Shown here: positions 1 to 64,000 of the stretch, piece by piece | How the letters are laid out: the number at the start of each line of letters is the position of its first letter | How positions within the stretch are numbered: position 1 is the first letter of the stretch | DNA from: Chloroflexota bacterium | GTDB lineage: Bacteria > Chloroflexota > Dehalococcoidia > UBA2979 | Direction: 5' to 3' | NCBI GenBank assembly: GCA_026713865.1 | Contig: JAPONQ010000028.1 | Coordinates: 1 to 64,000, forward strand | Length of the DNA: 64,000 nt | Made by a program: the position numbers and the translations under genes | The notes under the pieces: model-generated | Told to the model about the DNA's origin: nothing | The model's input: the letters and a program-made list of their open reading frames with translations, nothing else | Database searches by the model: none

Positions 1-2335
1 CGCCCGCCCGCGGGGCCAGGCGCGTCCCCCCCCCCCCCCCCCCCGGCGCGGGGGGCGCCGCCCCCCCCGCCCCCCCCGCCGCGGCGCCGGCCGCGGGCGC
101 CGCGCCGCGGTCTCCCCGCGCGCCGGCGAGGCCCGAGGCGAGCCGCTCGAGCAGCTGCGGGGGGATCTCCAGGCCCTCGGGCAGGCTCACGCCCTCGGGC
201 AGCGCCTCGCCCGCGGCGAGCGCCTCGGCTATCTGCTGCAGCGTCACGCCCTCCGGCAGCTCGAGCCCGGCGAGCAGGCCGGCGGCCCCGCCGCGCCCGA
301 GCTGCGCGAGCCCCCCGAGGTCACCCTGTCCGGCGGCCGCCCCGGCGGCGCCGAGCGCGGCGAGCTCCGGGGCGATCGCGGCCGCCTCCGCCCCCCGCAG
401 CAGGCTCGCCGCCACCTCGTAGGTCACGACGCCCTGCTGCGTGTTCGGGAGGCGACTGATGGAGGCGATGCGCACCGGGTACTGGACGCCCTCGAGGGCG
501 TCGAAGGTGGCGAGCCCCGCCTGGCCGAGCTCGAGCGCGGGCAGATCCGTCTCGGTCACGGTCAGCTCGATGCGCATGCGCTCCGGCGTGCTCAGCGTGA
601 AGGCGGCCGCGCCCGTGCCGACGCGGTCGCCGGGGCGGACGTCGACCGAGGCGACGGTCCCGGCGAAGGGCGCCCTGAGCGTCAGCTCAGAGAGAGCGTC
701 GCGCGCCTCCTCCAGCGAGATCTCGGAGAGCCGGACGCTCAGCTCCTGCTGCGAGAGGGCGTTCGCGGTGGGGCCGGCGCGGAGCTCGTCGTGGCGGGCG
801 CGCGCGGTCGCGAGCGCGGCGCGGGCGCCCTCCAGCGCCGAGCGGGCTGAGGCGAGGTCGTCCTCATCCGGGGGCGAGGTGAGCGTGGCGAGGCGCGCGG
901 AGGCGGCGGCGTGGCTGGCCCGGGCGGCCTCCCGCGCCTGTTCGGCCTGGAAGAGCGCCTGCTCATCCGGGGGCGAGGTGAGCGTGGCGAGGCGCGCGGA
1001 GGCGGCGGCGTGGCTCGAGCGGGCGGCCTCGAGCGCCTGTTCGGCCCGGAAGAGCGCCTGCCCCTCCGGGGGCGAGGTGAGCGTGGCGAGGCGCGCGGAG
1101 GCGGCGGCGTGGCTCGAGCGGGCGGCCTCGAGCGCCTGTTCGGCCCGGAAGAGCGCCTGCACGTCCGCAGGCGCGAGCAGATCCTGAAGCCGCTCCTCCG
1201 CGGTCACGAGCGACGACCCGGCCGTCTCGCTCGCGGCCGCTGAGGCGACGAAGGCGACGTTGGCCGAGATCACCGCACCGGCGTAGCGCCCGTAGGTGGT
1301 GGAGCGATCCTCCGTCGAGTCGCGGAGCTCCGCGACCTGCTCGTCAGTGAGCGGCAGCGCGCGCGCGCAGGTCGCTTCGGTCACGTCGGCGAGGTGCGCG
1401 TAGGCGTCGCAGTAGTCGGAGAAGGCCCCCTCGAGCGAGTCGCCCGCGGCGTCGAGTGCGTCCACGGCGCCCGAGAGCTGCGCCCGCGCCTGCGTCACGG
1501 CGGAGCGGGCCGACTGAAGTTCGGCCTCGCCCGGCGGGGCGGTGAGCTGGGAGAGCGCCTCCTCGGCGGCAGAGAGCTGGCCGAGCGCCGAGGCGACGGC
1601 CTGCTCCGCGCTCGCGAGCTCGGCCTCTTCGGGTGGGGCGGTGAGCTGGGAGAGCGCCTCCTCGGCGGCAGAGAGCTGGCCGAGCGCCGAGGCGACGGCT
1701 TGCTCCGCGCTCGCGAGCTCGGCCCCTTCGGGCGGGGCGGTGAGCTGGGAGAGCGCCTCCTCGGCGGCGGAGAGCTGGCCGAGTGTCGAGGCGACGGCCT
1801 GCTCCGCGCTCGCCACGTCGGCGGCGGACGGAGGGGCGAGCAGCTGCTCGCTCGCGCGCTCGGCGCTCGCCACCTGCGACTCCGCGGACTCCACGGCCTG
1901 CGAGGCGGAGGCGAGCTCGGAGGCGGCCGGGTCGGCGAGCAGGTCGGCGAGGCGCAGGCGGGCCTGCTCCAGCTGCACGGTCGCGGTCTCGAGCCGGCGC
2001 CGCGCCGCCGCGTCCTCGAGCGCGGCGAGCACGTCGCCCGCCTCCACCCGGTCTCCGGCCTCGACCCCGACCGAGGCGACGACGCCGGCCGCCTCGAAGC
2101 CGAGGGCGGCGTTGCGCTCGGCCGCCGCCTGACCGCTCAGCTCCAGGGTGGTGGTGAGCTGCCCGCTCGTCACCCGGGCCTCCTGCACCTCGGGGGCGAC
2201 GTCGCTCTCCTCCGGCTCAAGCAGCAGGAAGGCGGCCGCCGAGGCGGCTGCGACCGTGGCGAGGGCCCACGCCAGCAGCCAGCGCCGCCGCGGGCGGCGC
2301 CTCCGCACCAGCTGATCGAGGTCGACGTCGTTCAC
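1..2335 (-). CDS. HlyD/RND-type periplasmic adaptor (membrane fusion protein), C-terminus cut by window edge
   Basis: The GTG start at 2335 has a GAGGA ribosome site about five bases upstream, and the frame stays open to base 1, so at least 778 codons are visible and the end is missing. In order: a basic N-terminus and one membrane helix (about residues 17-40), the first half of a lipoyl/barrel-sandwich domain (about 55-105), a very long Ala/Glu/Ser coiled-coil hairpin (about 110-540), the second lipoyl half (APFAGTVASVDVRPGDRV), a beta-barrel domain, then a Gly/Arg-rich tail. This order is that of adaptors linking an inner-membrane exporter (ABC or RND) to the outside. No transporter gene is in the window; it would be expected beyond the left edge. 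Each hairpin arm carries three 33-residue repeats. The family is clear; the substrate is unknown. Confidence 0.85.
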   Translation of the reverse strand, partial: MNDVDLDQLVRRRRPRRRWLLAWALATVAAASAAAFLLLEPEESDVAPEVQEARVTSGQLTTTLELSGQAAAERNAALGFEAAGVVASVGVEAGDRVEAGDVLAALEDAAARRRLETATVQLEQARLRLADLLADPAASELASASQAVESAESQVASAERASEQLLAPPSAADVASAEQAVASTLGQLSAAEEALSQLTAPPEGAELASAEQAVASALGQLSAAEEALSQLTAPPEEAELASAEQAVASALGQLSAAEEALSQLTAPPGEAELQSARSAVTQARAQLSGAVDALDAAGDSLEGAFSDYCDAYAHLADVTEATCARALPLTDEQVAELRDSTEDRSTTYGRYAGAVISANVAFVASAAASETAGSSLVTAEERLQDLLAPADVQALFRAEQALEAARSSHAAASARLATLTSPPEGQALFRAEQALEAARSSHAAASARLATLTSPPDEQALFQAEQAREAARASHAAASARLATLTSPPDEDDLASARSALEGARAALATARARHDELRAGPTANALSQQELSVRLSEISLEEARDALSELTLRAPFAGTVASVDVRPGDRVGTGAAAFTLSTPERMRIELTVTETDLPALELGQAGLATFDALEGVQYPVRIASISRLPNTQQGVVTYEVAASLLRGAEAAAIAPELAALGAAGAAAGQGDLGGLAQLGRGGAAGLLAGLELPEGVTLQQIAEALAAGEALPEGVSLPEGLEIPPQLLERLASGLAGARGDRGAAPAAGAAAGGAGGAAPPAPGGGGGGTRLAPRAG
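26..44. repeat. 19-base poly-C tract inside the adaptor gene
   Basis: There are nineteen consecutive C on the plus strand, read as Gly codons on the minus strand near the visible end of the adaptor, followed by further G/C-only runs up to about base 80. Such a tract is prone to slippage and to assembly error, so the reading frame to its left is not secure. Confidence 0.9.
871..1167 (-). repeat. Three 99-bp tandem repeats, ascending arm of adaptor hairpin
   Basis: The block beginning GGGGCGAGGTGAGCG recurs at 871, 970 and 1069, an exact 99-bp (33-codon) period. Copies two and three are nearly identical. It encodes the unit EQALEAARSSHAAASARLA followed by a short TSPP-containing linker, within the coiled coil of the adaptor (about residues 390-488). 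Confidence 0.95.
1541..1837 (-). repeat. Three 99-bp tandem repeats, descending arm of adaptor hairpin
   Basis: The block beginning GGTGAGCTGGGAGAG recurs at 1541, 1640 and 1739, again with an exact 99-bp period. It encodes ASAEQAVASALGQLSAAEEA plus a LTAPP linker, at about residues 167-265. Its sequence differs from the 871-1167 repeat, so the two arms were extended by separate duplications of the same length. Confidence 0.95.
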
Positions 2336-2430
2336 GGTGTCCTCTTCCCGGTCGGCGCATCCGGCAGCCGCTCGAGCCTGCACCGCGCCCGATGAGGTGG
2401 AGCTAAAGCGGTCGTGCGGGCGCCTGAGCG

Positions 2431-2460
2431 TTGACCGGCCTCGGCCGCCGACGGTAGGGT
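2431..2460 (+). promoter_or_regulatory. Promoter of hrcA operon
   Basis: A TTGACC -35 box (2431-2436), an 18-base spacer and a TAGGGT -10 box (2455-2460) lie upstream of hrcA. The predicted transcription start near 2467 puts the CIRCE operator at the very beginning of the transcript. Confidence 0.7.
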
Positions 2461-2473
2461 AATAGGGAGCCGG

Positions 2474-2500
2474 TTAGCACTCTCGGCATGAGAGTGCCAG
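2474..2500 (+). promoter_or_regulatory. CIRCE operator (HrcA binding site)
   Basis: TTAGCACTC (2474-2482), nine bases, then GAGTGCCAG (2492-2500). The left half-site is a perfect match to the CIRCE consensus; the right half matches GAGTGC and then diverges. It lies just after the -10 box and 69 bases before hrcA, the classical place for HrcA autoregulation of a heat-shock operon. Confidence 0.9.
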
Positions 2501-2568
2501 TCCGCGCTGCGGGGGGCGCACGGCACGCGTGATCGGGGGCGTGCCGGCGGACGGCGAGAGGGTGCCGG

Positions 2569-3582
2569 GTGCTGACGGCGCGTCGTGAGTCGCTGCTGGG
2601 TCTCGTCGTCGACGAGTACGTCGAGACCGCTCTGCCCGTGAGCTCGCGGGCCCTCGTGGCGCGCCACGGCCTGGGCGTCTCCCCGGCGACGGTGCGCAAC
2701 GAGCTCGCCAAGCTCGAGGACGAGGGCTACATCACCCACCCCCACACCTCGGCGGGCCGCGTCCCCTCGGATCGCGGCTACCGCTACTACGTCGAGGCGC
2801 TGATGACGGAGGTGCCGCTTCAGGCGGAGGAGGCGCGCACGATCGCGCACCAGTTCCACCAGGCGGAGGGGAGCCTCGACGACTGGCTGGCGCTGGCGGC
2901 GGCGGTGCTCGCGGCCTCGGTGGCGAACGCGGTCGTGGTGACGCGCCCGCACGGCGCGGCGCCGCGGGTGCGCAACGTCCAGCTGGTGCAGCTCCGCCGC
3001 GACGTGGCGCTGATGGTGGTGGTGCTCGACGACGGCGCCGTGCGCGAGCGCGTGCTGCCGGTGTCAGATAGCACCGACCAGTCGGAGCTCCACGCCCTCG
3101 CCGAGCGGCTCGGCGAGCACGTGGCGGGTCGCTCCGCCGCCCACATCCGCCGCGACGTGGAGTCGATGGAGGACGAGGAGCTGCGGGCGCTGGCGGGCAC
3201 GGTCGTCGACCTCGCGGAGGAGCACCGCAGCTGGCACGAGACTTTCCTGGAGGGCCTCCCGGCGCTCCTCGCCCAGCCCGAGTTCGCAAGCGGCGAGCAG
3301 ATGCTCGAGGCGGTGCGCCGGCTCGAGGGCTACGAGGTGGGGCGTCTGCTCGAGTCGGCGGAGCCCGCCGCCCCCGGAGACACGCGCGTCCTGATAGGGA
3401 GCGAGAACCCCGATCACGAGATGCACGACTGGAGCATGGTCGTCGCCCGCTACGGCGGCGGCGACGCGGCCGGGACGGTGGCCGTGGTCGGGCCCACGCG
3501 CATGCACTACGAGCGGACGATCCCGCGCGTGCGCTTCGTCGCGGCGCTGATGGGGAACCTCGTTAACGAGACGCGGTCGTAG
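2569..3582 (+). CDS. hrcA: Heat-inducible transcription repressor HrcA
   Basis: 337 residues, GTG start with GAGAGGG just upstream. The N-terminal winged helix carries the family pattern (RESLLGLVVDEYVETALPVS, then SPATVRNELAKLEDEGYI and HTSAGRVPSDRGYRYYV), followed by the GAF-like domain and the C-terminal GNLVNE ending. HrcA represses chaperone genes at CIRCE and is held active by chaperonin. It is the first gene of the operon, 39 bases before grpE, and its own CIRCE is upstream, so it should repress itself, grpE and dnaK. Length and domain order are normal for the family. Confidence 0.97.
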   Translation: MLTARRESLLGLVVDEYVETALPVSSRALVARHGLGVSPATVRNELAKLEDEGYITHPHTSAGRVPSDRGYRYYVEALMTEVPLQAEEARTIAHQFHQAEGSLDDWLALAAAVLAASVANAVVVTRPHGAAPRVRNVQLVQLRRDVALMVVVLDDGAVRERVLPVSDSTDQSELHALAERLGEHVAGRSAAHIRRDVESMEDEELRALAGTVVDLAEEHRSWHETFLEGLPALLAQPEFASGEQMLEAVRRLEGYEVGRLLESAEPAAPGDTRVLIGSENPDHEMHDWSMVVARYGGGDAAGTVAVVGPTRMHYERTIPRVRFVAALMGNLVNETRS

Positions 3583-3621
3583 CGCCGCCGGAAGGCCGCG
3601 GCGCCGCGGGAGGGATGAGCG

Positions 3622-4332
3622 ATGCCGGCTGACGCCGGGCAGGAGGCGGAGGCGCCCGGGGCAGGGGCGCCCGGGGCGGAGGAGTCCACCCCGGGCGGCG
3701 ACGCCCCGGAGGCGGCGGGCGCGAGCGGGGACGACGGTGCAGCCGAGGCTGAGGGCGCGCCCGGGGACGACGGCGCGGCTGAGGCTGAGGGCGCGAGCGG
3801 GGACGGCGGCGCGCCCGCGGGGGACGAGGTCGACTCGCTCCGGGGCGAGGTCGAGGACTACCGCGGGCGCTGGATGCGCGCCGTCGCCGACTACCAGAAC
3901 CTGAGGCGGCGCTCCGCCGAGGAGCGCTCGGAGCTCCGCTCGCAGCTGCTGGCGGGGCTGGTGGGGGGCTACCTGGGGGTGCTCGACGACCTCGACCGCG
4001 CCCTGGGCTCGCTGGACATGCACGAGGAGCTCTCCGGCCACCCGTGGGTGGGCGGCGTGGAGATGGTGAGGCAGAAGTTCGCCGCGCTGCTCAAGGAGAG
4101 CGGCGTCAGCGAGATCGCCGCGGAGGGCGAGCCCTTCGATCCCCGGCGGCACGAGGCGATCGGCCGCCAGCCGGGCCCGGAGGGCGTGGTGGTGGCGGTC
4201 GCCGAGCGCGGATTCGAGGTGGGTTCGCAGGTCGTGCGCCCCGCCCGGGTCGTGGTCGGGGACGGCTCGCAGGCGGCCGGCGGGGAGCCGGCGGAGCCGG
4301 GTGCCGGCGCCGGCGCCGGGACGCGGGGGTAG
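3622..4332 (+). CDS. grpE: Nucleotide exchange factor GrpE
   Basis: 236 residues; ATG with GGGAGGGAT upstream. Residues 1-75 are a disordered acidic Ala/Gly/Glu segment with a 36-bp (12-residue) internal repeat. Then come the long coiled coil (GRWMRAVADYQNLRRRSAEE) and the C-terminal beta wing (EAIGRQPGPEGVVVAVAERG). GrpE releases ADP from DnaK. It sits between hrcA and dnaK in the order usual for Gram-positive bacteria and Chloroflexota. The enlarged acidic N-terminus is the only unusual point. Confidence 0.97.
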   Translation: MPADAGQEAEAPGAGAPGAEESTPGGDAPEAAGASGDDGAAEAEGAPGDDGAAEAEGASGDGGAPAGDEVDSLRGEVEDYRGRWMRAVADYQNLRRRSAEERSELRSQLLAGLVGGYLGVLDDLDRALGSLDMHEELSGHPWVGGVEMVRQKFAALLKESGVSEIAAEGEPFDPRRHEAIGRQPGPEGVVVAVAERGFEVGSQVVRPARVVVGDGSQAAGGEPAEPGAGAGAGTRG

Positions 4333-4435
4333 AGCGGGAGCCGGCCGCCCGGTCGCGGCCGGATGACGCCGGAGATCACAGGACGGGCGCGGTCGCTCCC
4401 GGGAGGGGGCGGGCGGGCCGGAGAGAGGTGGGACG

Positions 4436-6361
<1,926 letters not shown>

Positions 6362-6504
6362 CGGCTCACGCCGCGGCTTCCGGCACCGACGGCTCCCCGC
6401 AGTTCGCACGGGTTGAGACGGTGAGCGATTGCCGCGCCCCGCTCGGTGTGTGACATTCCCCCGCGGTCACTCCGGTGGTCGTGTCACGACGATGAGGTGC
6501 CTGG

Positions 6505-7035
6505 GTGTCACGTACGGTCCCGATACTTCTCGCTGCGGCCGTGCTGCTTGGCATGGTGGCATGCGGCGGAGACGACGCACCGAAGGAGGTGGGCGCGATT
6601 GCCAGTGCGGCGCTCGCGGCGCCGGACGGCCATGTGATGGGCCAAGTCACGCTGACGCAGACGCCCGGCGGCGTGCTCATCTCGGCCGAGGTCACCGGAC
6701 TCTCCCCCGGGGCGCACGGCTTCCACATCCACGGCGTCGGCGCCTGCTCGCCCGACTTCACGGCGGCCGGCAGCCACTTCGCCCCCGGCGGTGAACCACA
6801 CGGCTTCCTCGGGGACGGCCCGCACGCCGGGGACCTTCCCAACCTCCACGCCGACCGGGAGGGCAACGCGCGGGCGGATTACTTCACCGACTCCGTGACC
6901 CTCGATTCCGGCGCCGACCACTCGCTATTCGATGAGGACGGATCGGCGTTCATCGTGCACGCCGAGCCCGACGACTACCGCGACGTCGCGTCGGCGGGCG
7001 CTCGCATCGCGTGCGGGGTCGTCGAGCGCCGCTAG
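6505..7035 (+). CDS. sodC: Superoxide dismutase [Cu-Zn], lipoprotein
   Basis: 176 residues from a GTG. The signal peptide ends in a lipobox with Cys20, so the enzyme should be membrane-anchored outside the cytoplasm. All metal ligands are visible: copper His74, His76 and His152; bridging His91; zinc His99, His107 and Asp110 (GPHAGDLPN). The structural disulfide pair (Cys81, Cys170) and the active-site Arg167 (ARIACGV) are present. It therefore should dismutate superoxide to peroxide and oxygen. It interrupts dnaK and dnaJ, an unusual place; I see no clear promoter of its own in the 143-base gap. Confidence 0.9.
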   Translation: MSRTVPILLAAAVLLGMVACGGDDAPKEVGAIASAALAAPDGHVMGQVTLTQTPGGVLISAEVTGLSPGAHGFHIHGVGACSPDFTAAGSHFAPGGEPHGFLGDGPHAGDLPNLHADREGNARADYFTDSVTLDSGADHSLFDEDGSAFIVHAEPDDYRDVASAGARIACGVVERR

Positions 7036-7293
7036 CGGGTACCGGCGCCGAGCCTCTCGCCACGATCCGACAGGTGGCGGGCGTCCCCTCGGCGTGACGG
7101 CGACCGCACGAATCATGTTCGGAGCGGGGTCGGATCGCGCGTCCGGGAGCCGAGGGTCCCCTATCGGGGCGACACCCTCGCCCGTGGGCATGCGGCCGCG
7201 GAGTCACCAGGCGGCTCTGCCGTCGCCACGCTGCGAAGTCGCTCGGCGCGGGGGCGCAGACCCGAGCGGCGATGCCCGCACCGGAAGAGCGGG

Positions 7294-7299
7294 TACACT
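7294..7299 (+). promoter_or_regulatory. -10 element of dnaJ, almost on the start codon
   Basis: GGGTACACT places TACACT six bases before a TTG (7306) and nine before the ATG (7309) of dnaJ. A transcript would start at or next to the start codon, suggesting leaderless translation. No ribosome site and no clear -35 are visible. Confidence 0.5.
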
Positions 7300-7308
7300 G
7301 ATCGCTTG

Positions 7309-8424
7309 ATGACGACGCAGCAGGATCTCTACGACGTGCTCGGTGTCTCCCGGGAGGCCTCCCAGGAGGAGATCAAGCGCGCCTTCCGGCGCCTCGCGAT
7401 GGAGTACCACCCCGACCGCAACAAGTCGGACGGGGCGGAGGGCCGCTTCAAGGAAATAGCCGGCGCCTACGAGGTGCTCTCCGATCCGGAGAAGCGCGGG
7501 CGCTACGACCGCTTCGGCGCCGCCGGGCTCAACGGCGGGCAGGCGCAGGGCTTTCAGGGCTTCGAGGGCTTCGCCGGCTTCGGCGACATCTTCGACGCCT
7601 TCTTCCGCGGGACGGCGGCGCAGCGCGCGGCGCAGCGGGGCTCCGACCTCCGGATCGAACTGGAGCTCGACTTCGAGCAGGCGGTCTTCGGGGTCGAGCG
7701 CGAGCTCGCCTACGAGCACGTCGAGGACTGCGCCGACTGCCGCGCCACCGGCCAGCGCCGGGGCAGCGAGCTCTCCACCTGCACCGAGTGCGACGGCCGG
7801 GGCGAGATCCGCCGCGTGGAGCGCTCGATCTTCGGGCAGTTCGTGAACGTCGCCGCCTGCCCGCGCTGCCGCGGCGAGGGCCGCGTCGTGACCGATCCCT
7901 GCCACACCTGCCGCGGGCGCGGCCAGCGGCGCGTGGAGGCGCGGCGCTCCGTGCGCATCCCGGCCGGGATCGACGACGGATCGCAGATCCGCCTCTCGGG
8001 CGGGGGGAACGCCGGGAGCCACGGGGGGCCCGCGGGCAACCTCTATGTGCAGGTCTCGGTCCGCCCGCACGAGCGCTTCGAGCGCGCGGGCGACGACCTG
8101 CTCTACGAGCTCCCGCTCAACGTCGCGCAGGCGGCGCTCGGCGTCACGGTCGAGGTGCCGACGATCGAGGGCGATGAGGTCGAGCTCGAGGTCAAGGCCG
8201 GCACGCAGCACGGGGAGCTCTTCCCGCTGCGCGGCCGCGGCGTGCCGCACGTGCGCGGCTCCGGGCGCGGCGACCTCATCGTCCGCGCCCACGTGGTGAC
8301 GCCGACCAGGCTCTCCCCCGAGCAGCGCGAGCTCCTCGGCCAGCTCGCGGAGTCGCTGGGCACGCCGGCGGTGCCGGCCGACGGCGGGTCGATCCTGAGC
8401 CGCATCCGGGACGCGCTGGGGTAG
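7309..8424 (+). CDS. dnaJ: Chaperone protein DnaJ (Hsp40)
   Basis: 371 residues from the ATG; an in-frame TTG one codon earlier (7306) is also possible. The J domain contains the HPD triad (MEYHPDRNK), which stimulates DnaK ATPase. A short Gly/Phe region ([19 protein letters not shown]) and four zinc-binding CxxC motifs follow (CADC, CTEC, CPRC, CHTC), then the two beta-barrel client domains. It has its own -10 element with no leader, so it is likely transcribed separately from hrcA-grpE-dnaK. No CIRCE copy is seen upstream. Confidence 0.97.
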
Positions 8425-8460
8425 CGCTCTCCCCGCGCGCCCGCGCCGGGGGTCCGTCGG

Positions 8461-8466
8461 TACACT
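8461..8466 (+). promoter_or_regulatory. Possible -10 element of prmA
   Basis: GTCGGTACACT has the same GGTACACT core as the dnaJ element and lies 80 bases before prmA. No clear -35 is present. Confidence 0.35.
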
Positions 8467-8545
8467 TCACGCCGTTCACGCGGTCCCGCCGCCGGCCCGG
8501 CTTCGTGCCGCGCCCACCGGCGGCGTCCGGCGAGCGGGGCGGGGC

Positions 8546-9520
8546 GTGATGGGGTCTGCTGCGGGCGCGGGGCGCTGGGTCGAGGTCCGCGTCACGGTGG
8601 CGGGGCGCGACGCCGAACGGGGGGCCGAGGCGCTGGGGGGCATCGCACCCGGCGGCGCGGCGATCGAGCACAGTTTCCACTCGGGAGGCGAGGGGGCCGG
8701 CTTCTCCCCGGCCACCGCCGCCGGTGCGGCCGAGGTGCGTGCGTGGCTGCCCGCCCCGGAGGAGGCAGGCGCCGAGCGCGACGCGCTGGCGGCCGTCGCG
8801 GCCGCTCTCGCCCCGCTCGCTCTCGACCCGGCGCCGGAGCCCGAGGCCGCCCTCGTGGAACCCCCCGACTGGGCGCGTGAGTGGCGGCGCTTCTACCGGC
8901 CGGTCCGTGCCGGGCGCTTCGTCATCTGCCCGCCCTGGGAGAGGGCTCCGGCCGGGCGCGGCGACGTCGCGGTCGTGATCGATCCGGGCCGCGCCTTCGG
9001 GACCGGGCACCACGAGAGCACACGGCTCTGCCTCCGGGCCCTCGGGTCGCAGCTCGTGCCCGGCTCGCGGGTCCTCGATCTCGGCACGGGATCGGGGATC
9101 CTCGCCGTCGCGGCCGCCCGCCTCGGCGCCGCCTCGGTGCGCGCGCTCGATGTCGATCCGGAGGCGGTGGCGGTGGCGCGGGAGAGCGCCCGGCGGAACG
9201 GCGTCGCGGCTCGCGTGGTGGCGGCGGCCGGATCGCTCGGCCGGGAGTGGCCGTGGGCCGGATCGGGCCGGGGCGCGGCCGACCTGCTGCTGGCGAACCT
9301 CTCCCGCCCGCTGCTGGAGTCCCTCGCGCCGGAGATCGCCCGGGCGCTGCGGCCCGGGGGCGTGCTCGTCGCTTCGGGCTACCTCGCGCGCGAGGCGGCC
9401 TCAGTCGGGGAGGTGCTCGCCGCCTCGGGTCTGCGGGCGCTCCGCGTCGAATCGGAGGGCGAGTGGTGCTGCCACGTCGCCCTGCGGGATCCGCAGCCCC
9501 GGCGCGGGGGCGCCATCTAG
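8546..9520 (+). CDS. prmA: Ribosomal protein L11 methyltransferase PrmA
   Basis: 324 residues; GTG start immediately followed by an in-frame ATG (8549), either of which could initiate. The N-terminal substrate-recognition domain is followed by the class I SAM domain. The PrmA signature DPGRAFGTGHHESTRLCLRA, motif I VLDLGTGSGILAVAAARLGA, the acidic loop ALDVDPEAV, and LLANLSRPLL are present, ending in EWCCHVALR. PrmA trimethylates L11. It follows dnaJ, a common pairing in Gram-positive-type genomes. Confidence 0.93.
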   Translation: MMGSAAGAGRWVEVRVTVAGRDAERGAEALGGIAPGGAAIEHSFHSGGEGAGFSPATAAGAAEVRAWLPAPEEAGAERDALAAVAAALAPLALDPAPEPEAALVEPPDWAREWRRFYRPVRAGRFVICPPWERAPAGRGDVAVVIDPGRAFGTGHHESTRLCLRALGSQLVPGSRVLDLGTGSGILAVAAARLGAASVRALDVDPEAVAVARESARRNGVAARVVAAAGSLGREWPWAGSGRGAADLLLANLSRPLLESLAPEIARALRPGGVLVASGYLAREAASVGEVLAASGLRALRVESEGEWCCHVALRDPQPRRGGAI

Positions 9521-9626
9521 GCATCACGTGCGGCTGGCATCATGATGTGCGGATGAGAACCACGGAGTGCCGTCCGGGCGTGTACGCGGCGGCCCACACG
9601 TGCCTCCCGATGCGACCGGCTAGCCG

Positions 9627-11861
9627 GTGCTGAACCTTCTCACCGACTTCGTCAGCAGCCCCCGCGGCAAGTGGGTCACGCTCGCCCTCTGGGTCGTGCT
9701 GGCCGGTGCGCTGATCTCGCAGCTTCCCCGGCTCGACGAGGTGACCGAGAACGAGGCGGCGCTCTTCCTGCCCTCCGACGCCGAGTCGACGCGCGCCTTC
9801 GAGCTGGCGCGCGAGCGCTTCCCGGCCTCGGGCACGCCCGCCCTCGTCGTCGTGAGCGAGCCCGGCGGGCTGGGCGCCGCGACGTGGGCCGCAGTTGCCG
9901 GGCTCGAGGCCTGGCTCAGCGGGCCGGAGGCGCCCGTGAACGTCACCCGGGTGCGCGCGCCCGGGCCCGCGGAGGGCGCCGGCTCCGGCCTGGTCTCTGC
10001 GGACGGCACGACGCTCTACCTCTTCGTCGACCTCGCCGGGGAGCCCGCCGAGCCCGCGTTCCGGGACTCCGTCACGGCTCTTCGCGAGCGCGCCCGGGCG
10101 CTCGACCTGCCCGGCGTCGAGGTCGCCGTCGGCGGGCCCGGGGGCCTGATCGTCGATCTCGTCGAGGTCTTCTCGAGCATCAACTCCTTCCTGCTGATCG
10201 TCACCGTGCTGCTGGTGCTCGCGCTCCTGATCGCGATCTACCGTTCGCCGATCGTGGCGCTGGTGCCGCTGCTTGCGGTCGGGCTCGTCTTCCAGCTCGC
10301 GGGCGCCGTCGGCGCCTTCGTGGCGGAGCAGCTCGACCTCCCGGTCTCGGGCCAGACGACCGGCATCATGACCGTCGTGCTCTTCGGCACCGGCACCGAC
10401 TACGTGCTCTTCGTCTCCGCCCGCTTCCGCGAGGAGCTCGCGCGCCACCGGGACCGGCACGAGGCGATGCGCCGCACGATGCGCGGCGTCGGCGGCGCCG
10501 TCGCCTCGGCCGGGGCGACGATCCTCATCGCATCGGCGGCGCTCGCCTTCGCTGTGCTCCGCTCCTACCAGTCGCTCGGGCCGGTGATCGCGATCGCGGT
10601 CGGGCTGATGATGCTGGCCGCGCTCACGCTGGTGCCGGCCGCGCTCACGGTCCTGGGGCGCCGCGCCTACTGGCCGCTGCAGCCCCGCTTCGACCCGTCG
10701 GCGGCCGCCGACGAGGCGGCCGGGAGGGAGAACTGGCGCCGGAGCATCTACGGGCGCATCGGGGGCGTCGTCCTGAGGCGGCCGCGCGCCGCCCTCGCGC
10801 TGACGACGGCGGCCCTCGCGCTCCTGATAGCGGGGCTCTCCGCCTTCCAGACCAACTACGATCAGCTCGCGAGCCTGCCGGCAAACACCGAGTCCGTTGA
10901 GAGCTTCGAGCTGCTCCGTGGCGGCTTCCCGGGCGGCGAGCTCTCCCCGACGCGGGTCTACGTCTCGCTGCCCGCCGGCGAGCAGGCGCTCTCAGCGGAG
11001 CGGCTCTCGCAGCTCGACGAGCTCACGCTCGCGCTCGCCGGCCACCCGGCCGTCGCGAGCGTCTCCGGACCGAGCCGGCCCTCCGGTGCGGCGGGGCCGC
11101 CTGGCGCAGCCGGTGGCGCGGGGTCGCGCTTCGTCTCCGCCGACGGCGGGGCGGCGCGGCTGGACGTCGTGCTGCGGGAGAGTCCCTTCGCCGACTCCTC
11201 GCTCGACGCCGTCGCGGGGCTGCGCGAGCTCGCGCGCGCGAGCGCGGCCCAGGCCGGAATCGACCCGACCGCGGTGCTGGTCGGCGGCGACAGCGCGGAG
11301 GCCGCCGACACGCGCGAGGCCGGCGATCGCGACTCGCGGGTGGTGCTGCCGCTGATCCTGCTCGCCATCGGGGTCGTGCTCGCCGTGCTGCTGCGCTCCG
11401 TCGTGGCGCCGCTCTACCTGATGGCGACGATCGCCTTCACCTACTTCGCCACGCTCGGCCTCGCCGTCGTGGTCTTCGTCGTCATCGCCGGCCACGCGGG
11501 GCTCGGGCCGGGCGTCCCCTTCTTCCTCTTCGTCTTCCTGAACGCCCTCAGCGTCGACTACAACATCTACCTGATGTCGCGGATCCGCGAGGAAGCCCGG
11601 AGCCGGCCGCTCGCCGAGGCGACCGGGTATGCCCTCGCCCGCACCGGGCCGGTCATCACCTCCGCCGGGCTGATCCTGGCGGGGACCTTCTCGGCGCTGA
11701 TGACGCTCCCGCTGCAGGACCTGCTGCAGCTGGGCTTCGCCGTCGCCACGGGCGTCTTGATGGACACCTTCATCACGCGCACGCTGATCGTGCCCGCGCT
11801 GGTCTCTATCGTCGGCCGCTGGAACTGGTGGCCCTCGCGCCTCGGGCCGCGGGCGGCGTAG
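9627..11861 (+). CDS. MMPL/RND-family membrane transporter
   Basis: 744 residues from a GTG; the ribosome site is weak. One N-terminal helix, an extracytoplasmic domain (about 40-175), then a block of five or six membrane helices, and the same arrangement repeated in the second half. The two halves carry matching functional-helix motifs, GTGTDYVLFVSARFREEL and LSVDYNIYLMSRIREEA, with the buried Asp-Tyr pair thought to carry protons in MMPL proteins. It likely exports a lipid or other hydrophobic compound. No cargo biosynthesis gene is adjacent, so the substrate cannot be assigned. Confidence 0.9.
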   Translation: MLNLLTDFVSSPRGKWVTLALWVVLAGALISQLPRLDEVTENEAALFLPSDAESTRAFELARERFPASGTPALVVVSEPGGLGAATWAAVAGLEAWLSGPEAPVNVTRVRAPGPAEGAGSGLVSADGTTLYLFVDLAGEPAEPAFRDSVTALRERARALDLPGVEVAVGGPGGLIVDLVEVFSSINSFLLIVTVLLVLALLIAIYRSPIVALVPLLAVGLVFQLAGAVGAFVAEQLDLPVSGQTTGIMTVVLFGTGTDYVLFVSARFREELARHRDRHEAMRRTMRGVGGAVASAGATILIASAALAFAVLRSYQSLGPVIAIAVGLMMLAALTLVPAALTVLGRRAYWPLQPRFDPSAAADEAAGRENWRRSIYGRIGGVVLRRPRAALALTTAALALLIAGLSAFQTNYDQLASLPANTESVESFELLRGGFPGGELSPTRVYVSLPAGEQALSAERLSQLDELTLALAGHPAVASVSGPSRPSGAAGPPGAAGGAGSRFVSADGGAARLDVVLRESPFADSSLDAVAGLRELARASAAQAGIDPTAVLVGGDSAEAADTREAGDRDSRVVLPLILLAIGVVLAVLLRSVVAPLYLMATIAFTYFATLGLAVVVFVVIAGHAGLGPGVPFFLFVFLNALSVDYNIYLMSRIREEARSRPLAEATGYALARTGPVITSAGLILAGTFSALMTLPLQDLLQLGFAVATGVLMDTFITRTLIVPALVSIVGRWNWWPSRLGPRAA

Positions 11862-11937
11862 CGTCGGGATCCGGGGCGCCGGGGGGCTCTCGGCCCGGAG
11901 AAGGGCGGGCGCCGCGAGGCTCGGGGCGCCGCCGCCG

Positions 11938-12816
11938 TCAGGCGCCGGTGCCGACCCCGTAGCGCTCCTCCAGCTCGTGCCAGTCGGGAGCCCCGACGAT
12001 CTGCTCGAACTCGTGGAAGCCGACCATCGCGCCCGAGCGGCCCGCCGTCGTCTTCTCATCGTGGAGCGCGCGGTAGGTCTCCGCGATCGCGCGCGCCGCG
12101 CTGAAGAGCGCCGCGAGCGGGAACACCACCATCGCGTAGCCGAGCTCCTGGAGTTCCGCGCTCGACAGGAGCGGCGTCTTGCCGCCTTCGATCATGTTCG
12201 CGAACAGCGGCGCGTCGGGGATGGCCGTGCGCACGGCCCTGAGCTCGTCCAGGGACTGCGGCGCCTCGACGAAGACCACGTCGGCGCCCGACTCGAAGTA
12301 GAGGCGCCCGCGGCGCACCGCCTCGTCGAGGCCGAGCGGCGCGCGGGCGTCGGTGCGGCCGATGATGACCAGGTCGTCGTCGGCGCGGGCGTCGGCGGCG
12401 GCGCGGATCTTCTGGGCGTGTTCCTCGGCGGGGATGACGCGCTTGCCCTCGAAGTGGCCGCACTTCTTGGGCCACTCCTGATCCTCGAGGATGATCCCCG
12501 CCACGTCCGCCTGCACGCACTCGCGGACGGTACGCACGACGTTGAGCGGGTTGCCGTAGCCGGTGTCCATGTCCGCCACCAGCGGCACGTCGACGGCGGC
12601 GGTGATCAGGCGCACGCGGTCGAGCACCTCGGACGCGGTGAGGAGCCCGTAGTCGGGCGCGCCGAGGGCGGCCGCCGAGAAGCCGAAGCCGGTGGTGAAG
12701 AGGGCATCGAATCCGGCGCGCTGCGCAAGCCGGGCTGAGAGCGCGTCGTAGGCGCCCGGCAGCACGATGATCTGCGGCTGGTCCAGCCGCTCCCTGAGGG
12801 CGGTCGAGTGGCGCAT
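11938..12816 (-). CDS. Isocitrate lyase/PEP mutase family enzyme
   Basis: 292 residues, ATG start, convergent with the MMPL gene. The TIM-barrel family features are present: LPGAYDALSARLAQRAGFDAL, the metal-binding stretch VADMDTGYGNP, the catalytic loop EDQEWPKKCGHFEGK, then GRTDAR and FVEAP. The KKCGH loop is that of C-C lyases (isocitrate, methylisocitrate, dimethylmalate lyases) rather than a phosphonomutase. Without substrate-specific residues I cannot choose; an oxaloacetate decarboxylase or 2,3-dimethylmalate lyase-like role is equally plausible. It stands alone, with no propionate or glyoxylate genes nearby. Confidence 0.85.
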   Translation of the reverse strand: MRHSTALRERLDQPQIIVLPGAYDALSARLAQRAGFDALFTTGFGFSAAALGAPDYGLLTASEVLDRVRLITAAVDVPLVADMDTGYGNPLNVVRTVRECVQADVAGIILEDQEWPKKCGHFEGKRVIPAEEHAQKIRAAADARADDDLVIIGRTDARAPLGLDEAVRRGRLYFESGADVVFVEAPQSLDELRAVRTAIPDAPLFANMIEGGKTPLLSSAELQELGYAMVVFPLAALFSAARAIAETYRALHDEKTTAGRSGAMVGFHEFEQIVGAPDWHELEERYGVGTGA

Positions 12817-13033
12817 CGGTGCTCCTTCATCCCGCCCCGCCAGCTCGTGCGGGGCGCGGCTGAGGATAGCGAACGGCGCCCCCGCCGGTGCGGCGGCTCC
12901 GGCGGGCGTCGGTCACCCCGGGTGGCCGCCTGCTCGTAGCGAGGGCGGCTGCGACCCACGCAGGGAGCGATCGGGCAGATCATCCTCCCGGACGAGTAGC
13001 GCTGGGGAAGGGTGGTTTCCGGTGCTCCACTGG

Positions 13034-13039
13034 TAGGGT
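13034..13039 (+). promoter_or_regulatory. Extended -10 element, leaderless start
   Basis: TGGTAGGGT contains TAGGGT preceded by a TGn extension, exactly six bases before the ATG at 13046. This predicts a transcript beginning at the start codon; no Shine-Dalgarno sequence is present. Confidence 0.55.
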
Positions 13040-13045
13040 TCGGCG

Positions 13046-15625
13046 ATGCTCCGCTCCGGAACCCTGCTCGGACGGCTGGCCGTAGCGGCTCTCGCCGCCC
13101 TGCTCGGGCTGGCTGTGCTGGCGCCGGGATGGGCGCAGGGAGAGAGGGAGAGAGGGTCGCGCGTTGAAGTCCGCGTCTGGCAGAACGTGGGGGACGAGCT
13201 CGACATCTACGTCAGCGCGAGGTCCGTGACCGGCTCATGGCGGACGCTGGGGATCCTCCCGCTGCCGCTCGACGACGGATTCAGCCCGACCGGGCAGTAC
13301 CGCTACGGAGACATCGCCCTCGATGTGCCGCTGGCTGACCGGGCGGTGCCGGCGACCGTGGACGTACGCGTCTGGCAGGACGTGTACGACAGCGCACGCA
13401 TCTACATCAGCGCGCGTCCGGCCGGCGGGTCGTGGTGGGCGCTGGTCACGACTCTCCTCCCGCTGGACGACGGCTTCAGTTCGACCCGGCGGTTCCGATT
13501 TGGCGACATCGCCCTCGACGTCCCCCCGCCCGGGGTCCCCGCCGTCGCTGTCACGACCCTGGCGGGGCAGCAGGGGGTCCGTGGATACCGCGACGGGCCC
13601 GGGAGCGAGGCGCTGTTCGGCCGCTACCACGAAGACCTGGGCTTGGGACTGGAATGGGCCCGCGACGGCAGTGTCGTCGTGGCGGATCGCCAGAACCGCG
13701 CCCTACGCCGCATCGCGCCGGACGGCTCCGTGACCACAATCGCCGGTGGCAACGGCCAGGGCGTGCGCGACGGTCCCGCCGGCGAGGCGCAATTCGCCGG
13801 CCCGACGGATGTGGCCATCGCGAGCGACGGCTCGATCTACGTCGCCGACTCCTACGGCCACCGCATCCGCAAGATCGCACCCGATGGGCTGGTGACGACG
13901 GTTGCGGGCGGCGGTCCCATATACGGCCATCCCTACGAGGGTGGAGCGTGGGGGGACTTTGCCGACGGTCCGGCTGCAGAAGCGAGATTCGCCTTTCCCC
14001 ACGGCATCGCGATCGACGACTTCGGCGACCTGTATGTGGTCGAGGACCATCGGCGCATCAGGCGGATATCGCCTTCGGGATGGGTCTCGACCTTTGCCGG
14101 GGGCTCCGAGCTCGGCTATCAGGATGGTCCTGCGGCGCAGGCCCGGTTCTTCAATTTGCTTGAGATCGACATCGACGAGGAGGGGCGGATCTACGTCATC
14201 GACAATAAGTACCTGCCGAACGGCGACCCGGGGATCGCGATCCGCGCCGTCGATGTCGATGGAACCGTGTCCACGCTCTATCGGGATGTCCCCGCCGCCC
14301 GGGGGGGAACGCTCGCGTATCCGAGGGGGCTCGCCGTCGCCGGCGATGGCCTCATCTACATCTCCAATACCGGTCGGCACCAGGTAGTCCGGCTCACGAG
14401 CAACGGCACCCTGAGGGCGGTAGCAGGAACGGGAGAGCCGGGCTACGCGGACGGCGCCCTCGACGAGGCGCTCTTCAACCTGCCGGGCGCGCTCTCCGTC
14501 TCTGTGGCGGGCGCGCTGATCGTGGCCGACGAGGGGAACAACGTGATCCGCAGGATCTCCCCTGGGGACGCCGTGCTCGGAACGCAGGGACTCGAGGTCG
14601 CCGGGGCGGAGGAGATCCCCCGCGCGCGGGGCGTGACGGTCGAGGTGTATGCGGGCAGCCCGGGGTACAAGTTTGGCGGGGTGCCGAGGTTCACGGATGG
14701 CCTACCCGGCGAGGCCCTCTTCTACCGGCCATGGGGGATGGCGCTGGAGCCTGACGGCAACGTCCTTGTTGCCGACTCCGGCAACGATGCGATCCGGCGC
14801 GTCTCCCCGGACGGGACAGTGACCACGGTGGCGGGAGGAAACGCAGAGGGGATGCGAGACGGTTCCTGCTCGGAAGCCCTGTTCAGGGAGCCGCGGGGAG
14901 TGGCGGTCGACGAGAACGGCCTCATCTACGTCGCGGACACGGGGAACCACCGGATCCGCACCATTGCCGACGGCTGTGTCGTCGCCACGGTGTCCGGGGG
15001 CGCAGCGGATGCGGGAGAAGGAGAGAGTGAGGGGGGCGGCTATCGGGACGGACCGGCTGCCGAGGCGAGGTTCCGCAGCCCCGGTGCGCTCGCCTTTGAC
15101 CGTGAAGGGAACCTGTTCATCGCCGACCACATCAACAATCTCATCCGGCGCCTCTCCCCCGATGGCCGTGTCTCGACGATTGCCGGCCCGCCGGGCGGGG
15201 CCAATGCAAGGGTCAGCAATCCCGGGAGCCGGGATGGACACGGGCAGGGGGCCCTCTTTGCGCTACCAGACGGGATCGCGGTCGACGATGACGGGATCAT
15301 CTTCTTCACCGAAAGCAACAGTGCCGTCCGCATGATCGATGGAGAGGGCTATGTCTCGACGGTGCTCCAGACGCCAGCGCGCCGCCATGGGGGTGCGCTG
15401 TCCCCCTTCATCGTCGGCATTGCGGTCGGTGCCGACGGGGCGCTCTACGTGGCCGACCCGGACTATGGCAGGGTCGTGAGGGTCACGCGGGACGGGGAGT
15501 TGTCTCTCGTCGCCGACGCATTCAGCAGCCCGCAGGGGATACTGGCTCTGCCGGACGGTTCTCTTCTCGTGTCCGACGTCGGTGACAATGTGATCTGGAA
15601 GATCTCCTTCGAGGACGACGAGTAG
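13046..15625 (+). CDS. Secreted NHL-repeat protein with paired N-terminal VRVWQ modules
   Basis: 859 residues with a Sec signal peptide (LAVAALAALLGLAVLAPGWAQ). Residues about 32-150 hold two copies of a ~55-residue module (VRVWQ..., then YISARPAGGSWWAL, LPLDDGFS, RFGDIALDVP), also found in the macroglobulin at 20968-27723. The remainder is a beta-propeller array of NHL units (DGPAxEARF, then GIAxDxxGxIYVADxxNxRIRxI, then VxTxAGG), enough for two propellers. NHL propellers usually bind proteins or ligands, or act as lyases; no catalytic set is evident. Convergent with the YbaY lipoprotein. The biological role is unknown; surface or secreted location is inferred from the signal. Confidence 0.85.
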   Translation: MLRSGTLLGRLAVAALAALLGLAVLAPGWAQGERERGSRVEVRVWQNVGDELDIYVSARSVTGSWRTLGILPLPLDDGFSPTGQYRYGDIALDVPLADRAVPATVDVRVWQDVYDSARIYISARPAGGSWWALVTTLLPLDDGFSSTRRFRFGDIALDVPPPGVPAVAVTTLAGQQGVRGYRDGPGSEALFGRYHEDLGLGLEWARDGSVVVADRQNRALRRIAPDGSVTTIAGGNGQGVRDGPAGEAQFAGPTDVAIASDGSIYVADSYGHRIRKIAPDGLVTTVAGGGPIYGHPYEGGAWGDFADGPAAEARFAFPHGIAIDDFGDLYVVEDHRRIRRISPSGWVSTFAGGSELGYQDGPAAQARFFNLLEIDIDEEGRIYVIDNKYLPNGDPGIAIRAVDVDGTVSTLYRDVPAARGGTLAYPRGLAVAGDGLIYISNTGRHQVVRLTSNGTLRAVAGTGEPGYADGALDEALFNLPGALSVSVAGALIVADEGNNVIRRISPGDAVLGTQGLEVAGAEEIPRARGVTVEVYAGSPGYKFGGVPRFTDGLPGEALFYRPWGMALEPDGNVLVADSGNDAIRRVSPDGTVTTVAGGNAEGMRDGSCSEALFREPRGVAVDENGLIYVADTGNHRIRTIADGCVVATVSGGAADAGEGESEGGGYRDGPAAEARFRSPGALAFDREGNLFIADHINNLIRRLSPDGRVSTIAGPPGGANARVSNPGSRDGHGQGALFALPDGIAVDDDGIIFFTESNSAVRMIDGEGYVSTVLQTPARRHGGALSPFIVGIAVGADGALYVADPDYGRVVRVTRDGELSLVADAFSSPQGILALPDGSLLVSDVGDNVIWKISFEDDE

Positions 15626-15708
15626 TCGACAAGTAAGAGCCCGCCGACGCAATCGCCGGACGGCGTGAGGGCGCGTGGTGGTGAGCTCCGACATCGCGTG
15701 GGGGCGCG

Positions 15709-16482
15709 CTACTCCCGCGGGAACTCGCTCACCGGGAAGACATCGTTGACGAGCGGGAGATCCTCGTTCGGGCAGTGTGCGAGCCGGGTCCGGCGCCACT
15801 CGGCGCGCGGGATGTGGTAGACGGTCTCGCCGCCTGACACCACGTCGGCCTCGAGCTCGTAGCGGCGGTGGCGGCTGACCTGCACGCCGTCGGGCGGGAG
15901 CTCGAAGGCGATCGGGAAGCGGCCGAGAGCTGCCACGCGCGTCTCCGTGATCACGACCGGCGCCGCGGGATCGGTGACGTCGACCAGCTGCACGTGGAGC
16001 ACGGCGCCTGCGGGCAGCTCCCCGTCGTCGAAGGAGGAGTGGATGACTCCCGGCAGCGGCTCGACGCAGCTGTCGAGGGGGTTGGTGGAGACGACCACGA
16101 CGTCGCGGTTCGCGGGAGCTCCCCGGGTGAGGACGGGATGGACGGTGTCGTTGACGTAGAGCAGCTCGTCGCCCCTCCGGACGGCGGCGGAGAGCGTGTA
16201 CTCGCGGCCCGCGGAGACGTCGCCCGGGTCGTACTCGATGCGGAAGCGAACCGGGAGCCGGCCAGCGCCTGGGATCACGTCGCGCGCGAGCTCCGTGGCG
16301 GGCGCGTCGGCCAGCGAGCTGTCGATGAGTATGATCGTGACGACGGCGCCGTCGGGCAGGGCGACCTCGCGCGCGAAGCGCACCTCCCCGCCGACGGATC
16401 CCGTTCCTCCCCCGCCGCAGGCGGCCGCGGCGAGAAGCGCGCCGCAGAGCGCCGGGGCAATCAGGCGCGAGAGCCGGGGCAC
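15709..16482 (-). CDS. Lipoprotein with two YbaY-type domains
   Basis: 257 residues if started at the GTG at 16482, where AGGAGGTGA sits five bases upstream; a GTG at 16491 would overlap that ribosome site and is less likely. The signal peptide ends in a lipobox (AAAC). Two copies of a YbaY/type III-pilotin-like beta domain follow, each with a core such as ALPDGAVVTIILIDSSLADA or ELPAGAVLHVQLVDVTDPAA, then a strand that ends in FRIEYDP or FELPPD. The first copy is strikingly close to the C-terminus of the macroglobulin at 20968-27723, including YVNDTVHPVLTRG versus YINDTVHPVLTHG. A role in envelope assembly is only a guess. Confidence 0.8.
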   Translation of the reverse strand: MPRLSRLIAPALCGALLAAAACGGGGTGSVGGEVRFAREVALPDGAVVTIILIDSSLADAPATELARDVIPGAGRLPVRFRIEYDPGDVSAGREYTLSAAVRRGDELLYVNDTVHPVLTRGAPANRDVVVVSTNPLDSCVEPLPGVIHSSFDDGELPAGAVLHVQLVDVTDPAAPVVITETRVAALGRFPIAFELPPDGVQVSRHRRYELEADVVSGGETVYHIPRAEWRRTRLAHCPNEDLPLVNDVFPVSEFPRE

Positions 16483-16618
16483 CGCGCTCACCTCCTGGTC
16501 GCGCCGCCGTCAGCGGGCGGCATCTCGCCCTCCGAGCGTAGCGCAGACCCGTCGAATCGGGCGGGCCGCTGCCGCTCCGGCGACGTCGGGAGCGCCACGT
16601 CGGGGCGCGGGTCGTCCC

Positions 16619-17473
16619 TCACCGGGCGCGCTCCAGCTCCCACACGATCACGATCGGAAGACCGCGCAGCGCGGGCCCGACCAGCTCCGCCACCTCCCCG
16701 CCGAACCCGAGGGCGGCGATTGCCCTTTCCCCCCAGCGGGGCTCGAGGCAGCGGACGGGCGCAAGCCCCGCCTCACCGAAGGCGCGCAGGTAGTGCGACG
16801 GCAGGTGCACGGCGTTGCGCACGAAGGCGGGCGCGCCCTCCGCCGTCCGGTAGGCGGCGTGTCCTCCCAGCAGCACCATGAAGGGATGGATGTCGGAGAG
16901 GATCACCGACCCTCCGGGGCGCACGACCCGGGCCAGCTCGGAGAGCGCCGGAGCCGGGTCGTCCAGGTGAGTCAGCGCCAGCGCGCAGACGGCGAGGTCC
17001 ACCGCGCCGCCTGCGAGCGGGATGGCGGCGAGGTCGCCGCTCAGAAGGCGCGCGCCCGGCACCTTCGCCCGCGCCGCCCCGAGCATGGCCGCCGACGCGT
17101 CGATGCCGGTTACCTCGTGGCCCAGCGCCCTGAGGTAGGCGCTGTGCCTCCCCGTGCCGCAGGCCGCGTCCAGCGCCGGGCCGGGCGGGTGGCGGGCGAG
17201 CAGCGAGCGCACCACGGGCTCCTCGGCGAGGATCGCCGGGTTGCTCTCGGCGTCGTAGGTCGAGGCCCACTCGGCGTAACCGCGGGGCACCGTGCGCTCG
17301 CCCCCCACCGCCGGCTCCGACCAGGGGTCCTCGTCCAGCCGCTCCGCCAGCCGCAGCATCCCGCGCCTCCCCGCGCGGACGCCGGCGGGGGCCAGCAGCC
17401 AGGAGCGCAGGATCGTGAGCCCTTGGAGACCGAGCACGAGGTCGCCGGCGCTCGCGTGCTCGCTCACGACCAT
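16619..17473 (-). CDS. Class I SAM-dependent methyltransferase
   Basis: About 284 residues from the ATG at 17473. A GTG at 17467 has better spacing to the AGGAGG upstream (eight bases versus two). Motif I is ALDAACGTGRHSAYLRALG, followed by VTGIDASAAML, SGDLAAIPLAGGAVDLAVCA and VRPGGSVILSDIHP. This is the UbiE/Methyltransf_11 pattern for small-molecule methylation; the substrate is unknown. It ends 128 bases beyond the start of the YbaY lipoprotein and is followed upstream by a PIN toxin pair in the same direction. Confidence 0.88.
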   Translation of the reverse strand: MVVSEHASAGDLVLGLQGLTILRSWLLAPAGVRAGRRGMLRLAERLDEDPWSEPAVGGERTVPRGYAEWASTYDAESNPAILAEEPVVRSLLARHPPGPALDAACGTGRHSAYLRALGHEVTGIDASAAMLGAARAKVPGARLLSGDLAAIPLAGGAVDLAVCALALTHLDDPAPALSELARVVRPGGSVILSDIHPFMVLLGGHAAYRTAEGAPAFVRNAVHLPSHYLRAFGEAGLAPVRCLEPRWGERAIAALGFGGEVAELVGPALRGLPIVIVWELERAR

Positions 17474-17508
17474 TCCCTCCTGACGCCGGAAGCCCGGGAC
17501 GATCACCC

Positions 17509-17874
17509 TCAGGCGAGCGGGACCACCTGTGAGGCCTTCAGCGTCTCGTCGCGCGTCAGGAGCGGCACGTCGTGCACGACGCTTGTCGCAGCGATCAGTT
17601 CGTCCGCCGGATCGCCGCGGAAGTCCAGGCGCGTCGAGGCGCGGGCGACGGCCAGGTCGATCGGCCAGACGTGCAGTCGCGTGATCGTGCGGACGACTTC
17701 CCGATCGTCCAAGCTCAGTTCCACGCGTCCGAGCTGGATGAGCTTCGCCATCTCCCGGAGCACGATGGCCGACACCGACCATCTGCTGCCACTCAGCAGG
17801 CGGCGCTCGCGGGGCAGGAGCTGGCCACCGAGCGCGAAGAGCAGGATGTGCGTGTCAAGGTTGAGCATCGGCAT
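17509..17874 (-). CDS. PIN-domain toxin (VapC type)
   Basis: 121 residues. The PIN fold acidic residues are visible: Asp in NLDTHILLFAL, Glu in REMAKLI, Asp/Glu in DPADELIAATSVVHD, and Asp in LLTRDETL. Family members are Mg-dependent RNases. The start overlaps the antitoxin gene by 20 bases, and the pair is co-oriented. Confidence 0.9.
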   Translation of the reverse strand: MPMLNLDTHILLFALGGQLLPRERRLLSGSRWSVSAIVLREMAKLIQLGRVELSLDDREVVRTITRLHVWPIDLAVARASTRLDFRGDPADELIAATSVVHDVPLLTRDETLKASQVVPLA

Positions 17875-18079
17875 CCCACATCGCGCCCGTGGTGAAGAGA
17901 TCGCCCCGGATCGTCATCTTGTGCCGCAGGCTCCCGATCAGGTCGGCGCTGTCGCTGCCGTAGGGGACGACGCGGGCAACGGGCCTGCCGTGCTTGGTGA
18001 TGATCAGGCCGTCGGGATCGAGATGATCCAGCAGCGCCAGGCACTGCTCCTTGAACTTCGCGGCTCCGATCTCTCTCAT
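17855..18079 (-). CDS. Phd/YefM-type antitoxin
   Basis: 74 residues, ATG with GGAGG upstream. The N-terminus (IGAAKFKEQCLALLDHL, then IITKHGRPVARVVP) is the dimerising DNA-binding part of the Phd/YefM family; the C-terminus should bind and neutralise the PIN toxin with which it overlaps. Confidence 0.9.
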   Translation of the reverse strand: MREIGAAKFKEQCLALLDHLDPDGLIITKHGRPVARVVPYGSDSADLIGSLRHKMTIRGDLFTTGAMWDADAQP

Positions 18080-18095
18080 CGAGCAACCTCCGTAA

Positions 18096-18131
18096 CAGTC
18101 ATAATGGGTGACTGGTCATAGATTACCACCA
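18096..18131 (-). promoter_or_regulatory. Promoter/operator of the PIN toxin-antitoxin pair
   Basis: On the minus strand a TGGTAATCT extended -10 is followed by the palindrome TGACCAGTCA (18109-18118) and then a second TATGAC. The repeated ATGAC half-sites suggest autoregulation by the antitoxin. Confidence 0.4.
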
Positions 18132-18181
18132 CTTCAGGGGCGAGAAGGGATCGAGGGCCGGTCGGCCCCGCAAGCGGCCGC

Positions 18182-18619
18182 TCACCGCCGCCCGAGCGCG
18201 ACGACGGGAATCTCGCGATCGGCCGCGGATCGGTAGCGGGCGAAGCGGGGATTCGCCGCGACCACCCGCTCGTAGAGGGCGGCGCGTTCATCGCCCCCGG
18301 CGATGCGGGCCCGGGCGGCGAAGCGCTCGCCGGTGAGTTCGACGGTGACGTTCTGATCGGCGGCCGCGTTCAGGTACCAGGAGGGATGGTGGTCCTGGCC
18401 GTAGTTGGAGGCGACGACGATCAGGTCGTCTGACTCTCCGAACTGGAAGTAGATCAGGGGCGACGATCGCGGCTTGCCGCTCCGGCGCCCCCTGGTCACC
18501 AGGATCAGGACGCCCGATCCCTCCAGGCGGCCCAGCAGGCGGCCCCGGGAGAGGCGGAACAGGAGCCGGTGCACCGGCACGAAGAGCCAGGCCACCAGGA
18601 GGCGCTGGTAGGTCGGCAT
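18182..18619 (-). CDS. F420-dependent nitroreductase/quinone reductase family protein (DDN-like)
   Basis: 145 residues from the ATG at 18619, chosen because GGAGGAG lies eight bases upstream; the frame is open further upstream but reads as shadow. The deazaflavin-binding split-barrel pattern is present (ILVTRGRRSGKPRSSPLIYF, VVASNYGQDHHPSWYLNA, then the VELTGERFAARARIA strand). Members use reduced F420 to reduce quinones or nitro compounds, so the host probably makes F420. A hydrophobic N-terminal segment (LLVAWLFVPVHRLLFRLS) suggests membrane association. Confidence 0.87.
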   Translation of the reverse strand: MPTYQRLLVAWLFVPVHRLLFRLSRGRLLGRLEGSGVLILVTRGRRSGKPRSSPLIYFQFGESDDLIVVASNYGQDHHPSWYLNAAADQNVTVELTGERFAARARIAGGDERAALYERVVAANPRFARYRSAADREIPVVALGRR

Positions 18620-18639
18620 CGCGGGCTCCTCCACGGGAC

Positions 18640-18938
18640 TTCGGCCATGCCGGCACGGTGACGGGCCGCCGCGGTCGTCCCGGGCACGAGCGGGGCACGG
18701 CGGAGCGCCTGTCCGGGGGCGGACGCCGCGCGGCCGCGCGCGCCGCCGCTCTCGAGCGTGACGGATCGTATCCCTGCCCGGGCCCGAGACGGGGAGATCG
18801 CCGTCCGGCGGCACCGGGGCCCCGGCCGGCCGGAACGGGGCTGTGGCTTCAGGCGGGCTCCGGCGCGCCGGCGGTGCCGAGGCCCCCCTCGGCGGCCACG
18901 GGAAGTGCCGCGCACGGCCGGGCGCCGCGGCCTCCCGG
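18640..18938. other. Gene-free gap
   Basis: About 300 bases between the F420-type reductase start and the end of typA. I see no credible coding frame, RNA or strong hairpin; the open frames here are GC-driven. Confidence 0.5.
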
Positions 18939-20810
<1,872 letters not shown>

Positions 20811-20967
20811 GATCGTCTCCGGGGTGAGGTCAGGCCGTGGAGCGCCGTGCCGGGGGCGCCCTCACCAGTTGAGCACGCGGGCAGCGCGGGCGATAGGCGG
20901 TGCTGTCGGGGCGGGTCGGCCGGCAGGCACGGGGCGGGGGCGCGCGAAGCCCCGCTCGCCCGGCGCA

Positions 20968-23900
20968 TCACCGGATCGGGACGACCTCGATGTCCCGCTG
21001 CGCCGGGTTCCCGTGCGTCAGTACCGGGTGCACGGTGTCGTTGATGTAGAGCAGCCGCCCCCGGTGGCGCACCGTCGCCTCGAGCGCGTAGTCGGAGCGC
21101 TCGTCGATGTGCCCGGGGTCGTAGGCGATCCGGAACTCCGCGGGGAGCATCGAGGCGCCCTCGATCACGTGCTCTGCGAGGGTCACGGCGGAGGCGTCGG
21201 CGAGCGAGACGTCCACGAGCTTCACCGTGACCACGGCTCCGGCCGGGAGGGCAACCTCCCCTCCGCGCAGGTAGACGGCGCCGGAGAGCGAGGCGGAGGC
21301 CTCCTCCCCGCCGTCGGTGACGGTGAAGCGCCCGCTGTCGCTGCGCCCGAAGACCTCCGGGAAGTAGGCCTCCTCGGCGTGGGCCGGCGCCACGAAGAAG
21401 TCGCCGGGGGTGGTGGCCCGCGCGTAGTAAATGTACTCGTGGACGCCCGGAGGGAGCCGGGAGGCGAGCAGCACGAGCCGGTCGTCGCGGAGATCGACCT
21501 GGTCCCACGGGCTGTAGTACCAGCCGTACCAGGGGGCGACGTACGGCGGCGCGTGCCGCCTGCGCGCCTCCGCCTGCTCGCGCCGGAGCTGCTCGCGGAG
21601 CCACTCGGGGACGACGTCGAGCCGCGGGTCGACGGGCTCGAGCCCGGCCGGCAGGAAGTCCTGGACGCGGGCGAAGAGCCGCTCGGCGGGGGCGAGCACC
21701 GTCACGCTCACGCGCACGATCGCACCCGCGGGGGCGCTCGTGACCGCCGTCTCCGGGTCGTCCAGCAGCGAGTAGCGGCGGGAGACCGAGAAGCCGCGGC
21801 CTGCCGCCTCGATACCCTCGGCGGGCGTGACGTAGCGCAGGGCCAGGTCGTAGTAGAGGCGGCCCTCGCCGGCGCCCCGCTCCAGCTGCACGCGGCTCAC
21901 CTCGCCCCGGGGGAGCTCCGCGAGCGGGAGCGCGACGCCGTCGAAGCGGTCGCCCGCCGCCACGTCGAAGTGCCCGTCGAGCAGCGAGCGGGCACCTAGC
22001 AGCACGCGGTAGTCGTAGGCGCCGCGCCTCTCGCCCGTCAGCTCCGCGAAGGCCCCGAGCGCCGCCATCCCCTCCGCCCGCTCCACGGAGGTCTGCCAGC
22101 GCCTCTCGGCCCGGGCGAGCACGAGCCAGCGCACGGTCTCCTCCAGCAGCGGGTGCTCGGGCGCGGCCGCGGCGAGTGCGCGCAGCACGAGCGCGGTCGC
22201 GCGCACGCCGGAGTTGTGCATCGAGCCCCGGATCGGCGCGTCCTCCCAGTGGTTCCCGTTCGCGCTCGAGAGCGCCGAGGCCGCGAGGTCGTTCGCGAGC
22301 ACGCGCACGTCCGGGTCGCCCGCGCCGGCGCCGGCAGCGAGCAGGCCGAGCAGCGCGTAGGCCCGCCCCCAGCTCGTCAGCTGCGCGCGCTCCTCCTCGA
22401 CCAGCGTCCTGAGCGCGGGGCCCTGCTCCCGGGCGGGGGCGCTCACCTCGCCGCCCGCGTTCTGCGAGCTCGCCAGGGCGTAGAGCAGGAAGGCGTGCTG
22501 GCTGGGGTTGGCGGGGCGCTCGACGTCGGTCTCGCGGCCGACGTGCCGCGCGATCAGGCGCGCGGTGCGCTCGTACCCCTCCACGGAGACGTCGTAGCCG
22601 GCGCCCCGGGCCTCCCCCAGCGCCGTCAGCACCCAGCCGGTGACCCAGAGGTCGGTCGCGCACTCCCGGCACCAGCCCCAGCCGCCGTCACCGCGCTGCG
22701 CCCGCACCAGGCGGTCGATATCCGCGCGCAGCCGGCTCTCCTGCGCCTCGTCCGGGGCGCCCGCGTCCGCCCGCAGCGCGGCGAGGGTGGCGACGAGGCG
22801 GCTCGCCACGCGCACGTGCGACTCCGAGGGGTGGGGCGCGAACGCGGCGAGCTCCTCGTCGAGGGCGCCCACGAGCGATCCCTGGAGCGAGATCTCGAGC
22901 GAGCCGTGGTCGGTGAGGGCGTACCCGGGGAGGTAGAGCGCCTCCAGCGCCGCACCCTGCTCCACGACGCCGCCGGTCGCCGTCGTCTCGGACGTCACGT
23001 CGAGGTGGACGGGGAGCGTGAGCTCGACGGCGTCCCCTGGGACGCCGGGCGCGGTCGCCTCGAAGCGGACGCGGGCCACTCCCGCCGAGGCGGCGAGCGC
23101 CGGCCAGCTGAGCACGACGGAGTCGCCCGGCTCCGCCCGCACCGTGCGCGCGGCCTGCTCCGCGAGCACCAGGCCCCGCGCCTCGATCGCGACCGTGATG
23201 TCGAGCGGGCGCTCCGTGCCGTTGCGCACGAGCGTGCGCAGCGTGACCTCGTCGCCGACGCGCAGGAAGCGCGGGAGCGCCGGGCGCACCAGCAGCGGCT
23301 TGGTGACCAGGAGCTCGCTCTCGCCCTCGCCGACCTCGGTGCCGGCGGTCGCGGCCCGGGCCAGGGCGCGCCACGTCGTCGCGTTGTCGGGGAGCTCGAG
23401 CTCGAAGGCGGCGCGGCCCGAGGCGTCGGTCCGGAGCTGCCCCAGCCACAGCGCCGTGTTCCGGAAGTCCGAGCGCGTGCTGACGCCCGGGCCCTCGACC
23501 CCGCTCTCCGCGGCGCGCGCGGCCGGGGCGGCGGCCGCCATATCGCTGTCCATCCCGCCCTGGCGCTCCGTCGGCGAGCGCGTCCACGCCGTTCGGACGC
23601 CGAGCGCCCGCTCGCTCCAGAAGGTCTCCATGCCGTCGCGCCCCGACTCCTCGAGCAGCGAGAGCACGGCCTCGTCGACGATGGCGACCGAGACGTCGGC
23701 GGAGACGCCGCGGCCGAGGTGATCTGTGACCTCGACCTCGTAGCGCACGGTCTCCCCCGGCGCGGCCCGATCCCGCTCCGGCTCCACCCGCACGTCGAGC
23801 CGCAGCGCATCCGTCGCCACCGGGAGGTTGACGTAGCCGATGCGGACGCGCGGGAGCGGATCCTCCTGGGTCGGCGGGCGGTAGAGCACGACGCCGACGT

Positions 23901-26900
23901 AGATGTTGGGGCGGTGTCCCGCCTCGATCGGGATGAGCAGCACCTCGCTGTTCGTCTCGAAGCGCCGGACCTCGCCCTCCAACACGCGCCCGCGCTCGAG
24001 GGTGACCAGGCCCGTCACCCCGGCGAAGGGCGCGGGCACCAGCACGCGGGCGACGTCCCCCACCTCGTAGCGCTCGCGGTCCGGGACGAGCGTCAGGATC
24101 TCGTCGTCGCTCACCCGCCACGGGGCGTGCCCGTCACCGCTCACCCACAGCGAGCGCGCCGAGCGCTGGACGCGCCCCTCCCCGTCGACCGTCTCCGAGA
24201 CGAGCCGGTAGCTTCCCGCCGCGGCGGGCGTGACCGAGACCGTCGCCTCGGCGTCCGCGCCGGTCGTGGCGGAGAGCGTCTCGACGGTGCTCTCGCGGAG
24301 CTCGCTCCGGTAGCGGTAGTCGCCGTCCTCGGTCTTCTCGAGCGTGGTCACCCACTCGCGCCGGACGAGGCGCAGCTTGACCGGGCGCCCCGGCGCCGCC
24401 CGGCCCGAGGTGTCGAGGGTGACGAGCTCAACCGCGAAGGGCTCTGCGGCCGTCGCGACCGACGACGCCACCGCGATGCCGGCGTAGACGGCGGCCGGGT
24501 GGACGGTGAGGGTGGTGCTGCCCGCCACCGCCTGCGCGCTGGCATCGGTCACGGTCGCGCTCACGGTGAAGAGCTGCGTCCCCTCGCCCTCATCGAGCGC
24601 CGTGGGGATCTCGAAGGCGGCCGACCCCGCCTCGTCCGTCTGCGCGTCGCCCTCGGCGCGTAGCGGCGGAGTCTCGCTCCGGCGGTACTCGGAGAAGGAG
24701 TAGCGCTCGTAGCCCTCGGCCCGGAAGGCGGTGGGCGAGGAGAGCGCCCTCCAGCTGACCTCCGCCTCGCGGGCGGGGCCCCCGAAGAAGAAGGTCGCCC
24801 GCGCCTCCGCGGCGACGCGGTCGCCGGAGACGGCGGCGCCCGACGCCGTCTCGACCGCGACCCGGAGCTCGGGGACGCGGAACTCGGCCACCGTGAAGTG
24901 CGCCCCGGCGACGAAGCGCCCGCCGGGATCGCTGAGCGTGAGCCGGTAGTCGCCGGTCGCGGCGTCCCCGGGGAGGACGAGCTCGCCCGCCAGGGCGCCG
25001 AGCTCGTCGACGGTGAGCGCCGACTCCTCCACCAGCTCGTAGCGCGGATCCCGGATCCGGAGCGTGAGGGAGGTTCCGGGCTCGGGCACGGCGTAGGAGG
25101 CGTCGTCGTCGGACCTGACGACCCCCTTGTAGAAGACCGTCTCGCCCGGGCGGTAGAGGGGGCGGTCGCTGTAGAGGTGGGCCACCGGCCCGGCGAAGTA
25201 CCCGCCGACCGGGACTCCGGGGTCGAAGCGGTACTGCCCGGTCTCCCACCAGGTGAGCGCGACGCCGGTGCGCCCGCCGCCGTCGACGCGGACGAGGTAG
25301 TCGCCGTAGGGGCGGTAGTAGGAGCCGCGCACGGGGGGGATGGCGAAGCGGGCGAGGCCGTCGGGGTCGGTGGACGCCCTCTGGACGGTGTCGCCGCCGG
25401 TCTCCCGGGCGTCCCCGGCGGGGACGGCGCTCACCTCGACGCCCGCGATGGGCTCCCCGGAGGCGTAGTCGAGCGCCCACACCAGCAGCTCGTCGTGGGC
25501 GTGCTTGGTCACGAGCGTGGTGTCGACCACGCTCACGATGAGGGTGCGCTCGATGTCGTCGAGCTCCCCCAACCCCTCCGGGAGCGCCGCGCGAGCGCCG
25601 GCCGGCAGGCTTTCGATCGGGAGCGGCTCGCTGTCGGGATCGTCCGCACTCGCGACCAGGAAATAGTGCCCCCCGGCGAGCCTCCCGCCGGCGTCGAGGG
25701 CGGCGGCGTGGATCGTCGCCGCGCCGCCTCGGGGGAGGGCCTGCGTCCAGTCGCGGATCGGGTTGGAGCCGGGCCGGAAGCCGCGGTCGACGTAGCCCCG
25801 GCGCAACAGCTCCTGAGACTCCTCCCCGGAGAGGCGGTAGAGCCGGAAGCGGATCTCCTCGATGCGCCACGCGCGGTACTCCACGACCTGCCCGGAGCCC
25901 TCGGGGAGTACGGCGACGGCGCCCGGCGTGGTGAAGGCGATGTTCGCCGGGCGCTGCCGGGTGCTGAAGGAGAACTCGCGGGCCGGGAGGGCCCGCCCGC
26001 CGCGGTCGCGGATCCCCTCGGCGAGGCGCACGGTGTACTCGCTGTCGTACTCGAGCACCCCCCACACCGAGACGCCGGCGCCGCGGGCGTAGATGCGGTC
26101 CTCCTCGAGCACCTCGCCGTTGATGAAGATGCGGCCGGGGAAGGACTCCGGATCCATCGGGTTGTTGTAGGTGAGCCGGATGCCGCAGCAGTAGGCATCG
26201 GTCTCGCCGTCCTGGGGCGAGGTGGAGATGAGCCGGGGCGTATCGACCGCCCGGAAGCCGGCGGAGCGCCCCGAGCGCGTCTCTCCGCCGTCTGCGCCCC
26301 GCAGGCCGTCTCGGGCGACGACAACGTACGCGCCGCCGAGGGCGAGCGGGCCTTCGGGGATGAGCGTGACCGCGGTCGAGTCCGCGCTCCACTCGTACGC
26401 GGCGCCGACCTTCTCTCCGGGAGCGCCGAGCAGGTCGGCTCCCGCCTCGACGGAGGCGCGCTCCGCCGGCCGTGCGGGGACGTCCACGGCCCCGGCGTCA
26501 TCCTCGCGCGACCCGGGCTGGGGGGCGGCCTGCTCCGCGGAGGCGCGGTGGAGAGTGAGTCCCGACTCGACGGAGGCGCGGTCCATCGGCTGGTTGAAGG
26601 TGACCACCACGCGGGAGTCGGGCTCCACGTGGAGGGCGCCGTCCTGCGGCTCGAAGCTGCGGACGGTGGGCTGGATGGTCGTGAAGCTCCACTCATAGTC
26701 GGCGCCGAGCACGCCGTCCGCAGCGGAGGTCAGCCCGGCCGGGATGCGGACCCGGTACTCGGTGTGCGGGCGCAGGTCGTCCGGGGTGAAGCGGTAGAGC
26801 GAGGTGTTGAGCCACTCGCCCTCGCCTGCGAGCGGCGGGTCGAACTCGAGCACTGCCGGCGAGCCCGCCTCCTGGAGCAGGGTGAGCGGCGCGACCGAGC

Positions 26901-27723
26901 GGCTGAACTGGACCAGGATGCGCCCGCCCGCCGGCACCTCCTCGTCGCCGTCTGCCGGGATCACGGAGACGACCTCGAGCCGGCCCTCGGCGGTGAAGTG
27001 GTGCGCGTGGCCGGCGACCAGGCCCGACGCCTCCGCGTCGAGGGAGACCTCGTAGCGCTCCCCGCGCGCCCACCCCGGGTAGTCCGGCTGGAAGAGGAGG
27101 GTGCGGTCGTCGAGCCAGGCGAAGGAGCCCGGAGCCTCGGGCTCGAAGGAGACCAGCGCGCGCGGATCCGCCTGGACGGGCGGGTGGCGGAAGGCGATGG
27201 TCAGGGCCGCCAGGCGCGGCACGTCGTCGCCGCCCGGCGAGACCGAGACGGCCTGCTCCTCCTCGGGGAGCGCGACGGAGAGCGTGACGTCGCCGTAGCG
27301 GTAGTGGCCTGCGGGGCTGACGCCGTCGTCGAGCGGGAGCTGGACCCGCCCCGCGTCGTCCCAGTCGCCCCCTGAGGAGCGCGCCCCGACGTGGATCCGG
27401 CGCGGCTCGGCGACGCGCTGCCAGACGCGGATCTCGACGCCGTCGACCCTGACGTCGCCGAAGCGCTCGTCGCGGTCGGCGGTGAGTCCCCGGTCGAGGT
27501 GGAGGCGGATGGTCCCCAGCGCGTCCCAGCGCCCCCCGGCGGGGCGCGCGCTGATATAGAGGAGCTCCGGGTCGGCCACGCCCTGCCACACCCGCACGTC
27601 CACGTCGACCCGCACCCGGCCACCGCTCTCCTGAGAGGAGGCGGAGCCGGCCCCGGCGAAGAGCACCAGCGCCAGCAGCAGGGCGCCGGTGAGGGCGTGC
27701 CGTCGTGCTGCGCCCCGCCTCAC
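20968..27723 (-). CDS. Bacterial alpha-2-macroglobulin with N-terminal VRVWQ modules and C-terminal YbaY domain
   Basis: 2251 residues; GTG start with AAGGAG upstream. In order: Sec signal peptide, two VRVWQ modules (about 36-150), many macroglobulin MG domains (Ig-like and MG1-style sections, SYYRPYGDYLVRVDG, RPLYRPGETVFYKGVVR), the helical toroid TED-like region (about 1600-1900), the receptor-binding-like end (LRDDRLVLLASRLPPGVHEY, then FFVAPAHAEEAYFPEVFGRS), and a YbaY domain (about 2140-2251). The usual CxEQ thioester is absent: the equivalent site reads FAPHPSESHVRVASR. Such proteins are thought to trap invading proteases. No pbpC partner is adjacent. Confidence 0.9.
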   Translation of the reverse strand: MRRGAARRHALTGALLLALVLFAGAGSASSQESGGRVRVDVDVRVWQGVADPELLYISARPAGGRWDALGTIRLHLDRGLTADRDERFGDVRVDGVEIRVWQRVAEPRRIHVGARSSGGDWDDAGRVQLPLDDGVSPAGHYRYGDVTLSVALPEEEQAVSVSPGGDDVPRLAALTIAFRHPPVQADPRALVSFEPEAPGSFAWLDDRTLLFQPDYPGWARGERYEVSLDAEASGLVAGHAHHFTAEGRLEVVSVIPADGDEEVPAGGRILVQFSRSVAPLTLLQEAGSPAVLEFDPPLAGEGEWLNTSLYRFTPDDLRPHTEYRVRIPAGLTSAADGVLGADYEWSFTTIQPTVRSFEPQDGALHVEPDSRVVVTFNQPMDRASVESGLTLHRASAEQAAPQPGSREDDAGAVDVPARPAERASVEAGADLLGAPGEKVGAAYEWSADSTAVTLIPEGPLALGGAYVVVARDGLRGADGGETRSGRSAGFRAVDTPRLISTSPQDGETDAYCCGIRLTYNNPMDPESFPGRIFINGEVLEEDRIYARGAGVSVWGVLEYDSEYTVRLAEGIRDRGGRALPAREFSFSTRQRPANIAFTTPGAVAVLPEGSGQVVEYRAWRIEEIRFRLYRLSGEESQELLRRGYVDRGFRPGSNPIRDWTQALPRGGAATIHAAALDAGGRLAGGHYFLVASADDPDSEPLPIESLPAGARAALPEGLGELDDIERTLIVSVVDTTLVTKHAHDELLVWALDYASGEPIAGVEVSAVPAGDARETGGDTVQRASTDPDGLARFAIPPVRGSYYRPYGDYLVRVDGGGRTGVALTWWETGQYRFDPGVPVGGYFAGPVAHLYSDRPLYRPGETVFYKGVVRSDDDASYAVPEPGTSLTLRIRDPRYELVEESALTVDELGALAGELVLPGDAATGDYRLTLSDPGGRFVAGAHFTVAEFRVPELRVAVETASGAAVSGDRVAAEARATFFFGGPAREAEVSWRALSSPTAFRAEGYERYSFSEYRRSETPPLRAEGDAQTDEAGSAAFEIPTALDEGEGTQLFTVSATVTDASAQAVAGSTTLTVHPAAVYAGIAVASSVATAAEPFAVELVTLDTSGRAAPGRPVKLRLVRREWVTTLEKTEDGDYRYRSELRESTVETLSATTGADAEATVSVTPAAAGSYRLVSETVDGEGRVQRSARSLWVSGDGHAPWRVSDDEILTLVPDRERYEVGDVARVLVPAPFAGVTGLVTLERGRVLEGEVRRFETNSEVLLIPIEAGHRPNIYVGVVLYRPPTQEDPLPRVRIGYVNLPVATDALRLDVRVEPERDRAAPGETVRYEVEVTDHLGRGVSADVSVAIVDEAVLSLLEESGRDGMETFWSERALGVRTAWTRSPTERQGGMDSDMAAAAPAARAAESGVEGPGVSTRSDFRNTALWLGQLRTDASGRAAFELELPDNATTWRALARAATAGTEVGEGESELLVTKPLLVRPALPRFLRVGDEVTLRTLVRNGTERPLDITVAIEARGLVLAEQAARTVRAEPGDSVVLSWPALAASAGVARVRFEATAPGVPGDAVELTLPVHLDVTSETTATGGVVEQGAALEALYLPGYALTDHGSLEISLQGSLVGALDEELAAFAPHPSESHVRVASRLVATLAALRADAGAPDEAQESRLRADIDRLVRAQRGDGGWGWCRECATDLWVTGWVLTALGEARGAGYDVSVEGYERTARLIARHVGRETDVERPANPSQHAFLLYALASSQNAGGEVSAPAREQGPALRTLVEEERAQLTSWGRAYALLGLLAAGAGAGDPDVRVLANDLAASALSSANGNHWEDAPIRGSMHNSGVRATALVLRALAAAAPEHPLLEETVRWLVLARAERRWQTSVERAEGMAALGAFAELTGERRGAYDYRVLLGARSLLDGHFDVAAGDRFDGVALPLAELPRGEVSRVQLERGAGEGRLYYDLALRYVTPAEGIEAAGRGFSVSRRYSLLDDPETAVTSAPAGAIVRVSVTVLAPAERLFARVQDFLPAGLEPVDPRLDVVPEWLREQLRREQAEARRRHAPPYVAPWYGWYYSPWDQVDLRDDRLVLLASRLPPGVHEYIYYARATTPGDFFVAPAHAEEAYFPEVFGRSDSGRFTVTDGGEEASASLSGAVYLRGGEVALPAGAVVTVKLVDVSLADASAVTLAEHVIEGASMLPAEFRIAYDPGHIDERSDYALEATVRHRGRLLYINDTVHPVLTHGNPAQRDIEVVPIR

Positions 27724-27883
27724 GGGGGCTCCTTCCCGTGCCCGTCCCGGTAGTATCTACGCCGCCTGGCGGCCGAGCGTTCCCGGTCAGCCTACAGGGG
27801 CGCCTCGCGCCGGCGTTCCCGACCTTCCGTCACACCCCCTGCCCGCGGCGCGCCCCGTGGCGCGTCCTGAGCAGGGCCGGGCG

Positions 27884-27889
27884 TAGAAT
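27884..27889 (+). promoter_or_regulatory. Possible -10 element of the BrkB-like gene
   Basis: GCGTAGAATCGG holds a good TAGAAT hexamer 52 bases before the GTG at 27941; no convincing -35 is seen. Confidence 0.35.
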
Positions 27890-27940
27890 CGGGGCGCTCT
27901 CGCCGGGGAGCGAGCGGCCGCGCCCGGGAAGGATCGGCTG

Positions 27941-28939
27941 GTGTCCGCATCGTCTCCTGAGCCCCCACCGGCGTCCCGCCACGTTCCGCCCGGGCGCCGG
28001 GTCGCCGGACTGGCCCTGCTCGTGTCGCGGCGCGCGACGGCGAACTTCATCGACGCCGGCGCCTCGCAGATCGCGGCGGGCATCTCCTACTTCGCGCTGA
28101 TCTCGCTGTTCCCGCTGGCGCTGCTGGCGTTCGCGGCTCTCGGCCTCGTGCTCCGGGACGCCTCCCTCAAGCGGCGCGTGATCGACGGGATCGTGGAGAG
28201 CGTGCCCGTCCAGGCGCCGGCGGTCGAGGAGTCGCTCGCCGCCCTCGTGAGCGGCGGCGCCACCATCGGCCTGGTGGCGCTTGTGGCCACCGTCTGGACG
28301 GGGAGCGCCCTCGCCGCCGCGCTGCGAAAGGCGCTCAACACCATGTTCGCGGTGGAGCGCCCGCGGCCGCTGGTCCAGGGCAAGCTCCTCGACGTCACCG
28401 TCGCCCCGGTGCTCGGGTTTTTGCTGCTGCTCTCGCTCGCGCTGACGACGGCGTGGCGTTTCGCGCAGGCCGAGGCGGTCGCCATCGGGATCCTGCGTGC
28501 GCAGCCCCTCGTCTGGGAGCTCGGGGCCGCCGGGATCGCCGGCGCGATCAGTTTCCTCGCCTTCCTCTTCCTCTACTGGCTGCTGCCGAACTCGCGGCTG
28601 CGCCTGCGAGACCTCTGGCCGGGGGCGCTGCTCGCCGCCGCGGCATTCGAGTTGGTCAAGCTCGGGTTCGCGGTCTACCTGGCGAACTTCGGCAACTACG
28701 ACGTGATCTACGGCTCGCTCGGAGGGGTGATCACGCTCCTGGTGTGGGTCTACGTCAGCGCCAACATCATGCTCTTCGGCGCCGCCGTCGCGGCGGAGAT
28801 CCCGCGATCGGTGCGGGGGGAGGATCGGCACACCGGCGATCGCGAGCGCGACGTGGGCTGGCGGGGGGCGGCGCTGCTGCTGCTGCGCGGGCTCTTCCTC
28901 GGGCCGGACGAGTCGCCGCCCCAGACGAGGCGCCGGTAG
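27941..28939 (+). CDS. YihY/BrkB-family inner-membrane protein
   Basis: 332 residues from a GTG. After a cytoplasmic Pro-rich N-terminus come about six membrane helices with the family landmarks ASQIAAGISYFALISLFPLA, LRKALNTMFAVERPRP, FLYWLLPNSRLRLRDLWPGA and NFGNYDVIYGSLGGVITLLV. The molecular function of the family is unsettled; some members were once called RNase BN or virulence factor BrkB. It is divergent from the macroglobulin gene. Confidence 0.92.
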   Translation: MSASSPEPPPASRHVPPGRRVAGLALLVSRRATANFIDAGASQIAAGISYFALISLFPLALLAFAALGLVLRDASLKRRVIDGIVESVPVQAPAVEESLAALVSGGATIGLVALVATVWTGSALAAALRKALNTMFAVERPRPLVQGKLLDVTVAPVLGFLLLLSLALTTAWRFAQAEAVAIGILRAQPLVWELGAAGIAGAISFLAFLFLYWLLPNSRLRLRDLWPGALLAAAAFELVKLGFAVYLANFGNYDVIYGSLGGVITLLVWVYVSANIMLFGAAVAAEIPRSVRGEDRHTGDRERDVGWRGAALLLLRGLFLGPDESPPQTRRR

Positions 28940-29048
28940 CAGCGCGTGGCGGCGGGGTCGCGTGGTGGGGGCCTGTCGCGGACCGCGTGAGGGAGTCTGG
29001 TGCACCGGAGGGGCGCTCTGAGGCAGACCGGGTCCCCGGGCGCGCGGC

Positions 29049-29171
29049 GTGACGCGTCGTCGCTTTCTGGGGCTGCTCGCGGCGGGCGGGGCGGCTGCGG
29101 TGCTCGCGGCGTGCCTCGGAGAGGATGGCGGCGGCGAGCTGTCCGGGCTCGCCAAGGATCCCGGGCCGTAG
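29049..29171 (+). CDS. 40-residue twin-arginine/lipobox peptide
   Basis: GTG start, 40 codons. The sequence begins MTRRRFLGLLAAGGAAAVLA and continues with AC, then a short Gly/Glu/Pro tail: a Tat motif (RRRFLGL), hydrophobic core and lipobox Cys22 with only 18 residues after it. It lies 109 bases after the BrkB-like gene and 172 bases before a lipoprotein with its own signal peptide. It could be a real mini-lipoprotein or the remaining 5' end of a deleted Tat-exported protein. The ribosome site is weak. Confidence 0.45.
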   Translation: MTRRRFLGLLAAGGAAAVLAACLGEDGGGELSGLAKDPGP

Positions 29172-29343
29172 AGCTGGCGAGCGGGAGGCACCTGATGCAC
29201 GGCTTCGCGCACTCGCCGCACGGCGGACGGGCCGCTCTCGGGTAGGAGAAGATCCCCCACGGGGTGCGGTAGGATCGCGACAGCACAGAGACGATGTCTC
29301 ATGCGTGCGCTCGACGCACTGTCCGCAACGAAGGGACGGCGAC

Positions 29344-31233
29344 ATGCCTGTCGGGGGGATGTGGCAGCGCGTGCTGCTCGTGGCGCTCACCGCGCTCCTG
29401 CTCGCAGCCTGCGCGGGCGACCCGGACGACGGCGGGGAGACGGCGGCCGTCCCCACGCCGGACGCTGCACCGACGGCCACCCCGGACGCCCTACCGGTCG
29501 GCGCCGATGCCCCGGGCGCCGATGCCTCGATCGTCGAGCAGCTCCGCGCGAATGCGGATGCCTTCTCCTACGACATCGGCATCCCCGGCGGGACCATCAC
29601 CTCCGCCACCATCGGTGAACCCCTGACCTTTAACGGCGTGCTGGCCAACGACTCCTACTCCTCGGGCCTGCTCGGTTACCTCTACGAGGGGCTGACGGAG
29701 GTCTCGTGGCTGACCGACGAGGTCGAGCCGGCGCTGGCGGAGTCGTGGGAGCACTCGGACGACGGACTCACCTGGACCTTCCACCTGCGCAGCGACGTGC
29801 GCTGGCACGACGGCGAGCCGTTCACCGCGCGCGACGTCGAGTTCACCTTCAACCGCGTCATCTACAACCACGATATCCCGACCTCCGCCCGCGCCGCCTT
29901 CCACTTCCGCTACCTCGACGAGGCCGGCAACTGGCAGGAAGCGCCGATGACCGTCACCGCTGTGGGCGAGGACAGGGTGCGCTTCGAGCTGCCGGTGCCG
30001 TTCGCGCCGTTCCTGCGCTCGATGGGGACGTCCATCTACCCGCGGCACATCCTCGAGCCGCACATCGAGGCGGGAACGTTCGACGCGCTGTGGGACGTGG
30101 ACTCGGACCCCTCCGAGGTCGTCGGCACCGGCCCGTTCACCATCGAGAGCTACACGCCCGGGGAGCGCGTGGTGCTGGTCCGCAACCCGGACTACTGGCT
30201 CCGCGACGCCGACGGCAACGCGCTCCCCTACATCGAGCGCATCGTCCACCTGCTGGTGCCGACGATCGAGGACGACCTGGCGAAGTTCCGGGCCGGCGAG
30301 GTGGACTCGTACGGGATGCGGGGCCAGGACTACGCTCTGCTCGAGCCCGAGCAGGGGCGGGGCAACTTCACCGTCTATCGCCGCGGCCCGGCATTCGGGA
30401 CCGTCTTTCTCGGCTTCAACCTCAACACCGGCTCCAACCCGGAGAGCGGCGAGCCGTACGTGGAGCCGGAAATGCTCGCCTGGTTCAGCGAGGTCGAGTT
30501 CCGGCGCGCCGTCGCCCACAGCATCGACAAGGCGCGCATCATCGACGAGGTCCAGCACGGGCTCGGCTATCCGCAGTGGGCGTCGATCAGTCCCGCCGCC
30601 GGCGACTTCCACAACCCGGACGTCCGCCGCTACGAGTACGACATTGAGCGCGCCAACGCGATTCTCGACGGCCTCGGCTGGATGGATGCCGACGGCGACG
30701 GCGTGCGTGAGGACGCCGGGGGCACCCCTGTCTCCTTCAAGCTCGTCACGAATGTCGACAACGACGTGCGCGCGCGGGTCGCCGCCATCGTCGACGAGGG
30801 CCTCGACCGCATCGGCATCGATGCGCGGTTCGAGCCCATCGACTTCGGGGACCTCGTGGGGCAGCTGACCGCGACCTACGACTGGGAGGCGATGATCGTC
30901 GGGCTCACCGGCGGCACCGAGCCGCACTTCGGGATGGCCGTGTGGCACAGCGGCGAGTCGCTGCACCTGTGGCACCCGAACCAGGAGCAGCCGGCCACCG
31001 AGTGGGAGGCCGAGATCGACGCGTTGTACATTGAGGGCAGCCAGGAGCTCAACCGCGAGCGGCGCATCGAGCACTATCGTCGTGCGCAGGAGGTCGCGGC
31101 CGAGCAGGTGCCGCTCATCTACACGACGCTCTCGGAACGCCTGAGCGCGGTACGCAACGTCTTCGGCAACACGACGCCGACCCTCTACGGGCTGTGGGAC
31201 GTCCGGTACGTGTACCGGACGGACCTGAACTAG
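29344..31233 (+). CDS. Oligopeptide/nickel-type ABC substrate-binding lipoprotein
   Basis: 629 residues from the ATG at 29344 (AAGGGA upstream); the frame is open before it but the signal peptide with lipobox (LLLAAC) starts here. A Thr/Pro/Ala linker is followed by an SBP_bac_5 domain: YEGLTEVSWLTDEVEPALAE, TWTFHLRSDVRWHDGEPFTA, VVGTGPFTIESYTPGERVVL, RRAVAHSIDKARI. It should deliver peptides or similar solutes to an ABC importer; no permease or ATPase genes are next to it, so it is an orphan here. A TAGGAT box at 29270 may be its promoter. Confidence 0.92.
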   Translation: MPVGGMWQRVLLVALTALLLAACAGDPDDGGETAAVPTPDAAPTATPDALPVGADAPGADASIVEQLRANADAFSYDIGIPGGTITSATIGEPLTFNGVLANDSYSSGLLGYLYEGLTEVSWLTDEVEPALAESWEHSDDGLTWTFHLRSDVRWHDGEPFTARDVEFTFNRVIYNHDIPTSARAAFHFRYLDEAGNWQEAPMTVTAVGEDRVRFELPVPFAPFLRSMGTSIYPRHILEPHIEAGTFDALWDVDSDPSEVVGTGPFTIESYTPGERVVLVRNPDYWLRDADGNALPYIERIVHLLVPTIEDDLAKFRAGEVDSYGMRGQDYALLEPEQGRGNFTVYRRGPAFGTVFLGFNLNTGSNPESGEPYVEPEMLAWFSEVEFRRAVAHSIDKARIIDEVQHGLGYPQWASISPAAGDFHNPDVRRYEYDIERANAILDGLGWMDADGDGVREDAGGTPVSFKLVTNVDNDVRARVAAIVDEGLDRIGIDARFEPIDFGDLVGQLTATYDWEAMIVGLTGGTEPHFGMAVWHSGESLHLWHPNQEQPATEWEAEIDALYIEGSQELNRERRIEHYRRAQEVAAEQVPLIYTTLSERLSAVRNVFGNTTPTLYGLWDVRYVYRTDLN

Positions 31234-31285
31234 TGCGGGGTCGCGGCGGCCATCGCGCCCCGGGCGTCCGGGGCGCCGTCTCCGC

Positions 31286-32557
31286 GTGCGCCCGCCGCAC
31301 GAGACCCTGTTCCGGGACAGGGGCGCCTCCGGGTCCGCTCGGGTGAGGTCGATGGCCGCGGCAGCCGCGGCGCTCGCGTTCGTCGCGGCGCAGCCGTGGG
31401 GGCCGGCGCCCGCCGGCGCGCAGGAAGCTCCGGGCCAGGAGATGCGCGAGGTTCGCGTCGCCGCACAGGCGCTCGACGACGGCCGCGTCGAGGTGGCGCT
31501 CCAGGAGCGCGCCCCGGGCGCTGGCTGGAGCGAGCGGATTCTGCCGGCGCGCCGCTTCCTGCCGGCCGGCGCCGAGCCGGGCCGCTGGCTCTGGACCTCT
31601 ACGGTCACTCTGGCCGGGGGCGAGTGGCGCATCACCGCGCGCAGGCACGCCGACGAACGCGTGGAGGTCGCGCTGCAGGCGCGGAGCGCCGGGGCGGGCG
31701 CCTGGAGCGACCGGCTGCTGCCCGAGCGGCGCTACCTGCCCGCCGGGCTCGGGCCGGGTCGCTGGCTCTCGTCGTCAGCGGTCACGATCGGCTCCGGGGC
31801 GCCGCAGGTCGTCTCGTTCTACGGGCACCCCGGCGTCAGGGAGATGGGCGTGCTCGGACACGGCACGCCCGCCGAGGTGGCCGCGCGCGTCGCGGCGTGG
31901 GCCGAGCGCTACGACGGCCTCAACGGTGCCCGCGGCGTCGTGCCCGCCTACCACCTGATCGTCGGCGTCGCACAGAACTGGGAAACGCCCGACGGGATCT
32001 GGCTGCTCAGGCTCCCCGACGAGCGCATCGCCGCCTACGTCGAGGCCGCCCGCGAGCACGGCCTGCTGCTCTTCCTCGACACGCAGATCGGCTGGAGCGA
32101 CCCGCTCGCCGAGGTGCGGCTGCTGGAGCCCTTCCTGCGCGAGCCCTTCGTGCACGTCGCGCTCGACCCGGAATTTGCGACCCGCCACCTCGGCGTGGCG
32201 CCCGGTGCCGCCGTCGGCTCGATCACCGGGGCGCAGGTGAATGAGGTGCAAGGCTACCTTGCCGGCATCGTCCGCGAGGAGAGCCTGCCCCCGAAGATCC
32301 TGATGGTGCACCAGTTCGCGGAGTGGATGCTTGGGGATCGCGACGCCATCGAGGACCAGGCGGCCGTCGAGCTCGCGGTAGACATGGACGGCTTCGGAGG
32401 AGCTCCCTTCAAGCTGCACGGCTACGAGCGCTGGGCCCTGACCGCGCCCTCGGAGCGTCCCGCCCTCAAGCTCTTCTTCGAGCACGATCTGCCCGTCATG
32501 ACGCCCGAGGAGGTCCAGGGCCTCGATCGCCCGCCCGACATCGTCATCTACCAGTAG
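31286..32557 (+). CDS. Secreted protein of unknown function with two N-terminal beta modules
   Basis: 423 residues from a GTG; an ATG at 31352 with GAGG upstream would give a shorter signal peptide. After the signal (ALAFVAAQPWGPAPAGAQE) there are two related modules (VEVALQERAPGAGWSERILP and VEVALQARSAGAGAWSDRLL, each followed by R-R/Y-LPAG and GRWL), resembling in layout the VRVWQ pair of the NHL and macroglobulin proteins. The C-terminal ~260 residues alternate helix and strand (VVPAYHLIVGVAQNWETPDG; LLLFLDTQIGWSDPLAEV; PPKILMVHQFAEWML), as in a TIM barrel such as a glycosidase, but no catalytic signature is certain. Confidence 0.75.
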   Translation: MRPPHETLFRDRGASGSARVRSMAAAAAALAFVAAQPWGPAPAGAQEAPGQEMREVRVAAQALDDGRVEVALQERAPGAGWSERILPARRFLPAGAEPGRWLWTSTVTLAGGEWRITARRHADERVEVALQARSAGAGAWSDRLLPERRYLPAGLGPGRWLSSSAVTIGSGAPQVVSFYGHPGVREMGVLGHGTPAEVAARVAAWAERYDGLNGARGVVPAYHLIVGVAQNWETPDGIWLLRLPDERIAAYVEAAREHGLLLFLDTQIGWSDPLAEVRLLEPFLREPFVHVALDPEFATRHLGVAPGAAVGSITGAQVNEVQGYLAGIVREESLPPKILMVHQFAEWMLGDRDAIEDQAAVELAVDMDGFGGAPFKLHGYERWALTAPSERPALKLFFEHDLPVMTPEEVQGLDRPPDIVIYQ

Positions 32558-33060
32558 GCGGGCAGGCGCACCGCAGGGCGACACGCCACCCGCGCCGCGC
32601 TCGCCGCGCACCAGGTTCTCGCCCCGCCCCGGCCTCCGCTGAGGCGCCCCGCGGCCTCGCCCCTCCCCGGTCGTCCTTCGGACGCCGGCACAACGGGGTG
32701 TCGCCGACGGCCCGGGGAAGCCCTCTCGCGCCCCGCGCCGCCGTGGGTCGGCGGTCGAGAGCCTCGCGACAGGTCGCACGGCCCGGGTCGCCGTCGACTC
32801 GGTGAAGAGGGCAGCGTCGGTGAAGGAGAGGTACTCGGGACGCCCATCCGCGGATTGGCCGCGATCAGTGGATGCAGCGCTGCGTGCTGCCGGCTCGGGC
32901 TAGATGCCAGCGCTCATCCCCGCCCCGGAGGACGCCCCCGCCGGTCCCCGCGCGACGCCACCGTCGCGCGGGGTGGCCGGACCGAGGGGCGACACAGTGC
33001 TGCGACATTTCATTCCTACCGTGGACAGCGTCAAGCAGATGTGCCGGGAAGGAGGAGGCA
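32558..33060. other. Gene-free gap
   Basis: About 500 bases between the secreted protein and the Gly/Ser/Glu lipoprotein. Frames here are GC-driven and lack ribosome sites. I see no promoter of standard form and no clear hairpin. Confidence 0.5.
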
Positions 33061-34170
33061 ATGATCCGCAGAAAGATGATCACCCGAGCGCTCCTGATCG
33101 GATCGCTCGTCACTGCCATCCTCGGCGCGGGAATCCTGTTCGGCTGCACGGGCGGGACCGAGCGCGGCGAGGGTTCCGGCGGTGAGCACGGCAGCGGAGG
33201 AGAGGGCGGCGGCGAGCACGGCTCCGGCGGTGAAGGCGGCAGCGAGGGTCGCAGCGAAGGCGGCAGCGAGGGGAGCGGCGAGGGCAGCGGCGAGGGCAGC
33301 GGCGAAGGCGGCGGCGAGAGCAGCGAAGCCGCCATGTCGAGCCCGATCACACCGCTCGCGCAGCCGTGGAGCGGCACGCTGGGCGGACTGGCCGTCGACG
33401 CGCGGTACGACGCGGTGACCCGGTCGGTCGAAGCGACGGTCCAGAACACGCTCGCGCAGACGCAGTGCTACGTGCAGGCGGAGCCGCACCTGAAGTCGGG
33501 CGCGCGGACGGTGGGCGAGCTCGGTCCCGACCTGCTGGGGCACCTGAGCCCGGGGGAGCAGGGATGGTCGAGCGTGTCGGTCGCGAGCGAGCCGGCCCTC
33601 GCGGGAGTCTCCTTCGACGGCTACGTCGTCCACCTGGAGGTGTTCGACTGCAGCGGTCCGGGTCCCGTGCCTCACACGGGCGGCGAGGGCGCTGAAGGCG
33701 GCGGCGAGGGCGTCGGCGGTGAGGGTCACGGCCCCGGCGGGGAAGGTGGCAGCGAGGGCTCCGCGTCCGGCGGCGAGGAGGGCAGCGGGGCGATGCTGGC
33801 TCCGGATCAGACCTTCGACATGGTCCGCAGCGGCGCCCGGCTGATCCTGAGCTACGACGGCTCCGTCAACGCCTTCACGGGCACCGTGGAGAACACGACC
33901 AACAGCGTCCTGACCCGCGTCCGGATCGAGGTCCACCTCTCCAACGGAACGGAGCTCGGTCCGACCACACCGGCCGACCTCGCTCCCGGCCAGACCGCCC
34001 GCGTCATCCTGCCGTCGACGCAGGCGTCGTTCACCGGGTGGGTGGCGCACGCCGAGGTCGGGGGAGGCGAAGGCGGCGAGTCCGGAGGCGAGCATGGCTC
34101 CGGCGGCGAGTCGGGCAGCGAGTCCGGGGGCGAGCACGGCTCCGGTGGCGAGAGGAGCGGGAGCGGCTAG
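33061..34170 (+). CDS. Gly/Ser/Glu-rich lipoprotein with two FxLYD-like domains
   Basis: 369 residues; ATG with a strong GGAAGGAGG ribosome site. The signal peptide ends in a lipobox (ILFGC). The protein alternates three low-complexity segments made of GGEHGSGGEGG-type repeats (about 33-90, 210-240, 335-369) with two beta-sandwich-like domains (LGGLAVDARYDAVTRSVEAT and RLILSYDGSVNAFTGTVENT), each followed by ELGP-DL and PGQ or PGEQ. The two domains are clear duplicates. It lies 122 bases before a two-component system whose sensor carries the same GSGE low-complexity motif, so it is a plausible signal input or target. Confidence 0.75.
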   Translation: MIRRKMITRALLIGSLVTAILGAGILFGCTGGTERGEGSGGEHGSGGEGGGEHGSGGEGGSEGRSEGGSEGSGEGSGEGSGEGGGESSEAAMSSPITPLAQPWSGTLGGLAVDARYDAVTRSVEATVQNTLAQTQCYVQAEPHLKSGARTVGELGPDLLGHLSPGEQGWSSVSVASEPALAGVSFDGYVVHLEVFDCSGPGPVPHTGGEGAEGGGEGVGGEGHGPGGEGGSEGSASGGEEGSGAMLAPDQTFDMVRSGARLILSYDGSVNAFTGTVENTTNSVLTRVRIEVHLSNGTELGPTTPADLAPGQTARVILPSTQASFTGWVAHAEVGGGEGGESGGEHGSGGESGSESGGEHGSGGERSGSG

Positions 34171-34292
34171 GCTCGAACGCGTCGGGGGCCCGCCGGGGAA
34201 GGCGGGCCTCCGCGGGATAGGATCCGGCCATCTGGAGACGGACGCGTCGCCCGCATCCGGGCGACGCGTCCGGGCGACGACGGGGATGTCTG

Positions 34293-34967
34293 ATGAAGGG
34301 CACCGTGCTCATCGTCGAGGACGATACGAGGATCGCGGACTGGGTGAAGGTGTACTTCGAGCGCGCCGGATTCTCGGCGGAGGTGGCGCACGATGGCGAG
34401 TCCGGTCTCGCGCGCGCCCGCGACCTGGCCCCGGACCTCGTCGTCCTCGACCTGACGCTCCCCCGCCTCGACGGCGTGGAGCTGTGCCGGATCCTCAGGC
34501 GCGAGTCGGACGTTCCGATCATCATGCTGACGGCGCGGGAGGCACCCGCCGAGCGGATCACGGGACTCGAGAGCGGCGCGGACGACTACATCATCAAGCC
34601 GTTCGACCCCGAGGAGGTCATCGCGCGCGCCGAAGCCGTGCTGCGTCGAGCCACGGGAACGGTGCAGCAGGTGCTCACGTACGGCAGCATCACGCTCAAC
34701 GAGACGACGCGGACGGTGACGGTGAATGCGGAGCCCGTGGAGCTGAGCCAGTCGCAGCTGGCCCTGCTCGCCACCTTCATGCGGCACCCGAACCAGGTGC
34801 TCACGCGCGAGCAGCTCATATCGCTGACGTTTCGTGACTTCGACGGGTACGACCGCGCGATCGACAGCCAGGTGGCCCGCCTGCGCAGGCAGATCAGCCG
34901 CGACGGCCACCAGCCCATCCAGACTGTCTACGGCGCCGGCTACCGCTTCGTCGTCGAGGAGGCGTGA
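34293..34967 (+). CDS. OmpR/PhoB-family response regulator
   Basis: 224 residues. Receiver domain with acidic pocket Asp10-Asp11, phosphorylation site Asp53 (VVLDLTLPR), Thr80 and Lys102 (IIKPFD). The C-terminal winged helix (about 130-224) ends in the OmpR pattern DSQVARLRRQIS and IQTVYGAGYRFV. Its stop overlaps the sensor kinase start by four bases (GTGA), so the two are translationally coupled. A TAGGAT box at 34218 may be the promoter. Confidence 0.95.
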   Translation: MKGTVLIVEDDTRIADWVKVYFERAGFSAEVAHDGESGLARARDLAPDLVVLDLTLPRLDGVELCRILRRESDVPIIMLTAREAPAERITGLESGADDYIIKPFDPEEVIARAEAVLRRATGTVQQVLTYGSITLNETTRTVTVNAEPVELSQSQLALLATFMRHPNQVLTREQLISLTFRDFDGYDRAIDSQVARLRRQISRDGHQPIQTVYGAGYRFVVEEA

Positions 34968-36394
34968 TGTCGCTGCACTGGCGGATCATGGGTGCGACCG
35001 TGCTCGTCGTCGTGGCCTCTGTCCTGATCACCGTGGGAGTCGGCTACTACGCGACGCAGTCCCGCCTCGGCGTCTTCGTGGACGAGATCGGGGACGACGA
35101 GGCACTCCTGCTCGCCCGCAGCCTGAGCCGGGAATACACGGCCGCCGGCGGCTGGGAGACGGTGGGCGGGGCGCTGTCCGAGGCAGGGTACGGCTACGGC
35201 GGAGATCGTTCGGGTGAGGGTTCAGGGGAGCGTTCAGAGGGGGGCGAGGAGGGACACGTCGAGGCCCTCCACCAGGATCCGGTGCGGGTCGTCATCGTCG
35301 ACATCGACGGACGCGTGGTGAGCGACAATGCCGCCGAGCTCCCACCGGGAGCCGCCGCGCCCGACCTCGGCGGGTACCGTGAGACGGTCATCGACCTGTC
35401 GACGAATCAGCCCGTGGGCCACGCCTACGTCGATATCGACCATGAGTTCCTCTCGAACGAGTCGAGCGGGTTTCTCGGTACGTTCCTGTACATCACCCTC
35501 GTCGGCGGGGTGATCACGGCTGGCGTCGCCGTCCTGGTAGCCGCGTGGCTGTCGAGGCGAATCAGCGGGCCCGTCACGGACCTGACGGAGGCCACCCAGG
35601 CCATCGCCGACGGCGATACGACACGGCTCCCCGTGACGTCCTCGGACGAGCTGGGCCGGATGAGCGCCGCCTTCAACAGGATGACATTCGCCCTGGAATC
35701 GCAGCGCGAGCTCCGCAGGCGGCTGGTGAGCGATGTCTCCCATGAGCTGAACACGCCCCTGAGCGTCATCCAGCTGGAGGCGACGGGGCTGCGCGACGGG
35801 CTCCAGACGCCCGAGAGCGCCTCAGGCCACATCATCCAGGAGATCGACCGCCTGCGGGGTCTCGTGACCGATCTGGATTCCCTGGCGGAGACCGACTACG
35901 GGGAGATGAGGCTCACCCTGGAAGCCACCTCGGTCTCCGACCTGCTGACGGCGGAGGTCGGGCGCTGGCAGCCACAGACCCGGGCTCGGGGGGTGGCGCT
36001 CTCACTGGAGGCCCCGGGCGACATCCCGGAGACGGATCTGGACCGGATGCGGATGAGTCAGGCGCTGGGAAACGTCGTGAACAACGCTATCCATTGCAGC
36101 GAGGCCGGCGGGGCCATCGTGATCCGGGCGGGGCTTGAGGGCGATGAGACGCTGGCCATCTCCGTGGTCGATGACGGCATCGGCATTCACGCGTCCGACC
36201 TACCCCATGTCCTCGACCGCTTCTACCGCACCGACCAGTCCCGGATTCACGGAACGACCGGTACCGGCCTGGGACTCGCGATTACGCGAGCGATCGTCGA
36301 AGCACACGGGGGGACCATAACGGTCACGAGCGACGGGCCGGGACAGGGTGCGGCTGTGACGATGCGCGTGCCCGTGAAGAGCCGGGTGCCATAG
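34964..36394 (+). CDS. HAMP-containing sensor histidine kinase
   Basis: 476 residues; GTG, followed at once by an ATG (34967). N-terminal membrane helix, a periplasmic sensor of about 140 residues containing a GSGERSEGGEEGH low-complexity insertion, a second helix, HAMP (RRISGPVTDLTEATQAIADG), HisKA with the phospho-His in VSDVSHELNTPLSVIQLEAT, and the ATPase N, G1 and G2 boxes (NVVNNAIHCSEAGG, VVDDGIGIHASDLP, GTGLGLAITRAIVEAHGG). It should phosphorylate the adjacent regulator. The signal is unknown. Confidence 0.95.
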   Translation: MMSLHWRIMGATVLVVVASVLITVGVGYYATQSRLGVFVDEIGDDEALLLARSLSREYTAAGGWETVGGALSEAGYGYGGDRSGEGSGERSEGGEEGHVEALHQDPVRVVIVDIDGRVVSDNAAELPPGAAAPDLGGYRETVIDLSTNQPVGHAYVDIDHEFLSNESSGFLGTFLYITLVGGVITAGVAVLVAAWLSRRISGPVTDLTEATQAIADGDTTRLPVTSSDELGRMSAAFNRMTFALESQRELRRRLVSDVSHELNTPLSVIQLEATGLRDGLQTPESASGHIIQEIDRLRGLVTDLDSLAETDYGEMRLTLEATSVSDLLTAEVGRWQPQTRARGVALSLEAPGDIPETDLDRMRMSQALGNVVNNAIHCSEAGGAIVIRAGLEGDETLAISVVDDGIGIHASDLPHVLDRFYRTDQSRIHGTTGTGLGLAITRAIVEAHGGTITVTSDGPGQGAAVTMRVPVKSRVP

Positions 36395-36600
36395 GGGCGG
36401 GCACGGAGCGGACCTCGCCGGCCGCGGCTCCCGCACGGCGAGAGCCCCGGGCCGATCTCCCCCGGGTTGTCGCGCGACGCCCTCGCCGCCCATCGCGACG
36501 GGGCGCGCACGGCCGCGGGCCGGGTCGGGGCCGGGTGGGGGCCGGGTCGGGGCGCCGTCCGCTCGGCCCCGTGCGGACCGTCGCCACGGCCCCTAGGCCG

Positions 36601-37407
36601 TCAGGCGCGTGAGGCCCTCCTCCGCGTGGCGACGGCCGCCCCCGCCACCAGCACGGCGCCGAGGCCGAGCGCGATCGCTCCCAGCGTGCCGGCGTCGGGC
36701 TGGCCATTGGTTCCGGCGAGCGGACCGTGTCCGGTGTCCGGCGCGGCCGGGCCGGCGGCGGTCGCGGCGACCGTGCTCGCCATCAGGTGGCGCGGCTCCG
36801 GGCTCGTGAAGTCGATGTCCCAGATGAACGCCCCGTTCTCGACGCGGTCGGCGTTGTGGTCGGCGATCTCTCCCGGCAGCTCGACACGCACGCGGGCCCA
36901 CCCGCCCTGGAGCAGCTCGGGCGGCAGCGCCGTGGCGGCGGCCGCCTGATCTCCGGCGGTCTCCATGGCCGGGGCCATGACCGTCGCGAACGACCAGCCC
37001 CCGGACTCGTTGGGTGCCAGCGCGAGATCGCTGGCGAGTTCCTGCGATTGGGGGGAGCTGAAGAAGACCCCGAGTTGCTGGAGGTTGGCGAACGGCACCT
37101 GCATGAGGATGCCGCTGAAGCCATCCGCACTGTAGGGCTCGACGCTGGTACCGGGCAGGTTGGCGGGATCCACGCCGAGAGCCTGCTGAACGTTGGTGCC
37201 GGTCATGGCGGTGAACTGATCGCTCATCGCGAAGAGCACGCCGATCGCGCCCGAGCCGTCGTCGTTGACGCTGAAGGCGAGTTCGTACCGGATGCACCCG
37301 AGCGTCAGGAACATGGTCGCGGCGAGCGCGAGCACGAGCCCGCGTAGCTGCCATCGTGACCTCGCGGTCCCCTCCCGGCGTCCGGTCTCCGTCGCTACCT
37401 CGGTCAC
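36601..37407 (-). CDS. LppM-like lipoprotein with C-terminal membrane anchor
   Basis: 268 residues from the GTG at 37407, which has a GGGGGG purine-rich site four bases upstream; the longer open frame before it is compositional. A basic N-terminus and signal (LVLALAATMFLTLGC) put Cys as lipid site, followed by IRYELAFSVNDDGSGAIGVL, the start of an LppM domain. A predicted C-terminal helix (LGAIALGLGAVLVAGAAVA) ends in Arg residues, like a membrane anchor or sortase-like tail without LPxTG. It converges with the sensor kinase. Function unknown. Confidence 0.8.
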   Translation of the reverse strand: MTEVATETGRREGTARSRWQLRGLVLALAATMFLTLGCIRYELAFSVNDDGSGAIGVLFAMSDQFTAMTGTNVQQALGVDPANLPGTSVEPYSADGFSGILMQVPFANLQQLGVFFSSPQSQELASDLALAPNESGGWSFATVMAPAMETAGDQAAAATALPPELLQGGWARVRVELPGEIADHNADRVENGAFIWDIDFTSPEPRHLMASTVAATAAGPAAPDTGHGPLAGTNGQPDAGTLGAIALGLGAVLVAGAAVATRRRASRA

Positions 37408-37636
37408 GAGTCCCCCCTGTTCCGCCGCCGCCGACCGCGAGGAGACACCGCTCCGTCGCGCGGCCGACGTGCCCGCCTCACGATACCCGAACGGCTCGCG
37501 ATCGACATCCCGCCACGGCCGCCACCTCGGTGCCCGGGACTGAGCCTGCGGGTCGGGCGCTGGAAAGAGGTGGGGCAACCGGGTGGTGAAACACGTCGGC
37601 GCTGCCTCCCCGTGAACTCCCGCGTCCGTCCAGGCC

Positions 37637-38860
37637 CTAGCGTCCGAAGACGGCGAGCACGCTCTGCTCCTCGCGCTCGCTCGCCGAGCGGTGCATGAGA
37701 TGACCGACGTGGTGGTCCTCGATGCATCCGTCCAGCGACGACTCGACCTGCACGGTCGCGTGTCCGATCCCGTACTTGTCATGCACGATCGCCTGGATCC
37801 GGGTGATCAACTCGTCGACATCCCCGTCGTGGTCCGGATCGATGAGCACGTGGGCCGACAGCGACTCGCTCTGCGACGTGATGGTCCAGACGTGCACGTC
37901 GTGGATGAGCGTGACCCCCTCGACCGCCTCGATGTCGTTGCAGAGTTCGTAGACGTCGATGTGCGTGGGCGTGCCCTCCAGCAGCACGTGGAAGACCTGA
38001 ACGAGCAGGCCGCGCGACGCGATCAGGATCAGCAGGCCGATGACGACGCTCAGGAGCGGGTCGGCCCAGAACCAGTCGAAGGCCAGCACCAGCACGGCGG
38101 AAATGATCACGCCGACGGAGCCCAGGAGGTCGGCGAGCACGTGCTGGAACGCCCCCTCGGCGTTCAGGCTGTGGCCGGATGAGCGGTGCAGGATGAACGC
38201 CGCGGCGATGTTCACGAGCAGGCCGCCGGTGCCGACGATGAGCACCGGCAGGCCGTCGACATGCACCTCCTCCACCGCGAAACGGTGATAGGCCTCGAAG
38301 AAGATCCAGGCGACGATCAACCACAGGGCGATGACGTTCGCCAGCGCTGCGAGGACCTCGACGCGGTAGAAGCCGAACGTGCGCTCCGGGGAGGCCTCCC
38401 GCTGGGCGATCCACATCGCGACCAGCGCCAGCCCGATCGCGGCGGCGTCCGTCGCCATGTGGCCGGCGTCGGCGAGCAGGGCGAGGCTCCCTGACAGCCA
38501 GCCGCCGATGATCTCCGCGAACATGTAACCGGAGATCAGCACGAGGCTGATCATCAGATTGCGGCGGCTCGCCTCCCTCAGGTCGTGCGCGTGGCCGTGG
38601 CCGCCGTGTCCGTGGGCGCCGTGGTCGTGGCCGTGGTCGTCGTGGTCGTGGTCGTGGCCGTGGCTGTCGTGGTCGTCGTGGCCGTGGCCGTCATGGCCGT
38701 GGCCGTCATGGCCGTCGTGGTCATGGCCGTCGTGGTCATGGCCGTCGTGGTCATGGCCGTCGTGGTCATGGCCGTCGTGGTCATGGCCGTCGTGGTCATG
38801 GCCGTGGTCATGGCCGTCGTGGTCGTGGCCGTCGTGGTCGTGGTCGTCTGTGCTTGTCAT
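37637..38860 (-). CDS. CDF-family zinc/cation efflux transporter with His-Asp repeat N-terminus
   Basis: 407 residues. Residues 1-93 are almost entirely His, Asp and Gly in HDHDG repeats. The CDF core has six helices with both metal-site motifs, ADAGHMATDAAAIGLALVAM and HVLADLLGSVGVIIS, and the cytoplasmic ferredoxin-like domain (LIHDVHVWTITSQSESLSAH). It resembles ZitB/CzcD, which export Zn(II) (also Co, Cd) against protons. The His tail probably concentrates or senses metal. The His/Cys-rich gene upstream (39043-39384) shares orientation and is likely functionally linked. Confidence 0.95.
   Translation of the reverse strand: MTSTDDHDHDGHDHDGHDHGHDHDGHDHDGHDHDGHDHDGHDHDGHDHDGHDGHGHDGHGHDDHDSHGHDHDHDDHGHDHGAHGHGGHGHAHDLREASRRNLMISLVLISGYMFAEIIGGWLSGSLALLADAGHMATDAAAIGLALVAMWIAQREASPERTFGFYRVEVLAALANVIALWLIVAWIFFEAYHRFAVEEVHVDGLPVLIVGTGGLLVNIAAAFILHRSSGHSLNAEGAFQHVLADLLGSVGVIISAVLVLAFDWFWADPLLSVVIGLLILIASRGLLVQVFHVLLEGTPTHIDVYELCNDIEAVEGVTLIHDVHVWTITSQSESLSAHVLIDPDHDGDVDELITRIQAIVHDKYGIGHATVQVESSLDGCIEDHHVGHLMHRSASEREEQSVLAVFGR
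38690..38850 (-). repeat. 15-bp tandem repeat coding HDHDG
   Basis: GGTCATGGCCGTCGT recurs several times with minor variants, encoding the metal-binding N-terminus of the CDF transporter. Copy number is likely variable between strains. It is coding, not a CRISPR array. Confidence 0.9.
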
Positions 38861-39042
38861 GGCCGTCTACCTGCGCATGTCCCCCGGCGGTGGCTGCCGC
38901 TCGTTGGGGGTACGAGCGACCGAGCGCGTCGCCGGCGCGCGGGGCGATGATCGCGGACGCGGGCGCCTTCAACAAGCCGGAGGACGCTCAGCACCGCGAT
39001 GCCCGTGGTCCCGCGCCCGGCCCGAGAGCTAGCGGACCCCGC

Positions 39043-39384
39043 TTACGCCGCGTGCTCGTGATGCTCGTGGTCGTCGCACTCGTGGCTGTCGTGCACGTGC
39101 GCGTGATGCTCGTGGTCGTCGCACTCGTGGCTGTCGTGGCCGTGCCCCGGCCCTCCATGGTGCTCGTGGTCGTCGCACTCGTGGCCGTCATGCACATGGG
39201 CGTGATGCTCGTGATCGTCACACTCGTGCGCGTCGTGCGCGCCCTCGGCATGGGCATGCGCCTCGTGGTCGTGCGCGTGGTGCTCGTGGTCGTCGCACTC
39301 GTGGCTGTCGTGGACGTGCCCCGGCTCTCCGTGGTGCTCGTGGTCATCGCATTCGTGCAGGTCGTGCGCAGCTTCCGACACCAC
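39043..39384 (-). CDS. His/Cys/Asp-rich repeat protein, probable metal buffer
   Basis: 113 residues from the GTG at 39384, chosen because GGAG lies seven bases upstream. After VVSEAAHDL nearly the whole protein consists of six HECDDHEHH units separated by short His/Gly/Pro linkers (HAHVHDS, GEPGHVHDS, HAHDHEAHAHAEG). No membrane helix or signal is seen, so it is probably cytosolic. Soft (Cys) and borderline (His) ligands suit Zn(II), Ni(II) or Cu binding. It lies 183 bases upstream of the CDF exporter in the same direction. I do not recognise the exact family. Confidence 0.7.
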   Translation of the reverse strand: MVSEAAHDLHECDDHEHHGEPGHVHDSHECDDHEHHAHDHEAHAHAEGAHDAHECDDHEHHAHVHDGHECDDHEHHGGPGHGHDSHECDDHEHHAHVHDSHECDDHEHHEHAA

Positions 39385-39734
39385 TTGCCGTCTCCGATCC
39401 AATAGTGGGGGCCCACCCGGCCCCTCGCGCAATCTAGGGCACCGGCTTCGGCCGGGTCAACGCGAGACAGCTGCCACGACGGGATCGACGAACCGCAGAG
39501 AAGGACGTCGCCCGGCGCGTGTTCGTCGCCGTGACGAGACGCGGCGCACATGGCGCGCCCCATCGTGCCTCCGTGAGTGGTCCGGCCCGGCGGAGAGGCT
39601 CTGAAGCCGGGGCTCGGGGGTATCCGCCGCCCCCGGATCGTGTGGCAGTCACGAGGGGACGGCGACTCGGGCCGGAGGTGCGAAGCGCGGGCACACCGGC
39701 GGCGGGGCACCGCTTCTCATCGGGGGCGTGCGGG
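39385..39734. other. Gap upstream of the metal-buffer gene
   Basis: About 350 bases between the secreted metalloprotease end and the His/Cys-rich gene. On the minus strand a CCCTAGATTGCG stretch near 39430 could supply a -10 box for the small gene. Nothing else is supported. Confidence 0.35.
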
Positions 39735-41861
39735 TTATCCCGAGCTGTCTGACGCTGGTACCGCGGTCTCGGCGCGGTAGGCCTCGAAGGCTGTGTGGAA
39801 GTCGGCCACGCTCATCCCGAAGGCGGCCTCGAACGCTCCCTGCCAGCTCGCGGATGCCGGCAGCTGGCGGTAGTAGTCGAAGAGGGACGCCTCGCCGTGG
39901 TGCTCCGCCAGCCAGGCGCCGGCGAGGAACGTCAGGGCGCGCGCCTCGTGGTAGCCCGCCGCGACCACATCAGCGGATAGCTCGAGGCTGGCGAGCGCGG
40001 GCGTCACGCGCCTCGCGAGCGGCAGCTGCGCCGTCCGCGTCTCCTCGAGCGTTGCGCCGTCGCCGCTCGCCTCGAAGGCGCGCTCGGTGTAGATCCGGAT
40101 CGCCTGGCGCAGCCACCAGGGGCCGCGGCGGTCGAGCCCGTCCTCGTCTCGTGCCAGGGATGACCAGGGGGCCAGCCGGTCCCGCGCGTGGTCGTAGTGG
40201 TAGCGATCGAGGGAGTACGGGGCCGCCGACCGGCAACCCACGTCAACGACGACGACCGTGGCGGGGCCACTCGATGCCCGGCTGCAGAAGCCGTCGCTCG
40301 GGTCCACGCCGAAGGAGCGCGCGTACGCTTCCGTCACGGAGTCGCGACCCGCTGCGGCGAAGACGGTGTAGTCGGCGGGTCCGGCGCCGAGGCGGTCCGT
40401 GAAGAACGTCTGGACGGCCTCGAACGCGGCGCGCACCGCCGTCTCCGTCTCGGCGGCGACTTCCCCGACGAACACGAGCAGCGGGCGCTCCTCATCGTCG
40501 CCGAGATGGGGGAAGTGGGAGGCCGTCAGGGCGTCGCGGTACGCCTCGAACGAGTCGTAGAAGTCGCCCGGCGGCAGGCCGAACGTGGCCTCGAACGCCG
40601 CTTCCCAGCCGACCGCGGACGAGAGGCCGTCGTAGTACGCGACGTGCGCGGCCCGGTCCGGGAGGCCACCCGGCCAGCCGGGGGCCGTGGGGGCGAAGGT
40701 GTCCGCGGAGTCGGCAGCGGCGTACCCGGACAGCCACTCCACGGCGATCGCGGCGAGACTGTAGGCCGGGCCCGCACCGCCGTAGAAGAGACGCGACAGG
40801 GTGAGGTCGTCGAGCTGCTCGGCCACGGTCAGGGAATGCCGCAGCCGGCTCAGCCGCAGTGCTTCGGCGGTCGTGCCCCATCGCTGCTGCCGGTAGAGCC
40901 CTCCCGCGTAGGTCGCCGTTCCCTCCGTCATCCATCGGGGGGAAGGGTCGATCACGTTCGAGGAATACTCGCCGAGATGCCACTGGAGTACGTGGAAGTA
41001 CTCGTGTGCGAGCGTGGCCCCGAGGAGTGAGTAGTTCAGGGCACGGGGGCTGATCAGGATCTCGCGCGCCCGTGCTGCCGCGAACGGGTCGAGGCCGGGG
41101 TCGACCGTCACGGTGAACTCCGGCGGCTTGAGCGCGTACCGCTCGGCGAAGAACGTCACCACGCTCGCCATGTCGTCGCGGATGGACGCCTGTCGGTCGG
41201 TGGGCACGCTGTCCGGGAGCACGTAGTTGACACCGGCGGCCCCGGACTGCCACCAGCGGGCATCCGCCGTGACGTCCACCCACAGCCCGTCGCCGCGCCG
41301 CAGCTCGTCCAGCGTGTTCGCTGAGCCGCCGGCGCCGGGCCGGTAGCGGTCGTATCCCTGCGAGTCTGCGGCCCACCGCGACGCCGCCGTCAGCGACGCC
41401 CCGAAGCGTGCGAGCGCCTCCTCGGTCTCCATGCCGTCGGCGCCGGCCCAGCCCACCAGGTTCCGCCCGGCCCGCAGCGACACCAGGACACCCCCTTCGA
41501 CAACGGCCTGTGTCCACTCGAACGGCGCGTCGCCGCCGAGCTCGAGCCAGAGCCCCATGCCGGGCTGAAGCGTGCGCAGGCCGTGCCGGGGAACGCTGGT
41601 GCGCGTCCTGCGCTCGTAGCGCTGATGGTCCGCGTCCCACCCCCACGCGCGCCGCAACGCCGGGACCGCCTCGAAGAGGTCGGTGGCCGGGGCCTCCGGG
41701 CCGAGCCACGCGACCATGTTCCAGCCGGGCTGCAGCACGGTCGTGACCATGTCGGGGTCGTCCGAGGCCGCCGAGGCCCGCGCCGAGGTTCCCGCCAGCA
41801 GGAAGCCGAGCGCGATCGCGGCGAGAGCCAGGGCAAAGAAGCGACGGGACGTGGGTAGCAT
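39735..41861 (-). CDS. Secreted gluzincin metalloprotease with duplicated C-terminal region
   Basis: 708 residues from the ATG at 41861, with GAGG upstream and a signal peptide (FALALAAIALGFLLAGTSARA). The N-terminal ~190 residues hold two LQPGWNMVAWLG / LRAGRNLVGWAG modules. A peptidase_MA-like domain follows, with zinc ligands in HEYFH (about 286-290) and the Glu of WMTEGTATY some 21 residues later. A second, similar domain (about 470-708) has WWLRQAIRIYTE where the first has RWMTEGTATYAG and no HExxH, so it is probably inactive. Both halves end in the same motif (AFEATFGLPPGDFYDSFEAY; AFEAAFGMSVADFHTAFEAY). Substrate unknown. Confidence 0.85.
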   Translation of the reverse strand: MLPTSRRFFALALAAIALGFLLAGTSARASAASDDPDMVTTVLQPGWNMVAWLGPEAPATDLFEAVPALRRAWGWDADHQRYERRTRTSVPRHGLRTLQPGMGLWLELGGDAPFEWTQAVVEGGVLVSLRAGRNLVGWAGADGMETEEALARFGASLTAASRWAADSQGYDRYRPGAGGSANTLDELRRGDGLWVDVTADARWWQSGAAGVNYVLPDSVPTDRQASIRDDMASVVTFFAERYALKPPEFTVTVDPGLDPFAAARAREILISPRALNYSLLGATLAHEYFHVLQWHLGEYSSNVIDPSPRWMTEGTATYAGGLYRQQRWGTTAEALRLSRLRHSLTVAEQLDDLTLSRLFYGGAGPAYSLAAIAVEWLSGYAAADSADTFAPTAPGWPGGLPDRAAHVAYYDGLSSAVGWEAAFEATFGLPPGDFYDSFEAYRDALTASHFPHLGDDEERPLLVFVGEVAAETETAVRAAFEAVQTFFTDRLGAGPADYTVFAAAGRDSVTEAYARSFGVDPSDGFCSRASSGPATVVVVDVGCRSAAPYSLDRYHYDHARDRLAPWSSLARDEDGLDRRGPWWLRQAIRIYTERAFEASGDGATLEETRTAQLPLARRVTPALASLELSADVVAAGYHEARALTFLAGAWLAEHHGEASLFDYYRQLPASASWQGAFEAAFGMSVADFHTAFEAYRAETAVPASDSSG

Positions 41862-42324
41862 GCCGCCCTCGCATACAATCCAGACGTAGAATACGTGGCG
41901 GCCGCGGCCGCGTCCCCCGAGCGGCGTGTGCGGTCTCCGAGCAGCTCGCGGTATGGCGTGTCGGTCGGGGTGGATCAGGTCGTGTCGGGTCAGCTGGCAC
42001 GACGGCCACCTGCCGCGTGCTGTCGTGGCCGTGTCGCCGCCCCGGGCCGACTCGGCAAGCGCTACAGGAGGAGAATCGCAGAAGGCGGAGGGGACCGCGG
42101 GCGTGCTGCTTCGCGCGATCTCCCCGGCGTTGCGGCGGGAGCGGGGACGATCGAGAGGCGTCAGCACCGGGCGCTGATCCTAGGCTTACGTGCTCGGGGG
42201 TCCTCCGGACGCCCGATTGGAGGGTGTCGAGGATGACGTGCCCCCGGCCTTCAGCGCGCGATGCGTGCGAGAAGCTCCGTTCGCGACTAGGTGGCGTGCC
42301 GCCGTCTGACGGGTCGCCGGGCGT
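41862..42324. other. Intergenic region between divergent genes
   Basis: About 460 bases upstream of the metalloprotease (minus) and a small membrane protein (plus). A TTGTAT box precedes the protease start. The open frames on the plus strand lack ribosome sites and look compositional. Confidence 0.4.
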
Positions 42325-42528
42325 ATGACCCCATCGGAGGTCGCGCTCATCGTCGGAGTGCTCGCCCTGGTCGCCCTCGCGGCGTTCGTGGGCTACGTCG
42401 CGTGGGTCGTGGCCGAGGTGAGGGGCCGTTCCCGGCTGGCGTGGACTCTCGCCTGCATCGCCTTCCCTCCCGCGATCGTTGCGCTCTGGAAGCTGCCGCC
42501 CGGATACCGATCACCGTGGGACCGCTGA
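42325..42528 (+). CDS. Small two-helix membrane protein
   Basis: 67 residues with one helix at about 6-28 (EVALIVGVLALVALAAFVGY), a short RGRSR loop and a second helix (LAWTLACIAFPPAIVALW), ending in LPPGYRSPWDR. The shape resembles PLDc_N-type small membrane proteins. The ribosome site is weak, so it is tentative. Confidence 0.5.
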   Translation: MTPSEVALIVGVLALVALAAFVGYVAWVVAEVRGRSRLAWTLACIAFPPAIVALWKLPPGYRSPWDR

Positions 42529-42738
42529 CGCCCTGGAGATGAGCCCGGTCCCCGTCGGCCCGCAGCCGGATCGGGATCCGCGAGACCTCCAGCGGGCTAC
42601 GAGGCGGCGATCAGCGTGGCGACGATCGCGTCCGCCATCGGGCATCCGGAGACGACGAATCGCCGGGCAGCTGGCGCCGATGGAGTCGAGCCTGGTCGCG
42701 GCGCCCGGGGGTACCCGGCGTCGTTTCGTCCGTTCCCC

Positions 42739-42990
42739 TTAGCCTTGCCCGGTCCGCTTCCACACGAGCGCGCGCGGGCTCTCCCACGAGGAGCGGATCT
42801 TGATGCCGCTCTCGCGGGCCGCCTCCTGGAGTCGCCGCTTCACGGCCGCCTGCGTCTCGCCACGCTCGAGTACGATGCGCCCGGCGGCGCCCGCCTTCAG
42901 GGCCTGGACGTAGGGCTCGCGCTCGGCAGCGGCCGTGCGGCTGCGTCCGACGGCGGCATCCTTCGGGTCCAACTTCGCGAACCTCGGCAC
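42739..42990 (-). CDS. Small basic conserved hypothetical protein
   Basis: 83 residues from the GTG at 42990, with GGAGGAGG five or six bases upstream. The sequence (MPRFAKLDPKDAAVGRSRTA, IVLERGETQAAVKRRLQEAA, SSWESPRALVWKRTG) has the even composition of a real protein, with a helical region and a basic end. No known domain is recognised. It is transcribed alone. Confidence 0.7.
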   Translation of the reverse strand: MPRFAKLDPKDAAVGRSRTAAAEREPYVQALKAGAAGRIVLERGETQAAVKRRLQEAARESGIKIRSSWESPRALVWKRTGQG

Positions 42991-43189
42991 AGAGTCCTCC
43001 TCCGCTCGAATTCGACGGCTCACAGCAGGATACTCCACGCCCGCCCGCAGGTACTCCGCCGGTGACGCCACCCCCGACGGAGGTTCGTTGCAGGGTGCCG
43101 TCGGGGGTTGTGGCCAAGCCACCCGGGCGCTGGTCGTCACGGGTCCCCGCGGGCGAGGTGACCAGCCGGAGCCGCCGTCGCGGCGTGAT

Positions 43190-43209
43190 CACACCCGTCG
43201 ACGGGTGTG
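43190..43209. terminator. Perfect 20-bp palindrome downstream of the ABC permease
   Basis: CACACCCG-TCGA-CGGGTGTG forms an 8-bp stem with a four-base loop, 33 bases after the permease stop (43242, minus strand). No U-run follows. It may end transcription or be an operator for the small gene at 42739-42990. Confidence 0.45.
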
Positions 43210-43241
43210 GGCGCCGCTTGCGCGTTTCGGACACGGGGTGT

Positions 43242-44006
43242 CTAGCGCGTGCGCGCCCCCAGCGACCACAGCGAGAGCGCGATGGTGACGACGCCCAGAC
43301 CGGCGACGGCGGCGAGTGCCCCCGCCAGGTTGTCCCACTCCCAGCCCTCGAGGACCAGCGCTCGCATGCCCTCGAGCAGGTACGTGACTGGATTGAGGGA
43401 GGCGAGGAACTCCATCCAGGGGTCGAAGACCTCCTTGGGCGCGAAGGCGGGCGAGAGGAAAAGCAAGGGGAAGAAGACCAGGAACCCGGCCTGGGCCGCC
43501 TGGGCGTTGCCCGTGCGCAGCGCGATGGTCGCGCCTATGCCGGAGTAGGCCGCCCCGAACAGCCCCGCCAGCGCGAGGATCACGACGTACCCGAGCGGTC
43601 CCGCCTCCATCCCTGCGCCGACCAGCGAGACCACGACCAGGATCACGGCGGTGAAGGCGGTGGCCCGGATGGCGTCCGCGAACAGCCGGCCCAGCACGAT
43701 GGCCAGCCTCGGGCTGGGCGTCAGCAGCAGCTTGTCGAAGTAGCCGCTCTCGATGTCCTTGACGATCGCGATGCCCGAGACCGAGGCGGCGCCGGCGACG
43801 CACTGCAGGACCGCGACCGGGAGCTGGAAGCCCTCGTAGTTCTCCACGCCGAAGGCGGGTCCGGCCACGTTGCTGATGGCGCCGACCGTGACGAAGAAGA
43901 AGAACAGCGGGATGAAGAGGTTGCTGACCTCCACGCCCGGCTGCCGGAGCGTCTCGCGCACCGCGCGCCCGCAGAGCTGGTAGGAGCCCACCGCCAGCGC
44001 CCTCAC
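43242..44006 (-). CDS. ABC-2 type permease (DrrB-like)
   Basis: 254 residues with about six membrane helices and the ABC-2 signature around PLLFLSPAFAPKEVFDPWMEFLASLNPVTY. It begins within the end of the ATPase gene (four-base overlap), so the two form one exporter. Typical substrates of the family are drugs, polyketides or lipids; none can be assigned here. Confidence 0.93.
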   Translation of the reverse strand: MRALAVGSYQLCGRAVRETLRQPGVEVSNLFIPLFFFFVTVGAISNVAGPAFGVENYEGFQLPVAVLQCVAGAASVSGIAIVKDIESGYFDKLLLTPSPRLAIVLGRLFADAIRATAFTAVILVVVSLVGAGMEAGPLGYVVILALAGLFGAAYSGIGATIALRTGNAQAAQAGFLVFFPLLFLSPAFAPKEVFDPWMEFLASLNPVTYLLEGMRALVLEGWEWDNLAGALAAVAGLGVVTIALSLWSLGARTR

Positions 44007-45022
44007 GCGACCTCCTCGGAGGCTTTGCTCCCGGCCGGGTCCGGGACCTCGGCGTCCACCTCGAGGCGGTGCCCCGTCGCGCGGAGGAAGACGTCGTCGA
44101 GCGTCGGTTGATGCAGCGTGATCTCGGCGACCGGCAGCCCGGCGTCGTTGGCGATCGTGACGATCGGCGCGATCATCTGGCTCCCGTCGCGGATGTAGAC
44201 GACGAGCGCGTCCTCCATCCGCCGCAGCTCCTCAAGGCCGGGCAGCTCGCGGATGCGCTCGCCGGCGCGCTCCACGGCCTCGCCCTCGGCGCCGCCGCCA
44301 TCGATGTGCAGCGAGACGACGTCCGAGCCGATCGTCGCCTTGAGCGCCGAGGGTGAGCCGGAGGCGACGATCCGCCCGGCGTCGATGATCGCGATCTCGT
44401 CGGCGAGCCGGTCGGCCTCCTCGAGGTACTGGGTGGTGAGAAAGAAGGTCACGCCGGCCTCGCGATTGAGGCGCTCGACGTAGCGCCACAGCGCCTCGCG
44501 GCTCACCGGGTCGAGCCCGCTCGTCGGCTCGTCGAGGAAGACGATGCGCGGCCCGTGCACGAGCGCCGAGGCGAGGTCGAGCCGCCGTTGCATCCCGCCG
44601 GAGTAGGTGCCGATGCGGCGGTCGGCGGCGTCCTCGAGCTCGACGATCGCCAGCAGCTCGTCGACCCGCCTGCCCACGGCGGAGCGGGACATGCCCTGCA
44701 GGCGGCCCTGCAGCGTCAGGAGCTCGCGCCCCGTCTGCAGATCGTCGAGCCCGGCCTCCTGGAGGGCGACGCCGATGCGGCGGCGCACGTCCCTGGCGTG
44801 GCGCTCCACGTCGAGGCCGTCCACGAAGGCGCGCCCCGACGTGGGGCGCAGCAGCGTCGTCAGCATGCGGATCGTCGTGGTCTTGCCGGAGCCGTTGGCG
44901 CCGAGGAAGCCGAAGACCTGCCCGCTCTCGATGGAGAGGTCGATGCCGTCGACGGCGCGCACGCCGGGGAAGGTGCGCCCGAGGCCCTCGGCGGCGATCG
45001 CCGTTGCGTGGTCGTCACTCAT
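44003..45022 (-). CDS. ABC exporter ATPase (DrrA-like)
   Basis: 339 residues from the ATG at 45022, chosen for its GGGAGAG ribosome site. Walker A (GFLGANGSGKTTTIRML), Q-loop (IGVALQEAGLDDLQTG), signature (GTYSGGMQRRLDLASAL), Walker B (RIVFLDEPTSGLDPVSREAL) and H-loop (FLTTQYLEEAD) are all present. The C-terminal domain (about 215-339) with HQPTLDDVFLRATGH is that of the daunorubicin-resistance DrrA subfamily. Paired with the permease at 43242-44006. Confidence 0.95.
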   Translation of the reverse strand: MSDDHATAIAAEGLGRTFPGVRAVDGIDLSIESGQVFGFLGANGSGKTTTIRMLTTLLRPTSGRAFVDGLDVERHARDVRRRIGVALQEAGLDDLQTGRELLTLQGRLQGMSRSAVGRRVDELLAIVELEDAADRRIGTYSGGMQRRLDLASALVHGPRIVFLDEPTSGLDPVSREALWRYVERLNREAGVTFFLTTQYLEEADRLADEIAIIDAGRIVASGSPSALKATIGSDVVSLHIDGGGAEGEAVERAGERIRELPGLEELRRMEDALVVYIRDGSQMIAPIVTIANDAGLPVAEITLHQPTLDDVFLRATGHRLEVDAEVPDPAGSKASEEVA

Positions 45023-45256
45023 CGCGGCTCTCCCGCCGCGGCCGCGCACCCGTCCGGCCCGCGTCGGCGCGTCGGCCGTCCCGGGTCGAGTATTGCCGCG
45101 CGGGCCGGTAGCGGCGAGGCGCCCGCGTGGCGCAGTCCGGGGCGAGGTGGGAGCACCTGTCGAGCATCTCGGGATCGCACGGGTCGCCGAGGTCGACGCC
45201 GGGTCACTCGCTTACCGGCAGCCGCTGCGATTGGCAAGAAGAGCCTCACGGTGCAT

Positions 45257-45283
45257 CATACAATGTATGTTGATATCCATACA
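45257..45283 (+). promoter_or_regulatory. Operator of the AbrB-PIN pair
   Basis: CATACAATGTATG (45257-45269) is an inverted repeat with 6-bp arms, and the half-site CATACA recurs at 45278-45283. Both overlap TACAAT -10-like boxes 37 and 16 bases before the antitoxin, so antitoxin binding would block the promoter. Confidence 0.6.
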
Positions 45284-45300
45284 ATGGACGAGGAGATGAG

Positions 45301-45537
45301 TTGAACAGCTACGTGATGAAGGTCTCGTCGAACGGCCAGGTGTCGATCCCGGCTCAGGCACGTGCGCGCTGGGAGTGTGATCGAATGCTGGTCGTGGACT
45401 TCGGCGATCGCGTGGTGATGCGGCCGCTCCCGCCAGATCCCCTGGCTGACCTCGACGGGAAGTACGCCGGGCGGGGGCCCAGCACCGATCAAGCCCGTGC
45501 GGAGGCTCGGGCCGAGGATGGGGCCCGCGAGCCGTGA
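45301..45537 (+). CDS. AbrB/SpoVT-type antitoxin
   Basis: 78 residues from a TTG with GAGGAG five bases upstream. The swapped-hairpin DNA-binding pattern is at the N-terminus (VMKVSSNGQVSIPAQARARW, then MLVVDFGDRVVMRPL). The charged C-terminus (ADLDGKYAGRGPSTDQ) is the likely toxin-binding part. Its stop overlaps the toxin start (GTGA). Confidence 0.9.
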   Translation: MNSYVMKVSSNGQVSIPAQARARWECDRMLVVDFGDRVVMRPLPPDPLADLDGKYAGRGPSTDQARAEARAEDGAREP

Positions 45538-45968
45538 TCATCCTTGACGCATACGCGGTGCTCGCCTTCATGCGGCACGAGGCCGCAGGTCCGCAGGTGC
45601 GTGAGTTGATTCGAGGCGATCAGGAGGCGGTCCTGACCCTGCTCGGTATTGCAGAGGTGCTCGACCATCTCGTGCGCCGCGCCGGTGTTGATGAGGAAGA
45701 GGCATGGCTTGATCTCGTGCAGCTCGGTCTTGCTGCCCCGCCCGCACTCGATTCGGAGCTGGCGGGAAGAGCGGGCCTCTTGCGTGCCCTCCACTACAAC
45801 CGCCGTACTCGCGCGCTCAGCCTAGCGGACTGCGTCGCCGCTGAGACGGCACGCCGCCTCGATGCGTCGCTCGCCACCGGCGATCCCCCGCTGATCGCGA
45901 CCTGCGAGGAGGAAGGGATCGGGGTCGTCGCGCTTGACGGCGAGGGCGCGGCCGGGTGCCGGCCCTGA
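45534..45968 (+). CDS. PIN-domain toxin (VapC type)
   Basis: 144 residues. PIN acidic residues: Asp in IILDAYAVLAFMRHE, Glu in GIAEVLDHLVRR, Asp in SLADCVAAETARR, and Asp in LATGDPPLI. It overlaps the antitoxin by four bases. The C-terminal Asp pair is slightly diverged (GDPPL in place of the usual TAD), but the protein appears intact. Confidence 0.9.
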   Translation: MIILDAYAVLAFMRHEAAGPQVRELIRGDQEAVLTLLGIAEVLDHLVRRAGVDEEEAWLDLVQLGLAAPPALDSELAGRAGLLRALHYNRRTRALSLADCVAAETARRLDASLATGDPPLIATCEEEGIGVVALDGEGAAGCRP

Positions 45969-46111
45969 CGGCCGACGAGCAGGGCCTCAGCCGCGCCCGA
46001 TGGGCTGCTCTCGATCGCGAGGTCAGTGTAGCCCGAGGTTCGTGACGCCTGTCGGGCACCGTTCGACGGAATCGGTGGCGCCCGGGGCCTGTGCTCGGGC
46101 TTCCTGCGCGT

Positions 46112-46448
46112 ATGCCCGAGCGCCTCCCGCCCGACGCGCGCGCTCATCGAGGACGCGCAGAACGATCTGTACTTCAGCTCCGCGTCCCTGTGGGAGATCG
46201 CGATCAAGAGCGGCCTGGGACGCGGCGACTTCGAGGTCGATCCGCGGTTGCTGCGCCGGGCGCTTCTCGAGCACGGCCACGCGGAGCTCGCCGTCACGGG
46301 GGCACATGCGGTCGTGGTCGACCTGCTGCCGCCCATCCGCGGCGATCCCTTCGATCGTCTCCTGGTCGCACAGGCACAGATCGAGGCGATGACGCTGACG
46401 GCGAACGAGCTCGTCGGGCGCTACCCGGGGCCCATTCGCGTCATCTGA
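46112..46448 (+). pseudogene. Decayed PIN-domain toxin (5' truncated, frameshifted)
   Basis: The last ~105 codons read as a PIN protein of the Sll0205-like type (LYFSSASLWEIAIKSGLGRG; LPPIRGDPFDRLLVAQAQIE; VGRYPGPIRVI). Upstream, PERLPPDARA is in another frame and would join at the CGCGCGCG run near 46134-46141, where two bases appear lost. The LLDTH start of the toxin is absent. No antitoxin precedes it. Confidence 0.75.
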
Positions 46449-46829
46449 CTGGCCGCGATTCTGGTCCCTTGCCGAGCGCCGAGCGCCGGAAGCGGCCCGT
46501 GGGGCCGGGCTACCCGCCTCCGATCCGCCGCGGGCGCCGTGCACACGGCGGATATGCCCCCAGCGAATACCGTGTTACGGTCGCTCCACGCGCCGGCGGC
46601 CTCGTCCGCGCGGCGTGCCCCTCAGACACACTCTCCCGCCACGGCCGCGCCAGGTACGTGAGCCCGGTAGAGCGCGGCGAATGCCGGCGGGCTCGACCCG
46701 TCGGAGCGGCGGACTCTGAGCGGCTCCTGAGCAGGAAGTCTGCAGGCTGGCGTGCTTCTTGCCGGTGCCCGCCCACCAGGGCGGTGATGATCCTCGCGTT
46801 CGCGATCGCCGGCCACGGAACGGAATCCC
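46449..46829. other. Gene-free gap before the helicase
   Basis: About 380 bases. TACCGTGTTACGGT near 46567-46580 is a short inverted repeat that might bind a regulator. No coding frame with a ribosome site is visible. Confidence 0.4.
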
Positions 46830-48245
46830 GTGCCTATGCCTCCCGCCCCGTCGACCATGCCCCGCGTTCGTCCGCCGGGCCTCTCCCGAGCCCCGGAGCC
46901 GCCCCCCGGCGCCCGGCACCACGACGCGCCGTCCGCGTTCGCGGCGCTGGGGCTTCCCGCCGAGCTCGATCGCGTGCTCACGCAGCAGGGCATCACCGAC
47001 CCCTCCCCGATTCAGAAGCTCACGATCGCCGACGCGCTCGCGGGCCGCGACGTCTCGGGCAAGGCCGAGACCGGCTCCGGCAAGACGCTGGCGTTCGGGT
47101 TGCCGCTCGTCGTTCGCACGCAGCGCTCGAGACCCCGGCGCCCGCACGCGCTGGTGCTGGTCCCGACCCGCGAGCTCGCGAATCAGGTCGCCGATGAACT
47201 CACACCGTTCGCCGCCGAACGCGGCCTGTGGCTGACCGCCATCTACGGAGGCGTCTCGATGCTGCGGCAGGTGAGAGCGCTCGGCGCCGGCGTCGATATC
47301 GTGATCGCGACCCCCGGCCGCCTCAACGATCTGCTCGAACAGGGCGAGCTGTCGGTGGCCGACGTCGAGTGTGTCGTGCTCGATGAGGCCGACCAGATGG
47401 CCGACATGGGGTTCCTGCCCCAGGTCGAGCGCATCCTGGGTCAGGTTGAGGGCAAGCCGCAGACGCTGCTCTTCTCCGCGACCCTCGACGGCGCCGTGGG
47501 CGAACTCGTCCGCCGCTACCAGCACGAGCCCGTGCACTACGAGGTCGCGCAGACGGCCGAGTACACCGAGGCCCTGGAGCAGCGCTTCGTCGCCGTGCGC
47601 CGCGAGGATCGCCTCGGGGTCGCGGCGTCGATCTGCGCCGGCGCGCGGCGGGCACTCGTGTTCGTGAGCACGACCAGGGGAGCCGACCGCCTCGTCAAGC
47701 AGATCGAGGGGGAGGGACTCGGGGCCGTCGCCATCCACGGCCGCATCTCGCAGAACAAGCGGGAGCGGGCGCTGGCGGCCTTCCGCAGGGGCGACACTCC
47801 GGTGCTGGTGGCGACCAACGTGGCGGCCCGCGGGATCCACGTCGACTCAGTCGACGTGGTCGTGCACTACGATCCGCCCGAGGACGCGAAGGTCTACGAG
47901 CATCGTTCCGGCAGGACTGCCCGCGCCGGCGACCGCGGGCTCGTCGTGACGCTCGCCCTTCCCGAGCACGAGCGGGATATCACCCGCCTGATCCAGGAGC
48001 TGGGGGCCGACCAGGGCCTCGTCGCGATGCGCCCCGACGACGGTCGGCTCGCGGATCTCGCCGCCTGGGAACCGCCGGCGTCGACCGCCGCGCGTATCTC
48101 CGGGCCCTACGACATGAGGCCCCGGCGCGGCGGTGCTCCGCCGCGGGGCGGGCGCGGACGGGGCGCCGGAACGCGACCGCCCCGGGTGGCCGGCCGCAAC
48201 CGGCCTCCCCCGCGGGGCCGCCCGGCCCGCCGCCGGGGCGCCTGA
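46830..48245 (+). CDS. DEAD-box ATP-dependent RNA helicase
   Basis: 471 residues from a GTG. All motifs are present: Q motif (FAALGLPAELDRVLTQQGI with PSPIQ), I AETGSGKT, Ia PTRELA, Ib TPGR, II DEAD, III SAT, IV VFVST, V ATNVAARGIHV, VI HRSGRTARAG. The C-terminal ~60 residues are Arg/Gly/Pro-rich (PRGGRGRGAGTRPPRVAGR), an RNA-binding tail as in cold-shock helicases of the RhlE/DeaD group. It probably remodels rRNA or mRNA structure. Confidence 0.95.
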   Translation: MPMPPAPSTMPRVRPPGLSRAPEPPPGARHHDAPSAFAALGLPAELDRVLTQQGITDPSPIQKLTIADALAGRDVSGKAETGSGKTLAFGLPLVVRTQRSRPRRPHALVLVPTRELANQVADELTPFAAERGLWLTAIYGGVSMLRQVRALGAGVDIVIATPGRLNDLLEQGELSVADVECVVLDEADQMADMGFLPQVERILGQVEGKPQTLLFSATLDGAVGELVRRYQHEPVHYEVAQTAEYTEALEQRFVAVRREDRLGVAASICAGARRALVFVSTTRGADRLVKQIEGEGLGAVAIHGRISQNKRERALAAFRRGDTPVLVATNVAARGIHVDSVDVVVHYDPPEDAKVYEHRSGRTARAGDRGLVVTLALPEHERDITRLIQELGADQGLVAMRPDDGRLADLAAWEPPASTAARISGPYDMRPRRGGAPPRGGRGRGAGTRPPRVAGRNRPPPRGRPARRRGA

Positions 48246-48295
48246 GGAGGGATCCGGGCGGCCGTGCCGTGCCGTCCGCTGAGGGAGGACTGATC

Positions 48296-48523
48296 GTGGC
48301 CCGACGACCCACCTACTCGTTCGAACGCGCCCAGCGCGATCGCGCGAAGGTAGCGAAGCGCGAGGCGAAGCGGGCCGCACGCGAGGCCCGCAGGCGCGGC
48401 GCCCCCACGGAGGATGCGGAGGGTAGCGGCGAGCCTTCGGGATCGTCGTCCGGCGGCGGGGGCTCCGCTCCGGAGACTCCGGGGGGCGGGCCCCCGCCCG
48501 GGGGCGACGCGCGCACCGGCTGA
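48296..48523 (+). CDS. Small basic protein, conserved hypothetical type
   Basis: 75 residues from the GTG at 48296 with GAGGGAGGA upstream. The N-terminal half is a highly charged helix (RRPTYSFERAQRDRAKVAKR, EAKRAAREARRRG), the C-terminal half a Gly/Ser/Pro tail. It follows the helicase by 50 bases in the same direction. The function is unknown; nucleic-acid binding is suggested only by charge. Confidence 0.6.
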   Translation: MARRPTYSFERAQRDRAKVAKREAKRAAREARRRGAPTEDAEGSGEPSGSSSGGGGSAPETPGGGPPPGGDARTG

Positions 48524-48553
48524 GCGTCCCCCGCGCTTCCGTCGGGGCCGTGC

Positions 48554-49387
48554 CTACTGGCCGGCGCCGCCGGCGGGCGGCGCGACATCGAAGCCACACG
48601 CCTGGGCTGCCGCGAGCAGGCCGAGCGCCGCCGCGGCATCAGGCGCCGGGCTTGCCAGGTTGGAGAACGCCGAGAGAAGGGCGTCCATGCCACCGAGCTG
48701 CTCCTCCATGCACCGCAGGACCGAGGGCGGCGGGAGCGCATCGGCCTCGCCGCCCGCGAACGCGGCGGCCTCCTCGTCGGTGAAGCAAAGGCTCATCCGG
48801 ATGGTGGTACCGAGCAGGTCCGCGACGTCGGCGTCTGCGGGAGGCGGCCCGATCCCGAGGGCGGCGGGGTTGTCCGTGATGACGGACGCGACGCAGGTAC
48901 GCGTCTCGGTGCTCAGGCCACCGGCATCCGCGGACATGAACGCAACGGTGATGCCGACGGCGCTCTCGGGCGTGAGGCAGTCGAGCGGGAAGCCGCCTGT
49001 GTCTTCGGGGATCTGCGCGAGGGGGATGTCGACGATGGCGCCGAAGACGCTCTCGCCGATCGACTCTCGCATGCAGGCGATCTCGGGTTCGGAGAGGAAC
49101 GCCATTATGTCGCGCACCGTGGTTGCCTCGGTCACGACCAGGTCTTCGATCGGTTGCGCCGGGGCCGATGCCGGCATGGCGGAGGGCGTTGGCGTGGCCG
49201 CGGGTGTTGGCGCTGGCGTCGGGATCGGGGTGGGTGTGGGGGTCGCGGCGACTTGCGCGGGCGTAGCCGCCGGCGCCGGGGTCTCATCCGAGCCGCAGGC
49301 GGCGGCGGTGAGCACGACTCCGAGGCAGGCGATGGTGACGATGCGACCGAACCGGGATCGGAGCGGGAGCGCCGCAGCGCCGCGCAT
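48554..49387 (-). CDS. Cys-containing lipoprotein of unknown function
   Basis: 277 residues from the ATG at 49387 with AAGGAGG five bases upstream. Lipobox AAACGSDE, a Thr/Pro linker (PTPTPIPTPAPTPAATPTPS), then a helical domain with six Cys in patterned pairs (EIACMRESIGESVF, PLDCLTPESA, TRTCVASVI, MSLCFTDEEAA, LRCMEEQLGG, AQACGFD), which looks like two or three copies of one Cys-bearing helical unit. Probable extracytoplasmic disulfide-stabilised protein. I do not recognise the family. Confidence 0.75.
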   Translation of the reverse strand: MRGAAALPLRSRFGRIVTIACLGVVLTAAACGSDETPAPAATPAQVAATPTPTPIPTPAPTPAATPTPSAMPASAPAQPIEDLVVTEATTVRDIMAFLSEPEIACMRESIGESVFGAIVDIPLAQIPEDTGGFPLDCLTPESAVGITVAFMSADAGGLSTETRTCVASVITDNPAALGIGPPPADADVADLLGTTIRMSLCFTDEEAAAFAGGEADALPPPSVLRCMEEQLGGMDALLSAFSNLASPAPDAAAALGLLAAAQACGFDVAPPAGGAGQ

Positions 49388-49665
49388 GGAGGCCTCCTTC
49401 AACACCCGCCGGCCGTGACCGTACACCGGGGCGCGCGTGCGCGCGCGGGCTCGCCGGCTCTCGCCGCGATCGTCGCCGATCGAGCTCGACGCCAGGCCGA
49501 CGGGGGACGTCACTCGACTTGGGCGCCGGGCGGTCGGCATCTGGCCTCCATCTGCGCGCGGCCGGTGCATGCCGAAGGAGCCAACCTCGCCAGGTGATGC
49601 CGCGGCGCTTGTTTCAGAGGAGTACGCCCCGCGGGGGAGAAGGCTCCCCATCGTCCTTGACGGCG
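49388..49665. other. Gap before decayed toxin-antitoxin locus
   Basis: About 280 bases without a supported gene. A frame near 49640-49703 (DWQARLEIQRVP) may be the displaced start of the antitoxin that follows. Confidence 0.35.
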
Positions 49666-49903
49666 ATGACTGGCAGGCTAGGCTCGAGATTCAGCGAGTT
49701 CCTTGACAGAGCCCTCGCCGAGGGTCCGCAGGTCGTGATCAGGCGCGGCGTGGAGGCTGCCGTACTCCTTCCGATCGAGCACTGGCGGAGGCTGGAGCGC
49801 ATGACCAGGCCGGATCTGAAGCAGTTGCTGCTGGCCCCCGAGGCCCGGACGGATGACCTCACTCCGCCTCGCCGGCGGCACCGCCGGCGGACGCCACCGC
49901 CGG
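49666..49903 (+). pseudogene. Decayed Phd-type antitoxin
   Basis: The frame reads SRFSEFLDRALAEGPQVVIR, RGVEAAVLLPIEHWRRLERM, LLLAPEARTDDLTPP, matching Phd/YefM antitoxins, but the normal WQ-x-x-EAK start is in another frame (DWQARL), and the C-terminus runs directly into toxin sequence. Frameshift at the start and deletion at the end. Confidence 0.7.
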
Positions 49904-50022
49904 TCCGAGGACGCCATGATCGCGGCGACGGCCTCAGTTCACCGCCTGAGGGTCGTCACCAGGAACGTGCGGGCTTCTAGCATCTGGGGGCCGAGGTGTG
50001 CAACCCCTTCGAGGAGAGGTAG
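49904..50022 (+). pseudogene. 3' fragment of a PIN toxin
   Basis: The stretch EDAMIAATASVHRLRVVTRN is the C-terminal PIN motif with catalytic Asp residues. A frame change then gives LGAEVCNPFEER and a stop at 50020-50022, the normal end of FitB-like toxins. The first ~90 residues of the toxin are missing, deleted together with the antitoxin end. Confidence 0.7.
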
Positions 50023-50069
50023 GACCCGCCGGGGGCGCGTCATCGTGATCCGCTGCTGAACGGATCGCC

Positions 50070-50145
50070 CGGGTTGAGGAAGTCACGGACTGCCAGAAGT
50101 CGCCTGCCCACCCGCCTCGAGAGCGAGTGGGGCATCCGGCAAGCC
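50070..50145 (+). pseudogene. Degraded copy of a higB-higA junction
   Basis: The segment from CGGGTTGAGGAAGTCACGGA onward aligns along about 75 bases with 53341-53415, the end of higB and start of higA, with scattered substitutions that destroy the reading frame. Confidence 0.7.
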
Positions 50146-50261
50146 CCGAGCCCCTGGGAGGTCGGCTGAGGGTGCTCCTGGAGGTCCGGACCTACCCCGA
50201 GCCTCCCCGCGGCGTTGCTCCCCGACCCGGGACCACCGCGGGACGGTAGGGTAGGCGCGGC

Positions 50262-50309
50262 ATGCAGCCCTGGCACCAACGCCCGCGCTGGCCGAGGAGT
50301 CGCCCATGA
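50262..50309 (+). CDS. 15-residue upstream ORF coupled to the next gene
   Basis: ATG at 50262, nine bases after a GGTAGGGT -10-like box, encodes MQPWHQRPRWPRSRP and stops at TGA 50307-50309, overlapping the ATG of the membrane protein (ATGA). It could couple translation or be fortuitous. Confidence 0.3.
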   Translation: MQPWHQRPRWPRSRP

Positions 50310-52243
50310 TCTGGGTGCGGCGGACGGCGGCGGCCGCGCTCGCCGTGCTGCTGTTCGGCGTGCTGCTCTCCGCGCTCGTCCTTCAGGGCGTGACCGCCAC
50401 CTTCCTGCGCGCCGGCTTCTACACGGACCAGCTCACGGACGCCGGTGCGTACCGCTTCGTCCTGGACGACGTCCTCCCGTCCGCCATCGACGAGGTGCGC
50501 GAGGAGGAGCCGGACGAGATCGGCGTCGACCTCCGTGAGAACCCGGTCGCGGTGTCCGGGCTGGACACGCCCCGGATCGCCGGGGCGGTGCAGCGCGCGC
50601 TGTCTCCCGGAGAGCTGGAGGATCTCGTCGCTCCGGCCGTTCACGAGTCCGTGAGCTACGCCACGGGCGAGAGCGATGTCTTGACCATCGACCCGCAGCT
50701 CGGGGAGGTCGTGCGCGACATCGTCGCCGAGTTGCTGGCGCTGATGCGCGAGGCCGACGTCTATGAGCGGCTGCTCGAGCGGGAGCTGGAGCCGAGGATC
50801 CGCGAGGCGGCGGGCGAGGCGCTCTCCCCGGACGTCGGCACCCCCGGCTGGACGCAGCGGCTCTTCGGGGGCGACGAGGAGGCCGGCGGGCGGCTCTCGC
50901 GTGTCGTCCTCAGCGTCGTGACCCCCGGCTGGTTCGGCGACCAGGTGGAGCAGATCGTCGAGGCCCTGACCTCGTACCTCGTCGGCGACTCGGACGGCTT
51001 CGAGATCCACGTCCGCCTCGGAGACGAGCAGGTGGACGCCGCCGTCGAGGAGCTCCGGTCGGTCCTGCGCGGGACGGACTCCGCCGATCTGGTCTACGCG
51101 GACATTCTCGACCCGCGGGTCGACGAGGAGGTGGAGGAGACGGTCCAGCTGCCCTACGGCGTCGCCGTGAGCCGCGGGGAGGTCAAGGCGGTGCTGCGGG
51201 AGGTCGCGCCGCGCCCTTGGGTCCAGCAGCAGGCCGATGCGGTCCTCGGCGACGTGAGCAGCTACGTGGCGGGTCGCTCGGACGGGTTCTCGACGGCGAT
51301 CGCGCTGGCTGAGCGGAAGCAGGAGGCCGCGCAGCGCCTCACCGAGCTCGCGGTCGCACGCGTCGCCGCGGAGGTCGAGGGTCTCGAGACCTGCGCCGGC
51401 GAGGCCGGGCGGCGTGCCGCCGCGGCCGCGGCGAGCGACACGCTCCCCGAGTGCCTTCCGGCCGGAGTCGCCTCCGACGACCTGCTGGCGGCTGCGCGAG
51501 CAGCCATCGCCGCGGCGATCCCGCCGCTCGTGCTCGAGCCCGTCCCGGATGCCGTCGTGTACACCGACGAGGATCTGCGGCGCGAGCTGCGCGCGAACGG
51601 CGGGCCCGGCGCCCTCGAGGCGCTCGACGACACGCGCGAACTGTTCGCCGAGGGCTGGCGCTACAGCGACGCCGACCTGCGCGCCGATCTCGCCTCGGAT
51701 CCGGAGCTGCTGGACGGCCTGGATCGGCTCCGCGAGTTCCTCGCTGATGGCTACGTCCACAGGCCCGGAGCCGCTTCGGACAGCACGCTAGCGGGTGCCC
51801 TGGAGACGATGCGCAGCGGCTCGGACTCGGTTCGCCGCGGCGGCATGATCGCGTGGCTGGCCGTGGCGCTCCTGGTCGTCGCCATCGGCGCGCTGGGCGG
51901 GACGAGCTGGGCGGGCCGGGGAATCTGGGCGTCGGCGTCCCTGCTCGCCTGCGCCGCGCTGCTGCTCCTTCTCTCCTGGCCCGTCTACGAGGTGGTCTCG
52001 GACGCGGCCTCCTCTGCCATCCGCGCGGAGATCGCGGATCAGCCGGACGACGAGCTGGGTCCGACCGCGCGCCTGCTGGTGAACAAGCTCGTCGATGTCG
52101 GGGAGTCCGTCTCCGACGACTTCGCCCGGAGTGTCAGGCTGCCGGGTTTCGTCGTCGCCGCCGTCGCGCTGGTCGGACTCCTCGGGGCGGCGTACGGAGA
52201 GCGGATCGGCGTTGCGGCGAGGTCGCTGAGGGAACGAGTATGA
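50306..52243 (+). CDS. Large membrane-anchored protein with duplicated extracytoplasmic domain
   Basis: 645 residues; ATG with GAGGAG upstream. One N-terminal helix (AAAALAVLLFGVLLSALVLQ), a ~500-residue acidic helical domain outside, then three C-terminal helices (about 512-535, 540-560, 610-630). The outer domain contains a duplication: PGWFGDQVEQIVEALTSYLV / GDSDGFEIHVRLGDEQVDAA, and RPWVQQQADAVLGDVSSYVA / GRSDGFSTAIALAERKQEAA. No family is recognised. The layout (TM, large loop, TM cluster) recalls envelope-spanning or sensor proteins, but nothing points to a specific role. Confidence 0.8.
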   Translation: MIWVRRTAAAALAVLLFGVLLSALVLQGVTATFLRAGFYTDQLTDAGAYRFVLDDVLPSAIDEVREEEPDEIGVDLRENPVAVSGLDTPRIAGAVQRALSPGELEDLVAPAVHESVSYATGESDVLTIDPQLGEVVRDIVAELLALMREADVYERLLERELEPRIREAAGEALSPDVGTPGWTQRLFGGDEEAGGRLSRVVLSVVTPGWFGDQVEQIVEALTSYLVGDSDGFEIHVRLGDEQVDAAVEELRSVLRGTDSADLVYADILDPRVDEEVEETVQLPYGVAVSRGEVKAVLREVAPRPWVQQQADAVLGDVSSYVAGRSDGFSTAIALAERKQEAAQRLTELAVARVAAEVEGLETCAGEAGRRAAAAAASDTLPECLPAGVASDDLLAAARAAIAAAIPPLVLEPVPDAVVYTDEDLRRELRANGGPGALEALDDTRELFAEGWRYSDADLRADLASDPELLDGLDRLREFLADGYVHRPGAASDSTLAGALETMRSGSDSVRRGGMIAWLAVALLVVAIGALGGTSWAGRGIWASASLLACAALLLLLSWPVYEVVSDAASSAIRAEIADQPDDELGPTARLLVNKLVDVGESVSDDFARSVRLPGFVVAAVALVGLLGAAYGERIGVAARSLRERV

Positions 52244-52276
52244 CTCTTGTGTGATGCAATTCATGCTGGAGCGAGC

Positions 52277-52495
52277 ATGCGTATATCGAAGCGAGGCCAG
52301 ATCACGATCCCGAAGCATCTGAGAGATCGGTTCGGGATGCACCACAACACCGAGGTGGAGATTCGCGCCACGGAGGAGGGTCTTCTGGTACAGAAGCGGG
52401 CGGCCGTGCCCCATCCTGTCGATCGGGTCGCCGGGATCCTGGACCGTGTCGACCTCGATGTCGATCGGTACATAGAGGACATCCGCGGACTGTGA
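52277..52495 (+). CDS. AbrB-type antitoxin
   Basis: 72 residues from the ATG at 52277 with GGAG six bases upstream. DNA-binding swapped hairpin: MRISKRGQITIPKHLRDRFG, then VEIRATEEGLLVQKR. The C-terminal toxin-binding part (VDLDVDRYIEDIRGL) is intact, but the toxin that follows is truncated. Confidence 0.88.
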   Translation: MRISKRGQITIPKHLRDRFGMHHNTEVEIRATEEGLLVQKRAAVPHPVDRVAGILDRVDLDVDRYIEDIRGL

Positions 52496-52581
52496 TGACG
52501 TCGATCGACACGAGCGTTCTGCTCGATTCTGGTCCGAACCGACTCGCCGCACCACCTCCGGTCGCGCGAATCGGTTCGTAG
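52495..52581 (+). pseudogene. 5' fragment of a PIN toxin
   Basis: The ATG overlaps the antitoxin stop by one base. The first residues MTSIDTSVLLDSG are the PIN start with catalytic Asp, but after about 13 residues the sequence loses similarity and stops at 52579-52581. The remaining ~110 residues of the toxin are gone. Confidence 0.75.
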
Positions 52582-52645
52582 AGCGTATGACGCCGGCAGC
52601 TGTCCACCACGGCGTCTGCATGGTCGGCTCGGGGCACAGCCTCGG

Positions 52646-52963
52646 CTACGCTTGCGAGTGAGCCGCCACCGCGTCGAGCCGTGCGGCGAGGCGGTCGCGA
52701 GCGAGCTCAAGATCGTACTGGGCCTGCAAGCTCATCCAGAAGGCCGCCGAGTTGTTGAAGAAGCGGGAGAGTAGCAAGGCAGTCTCGGCGGTGATCGAGC
52801 GCTGCCCGTGGATGATGGCATGGATCCTGCGCGGGTCGACGCCCACGGCCTTGGCTAGGCGGTACTGCGTGACTCCCAGGGGGAGCAGGAACTCCTCGCG
52901 CAGGATCTCGCCTGGATGCACCGGATCCAGCCGGTCCTGCTGTCGATGTGGTTCCGTGCTCAT
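52646..52963 (-). CDS. higA: HigA-family antitoxin, without adjacent higB
   Basis: 105 residues. Xre-type helix-turn-helix of the HigA/VapI group: VHPGEILREEFLLPLGVTQY, RLAKAVGVDPRRIHAIIHGQ, FFNNSAAFWMSLQAQYDLEL. Normally higB precedes higA; upstream on this strand there is no RelE-type frame, only the divergent higBA pair. It may be solitary, or may regulate the neighbouring pair. Confidence 0.9.
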   Translation of the reverse strand: MSTEPHRQQDRLDPVHPGEILREEFLLPLGVTQYRLAKAVGVDPRRIHAIIHGQRSITAETALLLSRFFNNSAAFWMSLQAQYDLELARDRLAARLDAVAAHSQA

Positions 52964-53076
52964 CGTCTAGCGCCCTCTGATGCCATGTGCAGAGTCGGGC
53001 GGCCGCCCCGCCGCCCGCGCGTGCCGCTCGGCTGGACAGTTCGCGCTCGTCCGACCTATCTTCACACATGGGGTGA

Positions 53077-53373
53077 TTGTTGGAAGTTCGGTTCGCATCG
53101 CGCAGCCTGGAACGGCGCTACACCCAGGGCCAGGAGGCGATACGAGCGTGGGGTCCTCAAGTCGGGCGACGCTATGTCCAGCGCGTTGGCGTCCTCCTCG
53201 AAGCCCTCGATGTGTCGGAGTTGCATGGCTACCGGGCACTCGGTTTTCACCCACTTCGAGGGAACCGGCGAGGGCAGCATGCGCTCCGCCTCACCGGCCA
53301 GATGAGACTGATTGTGACGGTGATCGATGAGCGCACCGTCCGGGTTGAGGAAGTGACGGACTACCATGAGTAG
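53077..53373 (+). CDS. higB: HigB/RelE-type toxin
   Basis: 98 residues; the TTG at 53077 is followed by a second TTG, and no ATG is suitable. The small RelE fold is recognisable: RFASRSLERRYTQGQEAIRA, LHGYRALGFHPLRGNRRGQH, MRLIVTVIDERTVRVEEVTD, ending YHE. HigB toxins cleave mRNA on the ribosome. It overlaps higA by eight bases. The weak start may keep toxin levels low. Confidence 0.85.
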   Translation: MLEVRFASRSLERRYTQGQEAIRAWGPQVGRRYVQRVGVLLEALDVSELHGYRALGFHPLRGNRRGQHALRLTGQMRLIVTVIDERTVRVEEVTDYHE

Positions 53374-53638
53374 CGTGCCCACCCATCTCGAGAGCGACTT
53401 GGCCATCCATCCGGGTGAGCTGCTCGCCGAGGAATTGGAGTCGCGAGGAATGACCCAGAGGGCGCTCGCCGAGGCGATGGGCCGGCCTCCACAGGTCATC
53501 AACGAGATCGTTCGTGGCCGGAAGGCGATCACGGCAGCGACGGCGATCCAGTTGGAGGAGGTTCTTGGCACGTCGGCCCGGCTGTGGCTCGGCCTCCAGG
53601 CCACCTACGAGCTCATCAGGGCCCGCCAGACCATGTGA
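53366..53638 (+). CDS. higA: HigA antitoxin
   Basis: 90 residues; ATG inside the end of higB. Helix-turn-helix pattern IHPGELLAEELESRGMTQRA, LAEAMGRPPQVINEIVRGRK, LGTSARLWLGLQATYELIRA. It should neutralise the adjacent HigB and repress the operon. Confidence 0.92.
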   Translation: MSSVPTHLESDLAIHPGELLAEELESRGMTQRALAEAMGRPPQVINEIVRGRKAITAATAIQLEEVLGTSARLWLGLQATYELIRARQTM

Positions 53639-53909
53639 ACCGAAGTCGGGCAGCTCCTCGTCGAGGGCGCCCAGGAGCGATCCCCCCTAAGTTCCAGCGC
53701 ACGAAGGTGCTGGCCTCGCGCGGTGCAACAGGCACGTCCACGTCCCCGGGCTCGAGCTGGCGGGGAATCGGCGCTCGCCTTATGGCCGCTCGCATTCGGG
53801 CTGCCGAGCCCGGCGGGCCGCCGGTGGCGATAGTGAGGGACGGAGCCGGCCGGCGCTCTCCGTCGGGAGGTCGTGGTACACCGACCGCGCCCGTCACCAC
53901 CGCGAGGCG
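53639..53909. other. Debris between toxin-antitoxin loci
   Basis: About 270 bases without an intact gene. Bases 53653-53684 match 22851-22882, inside the macroglobulin gene, at 31 of 32 positions; the remainder has no recognised similarity. Confidence 0.45.
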
Positions 53910-54353
53910 CTACACCACGTCGGGGCGCAACGGATGCTGCCAGCGCACTCCCGGGAAGCGGTCGAAGTCGGAGTCTGTCGACACCAGCGTGCAACCGTGC
54001 TCGACCGCAACTGCCGCGTGCTGGGCGTCGGCCACCAGCTTCCCCGATGCCCGCGACTCGCGGCACAGTCTCTCGAAGATCTCCAGGTGATCGGGCCCGG
54101 GGCCCACGGTGCGGGCCGTCGGTCGTTCCACGAGTGAGGACACGAACGAGAAGGCCCGGTCGGGCCTGGAGGGCGGGTCGAAGATCCGCGGGTTCGTGAC
54201 GATCCGGACGAAGCCGGCGAGGACGAGCACCGAGAGCGCGAACGGCTCCGGCCCCGTCGCCAGGCGCGTGATCCAGCTCGCGTAGTCGGCGTGATCGGCG
54301 ATCGAGTCCTCGACGTGCGCATACACCAGCACGTTGACGTCGGGAAGCAACAT
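53910..54353 (-). CDS. PIN-domain toxin (VapC type)
   Basis: 147 residues. Start LLPDVNVLVYAHVEDS is typical of the subfamily, with the first catalytic Asp; further acidic residues lie in KLVADAQHAAVAVEHGCTLV and STDSDFDRFPGVRW. It begins six bases after the antitoxin stop in the same direction. Confidence 0.9.
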   Translation of the reverse strand: MLLPDVNVLVYAHVEDSIADHADYASWITRLATGPEPFALSVLVLAGFVRIVTNPRIFDPPSRPDRAFSFVSSLVERPTARTVGPGPDHLEIFERLCRESRASGKLVADAQHAAVAVEHGCTLVSTDSDFDRFPGVRWQHPLRPDVV

Positions 54354-54359
54354 CCGGGA

Positions 54360-54617
54360 TCACCGGCTCTCGCGCGGGAAGCGGGACTCGTCTTCCAGTG
54401 CATCGAGTGCCCGGGGCCGATCGAGGTCGACTCCGGCGCGGGGGCGGACGCCGCGCACCGTGACCAGCTGGAACGGCGGCTGCTCCGAAGGCGTGCGCTG
54501 CTTCATGGCATCGTCCAGGGTCCGGGCGATGAAGGAACTCATGCTGAGGCCCTGCGCGGCGGCTGCCCGCCGCACCTGCTTCGCGAGCCGGTCGTCGAGT
54601 GAGATCGTCGTTCGCAT
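54360..54617 (-). CDS. Ribbon-helix-helix antitoxin
   Basis: 85 residues; the N-terminal RHH pattern RTTISLDDRLAKQVRRAAAA, QGLSMSSFIARTLDD is that of VapB/CopG-like repressors. The Pro-rich C-terminus should wrap the PIN toxin. The operator overlaps its start codon. Confidence 0.88.
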   Translation of the reverse strand: MRTTISLDDRLAKQVRRAAAAQGLSMSSFIARTLDDAMKQRTPSEQPPFQLVTVRGVRPRAGVDLDRPRALDALEDESRFPRESR

Positions 54618-54632
54618 GATGCAATAGCATCA
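54617..54632 (-). promoter_or_regulatory. Palindromic operator of the RHH-PIN pair
   Basis: TGATGC-AATA-GCATCA, perfect 6-bp arms, abutting the antitoxin start codon, followed by a second palindrome CATGCATG a few bases upstream. Expected binding site for the RHH dimer. Confidence 0.6.
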
Positions 54633-55049
54633 CATGCATGCAGCAGCGCATCAAGAGCGGCCATGTGCGTGACAGCGAACCGCATTGAGTTGGTGGACAC
54701 GCAAACGGGAAGTCGCATACGGAGCCCGATCGACGGCACGTGGCACGCCGCCCCATCCGGCGGTCCCTCAGGCAGCTCCCTGAGGCGCGCCGCGTCGCAC
54801 CGGCCCGCTGCCCGACGGCCCCTGAGCCTCATACAAGGAGACTGAGGCTCTCGCGCGCCCGTGGCCTGCTACCAGTAGAGCCGGGGAAGATCCTCCGGGT
54901 CGGCGGGGAGCCGGATCTCGATGCCGCCGACGCCGGATCGAGTGGCAGGGGCACAGCCCGGCGACCGCGAGAGCGGCGGCCGGGTCACGGCGATGAGCGC
55001 GATCGCCGCGCGGGCGACGCCCATCGTGGACTCTCGTTTCCGGCGGCCG
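54633..55049. other. Gap with stem-loop between two toxin loci
   Basis: About 415 bases. GAGCCTCA (54824-54831) and TGAGGCTC (54843-54850) form a perfect 8-bp stem and may end transcription of the upstream minus-strand pair. A 51-codon minus-strand frame (55024-54869, ending IEIRLPADPEDLPRLYW) is possible but unsupported. Confidence 0.4.
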
Positions 55050-55433
55050 TCAGCAGGGGACGACGGCAACGCGCGCGCCGGCGGTGTCGGCAAGGCGGCG
55101 CAGGTCGCCCGGGTCGCTGGTGAGAATGCGATCGCCGGCCTCGGCGACGAGGACCGCGGTGGCGTCGATCGGGTCGGCGGTGCCCGCGCGTCCGAGCAGG
55201 ACTCCGGCGTCGCGTGCGAGCCGATCGTCCACGGGACGGACGTCCACGGCGCCGAGCAGGCGCGCCAGTAGCGCCTGCCGGCCCGCCGGATCGAGCCATA
55301 CTTGGGCGACGACGATGGCGCTTGTCCGAAGCCCGATTCCGTGCCGTTCGGCGGCTCGCAGACGCGCGATCATCGCGCGCTCGCCTCGGTCGACGGCGAC
55401 GAACGCGCCGGCGTCGAGCACGAGCGCGCTCAC
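55050..55433 (-). CDS. PIN-domain toxin
   Basis: 127 residues from the GTG at 55433, which overlaps the antitoxin stop (GTGA). PIN residues: Asp in LVLDAGAFVAVDRGERA, Asp in RAGTADPIDATAVLVAEAGD, and Asp in ILTSDPGDLRRLAD. Length and order are normal for a small PIN toxin. Confidence 0.88.
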   Translation of the reverse strand: MSALVLDAGAFVAVDRGERAMIARLRAAERHGIGLRTSAIVVAQVWLDPAGRQALLARLLGAVDVRPVDDRLARDAGVLLGRAGTADPIDATAVLVAEAGDRILTSDPGDLRRLADTAGARVAVVPC

Positions 55434-55675
55434 CGCGCGGGCGCCTCCGAGGCGAGCCCCAGCTCGGCCTCGGCGCTGCGCAGCTCCTCGGCCGTGAGCG
55501 CGCCGTGCTCCCGCTCCCAGGCGTCGAGGAAGGCTCCGAGCGCCTCCGCGCGCAGCTTCGCCCTGGCCGCGTCGGCCAGCCAGGCGGAGAGACCGCTCCC
55601 ATCCCGCTGCGCGGCCCGGCGAACCGCATCGCCGAGCGCGGGGTCGAGCGAGATGCTCATCTTGTCCACTCGCAT
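55430..55675 (-). CDS. CopG/RHH-like antitoxin
   Basis: 81 residues. The start DKMSISLDPALGDAVRRAAQ, RDGSGLSAWLADAARAKL is a ribbon-helix-helix fold; the helical C-terminus (EREHGALTAEELRSAEAELG) is likely the toxin-binding part. Co-directional and overlapping with the PIN gene. It has a leaderless-type start. Confidence 0.85.
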   Translation of the reverse strand: MRVDKMSISLDPALGDAVRRAAQRDGSGLSAWLADAARAKLRAEALGAFLDAWEREHGALTAEELRSAEAELGLASEAPAR

Positions 55676-55681
55676 GCGAGA

Positions 55682-55687
55682 ATCCTA
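55682..55687 (-). promoter_or_regulatory. Extended -10 element, leaderless antitoxin start
   Basis: On the minus strand TGGTAGGAT ends six bases before the ATG at 55675, the same spacing as at 13034-13046. No Shine-Dalgarno sequence is present. Confidence 0.5.
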
Positions 55688-55798
55688 CCACGGTACGAAC
55701 GAAATCCGCGGGGACCTCGTGGCAGGTCCGACTGGACAGTCACCTGCGACAGGACGCATCTCGCGGTCGGGTCGTGTGCGAGATGGGGAGGGGCGCCT

Positions 55799-56410
55799 TC
55801 ACTCCAGCCAGCTGACGACGCCCCGGTGCGGTGTCCGTCGCGCTGTCGGGAGCGCCGCGGGCTGCCCGAGGAAGACGACCCCCACCATCGTCCATTCCTC
55901 GTCCGCACCCAGGAGCTGCGCCAGGCCGGGGAGTCGTGTCAGGCGCCCGGTGCTCCAGCCGAGGCAGAGACCCTCGGCGACGGCGGCGAGGGCCATGTTC
56001 TGAACGGCGCAGCAGGAGGTGGCGTAGTTCTCCCTCGTCATCTCGTCGGTCGCTCCCGGCAGGCTGTAGACGTACACCATCGCCGGCGCGGCCAGCACGC
56101 GGTCCCTGTCGTCATCGGCAGCACGACGTTTCTGCACCGGGTCGGGATTGGCCACGCCGTCGTAGGCGGCCTGCCAGGCGGTGTCCCCGACCCTCCGCCT
56201 CGTCGCGCCTTCCCTGGGAATCGCGAACATCCGGGTAGGCTCGGTGAGCCGGTGATTGGGTGCCCAGATGGCCGCGGCGAAGAGGCGCTCGAGCACCTCT
56301 CGGGAGACCGGATCGTCGGTGAACGCCTTGACGTTTCGGCGGCGGAAGATCGCGTCGTACACGCTGACCGACGTTGCGGGGATGTCGATCTCGTCGCTCG
56401 TGAGCTTCAT
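55799..56410 (-). CDS. Nitroreductase-family protein
   Basis: 203 residues, ATG start. The FMN-binding nitroreductase fold is indicated by AIFRRRNVKAFTDDPVSREV, LFAAAIWAPNHRLTEPTRMF, then AVQNMALAAVAEGLCLGWST and the end VGVVFLGQP. Family members reduce nitro compounds, quinones or flavins with NAD(P)H. Substrate unknown; it stands alone between toxin genes and the DUF4143 remnant. Confidence 0.9.
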   Translation of the reverse strand: MKLTSDEIDIPATSVSVYDAIFRRRNVKAFTDDPVSREVLERLFAAAIWAPNHRLTEPTRMFAIPREGATRRRVGDTAWQAAYDGVANPDPVQKRRAADDDRDRVLAAPAMVYVYSLPGATDEMTRENYATSCCAVQNMALAAVAEGLCLGWSTGRLTRLPGLAQLLGADEEWTMVGVVFLGQPAALPTARRTPHRGVVSWLE

Positions 56411-56689
56411 GTTCGCCCCTGCGAGACGGCACGCGGGCGTGTCCGCCCGGGCCCCGCTGCCTCCGGCGCCTAGCGTACCCCGGATTGTCGCCCGGGTCGG
56501 GGAGCCGGCTGCGCGGCGCTGCGTGCCGAAGGCTCCGCGAACCGGTCGGTGAGCCCCGCGGACGCCCTCGAAGCGGGGGCCGGGGCAGACTCGCGTCTGT
56601 CGTCCGCGAGTCTGCGAAGCCGAAGGCGGTCATGCCGCGGGGTCGAGGTCGCCCTGCGGAGGCGGCGGGCGAAGTCGGTGGCCGGAAGC

Positions 56690-57000
56690 ATGTCGATGCC
56701 GCGGCTGGTGCAGTTGCTCGTCGAGGTCGCGATACGCGACGTACGCCGAGAGCTCGTGGAACACCCAGTTCTCGAACGCCTTCCCGGAGGAGTCGGAACC
56801 GCGCTCCGCTCCCCCCGGCGCGCGAGCCGGTTCACCACGCGGACGTCTTCGACGTAGAGCTTCGGGCCAGCCATGAGCCGGCGTGCGGCTCGCCGCCGCC
56901 AGGCGGGAAGCCAGCGCGCGAGCAGTGTGGCATCGAGGATGCCGAAGTAGGCATTGGCGGTGGGACCGGAGACGCCACACTCGCGCGCCACGCTTCGACG
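56690..57000 (-). pseudogene. Remnant of a DUF4143 AAA ATPase
   Basis: One frame reads SVARECGVSGPTANAYFGIL, RWLPAWRRRAARRLMAGPKL, YVEDVRVVNRLARRG and another continues SSGKAFENWVFHELSAYVAY. Together these match the C-terminal DUF4143 winged-helix and nuclease-like part of such ATPases. The ATPase N-terminus is absent and at least one frameshift is present. Confidence 0.65.
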
Positions 57001-57097
57001 CCTGATGCACCCCTCGCGCGTACCGGATGAGCGCATCCGCGCCGGCCTCCGCCCCACCCTGCGGGAAGGAGGCACCGCTCCGGGACCTGGCGGCGCG

Positions 57098-57119
57098 TTG
57101 ATTGCGATTTGATTGCGAT
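57098..57119. repeat. 11-bp perfect tandem repeat (x2)
   Basis: TTGATTGCGAT occurs twice without a gap, followed by TGGCACCGAT and TAGCACCGCT. GCACCGCTC also occurs at 57072-57080 and 57132-57140. An 11-bp period puts the copies on the same DNA face, as for iterons or multi-site operators, 390-540 bases before the ATPase operon. Confidence 0.6.
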
Positions 57120-57140
57120 TGGCACCGATTAGCACCGCTC

Positions 57141-57510
57141 TGACTGCTCCGTGAGCCTCGTGTGAGCATGCCGCACCGCAGGCTGTTCCTGCATCGCGGC
57201 ACGCCCGGCCACCGGTGCCGGCGTGCCGCGATGCGGAAGGAGGCCGGACGGTGCGTAGAAGCCTGCTCGCCGCCGCCGCCACCGCCGTCTGGCAGGGCTT
57301 GCGGGCGGCGGCGCGGCTCCCGCGCTCCCCGCCGAGTTCACGCCGGCCGGGGGCCGGCGGTGCACGCCCGCCGCCCTTCCTGAGCATCGCCGGGCTCTCG
57401 CGGGCGGCACCGTGCGCTTCCCCGGCGGCCCCGCGCGGGCGCGGCCGGCGGGGCGTCTCGGGAGTGGGAGATGTGCGGGCGCAGGAGGCGCCCGTGGAGA
57501 GGAGAACGCG
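57141..57510. other. Upstream region of the ATPase operon
   Basis: About 370 bases. A GTG frame from 57251 (GGAAGGAGG upstream, ending 57523) could encode a 90-residue Arg/Pro/Ala-rich peptide, but its composition looks non-protein-like. Confidence 0.3.
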
Positions 57511-57662
57511 ATGGACGAGCTGAACACCGTCTTCGACAACCTGATCGAGAGTGGAACCGGTCTCGCGGCGGCGGGCTCGACCGGCTGCGTGATGTGGGGG
57601 CCGTCCTCGACATGCTGCGCGCGCGCGTGATCACGTCGATCGTGCAGGGGGCGGTGGCATGA
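57511..57662 (+). pseudogene. ~50-residue leader gene with apparent -1 frameshift
   Basis: ATG at 57511 with AGAGGAG upstream encodes MDELNTVFDNLIESGTGLAA, then the frame ends at 57630 in an unlikely Cys/Trp/Ser-rich tail. From about 57570 the -1 frame reads LDRLRDVGAVLDMLRARVIT, SIVQGAVA and stops at 57660-57662, overlapping the ATPase start (ATGA). Joined across the GCGGCGGCGGG run, the two make one helical ~50-residue protein. It may be a point insertion, a sequence error, or programmed frameshifting. Confidence 0.55.
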
Positions 57663-60148
57663 TCGGGCGCTCCACGATCGCCATGGCCGGGGGCCTGCTC
57701 GCCGAGGTTGTGCCGCCGCGGCGGCTCGAGGAGGGCGAGCGTGCCGCGCGTGACTTCTTCGCCACGCTCGCGGGGGGCGAGGTGCTCGGCCTTCAGGTCG
57801 TGATCACCGCGGCCGGCCCGCGCTTCCTGCTGCGCGCCGGCTCGGAGGGCGCCCTGGAGCGGGCGCTCTCGCAGCTCGGCGCCGCCTACCCGCAGGTGGG
57901 CGTGGAGCGCCTCGACGCCGCGGGGCGCCCCGACCTCGACCCCGCTCGCTGCGGCCCAGCGGAAGAGGCGGCCTCGCTCTCGCTCGCTCCGCGCGGCGAC
58001 GCGGCGCTCCCGCTGCTGCGCAACGGGAGGGGGGAGGAGTCGCCGCTCGCGGTGGCGCTGGCGGCGGCCCCGCTGCGCTGCGGCGAGCGCGTGCTGATGG
58101 AGCTCGAGATCGCCTCCGCGCCGGCCCGCGCGGCGGCGCGCCTGCGCGCACGCGCGCGGCCTCGGGTCGCACCCGCGCGCGAGGAATCACCCGGCTCCGT
58201 CGCCGACGCCGCCAGGCTCGTGATCCCGCTCGCCGCCGTGGCGGGCGGCCTGCGCCTCTACCTCTGGTACCAGGCGGGCGAGATCCTGCCGCTCGTGCTC
58301 TCCGGCGCCGGCATGCTCGGCGGGGGCGTCCTGCTTGCGCTCGCGGTGCGGGCCCTGAGCGCCCGCTCGGCCCCGCTGGCCCCCGCCCTCGCCGAGCGCA
58401 AGCTCGCGGGTCCGCTCTTCCGCGCCTCGCTGCGCGTGACCGCTATAGGCCCGAGCGGCAGCGGGCGCGCCCGCCTTCCGGCGCTGGCGCGGCAGGTGGC
58501 GGAGGCGCTCTCCGCCCTCGACGATCCCGCGGGGGGCGGCCTGCGTCCGGGCGCCCGGAGCCGCCGGCTGCTGCTGAGCGCCGAAGAGGCGGCCGCTCTC
58601 TGGCACCTTCCGACGGCGGGAGAGGGAGCAGACGGGGCGCGGCGCATGCGCGCGCGCCGGCTCCCGCCCCCGCCCGGGCACGCGCTGCGCGGCACCCGAG
58701 TCGGCACGGCGACCGCAGGCGGCCCCGGTGAGGAGGGCCCGGGCGGCGTCTTCCTCCCCGCGCCCCTCCTCCACCGGAACCAGCTCGTCGTCGCCAAGAC
58801 CCGCCGCGGGAAGTCGACGCTGCTCGCCCACCTGGCGCGCGGGGTGATGGAGCGCGCGCTCGACGAGGAGCGGGCCGCCTCGCTGGTCGTCGTGGATCCG
58901 CATCGCGATCTCGCTGAGGCCGTGCTCGACTCGGTCCCGCCGCAGCTCGCCGGGGACACCGTCTACCTCGACATGGCGCACCGCGAGCGTCCGGTCGGGC
59001 TCAACCTGCTCGACGTCGGGCTCTTCCCCGACCGCGACCTGGCGACCGAGCACGTCGTCACCGTGATGAGCCGAATCTGGCCCGAGAGCTGGGGTCCCCG
59101 CATGGAGGGGGCGCTGCGCAGCTCGGTCGCGACGCTGATGGAGCTGAACCGCGCGCTCCCGCGCGATTGCCAGCACACGCTGCTCGACGTCGCGCCGTTG
59201 CTCGCGGACGTCGAGTACCGCGAAGCGATTCTGGAGCAGCTCGACGACGCGGTGCTCCAGTCGTGGTGGAAGAACAACTTCAACCGCCTGAACAAGACGC
59301 TCCAGCAGCAGGTGGCGACCCCGGTCACGAACAAGATCGGCCGCTTCGTCGTGGCCGAGTCCTCGCGCCTCCTGCTCGGGCAGGCGCGCTCGACCATCGA
59401 TCCCCGCGTGGCGCTCCGCGAGCGCTCCGTGCTCGTCATCAACACCGCGTCGGGCGCGCTGGGCGAGGGCGCCTCGGCGCTCATCGGGGCGACCTGGCTC
59501 AACCTGCTGGGGTTGATGGTGGAGGAGCAGGCGGTGCTCCCGCCCGAAGAGCGACGCCGCGTGGTGGTGCTCGTCGACGAGTCGAGCACGCTCGCCGCCG
59601 TCGACTACCGCCGCATGCTCTCCGAGCTCGTTAAGTACGGGGCGAGCTTCGTGCTCGTCACGCAGGGTCTGGCGATGCTCGACGCCGTCGACCGCCAGCT
59701 CGCGCCGTCGATCCTCTCCAACATCGACGGCCTCACCGTCTTCCAGGTGAGCGCGGAGGACGCCCGACGGCTCGCCCCCGAGCTCGGCGGCGCCCTCGAC
59801 GTCGAGGACCTCACCGGGCTCGACGACTACGAGTGCTACGCGCGGTGGTGGGACGGCCGGACGCGCCCGCGGGCCTTCTCCTTCCGGGTCGACCCGCCGC
59901 CGCGCGGCCGGGCCGCCGCCCGCTCGCAGGTGGCCGAGCGCTCCGCCGCCCGCTTCGGGCGGGCGCGGGAGGAGGTCGCGGCGGAGATCGCCCGCGCGCT
60001 CGGGGCGCCGGGGCGCGCGGTGCGGCGTGCCCTCCCGCCTCCCGTCACGGTCGCCCCGGAGGGCGTCGACCCGCTCGGGCCGGGCGACGGCGGGGCCGAG
60101 GTCGACGGGGAAGGGCCCGCGCCGGCGCCGTGGGAGCGCGGCGGGTGA
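57659..60148 (+). CDS. VirD4/TraD/HerA-like membrane ATPase
   Basis: 829 residues; ATG overlapping the leader gene stop. N-terminal alpha/beta region (about 1-175), two membrane helices (about 185-235: LVIPLAAVAGGLRLYLWY; LPLVLSGAGMLGGGVLLALA), a linker domain, then the ATPase: Walker A VVAKTRRGKSTLLAHLA, ASLVVVDPHRDLAEAV, Walker B RRVVVLVDESSTL, and the sensor strand GASFVLVTQGLAMLDAVDRQ. The TraD-type recognition region is included. A coupling-protein or DNA-pumping role is expected by family. No conjugation genes flank it except the next gene, which overlaps it (GTGA). Confidence 0.9.
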   Translation: MIGRSTIAMAGGLLAEVVPPRRLEEGERAARDFFATLAGGEVLGLQVVITAAGPRFLLRAGSEGALERALSQLGAAYPQVGVERLDAAGRPDLDPARCGPAEEAASLSLAPRGDAALPLLRNGRGEESPLAVALAAAPLRCGERVLMELEIASAPARAAARLRARARPRVAPAREESPGSVADAARLVIPLAAVAGGLRLYLWYQAGEILPLVLSGAGMLGGGVLLALAVRALSARSAPLAPALAERKLAGPLFRASLRVTAIGPSGSGRARLPALARQVAEALSALDDPAGGGLRPGARSRRLLLSAEEAAALWHLPTAGEGADGARRMRARRLPPPPGHALRGTRVGTATAGGPGEEGPGGVFLPAPLLHRNQLVVAKTRRGKSTLLAHLARGVMERALDEERAASLVVVDPHRDLAEAVLDSVPPQLAGDTVYLDMAHRERPVGLNLLDVGLFPDRDLATEHVVTVMSRIWPESWGPRMEGALRSSVATLMELNRALPRDCQHTLLDVAPLLADVEYREAILEQLDDAVLQSWWKNNFNRLNKTLQQQVATPVTNKIGRFVVAESSRLLLGQARSTIDPRVALRERSVLVINTASGALGEGASALIGATWLNLLGLMVEEQAVLPPEERRRVVVLVDESSTLAAVDYRRMLSELVKYGASFVLVTQGLAMLDAVDRQLAPSILSNIDGLTVFQVSAEDARRLAPELGGALDVEDLTGLDDYECYARWWDGRTRPRAFSFRVDPPPRGRAAARSQVAERSAARFGRAREEVAAEIARALGAPGRAVRRALPPPVTVAPEGVDPLGPGDGGAEVDGEGPAPAPWERGG

Positions 60149-62175
60149 GGGCCACGCCCCCCGGGGCGCAGGTGCTGCTGCGCGCGCTCGAGTGCGTCGC
60201 GCGCCTCCCGCTGCTGGGCGACCGTGAGCTCGGGCAGCTTCTGGGCGTCAGCGAGCACGAGGCGCTCTCCCTGCGCCGGGAGCTGGAGCGGCTCGGGTGG
60301 GTGGAGTGGGTGATGCCGGACTCGGCCCAGATCCAGCCGCGGCGCCGGGCGTTCCTGCGGCCGGAGGCCGTGCCGGAGCTCGCGGCGCTGCTGGGGCGGC
60401 CCCCAGGGGAGATCACGGCGCGCCTCGCCGTCAGGCGTTCCGACGTCCTGGCCGGGATCGCGGCGATGGAGGCGGCGGTAGGGGTCAACGCGCTGCTGGT
60501 GGGGCTCGCCCGCGAGAGCGGCTGGCGCGGGGCGGCGCTCGCCGACGGCCGCCGCCTCCCGGCGGACCGGCGCGATCTTCCCCGCGCCGGCGGGGCGGGC
60601 CCGGGGGAGCCCGGGCGGCGCCCCTCCGCACGGGACTTCTGGTACCCGGGCGGCGTCGCCGCCTACGGCTGCCTCCGGTGGGGCGGCCGCGTCGCCCCCT
60701 TCTTCGTGGCGTGGGACCGCGCCGGCACGCCCGCCTGGCAGCGGCGGAACCTGCTCCGGGGCTGGGCCCGCTTCCGCTTCAGCGAGAATCCCTGGGGCCC
60801 CGGCGGCCTTCCGCCCGTCGTGATCGCCGCCGCGGGCGGCGCCGAGCTCGCGCAGTGGCGAGACGCGGCGAGGTGGCGCGAGTCGCGGGCGGGCGAGCCG
60901 CTCCCGCTGGTGCGGGCGACGGTGCCGGAGCTCGCCTCCGCCGGCCCGGGCGGCGCGATCTGGCGCACGCCGTCGGACCCCCGGCGCGCCCCCCTCGCCC
61001 GGCGCCTGGGCTGGCGGCTCCGCGGGTCGCTCCCGCCCGCGTCCCGGCCCGCCGCCTGGCCGGCCGGGACGGCGGCGCTGCCGCGGCGCGAGGCTGCCGC
61101 CTCGCCGCCGCTCCGCAGCCGCGTCCGCCTGCTGGGGCGCCGGCGCCTGGGCGCCCGCTCCCGCCGCGAGCGCATCGCTCTCGTCTCGCTCGCGACCGAT
61201 CGGGAGGAGAAGCGCCTGGTCGAGTACGTGGGGCGCAACCCCCTGCTCGACGAGGCGCAGCTGGCGGCGCTGCTGGATCTCCCGCGGGCGGCGACGCGCC
61301 GCCGCCTCGATAGGCTGCTCCGGCTCGGGGTGATCGCGCCGCTGTCGCGCCGCGCCGCCGGCGACGACGGCGGCGAGCCGCCTCCGCGCTTCCTGCTCTC
61401 GACGGCGGGCCTGCGCTGGCTCGCCGCCCGCGACCGCGTGCCGTTCTCCGTCTACGCTTGCTACGGCGCCGCGATCGCCCTCTCGGACGGCGGGACGCGG
61501 CCCACGCGGCCCTCGCGCGCCTACCGCGACTTCGAGCACACGCTGGGCCTGAACCGCGCCCTGGTCCGCTTCGCCGTCGACGCGCGGGCGACGGGCGCGC
61601 GGTTGCAGGCGTGGCATCCGGACGCGGCCTCGGAGCGGCGGTTCGTGCTCGCCGACGGTCGCAGCGCCCGCATCTGCCCGGACGGCGCCGGCGTGCTGGT
61701 GCGCGGCCCGGAGACCTGCTCCTTCCTGCTCGAGTACGACCGCGGAACGCTCGACGTCGGCCGCTACCGGCAGAAGCTCTTGGGCTACCGGGCCTACTTC
61801 TCACAGGAGGGGTGGCGGGCCGACTTCCCGAGCCGGCCGCTGCTCCTCTTCGCCTGCGCCCGCTACCGGGGGGATGAGATCGTGGTGCGCGCGGCCGAAC
61901 GGTGGAGCCCCGGACGGGAGCTGCTGCTCGCGCCCGAGTGGCGCTACGAGAGCGGCCGGGACGGCGGGATCCTGGGGCCCGTCTGGCGCCGGAAGCCGGG
62001 CCCCGAGCTCGACGGCACGCTCTTCCAGTGGAACGCGGTGCTGGGCGGGCGGGGCGGAGACGCTTCCGGCGGCGAATCGCCCCCACCGATGCGGGCACCC
62101 GTTTCCGCAGGGTCCGCACACCGGCGCCGGTCGGCCGGGTCCGGGAAGCGATCAAGGCCGGAGCGGAGTGGTTGA
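60145..62175 (+). CDS. Replication-relaxation family protein
   Basis: 676 residues from the GTG at 60145, overlapping the ATPase stop. Winged-helix units near 10-70 (LPLLGDRELGQLLGVSEHEA, SLRRELERLGWVEWV) and 350-400 (DEAQLAALLDLPRAATRRRL, DRLLRLGVIAPLS). The C-terminal domain has the Replic_Relax landmarks RDFEHTLGLNRALVRFAVDA, LQAWHPD, ICPDGAGVL, FLLEYDRGTLDVGRYRQKLL, GYRAYFSQEGW. This family occurs on conjugative plasmids and elements; the Asp/Glu set recalls a nuclease-like fold. It is clearly a partner of the ATPase. Confidence 0.85.
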   Translation: MRATPPGAQVLLRALECVARLPLLGDRELGQLLGVSEHEALSLRRELERLGWVEWVMPDSAQIQPRRRAFLRPEAVPELAALLGRPPGEITARLAVRRSDVLAGIAAMEAAVGVNALLVGLARESGWRGAALADGRRLPADRRDLPRAGGAGPGEPGRRPSARDFWYPGGVAAYGCLRWGGRVAPFFVAWDRAGTPAWQRRNLLRGWARFRFSENPWGPGGLPPVVIAAAGGAELAQWRDAARWRESRAGEPLPLVRATVPELASAGPGGAIWRTPSDPRRAPLARRLGWRLRGSLPPASRPAAWPAGTAALPRREAAASPPLRSRVRLLGRRRLGARSRRERIALVSLATDREEKRLVEYVGRNPLLDEAQLAALLDLPRAATRRRLDRLLRLGVIAPLSRRAAGDDGGEPPPRFLLSTAGLRWLAARDRVPFSVYACYGAAIALSDGGTRPTRPSRAYRDFEHTLGLNRALVRFAVDARATGARLQAWHPDAASERRFVLADGRSARICPDGAGVLVRGPETCSFLLEYDRGTLDVGRYRQKLLGYRAYFSQEGWRADFPSRPLLLFACARYRGDEIVVRAAERWSPGRELLLAPEWRYESGRDGGILGPVWRRKPGPELDGTLFQWNAVLGGRGGDASGGESPPPMRAPVSAGSAHRRRSAGSGKRSRPERSG

Positions 62176-62491
62176 TTCCCACTCCGGTCGACGTGGTCCG
62201 GGGACGACGAGGACCCCTCGGAGCGGCGGGACGTGCCGGCGGCGCGTGTCGCAACCATCGAGGTCCACGTGCCGCAACCCCGGCTGACGGTGACGACGGT
62301 GCCCGCCCCGCCGCCGCCGTCCGCGATTGCATTGACGCGACCCACGCGCGCTGATACCAAGCTGCCGTGCCGGTCCGGCCGGGCGGAGGCCACGCAGGGG
62401 GTGGATCGGATGTCGTGGCGACGGGCGGATGCTGCGTTCTGGTTGGCGGCCGCAGGGTGAGCGGGAGCCTCCGGCCGGACGGCTCTCCGCA

Positions 62492-63799
62492 GTGATCGGC
62501 GGACGGGCGAAGGCCCCCGCCGCGCGAGCGCGCGCCGGCCGCGCCGGCGGTGCGCGCGACCCCGGGCTCGCCAGGCTCATCGGGAGGCCGGGCGTCGCGC
62601 TGGCCCTGGCGGCAGGCGTCGCGTTGCTGGCGGGGGCGTTCGCGGCCTGCGGCGACGGCCGGGAGGCCACGCCGCTCACGGTCGGGGTGATGCTCGTCAA
62701 CAGCGAGACGCAGACCGAGACGGCCCGCGACCGGCTGCGCGCCTTCGAACTCGCCGTCACGCACGTGAACGCCGCCGGCGGCGTCTTCGGCCGCCCGGTC
62801 GAGTTCTCCGAGGGGGACACCCTCCACCCGGAGGCGGAGGCGCGCCGCCTGATCGAGGACGAGGGTGTGCACGCCATCGTCGGTCCCAACGCCAGCGCGG
62901 ACTCGCTCCTGGTGGTCGGGGTCGCCGCGCCGGCCGGCATCCCTGTGGTGAGCCCCTCGGCCTCCTCTCCCCTGCTCACGCCGAACGAGGACCGCGACCT
63001 CTTCTTCCGCACCGCCCTCTCCGATGTCGCCCAGGGGCCCGTGCTGGCTCAGCTCACGCGCGAGCGGGGCTTCGACAGCGTGGGCGTGATCTACCGCGAC
63101 GACGCCTGGGGCCGCGGCCTGGCAGAGGCCTTCCGGCAGGCCTGGACGGGGGACGCGGTGCTCGTCGCCTCCCCGGCCGAGCTCCGCGAGAGCTACCTCG
63201 ACCTGCTCGAGGAGAGCGCGCGCAGCGGCGCGCAGGCGCTCGTCCTGCTCACCTTCTGGCCCGAGGCCGAGGTCATTCTCCCCGAGGCGCTGGCGAGCGG
63301 CCTCTACGACCACTTCGTCTTCGGCGACGCGCTCAGGCGGGCGGAGCTCGCCTCCGCCGTGGGCGCAGGCGCACTCGCCGGCATGCACGGGACCGCGAGC
63401 GGCCCCTCGCACGACAGCCCGTCGACCGTGGCTTGGGACGCGGCGTTCCGCGACGAGTACGGCGAGGGCACGGAGGCGAGCTACGTGAAGGAGACCTACG
63501 ACGCGGCCGTCGCCCTGATGCTCGCCGCGGAGGCCGCGGGCGCGGCCGACGGGCTCGCCATCCGCGATGAGTTGCGCGGCGTCGGGAGCGCCCCGGGGGA
63601 GCGGATCCGCCCCGGGCGGGAGGGCGTCGCCCGCGCCCTGGACATCATCCGGGAGGGCGGGGAGGTCGACTACGAGGGCGCCGCCAACTCCGTCGACTGG
63701 GACGCGAACGGCGACCTCACGCGTGGGTACATCGGCATCTGGCGGTTCACCCGGGATGGCCGGATCGAGGACGTGGAGACGATCCCGTACGAGCGCTGA
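62492..63799 (+). CDS. Branched-chain amino-acid-type ABC substrate-binding lipoprotein
   Basis: 435 residues from the GTG at 62492; an ATG at 62429 would add 21 residues to an already long N-terminus. The signal ends in a lipobox (AFAACGDG). The Peripla_BP_6 fold follows: LTVGVMLVNSETQTETARDR, AFELAVTHVNAAGGVFGRPV, HAIVGPNASADSLLV, PVVSPSASSPLLTP, VKETYDAAVALMLAAEAAG. It likely binds an amino acid or related ligand for an ABC importer, whose genes are not within the window. Confidence 0.9.
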   Translation: MIGGRAKAPAARARAGRAGGARDPGLARLIGRPGVALALAAGVALLAGAFAACGDGREATPLTVGVMLVNSETQTETARDRLRAFELAVTHVNAAGGVFGRPVEFSEGDTLHPEAEARRLIEDEGVHAIVGPNASADSLLVVGVAAPAGIPVVSPSASSPLLTPNEDRDLFFRTALSDVAQGPVLAQLTRERGFDSVGVIYRDDAWGRGLAEAFRQAWTGDAVLVASPAELRESYLDLLEESARSGAQALVLLTFWPEAEVILPEALASGLYDHFVFGDALRRAELASAVGAGALAGMHGTASGPSHDSPSTVAWDAAFRDEYGEGTEASYVKETYDAAVALMLAAEAAGAADGLAIRDELRGVGSAPGERIRPGREGVARALDIIREGGEVDYEGAANSVDWDANGDLTRGYIGIWRFTRDGRIEDVETIPYER

Positions 63800-64000
63800 C
63801 CGGCCGGCCCCGCCCCGGGGCGGGCGGACGGGATCGGCGCCGGCGGTACGCACTCCCTCGATCGCGCCGTCGCGCCGCCGCCCTCCGATCTGTGGTAGGA
63901 GTCGGGGCGACCGGTTCCCGGTCCGCCTCCGAAGGCCGCGCCGTTCGCGGGCGGCGGGAGCGGCCGGTTCGGGCACCGCGACGAGGCCGCGGCCCCCAGG
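63800..64000. other. Right-edge intergenic region
   Basis: 200 bases after the substrate-binding protein. A GTGGTAGGAGTC stretch near 63893 resembles the -10-type boxes seen elsewhere, perhaps for a gene beyond the edge. Confidence 0.3.

Follow-up and report, generated by a model that had tools for sequence, protein, structure and literature searches.

A hairpin of mirrored heptad modules with Pro/Gly joints in a predicted exporter adaptor of a Dehalococcoidia bacterium

Results

The adaptor gene and its surroundings

The DNA analysed here, to which we refer as the window, is a stretch of 64,000 nucleotides with a GC content of 73%, and its first position is also that of contig C28 in a MAG from the Dehalococcoidia (Chloroflexota). 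Named close relatives are the Chloroflexi MAGs SB0675_bin_30 and SB0662_bin_38, and more distant ones are labelled Dehalococcoidia. The gene at the start of the window is cut by the contig end, leaving its product with the C-terminus missing. Its GTG start codon is preceded by the RBS-like sequence GGAAGAGGA. The Pfam models HlyD_3, HlyD_D23 and Biotin_lipoyl_2 score above cut-off on the protein, which has the organization of a membrane fusion protein, with a split lipoyl domain and a β-barrel around a central helical hairpin; a basic stretch and a hydrophobic helix provide an N-terminal membrane anchor. No NCBIfam model reaches its cut-off on this adaptor, the MacA equivalog PRK11578 scoring 16.8 bits against a cut-off of 342, and Rfam gave no match within the window. 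The gene and its parts outside the hairpin are as follows.

2..2335, minus strand: membrane fusion protein gene (HlyD/MacA/EmrA-type adaptor), an ORF with start GTG at 2335 and 778 residues up to the contig end
2228..2290, minus strand: N-terminal transmembrane helix (approximate), from the sequence; helix 16-36 in the model
2015..2116, minus strand: first half of the lipoyl (barrel-sandwich) domain (approximate), from Pfam Biotin_lipoyl_2 and strands in the model
587..682, minus strand: second half of the lipoyl domain (from near APFAG), then the β-barrel, from Pfam HlyD_3 and HlyD_D23 and the model

The genes hrcA, grpE, dnaK, a Cu/Zn superoxide dismutase gene, dnaJ and prmA adjoin the adaptor gene in divergent orientation. 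The superoxide dismutase gene (6505-7035, plus strand) interrupts the heat-shock cluster hrcA-grpE-dnaK-dnaJ-prmA, where it separates dnaK from dnaJ, and the N-terminal tail of GrpE contains three 36-bp repeats (3709-3817, plus strand; 12 aa, acidic Ala/Gly/Glu/Asp). Further repeats occur elsewhere in the window. A protein with a lipoprotein-like signal (32872-34170, plus strand) has many Gly/Ser/Glu repeats (GSGGEHGSGGE), and a cation diffusion facilitator-like protein (37637-38860, minus strand) has a long His/Asp/Gly-rich N-terminal repeat (HDHDGHDHDG...) that is probably metal binding. Its gene is adjoined by a second tandem-repeat block (39051-39272) with similar GC-rich codons.

Two arrays of 99-bp units

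Tandem Repeats Finder detected two arrays of period 99, at 863-1167 (3.1 copies, 95% match) and at 1521-1813 (3.0 copies, 94% match), both in frame within the single minus-strand ORF. The exact runs at a spacing of 99, of 96 and 65 bp, are far above chance. The initial annotation had counted exactly three 99-bp repeats in each arm of the hairpin; this agrees with the arrays, but five levels per arm (u0-u4 and d1-d5) are recognized in the protein, where degenerate units flank the near-identical copies. The tip with two cysteines that it had placed between the arms was found there, Cys325 and Cys339 lying between the arrays. The units are listed from the base of the up arm to that of the down arm.

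1844..1942, minus strand: up-arm unit u0 (degenerate, base), from joint scan and alignment
1745..1843, minus strand: up-arm unit u1, DNA identity to u2 83%
1646..1744, minus strand: up-arm unit u2, DNA identity to u3 97%; in array 1521-1813
1547..1645, minus strand: up-arm unit u3, DNA identity to u2 97%; in array 1521-1813
1448..1546, minus strand: up-arm unit u4, continuing into the tip, from joint scan and alignment
1181..1447, minus strand: tip with the conserved Cys pair (Cys325, 1409-1411; Cys339, 1367-1369), from the sequence and tip helices in the model
1082..1180, minus strand: down-arm unit d5 (tip side), opposite u3, DNA identity to d4 92%; in array 863-1167
983..1081, minus strand: down-arm unit d4, opposite u2, DNA identity to its neighbours 92%
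884..982, minus strand: down-arm unit d3, opposite u1, DNA identity to d4 92%
785..883, minus strand: down-arm unit d2 (degenerate), opposite u0, from joint scan and alignment
686..784, minus strand: down-arm unit d1 (degenerate, base), continuing into lipoyl half 2, from joint scan and alignment

The inner units of the window are 83-97% identical within the gene against at most 74% to any unit of another species, while the base and tip units are better matched to their counterparts in other species. By this sequence comparison, the inner block of each arm is under concerted evolution. DNA identity across the arms is ~45-61% compared to up to 97% within an arm, and an origin by cross-arm copying was rejected on these values.

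A module of heptads closed by a Pro/Gly joint

Although the arms had been described as unrelated in sequence, both use the motif L-x-x-(P/G)-P-x4-L-x2-A-x3-V-x2-A-x3-L-x2-A-x3-L-x2. Position 0 of the joint is mostly Leu, +3 is Gly or Pro in 70-81% and +4 is Pro in about half of the cases; after the joint, +8 is mostly Asp or Glu, and hydrophobic or Ala positions at +9, +12, +16, +19 and +23 follow one another in heptad steps. Over all proteins scanned, the joint-to-joint spacings were nearly all 26 or 33 aa, with a few of 40, 47 and 54 aa, and 524 of the 535 equal 5 modulo 7. Because of these spacings and of the heptad steps in the core, the unit is to be described as k heptads plus five residues and not as the three hendecads of the initial annotation. 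Read in this way, four heptads and a Pro/Gly joint of 5 residues make up the 33-residue unit, and both arms are chains of this one module.

Joints are mirrored between the arms

A joint position matrix, trained on the same adaptor family, was run along each protein, with positions counted from two anchors, n (the end of lipoyl half 1) and c (the APF motif of half 2). The joints of the up arm fall at n+28, 61, 94, 127, 160, 193 and 226 (n+28+33k) and those of the down arm at c-37, 70, 103, 136, 169, 202 and 235 (c-37-33k), which amounts to one ladder shifted by a constant 9 between the arms, and across 140 relatives the joints are mirrored level by level. Joints off this ladder were mirrored within one residue in 38 of 57 cases (null mean 1.9, maximum 8 in 2000 draws), and with arm-specific matrices in 46 of 66 (2.0 by chance). 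In held-out classes of the phylum, which lay outside matrix building, 98 of 140 were mirrored against 52 expected, this null being high because a 26-residue ladder is common in those classes. Single relatives have the same odd series in both arms: 28, 54, 87, 120 (L083 and L085), 28, 75 (L069), 28, 68 (L107), 28, 54, 80, 113 (L201) and 28, 54, 151, 191 (L176). As far as can be read from the joints, the same k is used at matching height in both arms (k = 4 here; 3 to 7 elsewhere).

Predicted structure of the hairpin

The AlphaFold2 model of the window's adaptor, made with nine sequences, has a mean pLDDT of 74 and a pTM of only 0.33. It consists, within the arms, of ~29-residue helices that are interrupted at every joint by 4-residue Pro/Gly breaks. 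The joint mid-points of the two arms are 135.5/522, 168.5/488.5, 201.5/454.5, 234/422.5 and 267.5/389.5, and their paired sums (657.5, 657, 656, 656.5 and 657) are as required by an antiparallel hairpin; in the model the five joints sit at matching levels in both arms. Judging from these positions, each up unit would lie opposite a down unit beginning one level further out. This would set u1, u2 and u3 against d3, d4 and d5, the very units that are near-identical within their arms. The repeat blocks would accordingly pair across the predicted hairpin, an arrangement that the initial annotation had proposed to look for. The model aligned to EmrA (4tko; Z 15.4, 286 residues), MexA and MacA at Z 14-15, and the Foldseek matches include the extended coiled-coil hairpins of EmrA, MukB and SMC.

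Arm lengths in relatives

Relatives, mostly MAGs, were searched in the family, class and phylum and their genes retrieved; a six-row pattern search in the family yielded 13 loci only. Arm lengths were measured from the two anchors and the tip Cys pair; L165 and L166, whose Cys pair does not occupy the equivalent place, were excluded for this reason. Among the 72 relatives with a Cys-pair tip, the up arm has 98-278 aa and the down arm 120-308 aa, and the two lengths are correlated with r 0.978 and a slope of 0.98. The down arm is mostly 21-35 aa longer, and the difference is -1 in one subfamily whose tip differs. Independent contrasts on a tree from about 190 residues gave r = 0.84, or r 0.986 and a slope of 1.01 without the outliers L005, L063 and L113; of the 28 contrasts with a change in length that remain without these three, 20 differ by no more than 5 aa between the arms. 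In L113 the deviation is only apparent and stems from a Pro/Thr-rich insert in its tip. The matching arm length proposed initially is thus strongly supported by one-to-one co-variation in these relatives as well as by the mirrored joints and the opposed inner units.

The Pro/Thr-rich insert (PTPTxTPxPTPTHTPT...) is present near the hairpin apex in both L113 and L119 and has the look of a flexible wall-type linker. In L026, L028 and L029 the same joint motif occurs, with a different domain, peptidoglycan-binding-like by eye (DGLDVLQLKKNLLVLGY), at the expected site of lipoyl half 2.

Copy number was also to co-vary between the arms if the initial proposal was right, and it does; unequal counts, which the initial annotation had named as evidence against its idea, occur in two relatives only, G039 (3/4 levels) and G260 (4/5). 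G260 lacks exactly unit u2 of its near twin G225 (5/5); unit for unit its gene has 94-100% identity to that of G225, and the units present in both have 96-100%. G039 belongs to the same genus as the window and its contig has a coverage of 6.7; AlphaFold gave a pLDDT <50 over residues 343-376, a stretch of roughly one unit in the longer arm, and high confidence for most matched parts. Both genomes are MAGs or drafts, and their imbalance may reflect either real intermediates or assembly collapse. A third relative, G195, has a run of N inside the array.

Partners and reach

An ABC ATPase gene follows the adaptor gene in L075, L076, L077 and L080, and L080 also has a MacB permease (MacB_PCD/FtsX). 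The window's contig ends inside the adaptor gene and the partner genes are known from these relatives, which suggest that the adaptor belongs to an ABC exporter, probably of the MacB type. PF02321 (OEP/TolC) had no match in the genome of the adaptor itself, which is 93% complete; among 44 genomes of the family it gave a single clear case, and wall transpeptidases were found in all 44. With TolC absent and wall transpeptidases present, the hairpin probably extends to the wall zone or past it. Between lipoyl domain and apex the window's hairpin has ~220 residues, for which 1.5 Å per residue gives a maximum of 33 nm; among relatives the reach varies between 2 and 7 levels. One genus keeps the hairpin constant at 511-513 residues in ten species, with hairpin identity down to 58%, which suggests that within a lineage the reach is maintained. 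The genome G005 contains adaptors of two lengths, with arms of 106/138 and about 152/177; therefore wall thickness alone cannot set the reach.

Discussion

Adaptor hairpins vary in length by heptads in both helices, as stated in a review (PMC4446572), where this rule stands without joint-bounded modules, mirrored levels or an amplification of near-identical units. New beyond that sentence is the rule of k heptads plus a 5-residue joint with the same k at each level of both arms, over 1 to 7 levels; in the literature searched, which largely excludes subscription journals, neither modules bounded by joints nor levels that mirror each other nor tandem amplification had been described. The hairpins compared in one study measure 2.7-12.7 nm (PMC4158417), and EmrA of Aquifex aeolicus (4TKO) has an antiparallel hairpin of 127 Å with 11 heptads per helix (PMC4158417). 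EmrA resembles the window's adaptor in having a heptad break in each helix at about one level (PMC4158417). It differs from the window family by one paired break instead of up to seven, by the lack of tandem units and of a Cys-pair tip, and by its MFS partner and TolC. We do not claim the EmrA break as the window's first joint; it is paired at about one level but lies further from the lipoyl domain than n+28. MacA of MacAB-TolC shares with the window family the domain order, the fold and, in relatives, the ABC partner genes. However, its hairpin measures 67 Å (PMC4158417) and docks on TolC, which is absent here, and no joint ladder was noted in the MacA sequence aligned in this work. Spr0693 of Streptococcus pneumoniae (5XU0; PMC5768738) is, like the protein described here, a MacA-like adaptor from a cell without an outer membrane and forms a hexameric tube in the crystal (PMC5768738). 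It has a short hairpin and a 56 Å barrel, in contrast to the window's adaptor, and no repeats have been described.

We consider it quite likely that the hairpin is a jointed mast of paired modules, belonging to the adaptor of an ABC exporter in a TolC-less, wall-bearing bacterium, and that unequal intermediates are selected against. Such a mast would be an extended antiparallel pair of helices built from stacked modules, each made of k heptads closed by a 5-residue Pro/Gly joint, with k equal at equal height. Inner modules would be gained or lost through recombination between near-identical units of 99 bp, in only one arm per event, and since the tip separates the arms a matched gain needs two events. 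An unmatched module would leave a stretch of helix without a partner, for which reason genes regaining equal numbers would persist while others would be lost. We infer a two-step path of this kind, in which unequal arms are selected against; the rarity of unequal states suggests that they persist only for a short time. By analogy with MacA and Spr0693, the adaptor might assemble into a hexameric tube, and the mast would bring the substrate, or the domain at its tip, out to the wall zone. A more far-reaching proposal, in which reach is tuned by module copying in both arms, unequal arms are short-lived and the number of modules sets how far the exporter projects through the wall, we put forward tentatively and with some doubt.

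Other readings of the repeats fare less well. An unbroken coiled coil of three hendecads, as initially suggested, has in its favour that 33 is 3 x 11 and that the phase over the whole unit is consistent with 11/3; given core positions in 7-residue steps inside the unit, the same two joint positions occupied by Pro or Gly in 52-81% of joints and spacings of 26, 40, 47 and 54 aa that are not multiples of 11, it is scarcely credible. That the units fold in zigzag as an α-solenoid or helical bundle is somewhat less remote but still very improbable. Helices of this length with short Pro/Gly breaks could fold back and the pTM is low, but the joint positions of one arm predict those of the other at a constant offset and the Foldseek matches are to extended hairpins. 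We attach hardly any weight to the view that these are ordinary slippage-prone, high-GC repeats whose equal counts reflect coincidence or assembly noise. In favour of it are the GC-rich window, the near-identity of its units in DNA and the changes that short-read assembly can introduce into arrays of this kind, one of which has the run of N; yet matching holds where the units have strongly diverged (the ten species, 6 levels each) and in the single-contig genomes L207 and L213, and mirrored odd spacings cannot arise by slippage alone.

A different matter is what the matching is for. The initial annotation saw in it selection for a set reach, so that a fixed distance such as the wall zone or an S-layer, and with it envelope thickness, would fix the number of modules. 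This does not follow from the matching, because any antiparallel hairpin needs matched arms, and a paired hairpin suffices to explain it. The constancy among the ten species supports the proposal in part, as does the model of the Spr0693 pump in which it reaches the inner wall zone at 154 Å (PMC5768738). The range of levels within the class and the two lengths in G005 speak against it, and we regard a set reach as unlikely.

The module rule lets the reach of a hairpin be read from sequence in genomes that have not been studied. It also raises the question of what an arm, whose length may be 30-45 nm if 1.5 Å per residue is taken as an upper bound, is aimed at in a cell that has no TolC. The arms offer a clean natural example of compensatory evolution of repeats in two regions of a protein that lie far apart; if the more far-reaching proposal is true, they would together be a natural record of how compensatory tandem-repeat evolution has proceeded inside it.

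Follow-up and report, generated by a model that had tools for sequence, protein, structure and literature searches.

A very probable deletion derivative of a Chloroflexota conjugative element retaining a coupling ATPase and a predicted MOBC relaxase

The Replic_Relax family (PF13814) has been placed in the MobC/MOBC superfamily (PMC5357655). MOBC proteins are related to PD-(D/E)XK enzymes, and TraX of pAD1, the prototype of MOBC conjugation, has a winged helix and a restriction-endonuclease-like active site; in the oriT of TraX, nic is separated from direct repeats by about 70-120 bp (PMC12857230). In CloDF13 the coupling protein (T4CP) MobB and the relaxase MobC work with a helper pore (PMC7431656). 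Streptococcal IMEs likewise carry a PF13814 relaxase and a VirD4-type T4CP without VirB4 (PMC5357655, PMC12479173).

The locus compared with these systems lies in a window of 64,000 nucleotides, bases 1-64000 of contig C28 of a 2.52 Mb assembly that is 93% complete. A sequence-only reading had described three overlapping genes here and proposed an undescribed DNA-handling system. The features of the locus are as follows.

57098-57257, plus strand: non-coding element head, candidate oriT or operon leader (repeats, hairpin, RBS-like motif, match to contig C30 of the same genome)
57249-57277, plus strand: TrbL/VirB6 stub, start codon and first codons with the remainder deleted (the C30/window match enters the TrbL start at C30 7584)
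57511-57662, plus strand: broken T4SS pilin (VirB2-like) gene, the "leader" of the sequence-only reading (alignments to the intact pilins of C43, C30 and C8)
57659-60148, plus strand: T4CP (VirD4/TrwB-type coupling ATPase), 829 aa (PF10412 above cut-off, TrwB profile match, AF2 model)
60145-62175, plus strand: predicted MOBC-family relaxase (Replic_Relax, PF13814), 676 aa (PF13814 at 69 bits, AF2 model)

Two of the three genes are as described. The ATPase and PF13814 reading frames overlap by 4 bp, with the GTG start of the second inside the stop of the first, and both (829 and 676 aa) show the codon-position bias of the host genome strongly. Of the positions on which 95% or more of the relatives agree, the window copies retain 100 of 103 in the T4CP and 11 of 11 in the relaxase; both proteins therefore look to have been under constraint until recently, or to be so still. 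Rfam and tRNA scans across the window gave no matches.

The ATPase had been read as a membrane-anchored VirD4/HerA-like enzyme. It matches TrwB_AAD_bind (PF10412) at 24.4 bits against a cut-off of 20.5, with weaker matches to TraG-D_C and DUF87, and a PDB profile search finds TrwB (E 5.7e-5). The AlphaFold model contains two long N-terminal helices, at residues 181-205 and 209-236, and an alpha-rich insert at about 459-587. The GKS and DE columns of the Walker motifs are invariant in the family alignment. The coupling-protein domain, Walker motifs, membrane helices and all-alpha domain expected of a T4CP are all present. The AF2 model fits TrwB with TMt values of 0.61-0.68 over about 440 columns, while the values for HerA are 0.31-0.50, and with this better fit a T4CP is more likely than a HerA-type enzyme.

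The second protein had been taken for a replication-relaxation protein with two winged-helix regions, and the neighbourhood was said to contain no relaxase. The description stands, but the absence does not, because PF13814 is a MOBC relaxase family. The 676-aa protein scores 69 bits against Replic_Relax (gathering cut-off 25.3) and is predicted to be a MOBC-family relaxase. Its AlphaFold model (pLDDT 85.5, pTM 0.86) is composed of two winged-helix plus nuclease-like units. The two winged-helix regions have PDB matches of MarR type, and a restriction-endonuclease fold of the catalytic domain is tentatively suggested by a weak match to the restriction enzyme PaqCI (E 0.03). The two halves of the protein align to each other with an hhalign probability of 99.8% (E 3e-30). 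Residues of catalytic type, H465, P512-D513, E530-x-D532-R533 and K544, are confined to the C-terminal copy. In the family alignment the H, PD and E positions (including P512-D513 and E530) are invariant in 60 of 60 sequences, position 532 is D or E, position 533 is R in 58 of 60, and position 544 is K or R. The relaxase is, as modelled, a tandem duplication of a winged helix and a nuclease-like domain in which the N-terminal half is degenerate; the comparison with other MOBC proteins covered the CloDF13-type MobC of 243 aa and the aligned family members.

The CloDF13-type MobC scores 79 bits against PF13814 and its gene lies directly downstream of a T4CP gene, with the start of one touching the stop of the other and without pore genes, in a record typed MOBC; the MobC motif region occurs in 834 plasmid records, 807 of them typed mobilizable. 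The motif in this MobC reads PDALAELDGRTVAFEVERTVK, and the pattern PD ... E-x-[D/E]-R is common to it and the window relaxase family, an agreement with PD-(D/E)XK-type residues that was judged by motif and not by solved structure. The likeness to TraX is one of description. The CloDF13 module is found on a plasmid, whereas the window pair lies on a chromosomal-type contig and would be ICE-derived by deletion. The similarity in sequence to CloDF13-type MobC, which has a much shorter chain without the duplicated domain, is remote: comparison of the relaxase family profile with this single MobC by hhalign was uninformative, and the link is made through the common Pfam model. A tblastn search of the relaxase against plasmids gave no match. 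The MOBP-type family PF03432, the sole classical relaxase family sought, was not found in the genome. Unlike the Streptococcus IMEs, the window pair has no integrase beside it, and it belongs to a different phylum.

Relatives of the pair occur in full elements with the order TrbL, SLT transglycosylase, small protein, pilin, PrgI, small protein, VirB4, CHC2/Toprim primase, T4CP, PF13814 and a terminal recombinase of serine or tyrosine type. The elements of C30, of contig G014:C39 and of SURF_43 (L046) have this gene order and a T4CP 54-57% identical to that of the window; their pore genes are complete, and a primase and a recombinase are present, all of which the window lacks. In the host genome the ATPase occurs in four long copies, besides several fragments. 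C30 holds a full T4SS set with a recombinase. C43, cut off by the contig end at the T4CP start, has the pore and primase genes. The genome also contains the eroded copies C42 (pilin, primase, T4CP, relaxase and integrase, without VirB4), C99 (head, TrbL fragment and a BTAD regulator) and C8. The last of these (L157, G000:C8, 3486-9997) consists of a hairpin head, TrbL, pilin, PrgI and VirB4, without T4CP, primase or relaxase, and its losses are the mirror image of those in the window. It adjoins dnaN, as does a reduced element in G014:C34 (L039). The earlier statement that no VirB-type channel lies in the neighbourhood is correct for the surroundings of the pair, but elsewhere in the genome three loci (C30, C43 and C8) have pore genes.

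Several other features of these elements were observed. Joining C43 and C50 as a single element was considered and rejected; the contig ends overlap at only 82% identity, and they are therefore different copies. In two genera, elements adjoin smpB with a serine recombinase (L032, G000:C50; L038, G014:C39), suggesting a common integration site. A protein of 1000-1170 aa with a C-terminal BTAD regulatory domain is encoded beside elements at L030 10270-13299, L039 301-3504, L172 4200-7703 and the start of L046. A second, more distant family of T4CP and PF13814 pairs is present in the same genome (L033, L034 and L035, on C57, C76 and C27), with small HTH proteins nearby. In L079 (7899-14118) a relaxase and a T4CP in reversed order are accompanied by a tyrosine integrase, without VirB4; this is likely a mobilizable element with an IME-like set.

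The first of the three genes had been described as a small helical leader protein. However, the ATG at 57511 opens a frame of only 39 aa, with a stop at 57630, and the 152 nt of 57511-57662 are not a single reading frame. In the assembled sequence this copy aligns at both ends with intact pilins, which have 76-78 aa in the same genome, and 79 bp are absent from the middle of the gene. The pilin copy of a close relative matches the T4SS pilin family PF18895. An intact PF18895-type reading frame with two hydrophobic helices is absent at the window "leader", the frame being lost with the 79-bp deletion. By alignment, the "leader" is a putative pilin pseudogene of the PF18895 family.

The DNA comparison extends to both sides of the pilin. 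Positions 57098-57277 match C30 upstream of and into TrbL, the head being 75% identical to C30 7435-7610, immediately upstream of TrbL (E 3.6e-25). Pilin homology begins upstream at about 57475; the segments 57475-57614 and 57613-57677 match the two pilin ends, and the latter enters the first PrgI codons. The start codon and first six or so codons of the ATPase gene are derived from PrgI, and T4CP homology begins at about 57698. This fusion of the first PrgI codons to the T4CP explains the overlap of the pilin stop with the ATPase start. The compact arrangement apparently arose through the loss of three or more segments (TrbL to pilin, 79 bp within the pilin, and PrgI to T4CP), which joined the remaining parts. 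Compactness had been taken as a sign that the locus is not decaying, but remnants of TrbL, pilin and PrgI lie in ancestral order around three deletions and contradict that argument.

The element head contains two 11-bp direct repeats, TTGATTGCGAT, at 57098-57119, and a hairpin with 19-bp arms at 57186-57238, followed by the RBS-like GGAAGGAGG. The repeats are located about 70 bp from the hairpin, which may be compared with the spacing of repeats and nic in the TraX oriT. The DNA fold of the hairpin (z = -5.6) is more stable than 200 of 200 shuffles. Two compensated pairs are found across three sequences; larger counts include each palindrome read again on the reverse strand and are not independent. 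A covariance model built from C30, C8 and the window matches the heads of these three and of C99 (E<=9e-19) and that of L046 (E 1.3e-5), C99 and L046 being outside the training set. Beyond the genus the model is convincing in L046 only; the G011 match has 38 bits. The pattern TTGATTGN4TTGATTG occurs four times in the genome, always at an element head, and the control gave 0. The head with its repeats and hairpin is a candidate oriT. The main alternative is that it could be an mRNA leader instead, because the hairpin abuts the RBS.

The reading from sequence had named, as its own refutation, homologous pairs that are always embedded in full conjugative elements, and this is largely what is observed. 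Among 45 homologous loci whose flanks reach 7 kb or more upstream and 2.5 kb or more downstream, VirB4 is present in 38 and PF13814 adjoins the ATPase in 41. Six pairs of T4CP and PF13814 without VirB4 exist (window, C42 (L030), L040, L079, L090 and L110). Because the loci were picked by a sequence pattern, are limited to the best 80 collection matches and include several copies from one genome, the counts are descriptive.

The locus is very probably a deletion derivative of a Chloroflexota integrative conjugative element that retains the mobilisation module, because collinear scraps of the full-element order persist in the window. It is a remnant of a known kind rather than a novel system for DNA handling or defence; the earlier suggestion of a minimal transfer module was close, since a coupling protein and relaxase pair is present, but the system is not an undescribed one. 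Profiles built for VirB4, PrgI, TrbL and the recombinase gave no matches in the window, where only the scraps remain. A complete ICE has VirB4 and pore genes in cis, and these are missing here; an IME has a relaxase without VirB4, as in the window, but the window has no recombinase match. Against a deletion derivative stand the missing boundaries: a search for att sites as direct repeats around the pair gave only GC-rich repeats of chance type, and neither a left boundary nor a clean empty site was found for the window element. In G001, of the same genus, the right-hand neighbour (a substrate-binding protein) matches the window from 62590 with 86.6% DNA identity, and the pair is absent upstream of this gene. 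The comparison supports acquisition or rearrangement at the right-hand boundary, although G001 does not offer a clean empty site.

A complete element would use its relaxase to bind the repeats and nick at the oriT, as expected from the MOBC family, and its coupling ATPase to pass the strand on to a VirB-type pore, as expected from the T4CP family. Deletions would then have taken out the stretch that runs from TrbL, most of which is lost, to the pilin, a portion of the pilin itself, and the stretch from PrgI to the primase. Left over, still in ancestral order, would be the non-coding head as a candidate oriT and the genes for the coupling protein and the MOBC relaxase. The locus cannot transfer by itself because the pore genes and recombinase are missing. 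At most it might borrow the pore of another element in the same cell, as CloDF13 does, and mobilisation in trans by pores from the three other loci is possible.

We consider it rather unlikely that the module works at present, with the relaxase nicking the head, the T4CP delivering to the pore of C30, C43 or C8, and the flanking chromosome being mobilised. The DNA moved would include a toxin-antitoxin-like cluster at 52277-55675, which had been reported beside the locus and is present there; it comprises a MazE-type regulator, a HigA-like protein, a HigB/HigA pair, a PIN/RHH pair and a second small, VapBC-sized pair of reading frames without Pfam matches. The reported DUF4143 remnant is also present (56470-57387, minus strand, about 65 domain residues), and its domain match ends left of the element head. 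Intact reading frames with their conserved columns, the intact hairpin, pore genes at three loci, and the CloDF13 and streptococcal precedents all speak for a working module. However, no excision recombinase is found in the window, the N-terminus of the T4CP is changed through the PrgI fusion, and the conserved reading frames may just reflect recent deletions. A still-active module without recombinase, in which a tandem-duplicated MOBC relaxase, T4CP and oriT are kept under selection, use the pores of other loci and move chromosomal DNA, seems to us improbable.

The remaining explanations dispense with the pore or with transfer. DNA donation without a T4SS, in which an ATPase and a nuclease export DNA as in the TdtA-NurA transjugation of Thermus (PMC5365140), would suit an ATPase with a nuclease-type partner and no pore genes, and HerA is among the fold-search matches of the ATPase. 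It is very unlikely, as TrwB fits the model better than HerA, the partner is PF13814 and not NurA, and most relatives have VirB4. The proposed anti-plasmid or anti-phage defence operon has the neighbouring toxin-antitoxin cluster in its favour, together with a weak match between the ATPase and mads_8 in PADLOC (E 5e-12) that probably reflects an ATPase core common to both. However, the PF13814 protein has no strong defence-family match (best E 0.0017), no defined anti-phage defence system was matched by both proteins, and the homologues and gene order are conjugative; a defence role is hardly credible and the proposal found no support. The proposed plasmid segregation or replication device takes "replication-relaxation" literally, and besides the Pfam name there is a weak PHROG match to "replication initiation by nicking" (E 6e-4). 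The context is of chromosomal type, no partition gene or replicon was seen, and the Pfam name includes MOBC relaxases. This proposal, likewise without support, is the least credible of all.

With the locus read as a deletion derivative, the proposed new system becomes a readable series of deletions in a conjugative element. It is also a warning that decay can hide behind compact reading frames and intact motifs in raw sequence. As a structural variant, the duplicated relaxase with one degenerate half is open to a direct check. The literature searched holds little published conjugation work on Chloroflexota, and the head supplies a testable candidate oriT for the MOBC relaxase family in this phylum. 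If mobilisation in trans does occur, pore genes at one locus would serve the relaxase and T4CP pairs at others.
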